From Thermoplasmata archaeon (GTDB taxonomy: Archaea > Thermoplasmatota > Thermoplasmata > Lutacidiplasmatales > UBA184), in NCBI GenBank assembly GCA_030043405.1, contig JASHXS010000143.1, positions 1 to 13,123 of the forward strand: a stretch of DNA of 13,123 nt. Direction: 5' to 3'. Under the pieces are notes generated by a model. The model saw only the letters and a list, made by a program, of their open reading frames with translations. It was not told the origin of the DNA and searched no databases. Positions 1-13,123 of the stretch are shown here, piece by piece; the stretch's first letter is position 1, and each line of letters starts with the position of its first letter. The position numbers and the translations under genes were made by a program.

Positions 1-579
1 CTCAGCGTGCTGTTCCTCCTGCCCACCGTGCTCACCCTGATCGGCCTGATCTTCGTGTGGGTGGGCCGTCACGAATGGAGCGAGCTGCACCGGGAGCGGA
101 CGCGGCAAGCCGGGCGGATCTTCGCCCTGAGCCTCTTGGGCGGCTTCATCGCCGGAGCCGAGCTGGCGGTCCTGGTCGTCTACCCGTCCATCGGTACCCC
201 GCTGTGGTCCGAGGTCCTCTTTGGCGCGGCGCTCGCCTCCCTCGTCTTTGGCACCTTCGTGACGTACGCCTACTTGGTCTTCCACCTCGTAGGAACTCCC
301 AGTAAGGCGGCCCTCGTCGGGGGGATGCTCTGGGCGCTCTTCGTGTCGGGATTGATCACCCTTACTCTCGCGCGAGGGCTCCCGACCATCCTGCTACTAA
401 TCCAGAATCGGACCTTCACGATCCCGGCCTTCCTCGCGCCGGTCGACGCGCTGCTCTCCTATCTCTTTCTCTCCTACTTCCTCATCCTCGCCGCGTACGT
501 CGAAGCGCACGTGGTGGTCGCTCGGGGGCTGTCTCCCTCCGCCTCCAACAGATCCCCCGCACCGTACCCTTCGAAGTGA
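1..579 (+). CDS. Multi-pass membrane protein of unknown function (5' end cut by window edge)
   Basis: The reading frame is open to the left edge, so the true start may lie outside the window; the first in-window start is a GTG at 7. From that GTG there are 190 residues with about five hydrophobic segments, near residues 2-20, 38-58, 68-94, 101-121 and 140-170. Short charged loops separate them, e.g. the basic/acidic RHEWSELHRERTRQ stretch after the first segment. The tail after residue 170 is Ser/Pro-rich and polar. I recognise no catalytic or transport motif and do not assign a family. The stop (577-579) touches the GTG of the small zinc-finger gene at 580, so the two are probably co-transcribed. 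That it is an integral membrane protein is clear; function is unknown. Confidence 0.75.
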   Translation, partial: LSVLFLLPTVLTLIGLIFVWVGRHEWSELHRERTRQAGRIFALSLLGGFIAGAELAVLVVYPSIGTPLWSEVLFGAALASLVFGTFVTYAYLVFHLVGTPSKAALVGGMLWALFVSGLITLTLARGLPTILLLIQNRTFTIPAFLAPVDALLSYLFLSYFLILAAYVEAHVVVARGLSPSASNRSPAPYPSK

Positions 580-786
580 GTGGGGAAGCGCATTGAGGGG
601 GACAGGCTTGCCCTGCCCGTGCCATACGTCGAGTACGACGAGGTCGAGGCCGTGTGCGCGGAGTGCGGGAGGATCTTCCGCTCCGAGGAGGCGCTCGAAC
701 TCCACCGGCGCGAGTCGCACGAGGAGGCTCGCATTCCAGCGGGTCCCGCTCCGCGTTCCGAGCGGCGGGCCCGGCCCAAGGCCTAG
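580..786 (+). CDS. Small C2H2 zinc-finger protein (68 aa)
   Basis: A 68-residue protein with one classical C2H2 finger: C26-x2-C29-x12-H42-x4-H47, with Phe33 and Leu39 in the usual hydrophobic-core region. The finger is flanked by an acidic N-terminal stretch (VEYDEVEAVC) and a basic, Pro/Arg-rich C-terminus. Small single-finger proteins of this kind are common in archaea and are thought to bind nucleic acid or protein; the specific target here is unknown. The GTG start at 580 directly follows the upstream stop codon, and GAAGTGA just before it could serve as a weak ribosome-binding site. A GTG at 619 is the alternative start and would still keep the whole finger. The gene is probably translated from the same message as the membrane protein before it. 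Confidence 0.72.
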   Translation: MGKRIEGDRLALPVPYVEYDEVEAVCAECGRIFRSEEALELHRRESHEEARIPAGPAPRSERRARPKA

Positions 787-878
787 CGTCCGGGAGTCGG
801 TGCCTGCCTCGGTCCCGTCCCGACCCCGGCGGCTCCGTCCAGCTAATGTGCCTGTGCGGGCCGTTTAACTCGGTGGGT

Positions 879-1574
879 ATGCCGAACAGCTGTCCTGAAT
901 GCGGCGCGTCCGTTGAGTTCTCCAGTCGGAACCGCGTGGTCCTGGAGGGCTCGTGCGAGAGCTGTGGAGGTTCCTTTACCGTACTCGGCGGGTCGGGCAC
1001 GGCCGCCGTCGGCGAACCCGCGGAAGCGGGCGGCGGGGGCGCGCCATCGTCCAGAGGGGAGACCGTGTGGCGGGGGCCGACTCCGACCTGCGCGACCTGC
1101 GGCGGCACCCTGTACTACCAACCGTCTCGGGACGGGATCGAGAGCGTCTGCGTGGGCTGCGGCCGTACGTCCGTCTTCCGGGCCGAAGGCAGCATCGGCC
1201 GCGACCCCCGAGGCTCTCGCGACCGGGGTTCCCCCGGCCGTGACGCCTCGGATCGAATGGAGGCCGGGCCCCCGCGCGGTCGTCCCTGTCGCGAGTGCGG
1301 CGGTCCGCTCCGCTTCTCCACCGGCCCCGACGGGGCCATCACCGGGGAGTGCGGTTCGTGTGGGAACCGATTCACCTTGCCCCCGCGGGACAACTTTGGC
1401 GGGGGTCGCCGCGCGGGCCCACCGGGTCGCTTCTCCCGCGGACCCCCGCGGTACGGACGTGGCCCGCCTCGCAACAGCTACCGGAGGCCGAGCGGGGGTC
1501 GCTTCGACCGGCGCGGTTCGCGGGACGACAACGACGACGACGAACCTCCCCGCCGTCGGCGGCGGTCCGAGTAG
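879..1574 (+). CDS. Triple zinc-ribbon protein with RG-rich disordered tail
   Basis: From the ATG at 879 this is 231 residues. Three similar zinc-ribbon modules are visible: C5/C8-C26/C29, C71/C74-C91/C94 and C137/C140-C158/C161, each CxxC-x16/17-CxxC with a CGG or CGN turn after a knuckle. Low-complexity Gly/Ser/Glu linkers separate them. Residues 171-231 form a Gly/Arg/Pro/Asn-rich tail with repeated FGGG, GRF, RGPPR and YGRG elements, an acidic DDNDDDE patch and a terminal RRRRR run. Zinc ribbons usually bind nucleic acid or protein, and RG/RGG tails in other systems bind RNA; RNA binding is therefore my inference. An in-frame ATG at 846 would add 11 residues including two more cysteines (MCLC). 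I prefer 879 because the first ribbon then begins at the N-terminus, but neither start has a good Shine-Dalgarno. No named family recognised. Confidence 0.72.
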   Translation: MPNSCPECGASVEFSSRNRVVLEGSCESCGGSFTVLGGSGTAAVGEPAEAGGGGAPSSRGETVWRGPTPTCATCGGTLYYQPSRDGIESVCVGCGRTSVFRAEGSIGRDPRGSRDRGSPGRDASDRMEAGPPRGRPCRECGGPLRFSTGPDGAITGECGSCGNRFTLPPRDNFGGGRRAGPPGRFSRGPPRYGRGPPRNSYRRPSGGRFDRRGSRDDNDDDEPPRRRRRSE

Positions 1575-1642
1575 GCGCTCGGCACGCCGTCGGCGCCCCC
1601 TCGGGCCTATGAGGGCGCGGGGGTCTTCCGACGCGAAGGGCC

Positions 1643-2113
1643 ATGAGCGAACCCAGTCCGACCGTCACCCTGGAGCAGATCGAGAAGTACCACTTTCGGG
1701 CCACGTACCCCGGCCAGCCGTTCGGGCCGGCCGAGCTCGATGAGGCGGCGCCGATCGGGACCGGCCGGGGACCGAATCCGGTGTTGTCGCTCGGCACGGC
1801 GATCGGGCACTGCCTGAGTTCGACCCTGGTCAACACGCTGGACCGGGCCCATATTGCCTACGCACCGCTGCGGACGTCGGTCGACGTCGAGGTGGGTCGA
1901 AATGAACGAGGGCGACTGCGCGTGCGCCACCTGAGCGTCGAGATCCTGACCCGACCGCTTCACGAGGAGGATCGGGAGCGGTTCGACCACTGCGTCGAGA
2001 TCTTCGCGGACTTCTGCACCGTGAGCGGGGCGGTTCGGGAGGGAATCCCGATCGACGCCCGGGTGAACCCGGGGCCCACTCCCCCGATTACGCCGCCGCG
2101 GGCACCGGAGTAG
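1643..2113 (+). CDS. OsmC/Ohr-family protein
   Basis: A 156-residue protein with the OsmC-family signature. PVLSLGTAIGHCLSSTL carries the first conserved cysteine (C57) at the start of the long central helix. The second lies in the C-terminal FADFCTVSGAVREGIPI motif (C125). A third cysteine, C117, is present. In OsmC/Ohr enzymes the two Cys reduce organic hydroperoxides using a thiol donor; many archaeal OsmC-like proteins are uncharacterised and may have other roles. Length is normal for the family, with a short Pro-rich tail after residue 140. The ATG at 1643 is the only sensible start; the preceding GAAGGG is a weak, close ribosome-binding site. It sits alone, 68 bp after the zinc-ribbon gene. 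The 3' end overlaps a possible small minus-strand gene. Confidence 0.85.
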   Translation: MSEPSPTVTLEQIEKYHFRATYPGQPFGPAELDEAAPIGTGRGPNPVLSLGTAIGHCLSSTLVNTLDRAHIAYAPLRTSVDVEVGRNERGRLRVRHLSVEILTRPLHEEDRERFDHCVEIFADFCTVSGAVREGIPIDARVNPGPTPPITPPRAPE

Positions 2114-2237
2114 GGCTCCGAGAGCGTTCCAGCCGTGCTCGGAGGGGCGGGAGTTCGGGCGACGGTACCCGGGCGGTCTCCGCCCAGGCAGCCCACGCTA
2201 GGTACTCGACCTGCTCCTCCTCGGAGACGTCGCACAT
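2088..2237 (-). CDS. Possible small leaderless protein (49 aa)
   Basis: A short open frame on the minus strand begins at an ATG (2237-2235) and ends at TAA (2090-2088). The predicted protein starts MCDVSEEEQVEYLAWAAW, a plausible amphipathic acidic helix with two Trp, and then becomes Pro/Arg-rich. GTTAAG lies 26-27 nt before this ATG, the same spacing seen for other leaderless promoters in this window, which is the main reason for calling it. An in-frame ATG at 2258 would add seven residues, but the TATA-like element would then be too close. The last 26 nt overlap the 3' end of the OsmC gene. I recognise no family. It could be a chance frame in GC-rich DNA, so confidence is low. Confidence 0.38.
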   Translation of the reverse strand: MCDVSEEEQVEYLAWAAWAETARVPSPELPPLRARLERSRSPTPVPAAA

Positions 2238-2260
2238 GTTCGGGAGACTTCCCTCCATGA

Positions 2261-2266
2261 CTTAAC
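2261..2266 (-). promoter_or_regulatory. TATA-like element for the small minus-strand ORF
   Basis: GTTAAG on the minus strand (CTTAAC on plus) is a short AT island in GC-rich DNA, centred 26-27 nt before the ATG at 2237. That spacing fits an archaeal box A for a leaderless transcript. Confidence 0.35.
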
Positions 2267-2303
2267 GGGGGGCCCGTCGGGCCGACGTTCGTACCTGTGC
2301 GGC

Positions 2304-2309
2304 TTTAAA
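2304..2309 (+). promoter_or_regulatory. Palindromic TATA-like element TTTAAA upstream of the 7-TM protein
   Basis: TTTAAA is an isolated AT-rich hexamer between the OsmC gene and the membrane protein gene. Read on plus, it predicts transcription starting near 2330-2336, giving a leader of roughly 50 nt before the ATG at 2387. Because it is palindromic, it could also serve the minus strand. A GTG at 2337 opens a 17-codon frame that ends in the ATGA of the downstream start. Confidence 0.45.
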
Positions 2310-2386
2310 CCCGGCGGCAAGGCCCACCGGGCATCCGTGATTTCGGTCGCAGACTCGGTTCTTCGCTGGGGTGGCGGTTGGCACCC

Positions 2387-3073
2387 ATGACGGCGTCCTC
2401 GTACGCGATTGCGGTTTCCCTCTTCGCCCTTACCGGGATGCTCGGCTTTCTCTGCGTACGCGGGCTCCGACGATATGCCCAGACCCGGGTCCGCCCCCAA
2501 CTCATGTGGGGATTGGGCCTCGCCTTTGCAGCCGGGGCCATGGCGCTCGAGGGAGTGGTGTTCCTCGGGTACACGGAGCAGTGGCTCCTGCAGACGTACG
2601 TCTTCTTTTCGGCCGCCATCGTGGGCGTCCTCTCCCTCGGGGCCACTCGCGTCCTCCGACGGCCCCGGGTGGAGAGCGCCTACGCTTGGTACATCGCGGC
2701 GACGTGCGCCTTGGTCGGCGTGTTCAGTTTCCTGACCCCGCTCCCCACCTCGATGGTCTCCGGCGGGATCATCACCGGAGATCCACCCCTCCTCCTCCTC
2801 GTTCTTTCCTCCCTGGTGACGGGGCCGGCCACGGTCGTCCTTCTCGCGGCGTCCGTCGTCTCCCTTCGGCGGGACCGACGCTGGCAGACGTTGCTCATGA
2901 TCGCCGGCGCCGTAATCCTGGGGGCCGGCGGCACTCTCTACATCGCCTCCTTCCCGGTCGCCCTCTACTACGCGGAGTTCATCGGAATCGTCCTCCTGTT
3001 CTTCGGTCTGGTGAGCCTCTCCTCGAGCACCGCGGTGCCGTCCCCCACTTCGGCGAGTCGCGCCCCGGGCTGA
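2387..3073 (+). CDS. Seven-TM membrane protein of unknown function
   Basis: The 228-residue protein starts at ATG 2387. A TTG at 2378 would add three residues. Seven hydrophobic segments are visible at about 5-25, 39-61, 68-88, 98-118, 133-156, 167-186 and 192-212, linked by short basic loops (RGLRRYAQTRVR, RVLRRPR, LRRDRRW). By the positive-inside rule these put the first loop in the cytoplasm. The C-terminal 15 residues are polar Ser/Pro/Ala. No signal peptide separate from TM1, no enzymatic motif and no cofactor ligand pattern is evident. The layout resembles 7-TM sensor-type modules, but no output domain follows, so I give no function. GGGGTGG about 12 nt upstream is a poor ribosome-binding site. 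The gene is followed after 86 bp by the NAD(P)-binding protein gene. Confidence 0.78.
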   Translation: MTASSYAIAVSLFALTGMLGFLCVRGLRRYAQTRVRPQLMWGLGLAFAAGAMALEGVVFLGYTEQWLLQTYVFFSAAIVGVLSLGATRVLRRPRVESAYAWYIAATCALVGVFSFLTPLPTSMVSGGIITGDPPLLLLVLSSLVTGPATVVLLAASVVSLRRDRRWQTLLMIAGAVILGAGGTLYIASFPVALYYAEFIGIVLLFFGLVSLSSSTAVPSPTSASRAPG

Positions 3074-3159
3074 TCGGTCGTTGGGCCGGGGGCCCCCGCC
3101 CCGAGAGGAGGACCGCAATCGGCTTGGGGGGGCGTGCTGTCGAAACGGAAGGGACCAAC

Positions 3160-4110
3160 GTGGCGAGGGGCGGAACGGGACGGAGTCGCTCCGACGGTCG
3201 GGAGACGGTGTTGGTTGCCGGAGCGGGGGGTTTCCTCGGGCGCGCGATCTCCTCGTCGCTCGTCGAGGGCGGATACCTGGCCCGCGGTCTCGTGCGGGAC
3301 CCCGCGAAGTCGGAGTCGGTACGTCGGGTCGGGGCCAACCCCGTGGTCGGCGACCTGCTCGACGCAGCGGCGGTGCGGCGCGCTGTCGCGGAATGCGACT
3401 GCGTGATTCAAGTGGCCGCCGCCTACCCAGGACCTGGAGTACCCCCAGATCGGCCTCGGTCGGTGCGCGTGGATGGTACACGGCTGCTCGCGCAAGAGGC
3501 CCGGGCGGCCGGCGTACATCGCTTGATCTTGGGCTCCGGTTACTGGGTCTATGCGGACCATCCGGGCGTCCTGCACGACGACTCGCCGCTCGATCCCCGC
3601 GGCGAGTCCCGTCTGAATTTCGACGCCGAACGAGCGGCGCTCGCTTTCGCCCACCCCGGCGAGTTCGAGGTGGTGATCGTGCGGCCCGGCATGGTGTATG
3701 GCGACGGGTCCTGGTTCCGGGGGATGGTCGACAGCCTCCGGGCGGGCACCTACCGATACCCCGGCCAAGGGGACAACTACTGGTCGCTCGTGGCCCTCTC
3801 GGATGCCGCGCACGCCTTCCGAACCCTAGTGGACGCCGGCCAGTCCGGCGAGGCGTACCTGGTCGTCGACGACCACCCGATCACGACCCGGGAGCTCTCC
3901 ACGCTCGTCGCCCGCGAACTGGGGGTGGCGACGCCGTCCGGGGTCCCGTTCGGGGAGCTTCGGTCCGCGGTCGGCGACGACGTGGCCCACCACTTGGCGG
4001 CCAACCGGGCCGGCTCGAATCAACGACTGCGACACCTGGGTTGGTCCCCCCTCACGCCCGACGCCCGCATCGGGGTCCCCCGACTCGTGCGGTCCATGGG
4101 CCCGGGGTGA
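3160..4110 (+). CDS. NAD(P)-binding epimerase/dehydratase-like protein (atypical extended SDR)
   Basis: From GTG 3160 the protein has 316 residues. The N-terminal Rossmann fingerprint VLVAGAGGFLG (residues 17-27) binds the dinucleotide, and GDLLDAAAVRRAV (about 64-76) matches the adenine-side acidic position. VIQVAAAY (82-89) follows strand 4. GSGYWVYAD (125-133) and VIVRPGMVYGDGSW (172-185) are typical of extended SDRs such as nucleotide-sugar epimerases. The usual catalytic YxxxK position appears as F154-x3-R158, so both key residues are replaced. This may mean a non-catalytic or redox-sensing role, or a different reaction. The GTG is preceded by GGAAGGGA at a good spacing; a GTG at 3208 (just before the fingerprint, after GGGAG) is a credible shorter start. 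It converges with the toroid protein gene, 7 bp apart. Substrate unknown. Confidence 0.82.
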   Translation: MARGGTGRSRSDGRETVLVAGAGGFLGRAISSSLVEGGYLARGLVRDPAKSESVRRVGANPVVGDLLDAAAVRRAVAECDCVIQVAAAYPGPGVPPDRPRSVRVDGTRLLAQEARAAGVHRLILGSGYWVYADHPGVLHDDSPLDPRGESRLNFDAERAALAFAHPGEFEVVIVRPGMVYGDGSWFRGMVDSLRAGTYRYPGQGDNYWSLVALSDAAHAFRTLVDAGQSGEAYLVVDDHPITTRELSTLVARELGVATPSGVPFGELRSAVGDDVAHHLAANRAGSNQRLRHLGWSPLTPDARIGVPRLVRSMGPG

Positions 4111-4117
4111 ACGGGGC

Positions 4118-5134
4118 TTACGGCACGCGAGCGAGGACCACCAGCGACCGGAGCGTGATCATCTTGCTCGGCTCGCCCGGCGTCTCAAAGGTGAGCGGCG
4201 TCGGACGTTGGGTCGGGTGATCGGCGTACCATCGGATTCCGTCCGGGTCGGGATCGGGCTGGACGGCGTCCAGGTTCCACCGGCCGTCGGCCCGTCGCTT
4301 CCGCTGCAGCAACGCCAGCGCATACCCCAACCGCGGGTCCGCGCCGTACCCGAGCGCCGTCAGGCAGTCGAGGCCCACCAGGAGATCGTAGTAGTAGTGG
4401 ACCGGCCAGTGGAACCGGAGCCAGGGTTCGTACGGGTCGCCCTGCCGGTAGAGTTCCCGCTCCAGAAAGTATTCGGCCCCTCGTTCGACACAGCGCTCCA
4501 TCTCGGGTGTCCAACGGTCGCGCGGATACTCGGCGAAGGCTCCTAGGCCTTCCCAGGCGTCGAGGGTTCGGCTCTCGGCCGGGCCGTCCTTGGAGAACCG
4601 GCAGGTCCATCCTCCCCGAGGGTGGGCCGTGCGCGCCAACCATTCCATCGTCCGGGCGACGCGCGGATCGTCGCCGTACCCGAACCGGATCAGAGCGCGG
4701 GCCATGTTCGCGGTGTAGCAGTGATGGCCCTTCCCCTGCCCAAAACCCCCGACCCCGCCGCCTCGCAGCGGGGACTTTCCCATCCAGTACTCGCACGACA
4801 CGGCGATCTCCGGGATCGCCTTGGTCGCTCCGAGGTCGGCGAGCGCGAGCAGGTTCCAGTGCGTCTGGGTAAACCTCGGTTCCAGCCAGCCCCGGTCGCG
4901 CACCCACCAACCCGCCGGGTCCCGGCGGCGGAGCATCTCAGCGACCCAGCCCTCCCGGGGGAGACGGTCGAGAGCGGACCGAACCGCCGGGTCCGAGGCA
5001 GGGCGCCGGAGCAGCCGAGTCAGGGTGAGGTATTCGATCGATGGCTCGGCGGGATCCAGGAGCCATCGGAGAACCTTGGGCGGTACGGTCGCCGACTCGG
5101 CTCGTCCGGCGGGTTTCGCCAAGCGACGCGGCAT
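4118..5134 (-). CDS. Alpha/alpha-toroid protein (squalene-cyclase / prenyltransferase-like repeats)
   Basis: A 338-residue soluble protein with repeated paired helices typical of the terpenoid-cyclase/prenyltransferase alpha/alpha toroid. Examples are the stretch around TQTHWNLLALADLG (90-102), HCYTANMARALIRFGYGDDPR (138-158), MEWLARTAHPRGGWTCRF (163-180), the repeat near YYDLLVGLDCLTALGYG (249-264), and ALALLQRKRRADGRW (272-286). The GGW and DGRW turns resemble QW-type repeats. There is no DXDD motif, so classical squalene-hopene cyclase chemistry is not supported. No CAAX-prenyltransferase zinc triad can be assigned with confidence, though H137, H138 and C139 are notable. No signal peptide or TM segment. 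GGAGG about 10 nt upstream of the ATG supports this start. It may be an uncharacterised member of the fold; enzyme activity is not established. Confidence 0.75.
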   Translation of the reverse strand: MPRRLAKPAGRAESATVPPKVLRWLLDPAEPSIEYLTLTRLLRRPASDPAVRSALDRLPREGWVAEMLRRRDPAGWWVRDRGWLEPRFTQTHWNLLALADLGATKAIPEIAVSCEYWMGKSPLRGGGVGGFGQGKGHHCYTANMARALIRFGYGDDPRVARTMEWLARTAHPRGGWTCRFSKDGPAESRTLDAWEGLGAFAEYPRDRWTPEMERCVERGAEYFLERELYRQGDPYEPWLRFHWPVHYYYDLLVGLDCLTALGYGADPRLGYALALLQRKRRADGRWNLDAVQPDPDPDGIRWYADHPTQRPTPLTFETPGEPSKMITLRSLVVLARVP

Positions 5135-5280
5135 GGGGTCGGTCCTCCAGACCCCTGCGGCCTAAGAGGTCGACCGGCGCCCGGCGAACGAGACCCTCGG
5201 GGTGGTCGACCCGGGCGAGCCGGGCGACTGCGACCTCCCGTCGAGCGGGCCGTGAGCTTGAGTGCCGGGAGATCAGGGGA

Positions 5281-5387
5281 CGCCCGTGCTGGGATTCGAA
5301 CCCAGGTCTGAGGCTCCGCAGGCCCCTAGGATAATCCATTGCAGCGAATCCGGGAGCGGCCCGGATCCGTAGCTACCCCACACGGGC
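5281..5387 (-). tRNA. tRNA-Arg(GCG) with an intron in the D-loop
   Basis: On the minus strand the acceptor halves GCCCGTG (5387-5381) and CACGGGC (5288-5282) pair perfectly, with discriminator G at 5281 and no encoded CCA. The T-arm CTGGG-TTCGAAT-CCCAG is intact. The anticodon arm is GGGGC-CTGCGGA-GCCTC, with anticodon GCG at 5319-5317, which reads the Arg codons CGC/CGU. The variable loop AGAC is short. The D-arm starts GGGTAGCT and ends GGATTATCCT, but about 31 extra nt separate its halves. A20 after the GG pair and C35 match the usual Arg identity elements. Removing the insert gives a normal type I tRNA of about 76 nt, close to the archaeal tRNA-Pro/Arg D-arm pattern. Other anticodon readings (CCC or GCA inside the insert) fail because their stems do not form. 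Confidence 0.9.
5339..5369 (-). other. Apparent 31-nt D-loop intron of tRNA-Arg
   Basis: The insert folds as a bulge-helix motif. The exon-side GTAGC pairs with GCTGC inside the insert. A 3-nt bulge TAC follows on the 5' side, then a 9-bp inner stem GGATCCGGG/CCCGGATTC closes a CCGCT loop. A 3-nt bulge AAT lies on the 3' side after GCTGC. Cutting after the second base of each bulge, as archaeal splicing endonuclease does, removes 31 nt. Exact ends could shift by one or two bases because the outer helix is weak. Confidence 0.72.
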
Positions 5388-5430
5388 ATTCCCTTCGGGA
5401 GGCGTCCCGGCGGCGCGGAGCGGGGTCGCG

Positions 5431-5438
5431 TATAAAAG
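5431..5438 (-). promoter_or_regulatory. Probable TATA box for tRNA-Arg
   Basis: CTTTTATA on the minus strand lies 44-51 nt before the mature tRNA 5' end, predicting a start near 5405-5410 and a leader of about 20 nt removed by RNase P. The same bases read TATAAAAG on plus, so a role for gatD cannot be excluded. Confidence 0.5.
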
Positions 5439-5472
5439 CCCGGGGCCGGACCTCGGCTCCTCCGGCCCACAC

Positions 5473-5478
5473 TTTATA
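5473..5478 (+). promoter_or_regulatory. Probable TATA box for gatD-gatE
   Basis: TTTATA stands alone in GC-rich DNA 44-49 nt before the gatD ATG. A start about 25 nt downstream would give a short leader of around 20 nt. No clear Shine-Dalgarno precedes the ATG. Confidence 0.5.
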
Positions 5479-5521
5479 CCGAGCCCGGTTCCCCGCAGCC
5501 ACTGGGCTTCTGGTTGACCGT

Positions 5522-6832
5522 ATGGGGGAGGAGCAGACCACCGACCCGTGGCCCGAACTCTCGGCCCTCCCGATGGGCCGTCGCGTTGAGCTCGAGGACG
5601 GAAGCGGTCGGACGTACGTCGGCACTGTGGTCCCCCATCACGACTTCTCGGGCGCCCGGGTCCTTCAACTCAAACTAGCGAGTGGATACAACGTCGGCGT
5701 TCGGGTGGGGCCAGGAGCGAAGTTCCGCATCCTGCCCGACCTCCCCCGAGAAAGCCGGAACCCGCCGCCGGCGGTCCGTACCGGCTCCCCGGGCGGCCCC
5801 GCGGTCGCGCTGCTCACCACCGGTGGGACGATCGCCTCTCGGGTGGACTACGAAACCGGTGGCGTCCGGCCTGTCCAGGGAGAGGCGGAGATCCTCGAAT
5901 TTTACCCCGAATTGGGCAAGGGAGGACCGGTCCGGATCGTCCCGGTCTTCGACCGGCTCAGTGAGGACCTCCACCCCGAGGACTGGGTCACTCTCGCCGA
6001 GCAGGTGGTGCGCGCATTCCGCGACGGCGCCGTTGGCGTCGTCATTGCCCACGGCACGGATACGCTCGGGTTCACCGCCGCGGCGCTCAGCTTCCTGCTG
6101 ACGGACCTGCCCGGTCCGGTGGTGCTGGTCGGGGCCCAACGCTCTCCGGACCGGCCGTCGTCCGACGGTCCGTCGAACCTCCAGGTCGCCGTCCAAGTGG
6201 CTCGGGAGGCTCGGCTCGGAGAGGTGGTGGTCGTCATGCACGGCGGGTCGTCGGACCGTGCCTTCGCGATCCACCGAGGGAACTGGGTCCGGAAGATGCA
6301 TTCCAGCCGACGCGACGCCTTCTCGAGCCGGAACGGACCGCCGCTGGGCTCGGTGACGGACGGCCGACTGGAGCTGGGCCCCCTCGCTCGGCCCCCGTTC
6401 CCCGGCCCGGCCCGCTTCGACGGCCCCATCGACACCCGAGCCGTGCTCCTATGGTTCTACCCGGGTCTGAATCCCGACCGCGCGGGCTTGCTCACGACCG
6501 GTGCGCGGGGAGTCGTGCTGGCGGGCACCGGCCTCGGCCACGTCGCCTCCGACCACCTCCCGTGGATCCGCCAGGCCACCTCGGCGGGTACGGTCGTGGC
6601 AATGACCACTCAATGCCTCGGCGGGCGCGCGGACCCGTATGTCTACGCCACCGGCCGCGAACTGCTCCGCGCCGGCGTCACCTACTTGGACGACCTCTTG
6701 CCGGAGACGGCGTACACGAAGATGCTGTGGGCGCTCGGCCACGCCTCGACCGCGAACGGCGTCGTCGAACTGCTGCGTACCCCGCGCGCCGGGGAGTTCA
6801 TCGAGCGGCACCGACCGGTCGGAGGACTGTGA
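5522..6832 (+). CDS. gatD: Glu-tRNA(Gln) amidotransferase subunit D (asparaginase-like glutaminase)
   Basis: GatD releases ammonia from Gln/Asn for GatE, which amidates Glu-tRNA(Gln); the GatDE complex is found only in archaea. The 436-residue length is normal for the family. Residues 1-70 form the small N-terminal domain, followed by a linker and the type I asparaginase fold. All catalytic positions expected from characterised GatD are present: T100 in LLTTGGTIAS, T179-D180 in AHGTDTLGF, and K258 in VRKMHSSRRDAF. The later GLGHVASD and TTQCLGGRADPYVYATGR stretches are family-typical. The frame is open further upstream to 5339, but that would run through the tRNA gene, and ATG 5522 gives the expected N-terminus. 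Its stop overlaps the gatE start by 4 nt (GTGA), suggesting coupled translation and equal subunit amounts. Confidence 0.96.
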   Translation: MGEEQTTDPWPELSALPMGRRVELEDGSGRTYVGTVVPHHDFSGARVLQLKLASGYNVGVRVGPGAKFRILPDLPRESRNPPPAVRTGSPGGPAVALLTTGGTIASRVDYETGGVRPVQGEAEILEFYPELGKGGPVRIVPVFDRLSEDLHPEDWVTLAEQVVRAFRDGAVGVVIAHGTDTLGFTAAALSFLLTDLPGPVVLVGAQRSPDRPSSDGPSNLQVAVQVAREARLGEVVVVMHGGSSDRAFAIHRGNWVRKMHSSRRDAFSSRNGPPLGSVTDGRLELGPLARPPFPGPARFDGPIDTRAVLLWFYPGLNPDRAGLLTTGARGVVLAGTGLGHVASDHLPWIRQATSAGTVVAMTTQCLGGRADPYVYATGRELLRAGVTYLDDLLPETAYTKMLWALGHASTANGVVELLRTPRAGEFIERHRPVGGL

Positions 6833-8703
6833 AGGCCGGACTCGAGATCCATCAACAACTCGCCACGGGGAAGCTGTTCTGCGGATGCCCCAGCGAGCTC
6901 TCGGAGGAGGTCGAGGGGAGCTTCGAACGGCGCCTCCGGGCGGCGGGGGGCGAGAATCGCGCGATCGATGCGGCCGCGGCCCTCCAGGCCTCCCGCGGAC
7001 TGCTGTACCGATACGAGGTCGCGGCGACCACCTGTCTCGTCGATATGGACGAGGAACCCCCGCACCCCTTGAACGCGGCGGCCCTGGAAACTGCCCTGAC
7101 CCTGGCGCTCCTCCTCGGTTCGACCCCGGTGGATGAGGTCGAGGTGATGCGCAAGATCGTGGTGGACGGCTCGACGACCGCCGGATTCCAACGGACGGCG
7201 CTCATCGCGACGGGCGGCCACGTCGAGGTCAACGGACGGACCCACGCCATCGAGACGATCTGCCTCGAGGAGGACGCGGCCCGTCGCGTGGGGGAGACCG
7301 CCGAGGGCGTGACGTATCGCCTCGACCGGATCGGCATCCCGCTCGTCGAGATCGCGACGGCACCGGACATCTCGAGCGGCACGGACGCCCGCGAAGTCGC
7401 CGAGGAGATCGGGTCCCTCCTTCGGGCGACGGGGCGGGTCCGCCGAGGGATCGGGACGATCCGAGAGGACCTCAATGTCTCCGTGGAGGGAGGACGTCGC
7501 ATCGAGATCAAGGGCGTCCAGGAGCTCCGCATGATCCACGAGTACGTCGACCGGGAGGTCGCTCGTCAGGGAGTTCTCCTGGCCCTGCGCGACGAACTGG
7601 TCCGCCGCGGAGCGGCCGGTCCGACCGAGCCGGCTCGAGATCTCACGACGATCTTCGCGGGGAACGTGTCCGGCCCACTCTCGGAGGTGTCCCGTCACGG
7701 TTCCGTCGTCTGGGGTCTGGGGCTGCGAGGGTTCTCCGGGTCGCTTCGCTCCCCCTCGGGTTCCTCCGAACGGCTCGGGCGCGAGCTCGCCGGCCAGGCC
7801 CGCGCGGTCGGGCTCGGCGGTCTACTCCACTCCGACGAGCTGCCCGGTCACGGCGTGGACGAGGGCCAGGTCGACGAAGTACGACGGGCCCTCGGACTCG
7901 GCTCCGAAGATGCTTTCCTGCTGGTCGTGGCGCCCACGCCGACCAAGGCCGAGACGGCCCTGGCCCGGGCCGCGCAACGCGCCCGGGCAGCGCTGGACGG
8001 CGTGCCGGAGGAAACTCGAGATCCGCTGCCGGACGGAAGTACGCGCTACTCCCGCCCGCTCCCCGGCCGGGACCGGATGTATCCGGAAACGGACATCCCT
8101 CCGATTCCGGTGGACGGGAAGCTGTTGGCCCGCCTTCGGGACGAGTTGCCGGAGCGGCCCCGCGCCCGACGCGAGCGGCTGGCCCGCACCCATGGGCTCC
8201 CGACCGAGATCATCCGTCAACTGGACCGGAGCGACAACCTCGCGGAGTTCGAGTCGCTCGTGCAGCGGGGGCACGCTCCCGGAGCGGTCGCACGGCTCCT
8301 GACGCAGGAGGTGCCGGCGGCGCTTGCGGACCACCCCGATGCCGTCGCCCCCTCCCTCGATACGCTGGATGCGGTCCTCGGCGGCGCGGCCGCCGGGCGG
8401 TTCGCCAAGGAGGGGATCCCTTCGATCCTCGATGCCCTGGCCGCCGGAGCCCCCGACCTCGATCACGCCGTCGGACGACTCGGTCTCACGGCGATCCCGA
8501 CCGAGAACCTGGACGCGATCGTCGAGCGTGTCGTGCGGGCGAACGCCGCCATTATCCGGCAACGCGGCGAGGCGGCGTTCTCGCCGCTCATGGGGGACGT
8601 GATGCGGGAAGTGCGGGGGCGCCGCGACGGCAAGGAGGTCGCCGCCGCGCTCCGTCGTTCGATCGCCCAGCTTCGGGCCGAGGAGTCGCCGGCCCCCGAG
8701 TGA
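6829..8703 (+). CDS. gatE: Glu-tRNA(Gln) amidotransferase subunit E
   Basis: GatE is the tRNA-binding kinase/transamidase partner of GatD: it phosphorylates the glutamyl group on Glu-tRNA(Gln) and transfers ammonia to it. The protein is 624 residues, normal for GatE. Family motifs run in order: GLEIHQQLATGKLFCGC (4-20), VMRKIVVDGSTTAGFQRT (106-123), ICLEEDAARR (144-153), RIGIPLVEIATAPDI (167-181), GIGTIREDLNVSV (207-219) and IEIKGVQEL (225-233). The AspRS-like insertion is about 280-430, with YSRPLPGRDRMYPETDIPP at 407-425. The C-terminal helical and YqeY-like tail follows (about 430-620). The GTG start overlaps the gatD stop and has GGAGGA just upstream (6821-6826). The N-terminus is shorter than in many homologues, starting right at the first strand. 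No key motif is missing. Confidence 0.96.
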   Translation: MKAGLEIHQQLATGKLFCGCPSELSEEVEGSFERRLRAAGGENRAIDAAAALQASRGLLYRYEVAATTCLVDMDEEPPHPLNAAALETALTLALLLGSTPVDEVEVMRKIVVDGSTTAGFQRTALIATGGHVEVNGRTHAIETICLEEDAARRVGETAEGVTYRLDRIGIPLVEIATAPDISSGTDAREVAEEIGSLLRATGRVRRGIGTIREDLNVSVEGGRRIEIKGVQELRMIHEYVDREVARQGVLLALRDELVRRGAAGPTEPARDLTTIFAGNVSGPLSEVSRHGSVVWGLGLRGFSGSLRSPSGSSERLGRELAGQARAVGLGGLLHSDELPGHGVDEGQVDEVRRALGLGSEDAFLLVVAPTPTKAETALARAAQRARAALDGVPEETRDPLPDGSTRYSRPLPGRDRMYPETDIPPIPVDGKLLARLRDELPERPRARRERLARTHGLPTEIIRQLDRSDNLAEFESLVQRGHAPGAVARLLTQEVPAALADHPDAVAPSLDTLDAVLGGAAAGRFAKEGIPSILDALAAGAPDLDHAVGRLGLTAIPTENLDAIVERVVRANAAIIRQRGEAAFSPLMGDVMREVRGRRDGKEVAAALRRSIAQLRAEESPAPE

Positions 8704-8707
8704 CCTC

Positions 8708-9442
8708 GTGAGTCCACGCCCCCACCGACGCTCGGCCGTTCGTCCCCGTCGTCCGATCCGGGTCGTGGTGACGGACGTCGACGGCACGTTGACCGACCGG
8801 AGCCGACGACTGGATCCGGAGGCGGTCCGCGCCATCCGGGCGGTGGAGGGCCGCGGCGTCCCGGTCGTGCTCGCGACCGGCAACGTACTCCCGATCGCCC
8901 TCGCGCTCCATCGGTCCCTGGGGCTGAGCGGGCCCATCGTAGCCGAGAACGGAGGGATCCTCTGGACGGGCGGCCCGGGTCGTCGGGACCACGTGGAGTT
9001 GCTGGCCGACGTTCGGGTGGCGAGGGCCGCCTTTCGCCGGCTTCGCCGGGCCGGACTCCCGGTTCGTCGCCTCTTTACCGACCGTTGGCGGGAGGCAGAG
9101 GTCGCCCTCGAGCCGACGGTCTCCGTGCGCCGCATCCGCCAGGCCCTCGCGGACCGTCCGGTCCAGGTCGAGTCGACCGGATTCGCCATTCATCTGATGG
9201 AGGCGGGGGCCGGCAAGGCGCCCGCCTTGGCGCGCGCGCTCCGGCCACTCGGGCTCTCGCTCGCCGACGCCGCCGTCCTGGGCGACGGGGATAACGATGT
9301 GGCGATGCTGCGGGCCGCCGCGTGGGGCGGCAGCTTCGCCTCCGGGAGCCGGAGCGCTCGCGCCGCCGCCGGATACGTCGCCCGGGCGTCCTTCGCTCGC
9401 GGGTTCGTAGAAGGCCTTAAAGAGAGTGGAGTTCTCGGATGA
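8708..9442 (+). CDS. HAD-family phosphatase, archaeal phosphoglycolate phosphatase type
   Basis: A 244-residue Cof-type HAD hydrolase. Motif I is VVTDVDGTLTD, with nucleophile D23 and acid D25; motif II Thr57 lies in VVLATGN; motif III Lys170 in GAGKAPAL; motif IV LGDGDNDVAML has D193 and D197. AENGG (79-83) and the C2-type cap (about 85-155) match archaeal phosphoglycolate phosphatases, which hydrolyse 2-phosphoglycolate. A related sugar-phosphate phosphatase function is possible. The GTG at 8708, 4 nt after gatE, gives a 17-residue basic N-terminal extension; GTGs around 8762-8768 would start at the first strand as in most relatives. It is probably co-transcribed with gatDE, though there is no known functional link. 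The C-terminal half holds the TTAAA that may serve the next gene. Confidence 0.87.
   Translation: MSPRPHRRSAVRPRRPIRVVVTDVDGTLTDRSRRLDPEAVRAIRAVEGRGVPVVLATGNVLPIALALHRSLGLSGPIVAENGGILWTGGPGRRDHVELLADVRVARAAFRRLRRAGLPVRRLFTDRWREAEVALEPTVSVRRIRQALADRPVQVESTGFAIHLMEAGAGKAPALARALRPLGLSLADAAVLGDGDNDVAMLRAAAWGGSFASGSRSARAAAGYVARASFARGFVEGLKESGVLG
9417..9421 (+). promoter_or_regulatory. TATA-like TTAAA before the small CxxC protein
   Basis: TTAAA lies inside the 3' end of the HAD gene, about 50 nt before the next ATG. It predicts a start near 9443-9446 and a short leader that includes the strong ribosome-binding site at 9455-9462. The next gene could equally be read through from gatDE. Confidence 0.35.
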
Positions 9443-9454
9443 CCGGGTCTCGCC

Positions 9455-9462
9455 GGGAGGGA
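9455..9462 (+). promoter_or_regulatory. Ribosome-binding site of the small CxxC protein
   Basis: GGGAGGGA ends 6 nt before the ATG at 9469, one of the clearest Shine-Dalgarno sequences in the window. It fixes this start. Confidence 0.6.
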
Positions 9463-9468
9463 CCCTAG

Positions 9469-9681
9469 ATGTTCGTCGGGCAGTGCGCGCGGTGCGGGAT
9501 TCCTGCGACGCTGGGCTGCACGGTCTGTGGCCGCACGTTCTGCCGGGGCTGCCTGGATGCTGATGAGCGCCTGTGCTCCGACTGCGTCGTCATCCAACGC
9601 CGTGCGAAGAACCCGGTCGAAGCCCGCGCCCCGCCCTCGCGCCGGGTCAGCCGGCCGCCGGCGGCCCCCGGCCGGACCTGA
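9469..9681 (+). CDS. Small zinc-binding protein with four CxxC pairs (70 aa)
   Basis: Seventy residues with C6/C9, C17/C20, C25/C28 and C36/C39, a spacing like B-box, RING-like or HIT-type fingers that hold two zinc ions. The order CARCG, CTVCGRTFCRGC, CSDC fits a cross-brace or treble-clef arrangement, with FCRGCLDADERLC in the centre. After residue 43 the tail is basic and Pro/Arg-rich, likely disordered. Such small proteins may mediate protein or nucleic-acid contacts; no specific role can be given. It starts at ATG 9469 with a strong ribosome-binding site. It is the third small or modular zinc protein in the window. The gene ends 6 bp from the end of the convergent membrane-protein gene. 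Confidence 0.8.
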   Translation: MFVGQCARCGIPATLGCTVCGRTFCRGCLDADERLCSDCVVIQRRAKNPVEARAPPSRRVSRPPAAPGRT

Positions 9682-9687
9682 GCCCGT

Positions 9688-10005
9688 TCAGTAATTCACA
9701 CCCGGGAGGACGAACGGTCCTCTCGGACTCGCCCGGCCCACCGCCAGTACGCCGAGACCGAGCGCACCGGAGACCAAGCCCAGCCCGAAGACGGCCCACG
9801 CATACTCGCCGAACGTGCCGGAGAAGTGGACGCCCCACACCGTGTACTGGGCGGATCGGGCCATCCAGTGCAGGAGGAGATTCGCCGCGACGCCCAGCCC
9901 CCAGCCGAGGGCGACCAAGGTGCCGCCGGCGAGCAGGTAGCCGATCCGCTCGTCCCCCCCCGTCGGTTCCGGCGGGGTGGCGGGCGTCTCCTGGAGGTCG
10001 GTCAC
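9688..10005 (-). CDS. Small two-TM membrane protein (105 aa)
   Basis: The start is a GTG at 10005-10003. TTAAT lies about 25 nt upstream with no Shine-Dalgarno between, so the message is probably leaderless. Residues 1-20 are polar and Pro/Thr/Glu-rich. Hydrophobic segments are near 22-46 and 67-90, joined by an aromatic loop (WMARSAQYTVWGVHFSGTFGEYAW). Glycines are frequent in both helices. The C-terminus is short (RASPRGPFVLPGVNY). No family recognised; it is a predicted integral membrane protein only. It converges with the small CxxC gene and diverges from the acetyltransferase gene. Confidence 0.74.
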   Translation of the reverse strand: MTDLQETPATPPEPTGGDERIGYLLAGGTLVALGWGLGVAANLLLHWMARSAQYTVWGVHFSGTFGEYAWAVFGLGLVSGALGLGVLAVGRASPRGPFVLPGVNY

Positions 10006-10026
10006 GAGGCGAGGACGGGCGTCGCT

Positions 10027-10033
10027 GATTAAG
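10027..10033 (-). promoter_or_regulatory. TATA box for the two-TM protein (leaderless)
   Basis: On the minus strand CTTAATC is centred about 25 nt before the GTG start at 10005, in otherwise GC-rich DNA. This is the spacing expected when transcription begins at or next to the start codon. Confidence 0.6.
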
Positions 10034-10079
10034 GCGTTTCGGACCCGACGGAGCGACCCTCGCTCCCGCCCCGGCGAGA

Positions 10080-10084
10080 TTTAA
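10080..10084 (+). promoter_or_regulatory. TATA box for the GNAT gene (leaderless)
   Basis: TTTAA is centred 27 nt before the ATG at 10109, with no Shine-Dalgarno in between. It is back-to-back with the minus-strand promoter at 10027-10033, about 50 bp apart. Confidence 0.65.
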
Positions 10085-10108
10085 CCCGGCGTCCGGCTCG
10101 GGGACCGC

Positions 10109-10705
10109 ATGCCGACGGATGAGCCGGGACCCCGGGCCCGCTTTCGCCCCGCCGTGCCCGGCGATGCACCCCGACTCGCGGATGTGCACATCCGGGCCCT
10201 GATGGTCACCTATCGGGGCATCGATCCCCAGGAGTGGCTCGACAGCCTCCCCTCGCAGCTCCGCGAGCGCGAAGAACGTTGGACGGATCGGCTGACCCGG
10301 CTCCCCGAGGAGCCCGTGTTGGTCGCCGAGGTCCCGCCTGCCGGCATCGTCGGATTCGCTGTCGGCGGCCCCGCCCGGAAGCCGAGCTATGGATACGACG
10401 CCGAGCTGATCTCGCTCTACCTCCTCCCCGAACACCAGCGTCGGGGGATCGGCCGGGAGCTCACCCGGCAGCTCGTTCGGGCGCTCCTGACCCGCGGGTT
10501 CGAGCGCGTCCTCGTGCGGGTCCTGACCGCCAATCCGGCCCGCCTCTTCTACGAGCGGTTGGGCGCCTACCCGATCGGGACGACCACCGTCGAGGTCGGG
10601 GGGGCGACGCTCGAGGAGAGCCTCTACGGATGGCCGGATCCTCGGGCCTCCTTCGCGGAGGAGGCCCCGGCGGAACCCGCCGGTCCGTCTAGCCGAACCC
10701 GGTGA
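10109..10705 (+). CDS. GNAT-family N-acetyltransferase
   Basis: A 198-residue GNAT enzyme that would transfer an acetyl group from acetyl-CoA to an amine; substrate unknown. The N-terminal FRPAVPGDAPRLADVHIRA (12-30) is the usual first strand and helix. ISLYLLPEHQRRGIGRELTR (101-120) is motif A, with the pyrophosphate-binding Q110-R-R-G-I-G loop. NPARLFYERLGAYPIG (142-157) is motif B, with the Tyr that often acts as general acid (Y148). The AVGGP...DAELISLY strands carry the central beta-bulge. Residues 180-198 form an Ala/Pro-rich tail. The start is well supported by the leaderless TATA spacing. The 3' end overlaps by 17 nt the end of the convergent unknown gene after rpl11. Confidence 0.88.
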   Translation: MPTDEPGPRARFRPAVPGDAPRLADVHIRALMVTYRGIDPQEWLDSLPSQLREREERWTDRLTRLPEEPVLVAEVPPAGIVGFAVGGPARKPSYGYDAELISLYLLPEHQRRGIGRELTRQLVRALLTRGFERVLVRVLTANPARLFYERLGAYPIGTTTVEVGGATLEESLYGWPDPRASFAEEAPAEPAGPSSRTR

Positions 10706-10988
10706 TGGCCTTCGGGTCCCGCGTCCCGCCCGGCCGGGCCGGCGGCTTCCTCAATTCCTTCGGACACTCGACCAACCGGACGAGCGGCGCCGATTGGACG
10801 ATGTACGCGGGGAGCCCCGTGTTCGGGTCGTTCCCCGCGCGGAGGATGTTCATGATCTCCAGGCGGATCTCGACGACCGAGCCGTCCTTCAGCTTGAGGC
10901 GGACCTTGCCGTCCCCCTCGAGCACGCTGTAGTCGACGATCTCGGCATTCGCGAGGTCGGGCGGCGGGCCGCCCGGGCCCCCCATCAT
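10689..10988 (-). CDS. Unknown 99-aa protein translationally coupled to L11
   Basis: Its first ATG (10988-10986) overlaps the rpl11 stop as ATGA, with a second ATG immediately after, giving 99 or 98 residues. After a Gly/Pro-rich start the core (about 16-80) is well ordered in appearance: AEIVDYSVLEGDGKVRLKLKD, then GSVVEIRLEIMNILRAGNDP and NTGLPAYIVQSAPLVRLVEC. The alternating hydrophobic pattern suggests a small beta-rich domain. The tail (81-99) is basic and Pro/Gly-rich. No TM segment. I do not recognise a named family. The tight overlap with L11 suggests co-expression with translation genes, but a ribosomal role is only inferred from position. It is the last gene of the ftsZ-secE-spt5-rpl11 run and its 3' end overlaps the GNAT gene. 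Confidence 0.72.
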   Translation of the reverse strand: MMGGPGGPPPDLANAEIVDYSVLEGDGKVRLKLKDGSVVEIRLEIMNILRAGNDPNTGLPAYIVQSAPLVRLVECPKELRKPPARPGGTRDPKAITGFG

Positions 10989-11452
10989 CGCGCGCCCCGG
11001 GCTGCGACGCGTTCCTTCAGCAGCAGACGCGGGTCCTGCCCGCCGACCGTCAGGCCGAGCGAGACGCACGTCCCGATGACCTGGTTCGCCCGTTCCTCGG
11101 CGGTGCGGCCCTCGAGCTCGTCCCCCTTCGCCTCGGCGATGCGATGAACGGCGGCGAGCGAGACGTCCCCGACGGTCTCCGTCTTCGGCTTGCCCGAACC
11201 CTTCTCCTTCTTGGCTTCCTTCAGGAGCAGCGCGGCGACCGGCGGACGGCCGACGACGAGCGTGAAGGCCCGCGTGTTCGGGTCGACGCGGATGATGACC
11301 GGCACCCGCATGCCGCTGAACTGCTTCGTCTCCTCGTTGATCTTCGCGACGACCTGCCCGACGTTCACGCCGAGCGGGCCGAGCGCCGAGCCAAGCGTCG
11401 CCCCGGCCGCCGCCTTGCCGCCCTCGACGAGGACACTCACTTCAACTGCCAC
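10985..11452 (-). CDS. rpl11: Large-subunit ribosomal protein L11
   Basis: L11 (uL11) binds 23S rRNA at the GTPase-associated centre. The 155-residue length fits archaeal L11. The N-terminal domain carries VEGGKAAAGATLGSALGPLG (9-28) and VNVGQVVAKINEETKQFSG (29-47); the RNA-binding C-terminal domain includes LKEAKKEKGSGKPKTETVG (77-95) and ANQVIGTCVSLGLTVGG (122-138). The GTG at 11452-11450 is the start: it gives the expected VAVEVSVLVEGG N-terminus, with GGGGAGG 8 nt upstream. It begins inside the last codons of spt5 (11-nt overlap). In many archaea L11 is followed by L1, L10 and L12; here an unrelated small gene follows. Confidence 0.96.
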   Translation of the reverse strand: MAVEVSVLVEGGKAAAGATLGSALGPLGVNVGQVVAKINEETKQFSGMRVPVIIRVDPNTRAFTLVVGRPPVAALLLKEAKKEKGSGKPKTETVGDVSLAAVHRIAEAKGDELEGRTAEERANQVIGTCVSLGLTVGGQDPRLLLKERVAARGAR

Positions 11453-12440
11453 CTTTCGAACCTCCCCGTTCCAGCATGCGGACGTGGTCGCCCCGGACCG
11501 TGACCGGGATCGGCACAACCGCCTCGATCAGCTCGACCGTGATCTCCTCTTTCGCCTGGTCGATCTTCTTGACGCGGGCCTTCTCGCCCTTGAAGGGCCC
11601 GCTGATGAGTTCGACGATCGCGCCCTCGACGAAGCCCTCGACCGTGATCTTCGGCACGAGGAGCGGCTCGACCTCCTTCAGGGTCGTTTCGCCCTCGACG
11701 AGTCCGCGGGCCTTCCGAATGCCCTTGAGCATCTCGCGGACGCCCTCGAAGCTCATCCCTTCCGCGAAGACGTAGCCGCGCAACGAACTCGGCACGAGGA
11801 GGGCGAAGACGACATCCGGCTTCTCCTCCGCGCGGGCGAGGAGGGTGTCGGCGACCTCGCGTTCGTACCCGCGCGAGGTCTTGATCGCGAGAACGGCCTG
11901 GCGGGCGACGCAGGCGAGTGTCAATCGGACCGGCGTCCCCGACTCGTCCAGGTCGGCGGACAGGCGGACCTCGACCCGGTCGCCGTACCGCACCCCGACC
12001 GGCGCCGTCACTTCGAAGGAGAGCGCCACCGGGGTGTTCGGCTGGAGCGTGAGCGGGACCGTCTCCTTCCGGGCGAACAGTTCGGCGAACTGCCGCTTGC
12101 CCGGGGGCTGCCACCGCACCGGCCACTCCGCCCCTTCGTCCGGGTAGGTGGAGGTGTAACCGATCTCGATGGCCAGCGCGACGGTCGCCGGGCCCGGGGC
12201 CTTGCTGGACAGGACGGCGGAGAGCGTCGTGACCATTCCGGCGGTGACGTTCCGCACGGTATCGTCCGCCGCCTGGAGGGTGAGGAACGCCTTCGTGTCG
12301 TGCTTCGGCTGGGCGGCCACCTCGGCGCGCTCGGCTGCCGGCATCAGGAACGACGGCTCCGGCGCCGCCGGCTTCTTCTCCGGCGGCGCGGGGGTGCCCG
12401 AGAGCAGTCCGATGTCCTCCTCGTTGATCCTTCCCGACAT
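11442..12440 (-). CDS. spt5: Transcription elongation factor Spt5 with long N-terminal extension
   Basis: The C-terminal part is a standard archaeal Spt5 (NusG-type): an NGN domain (about 181-264) with QAVLAIKTSRGYEREVADTL and SLRGYVFAEGMSFEGVREML, then one KOW domain (about 265-325) with GAIVELISGPFKGEKARVKK. It binds the RNA polymerase clamp with Spt4 and helps processivity. The unusual part is residues 1-180: a Pro/Glu/Ala-rich start (1-50), then a beta-rich stretch with PLTLQPNTPVALSFEVTAP and GVRYGDRVEVRLSA, resembling an Ig-like/NEW3-type sandwich. Well-studied archaeal Spt5 proteins are about 150 residues. The ATG at 12440, after AGGTACC, gives 332 residues; a frame extension of 14 codons into secE is less likely. 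There is no signal peptide at this start. Confidence 0.93.
   Translation of the reverse strand: MSGRINEEDIGLLSGTPAPPEKKPAAPEPSFLMPAAERAEVAAQPKHDTKAFLTLQAADDTVRNVTAGMVTTLSAVLSSKAPGPATVALAIEIGYTSTYPDEGAEWPVRWQPPGKRQFAELFARKETVPLTLQPNTPVALSFEVTAPVGVRYGDRVEVRLSADLDESGTPVRLTLACVARQAVLAIKTSRGYEREVADTLLARAEEKPDVVFALLVPSSLRGYVFAEGMSFEGVREMLKGIRKARGLVEGETTLKEVEPLLVPKITVEGFVEGAIVELISGPFKGEKARVKKIDQAKEEITVELIEAVVPIPVTVRGDHVRMLERGGSKGGS
11461..11467 (-). promoter_or_regulatory. Ribosome-binding site of rpl11
   Basis: GGGGAGG on the minus strand, 8 nt before the GTG of rpl11 and inside the end of spt5. It decides the GTG start over upstream in-frame alternatives. Confidence 0.6.
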
Positions 12441-12454
12441 GGTACCTGGGGCGC

Positions 12455-12700
12455 TTACAGCGTAGAGAAGAAGTTTGCCCACAGCCAGGGGCCGGCCTGG
12501 GTGAAGAAAATGTACAGCGCGAAGCCGGTCATGCCGATGAGGACCGCGCCGAGGAAGGTGACCTGGAGGACTCGGACGTACTCCTCCGAGGTCGGTCGTC
12601 GGGCCATGCGGAGGATGCGGCCATACTTCCCGTGACCGAGCGTCCGCAGCCGACCGTCGAACTCCTCCTGAGCCCGGCGCGCGCGGTCAAGGAAGGCCAT
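12455..12700 (-). CDS. secE: Preprotein translocase subunit SecE (Sec61-gamma)
   Basis: SecE is the small clamp subunit of the SecYE-beta channel in the cytoplasmic membrane. The 81 residues show the family layout: an amphipathic N-terminal helix (AQEEFDGRLRTL, 10-21), a basic hinge (RILRMARRPTSEEY, 28-41) and one TM helix (about 45-67, VLQVTFLGAVLIGMTGFALY). Pro36 and E39-E40-Y41 before the TM match the conserved hinge. The C-terminus ends with the hydrophobic PWLWANFFSTL. Start ATG 12700 is preceded by AGGTTACC, the same ribosome-binding layout as spt5. It lies 6 bp after ftsZ and 14 bp before spt5, the common archaeal order secE-spt5-rpl11. Confidence 0.93.
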   Translation of the reverse strand: MAFLDRARRAQEEFDGRLRTLGHGKYGRILRMARRPTSEEYVRVLQVTFLGAVLIGMTGFALYIFFTQAGPWLWANFFSTL

Positions 12701-12706
12701 GGTAAC

Positions 12707-13123
12707 CTAGTGCACGACATCCAGCTCGGGACCCGGCTTGCGCGCGGAACCCGACCCCGTCGGCGACCCCCCGAAAATCTGGGGGGATTTAACTCCGGTC
12801 ACCACGAGCATGACGCGGATCGTGCTCTGCATCGTGGGGTCGACCGCCGCCCCCCAGATGATCCGGGCCGTGGGGCTCACGGTCTTCTGAACGACCTCGG
12901 CGGCCTTCTGCGCCTCGCTGACCGTCATGTCGGGCCCGCCGGTGACGTTGATGAGGGCGCCGGTCGCCCCCGCGATGTCGACGTGGAGCAGGGGGGAATT
13001 GATCGCCTCGAGCACGGCGTCCTCGGCCCGGTTCTCGCTCTCCGACTCCCCGATCCCGATGAGGGCGACGCCGCCGCCCTTCATGATCGTCCGCAGGTCG
13101 TTGAAATCGAGATTGACCAACCC
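12707..13123 (-). CDS. ftsZ: Cell division protein FtsZ, C-terminal part (5' end outside window)
   Basis: Only the last 138 residues are in the window. They begin in the T7 synergy loop, VNLDFNDLRTIM, which holds the two Asp needed for GTP hydrolysis across the filament interface. GGGVALIGIGES, RAEDAVLEAINSPLL, GATGALINVTGGPDMTVSEA and ARIIWGAAVDPTMQSTIRVM follow, all typical of the FtsZ C-terminal domain. VMLVVTGVKSP marks the end of the globular core. The remaining tail is short (about 24 residues), Gly/Ser/Pro-rich, and ends GPELDVVH, which may be the C-terminal peptide that binds SepF or other anchors (inference). FtsZ forms the division ring. It is probably the upstream gene of the secE-spt5-rpl11 operon. 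Confidence 0.95.
   Translation of the reverse strand, partial: GLVNLDFNDLRTIMKGGGVALIGIGESESENRAEDAVLEAINSPLLHVDIAGATGALINVTGGPDMTVSEAQKAAEVVQKTVSPTARIIWGAAVDPTMQSTIRVMLVVTGVKSPQIFGGSPTGSGSARKPGPELDVVH

Follow-up and report, generated by a model that had tools for sequence, protein, structure and literature searches.

Judged from the letters of the window (the whole stretch of DNA analysed here, 13,123 nt), positions 5281-5387 are a genuine instance of a D-loop intron in a tRNA-Arg(GCG) gene, one that conservation marks as working. It is highly probable, in our opinion, that a functional tRNA-Arg(GCG) is interrupted at position 17/17a by a splicing-endonuclease intron, which would be excised by an EndA of the alpha'2 type and the exons joined by RtcB. 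The coordinates of the locus are collected in Table 1.

Table 1. The tRNA-Arg(GCG) locus and its divergent neighbour in window coordinates; a slash within a motif marks a predicted cut.
Feature	Position	Strand	Basis or remark
tRNA-Arg(GCG) gene with D-loop intron, 107 nt, CCA not encoded	5281..5387	minus	
5' exon, positions 1-17	5371..5387	minus	conservation in genus genes
3' exon, position 17a to 73	5281..5338	minus	conservation in genus genes
Anticodon GCG	5317..5319	minus	sequence
Intron, favoured register, 32 nt, position 17/17a	5339..5370	minus	alternatives 5339-5369, 5340-5369
Central helix H, 5' strand GTAG, exonic	5373..5376	minus	pairs with 5341-5344
Central helix H, 3' strand CTGC, intronic	5341..5344	minus	in relatives CTR, then C, T or A
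5' bulge C-T/A, putative cut between 5371 and 5370	5370..5372	minus	register argument
3' bulge A-A/T, putative cut between 5339 and 5338	5338..5340	minus	register argument
Intron hairpin helix h', 5' arm, 10 bp	5360..5369	minus	RNA fold and covariation
Intron hairpin helix h', 3' arm	5345..5354	minus	RNA fold and covariation
Intron hairpin loop	5355..5359	minus	RNA fold
Possible TATA-like element of the tRNA promoter, CTTTTATAC	5430..5438	minus	by eye, sequence only
gatD, divergent neighbour	5519..6832	plus	NCBIfam TIGR02153, E 1.3e-126; 5519 is the start of the searched stretch, a start codon there being unproven

The acceptor stem is fully paired (7/7, GCCCGTG/CACGGGC), as are the T arm (5/5, CTGGG/CCCAG) and the anticodon arm (5/5, one pair being G-U, with the loop CTGCGGA), in agreement with the sequence-only reading that preceded this analysis and that had called all three arms perfect; the strand is minus. 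The discriminator position is G73, and a hairpin some 30 nt long lies between the two halves of the D arm. The same reading had warned that a simple finder could miss or misname the gene, and this proved to be so for two programs. ARAGORN without introns reported nothing at this locus of the window, and with anticodon-loop introns allowed it named the gene tRNA-Pyl(CTA) or tRNA-Gly(CCC); the Rfam tRNA model gave 23.2 bits, under its 29-bit cut-off, and covered 5287-5343 only. A purpose-written intron-aware tRNA fitter scored the gene at 45.3; when the window was Markov-shuffled 60 times (1.57 Mb over the two strands), the fitter returned a single fit, with a score of 16.9. The lowest-energy fold of the precursor, computed without constraints, had an energy of -54.4 kcal/mol (z -2.67; 2/200 shuffles were equally good); in this single-sequence fold the 10-bp intron hairpin was present, and the central helix and the cloverleaf were absent.

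A DNA search was conducted in 121 genomes, comprising the window's own MAG (G000) and 120 relatives, with the best candidates (up to seven) scored in each. The full-length unit, 105-110 nt long in the relatives, was found in 58/73 same-genus genomes including G000, one of the 58 (G057) being cut by a contig end; in addition, G005 has the gene as two fragments, each at the end of a contig. In the remaining 14 genomes, one of which is 94% complete, no match was better than E 1.0e-8, and two of them had no match at all. The initial proposal implied that the genome should hold no second intact tRNA-Arg(GCG), and none was seen: the 56%-complete G000 gave one match, and an intron-free copy, expected as a match of 50-odd nt, was found in none of the 73 genomes among the best candidates (up to seven) of each. 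In total, 59 genes from 57 genomes were read, with G057 and G005 left out and two genes each from G017 and G022. The first 16 nt of the 5' exon are identical in 57 of them, and each of the remaining two has one acceptor change with its pairing partner changed too; from GGATTA on, 52/59 share one common sequence, from which the window's gene differs by one base. Between these fixed borders the insert varies in both length and sequence. A GatD match accompanied 28/29 genus loci, the 29th being shortened by a contig end.

The pairing was analysed in 53 distinct genus sequences. Their covariation score was 0.151, compared to 0.083 in shuffles (0/500 as high), there were 71 double-change cells versus 26.5 in shuffles, and sliding the partners by 1-3 columns lowered the paired cells from 95.6% to 40-48%. 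The number of pairs changed on both sides, a weaker measure, was 8 versus 6.4, a value of 8 being reached by 34/500 shuffles. The signal is located in the intron hairpin h', where 7/10 pairs were changed on both sides and 85.8% of the cells were paired; the near-constant central helix (GTAG/CTRN, 99.1% of cells paired) displays little covariation because it hardly varies, and it is backed by its constancy and not by covariation.

A covariance-model search with stricter filters was extended to 400 genomes of the class. Among the matches listed, full-length ones (105-110 nt, >106 bits) occurred in at least 22 of the 25 genomes from the family's other genera, and all 11 of these genes that were read carry the intron. 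In the same order, the intron of G074 (family f3) is shorter but sits in the same position, and G073 and G075 (f2; L141, L142) have an anticodon-loop intron in tRNA-Arg(GCG) and none in the D-loop. The D-loop intron is also present in G085 (f13), a longer insert was read by eye at the same D-loop place in G131 (f24), and a related tRNA-Arg(CCG) of G183 (f23) has an insert there as well. Twenty tRNA-Arg(GCG) loci in other families are free of introns, and that of G087 (f15, L235) has one in the anticodon loop. The comparison with relatives, a check envisaged at the outset, places the intron in the genus, in other genera of its family and, as a same-place insert, in three other families, with intron-free genes elsewhere; conservation, hairpin covariation and the intron-free orthologues uphold the original claim that this gene has a D-loop intron folding into a bulge-helix structure.

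In the transcript, exonic GTAG (positions 12-15) would pair with intronic CTGC between two 3-nt bulges, and the intron would fold into its 10-bp hairpin. The lineage's EndA would then cut within both bulges, and ligation of the exon ends by RtcB would yield the D-loop AGCTTGGATTA, similar to that of intron-free relatives. As in the archaeal BHB motif, the two 3-nt bulges lie on opposite strands on either side of a 4-bp helix at the exon-intron borders. The exon side of the 3' bulge has no directly adjacent pairing, as a strict hBHBh' would have, and the motif is therefore a relaxed one (HBh' or bulge-helix-loop).

The cuts favoured from the alignment would remove 5339-5370 and give the predicted mature junction GTAGCT/TGGATTATCC. 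They are favoured because joining the exons in silico at these sites gave a standard tRNA of 75 nt with an 11-nt D-loop (7-11 nt in 97 tRNAs without D-loop introns), because the joined sequence agrees with the intron-free orthologues (GTAGCTTGGATATCC), because the freely variable bases of the genus alignment become intronic, and because the favoured helix pairs 4/4 in G085, G131 and G183, compared to 3/4 for the 4-bp alternative. In that alternative, a helix TAGC/GCTR is flanked by the cuts TA/C and CA/N and 5340-5369 is removed; another variant removes 5339-5369. It is rather unlikely that the same intron is cut in either of these ways. Although TAGC/GCTR is paired in 53/53 sequences, slightly more than GTAG/CTRN, and the consensus of RNAalifold itself picks this register (C16-G), the resulting D-loops of 13 or 12 nt would exceed those of the 97 tRNAs, the 4-bp alternative would make alignment column 52, where all four bases occur, exonic, and the sequence of the intron-free orthologues would not be recreated. 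The 3' site of the sequence-only reading, which had the excised stretch as 5339-5369, agrees with the favoured cuts, and its 5' site is probably one base off.

Two other explanations deny that there is a working, spliced gene. That the locus is a pseudogene or an artefact of assembly, a tRNA disrupted by an inserted piece while the good copy is missing from an incomplete MAG, would be compatible with the 56% completeness of G000 and with the 14 same-genus genomes lacking a good match; we nevertheless consider it extremely improbable in view of near-invariant exons around a diverging intron in 59 genes (with the paired acceptor changes in two), the matches in other genera of the family and the 11 genes read there, the constant place next to gatD, and the near-complete G029, where no intron-free copy was found among the best candidates (up to seven). 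A scenario in which the insert is no intron and is retained in the mature tRNA as an enlarged D-loop is very improbable. What speaks for it is that excision is here deduced from DNA; a retained insert, however, would upset the contact between the D-loop and the T-loop that tRNAs require. Moreover, the ends of the insert lie in 3-nt bulges by a 4-bp helix and its sequence is freely variable, the joined product matches intron-free relatives, and the splicing enzymes were found in relatives.

A 3.1-kb locus of G026, a genome of the same genus, matches a contig section of the MAG SubAcS13-64 letter for letter, and that MAG is placed under Ca. Lutacidiplasmatales (PMC9287336); this agrees with a host in Thermoplasmatota, for which the sequence-only reading had suggested a splicing endonuclease of relaxed specificity. 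The word "intron" does not occur in the main text of that paper. The lineage's EndA is a single chain (ca. 354 aa in relatives) with two alpha-like repeats and the catalytic triad in the C-terminal one, as in the alpha'2 type; in G000 the contig stops within its frame, leaving 205 aa. It has neither a CSL nor an ASL: among the 120 best homologues listed, the relevant segment has 6 aa in the C-repeat of 116 and 7 aa in the N-repeat of 115, the rest being unparsed, compared to 16 aa at the corresponding segment of A. pernix EndA. A different loop may nevertheless take over this role. An ASL is an 11-residue insert, and a CSL one of 15-18 residues with a conserved Lys at the CSL site (PMC12397907). 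RtcB is present in relatives and gave no match in the 56%-complete G000. An endonuclease of relaxed specificity is plausible in this lineage, although the type found, alpha'2 without a CSL-size insert, is one that reviews call narrow.

Relaxed introns are said to be removed efficiently only by (alpha-beta)2 and epsilon2 enzymes, alpha'2 being classed as narrow (PMC6379350), and the absence of the loop may confine alpha'2 to canonical motifs (PMC12397907). The stated need of alpha'2 for a canonical BHB (PMC6379350, PMC4033280, PMC12397907) counts against efficient cutting of the relaxed motif proposed here. However, bulge-helix-loop-like motifs can be cleaved by homodimeric enzymes (PMC8707768), A. 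fulgidus EndA excises an intron with such a motif, located at 37/38, from a full-length pre-tRNA (PMC6379350), and three thermophilic euryarchaeal methanogens are reported to have non-canonical introns as well (PMC3218864); the surprise is therefore real, not absolute. One possible explanation, to which we would give an even chance, is that the CSL/ASL-free alpha'2 EndA of Lutacidiplasmatales gained relaxed specificity in another way, possibly through a longer basic loop in the N-terminal repeat (PRGG-x-KTPSRYW), letting introns settle in the D- or T-loops of about one third of the tRNA genes. If true, the rule that non-canonical introns need loop-bearing endonucleases would be broken.

The Arg intron does not stand alone: D- and T-loop introns are widespread in the tRNA genes of this archaeal group, whose endonuclease type would not predict them. 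Among the 28 tRNA matches of G000 (56% complete), seven genes have complete T-loop introns at 59/60 (Asn, Gly-TCC, Arg-TCT, Ala-GGC, Glu-CTC, Ser-CGA and Asp; L007, L011, L021, L022, L023, L026 and L029), and Ser-GCT and Gln-CTG (L025, L027) leave their contigs inside the T-loop; counting these, nine genes probably have such introns. In tRNA-Pro(UGG) of G000 (L251, G000:C127:2553-2661; a 76-bit model match), reading by eye showed an insert in the D-loop where tRNA-Arg(GCG) has its intron, with one mismatch in the favoured helix, and the same was read in L252, L253, L254, L257 and L259. ARAGORN also placed 37/38 introns in Tyr and Leu-TAA of G000. In G029, listed as 100% complete, there are 13 T-loop introns, and D-loop introns in Arg-GCG, Lys-TTT (L192/L242) and a CAT tRNA (L172, by eye); this amounts to 15 genes with introns in either loop among 42 tRNA matches, Lys having both kinds.

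Across the loci fetched from 10 genomes, at least 35 T-loop introns were found, in 8 genomes, and none in the loci fetched from G087 and G106; outside G000 and G029 nearly all the loci taken in were weak tRNA matches, which makes these counts lower bounds. The outer helix of the T-loop introns is the T stem. In these genes position 57 covaries with the intron: G57 was opposite C in 16/16 cases, and A57 opposite G in 13/19 and U in 6/19, a pattern with a probability of 2.5e-10 if randomly dealt, the kinship of the genes not being allowed for. The 4-bp helix is complete in 21/35 and has three pairs in the other 14, of which 13 are A57/G and one is G57. Separately, several weak tRNA matches of G075 (L202, L206, L208-L210 and L212) are normal in the T arm and at the acceptor end but odd in their 5' parts; they may be the 3' portions of genes that long introns interrupt.

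This kind of intron is already known, and non-canonical introns in Euryarchaeota as such are not new (PMC3218864). Those of Thermoproteota (Crenarchaeota), e.g. at 20/21, 56/57 and 59/60, are likewise short, with bulge-helix signals at non-canonical positions, and some species have many such genes per genome, some with two introns (PMC4090602, PMC3218864); the host here is in contrast a member of Thermoplasmatota with an alpha'2-type EndA, whereas theirs is (alpha-beta)2 with a CSL. A 2014 review presents Korarchaeum as the sole archaeon with both an alpha2 enzyme and non-canonical introns (PMC4033280). That endonuclease is likewise of a homodimeric type, but according to the review it has the specific loop, whereas no CSL-size insert is found in the EndA of this lineage. 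The EndA of Methanopyrus kandleri is (alpha-beta)2, unlike the single chain with both repeats described above. The Asgard Atabeyarchaeia and Freyarchaeia are wetland-soil archaea that likewise have many non-canonical introns, but belong to a different phylum and have introns in 92-95% of their tRNA genes (PMC11291895). The literature searched held no mention of such introns in the present lineage, of their abundance or of this pairing with an enzyme type.

In the usual view, non-canonical tRNA introns spread where EndA has gained a CSL or an ASL loop. A lineage with many such introns and an EndA with neither insert offers a natural test of what determines EndA specificity, and the test system is small: a single protein with a few short transcripts. 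At a practical level, simple finders may undercount or misname the tRNA sets of this soil clade.

Elsewhere in the window, the minus strand at 11445-12482 encodes an Spt5-family protein with about 198 residues before the matched Spt5 part, the start codon being provisional.
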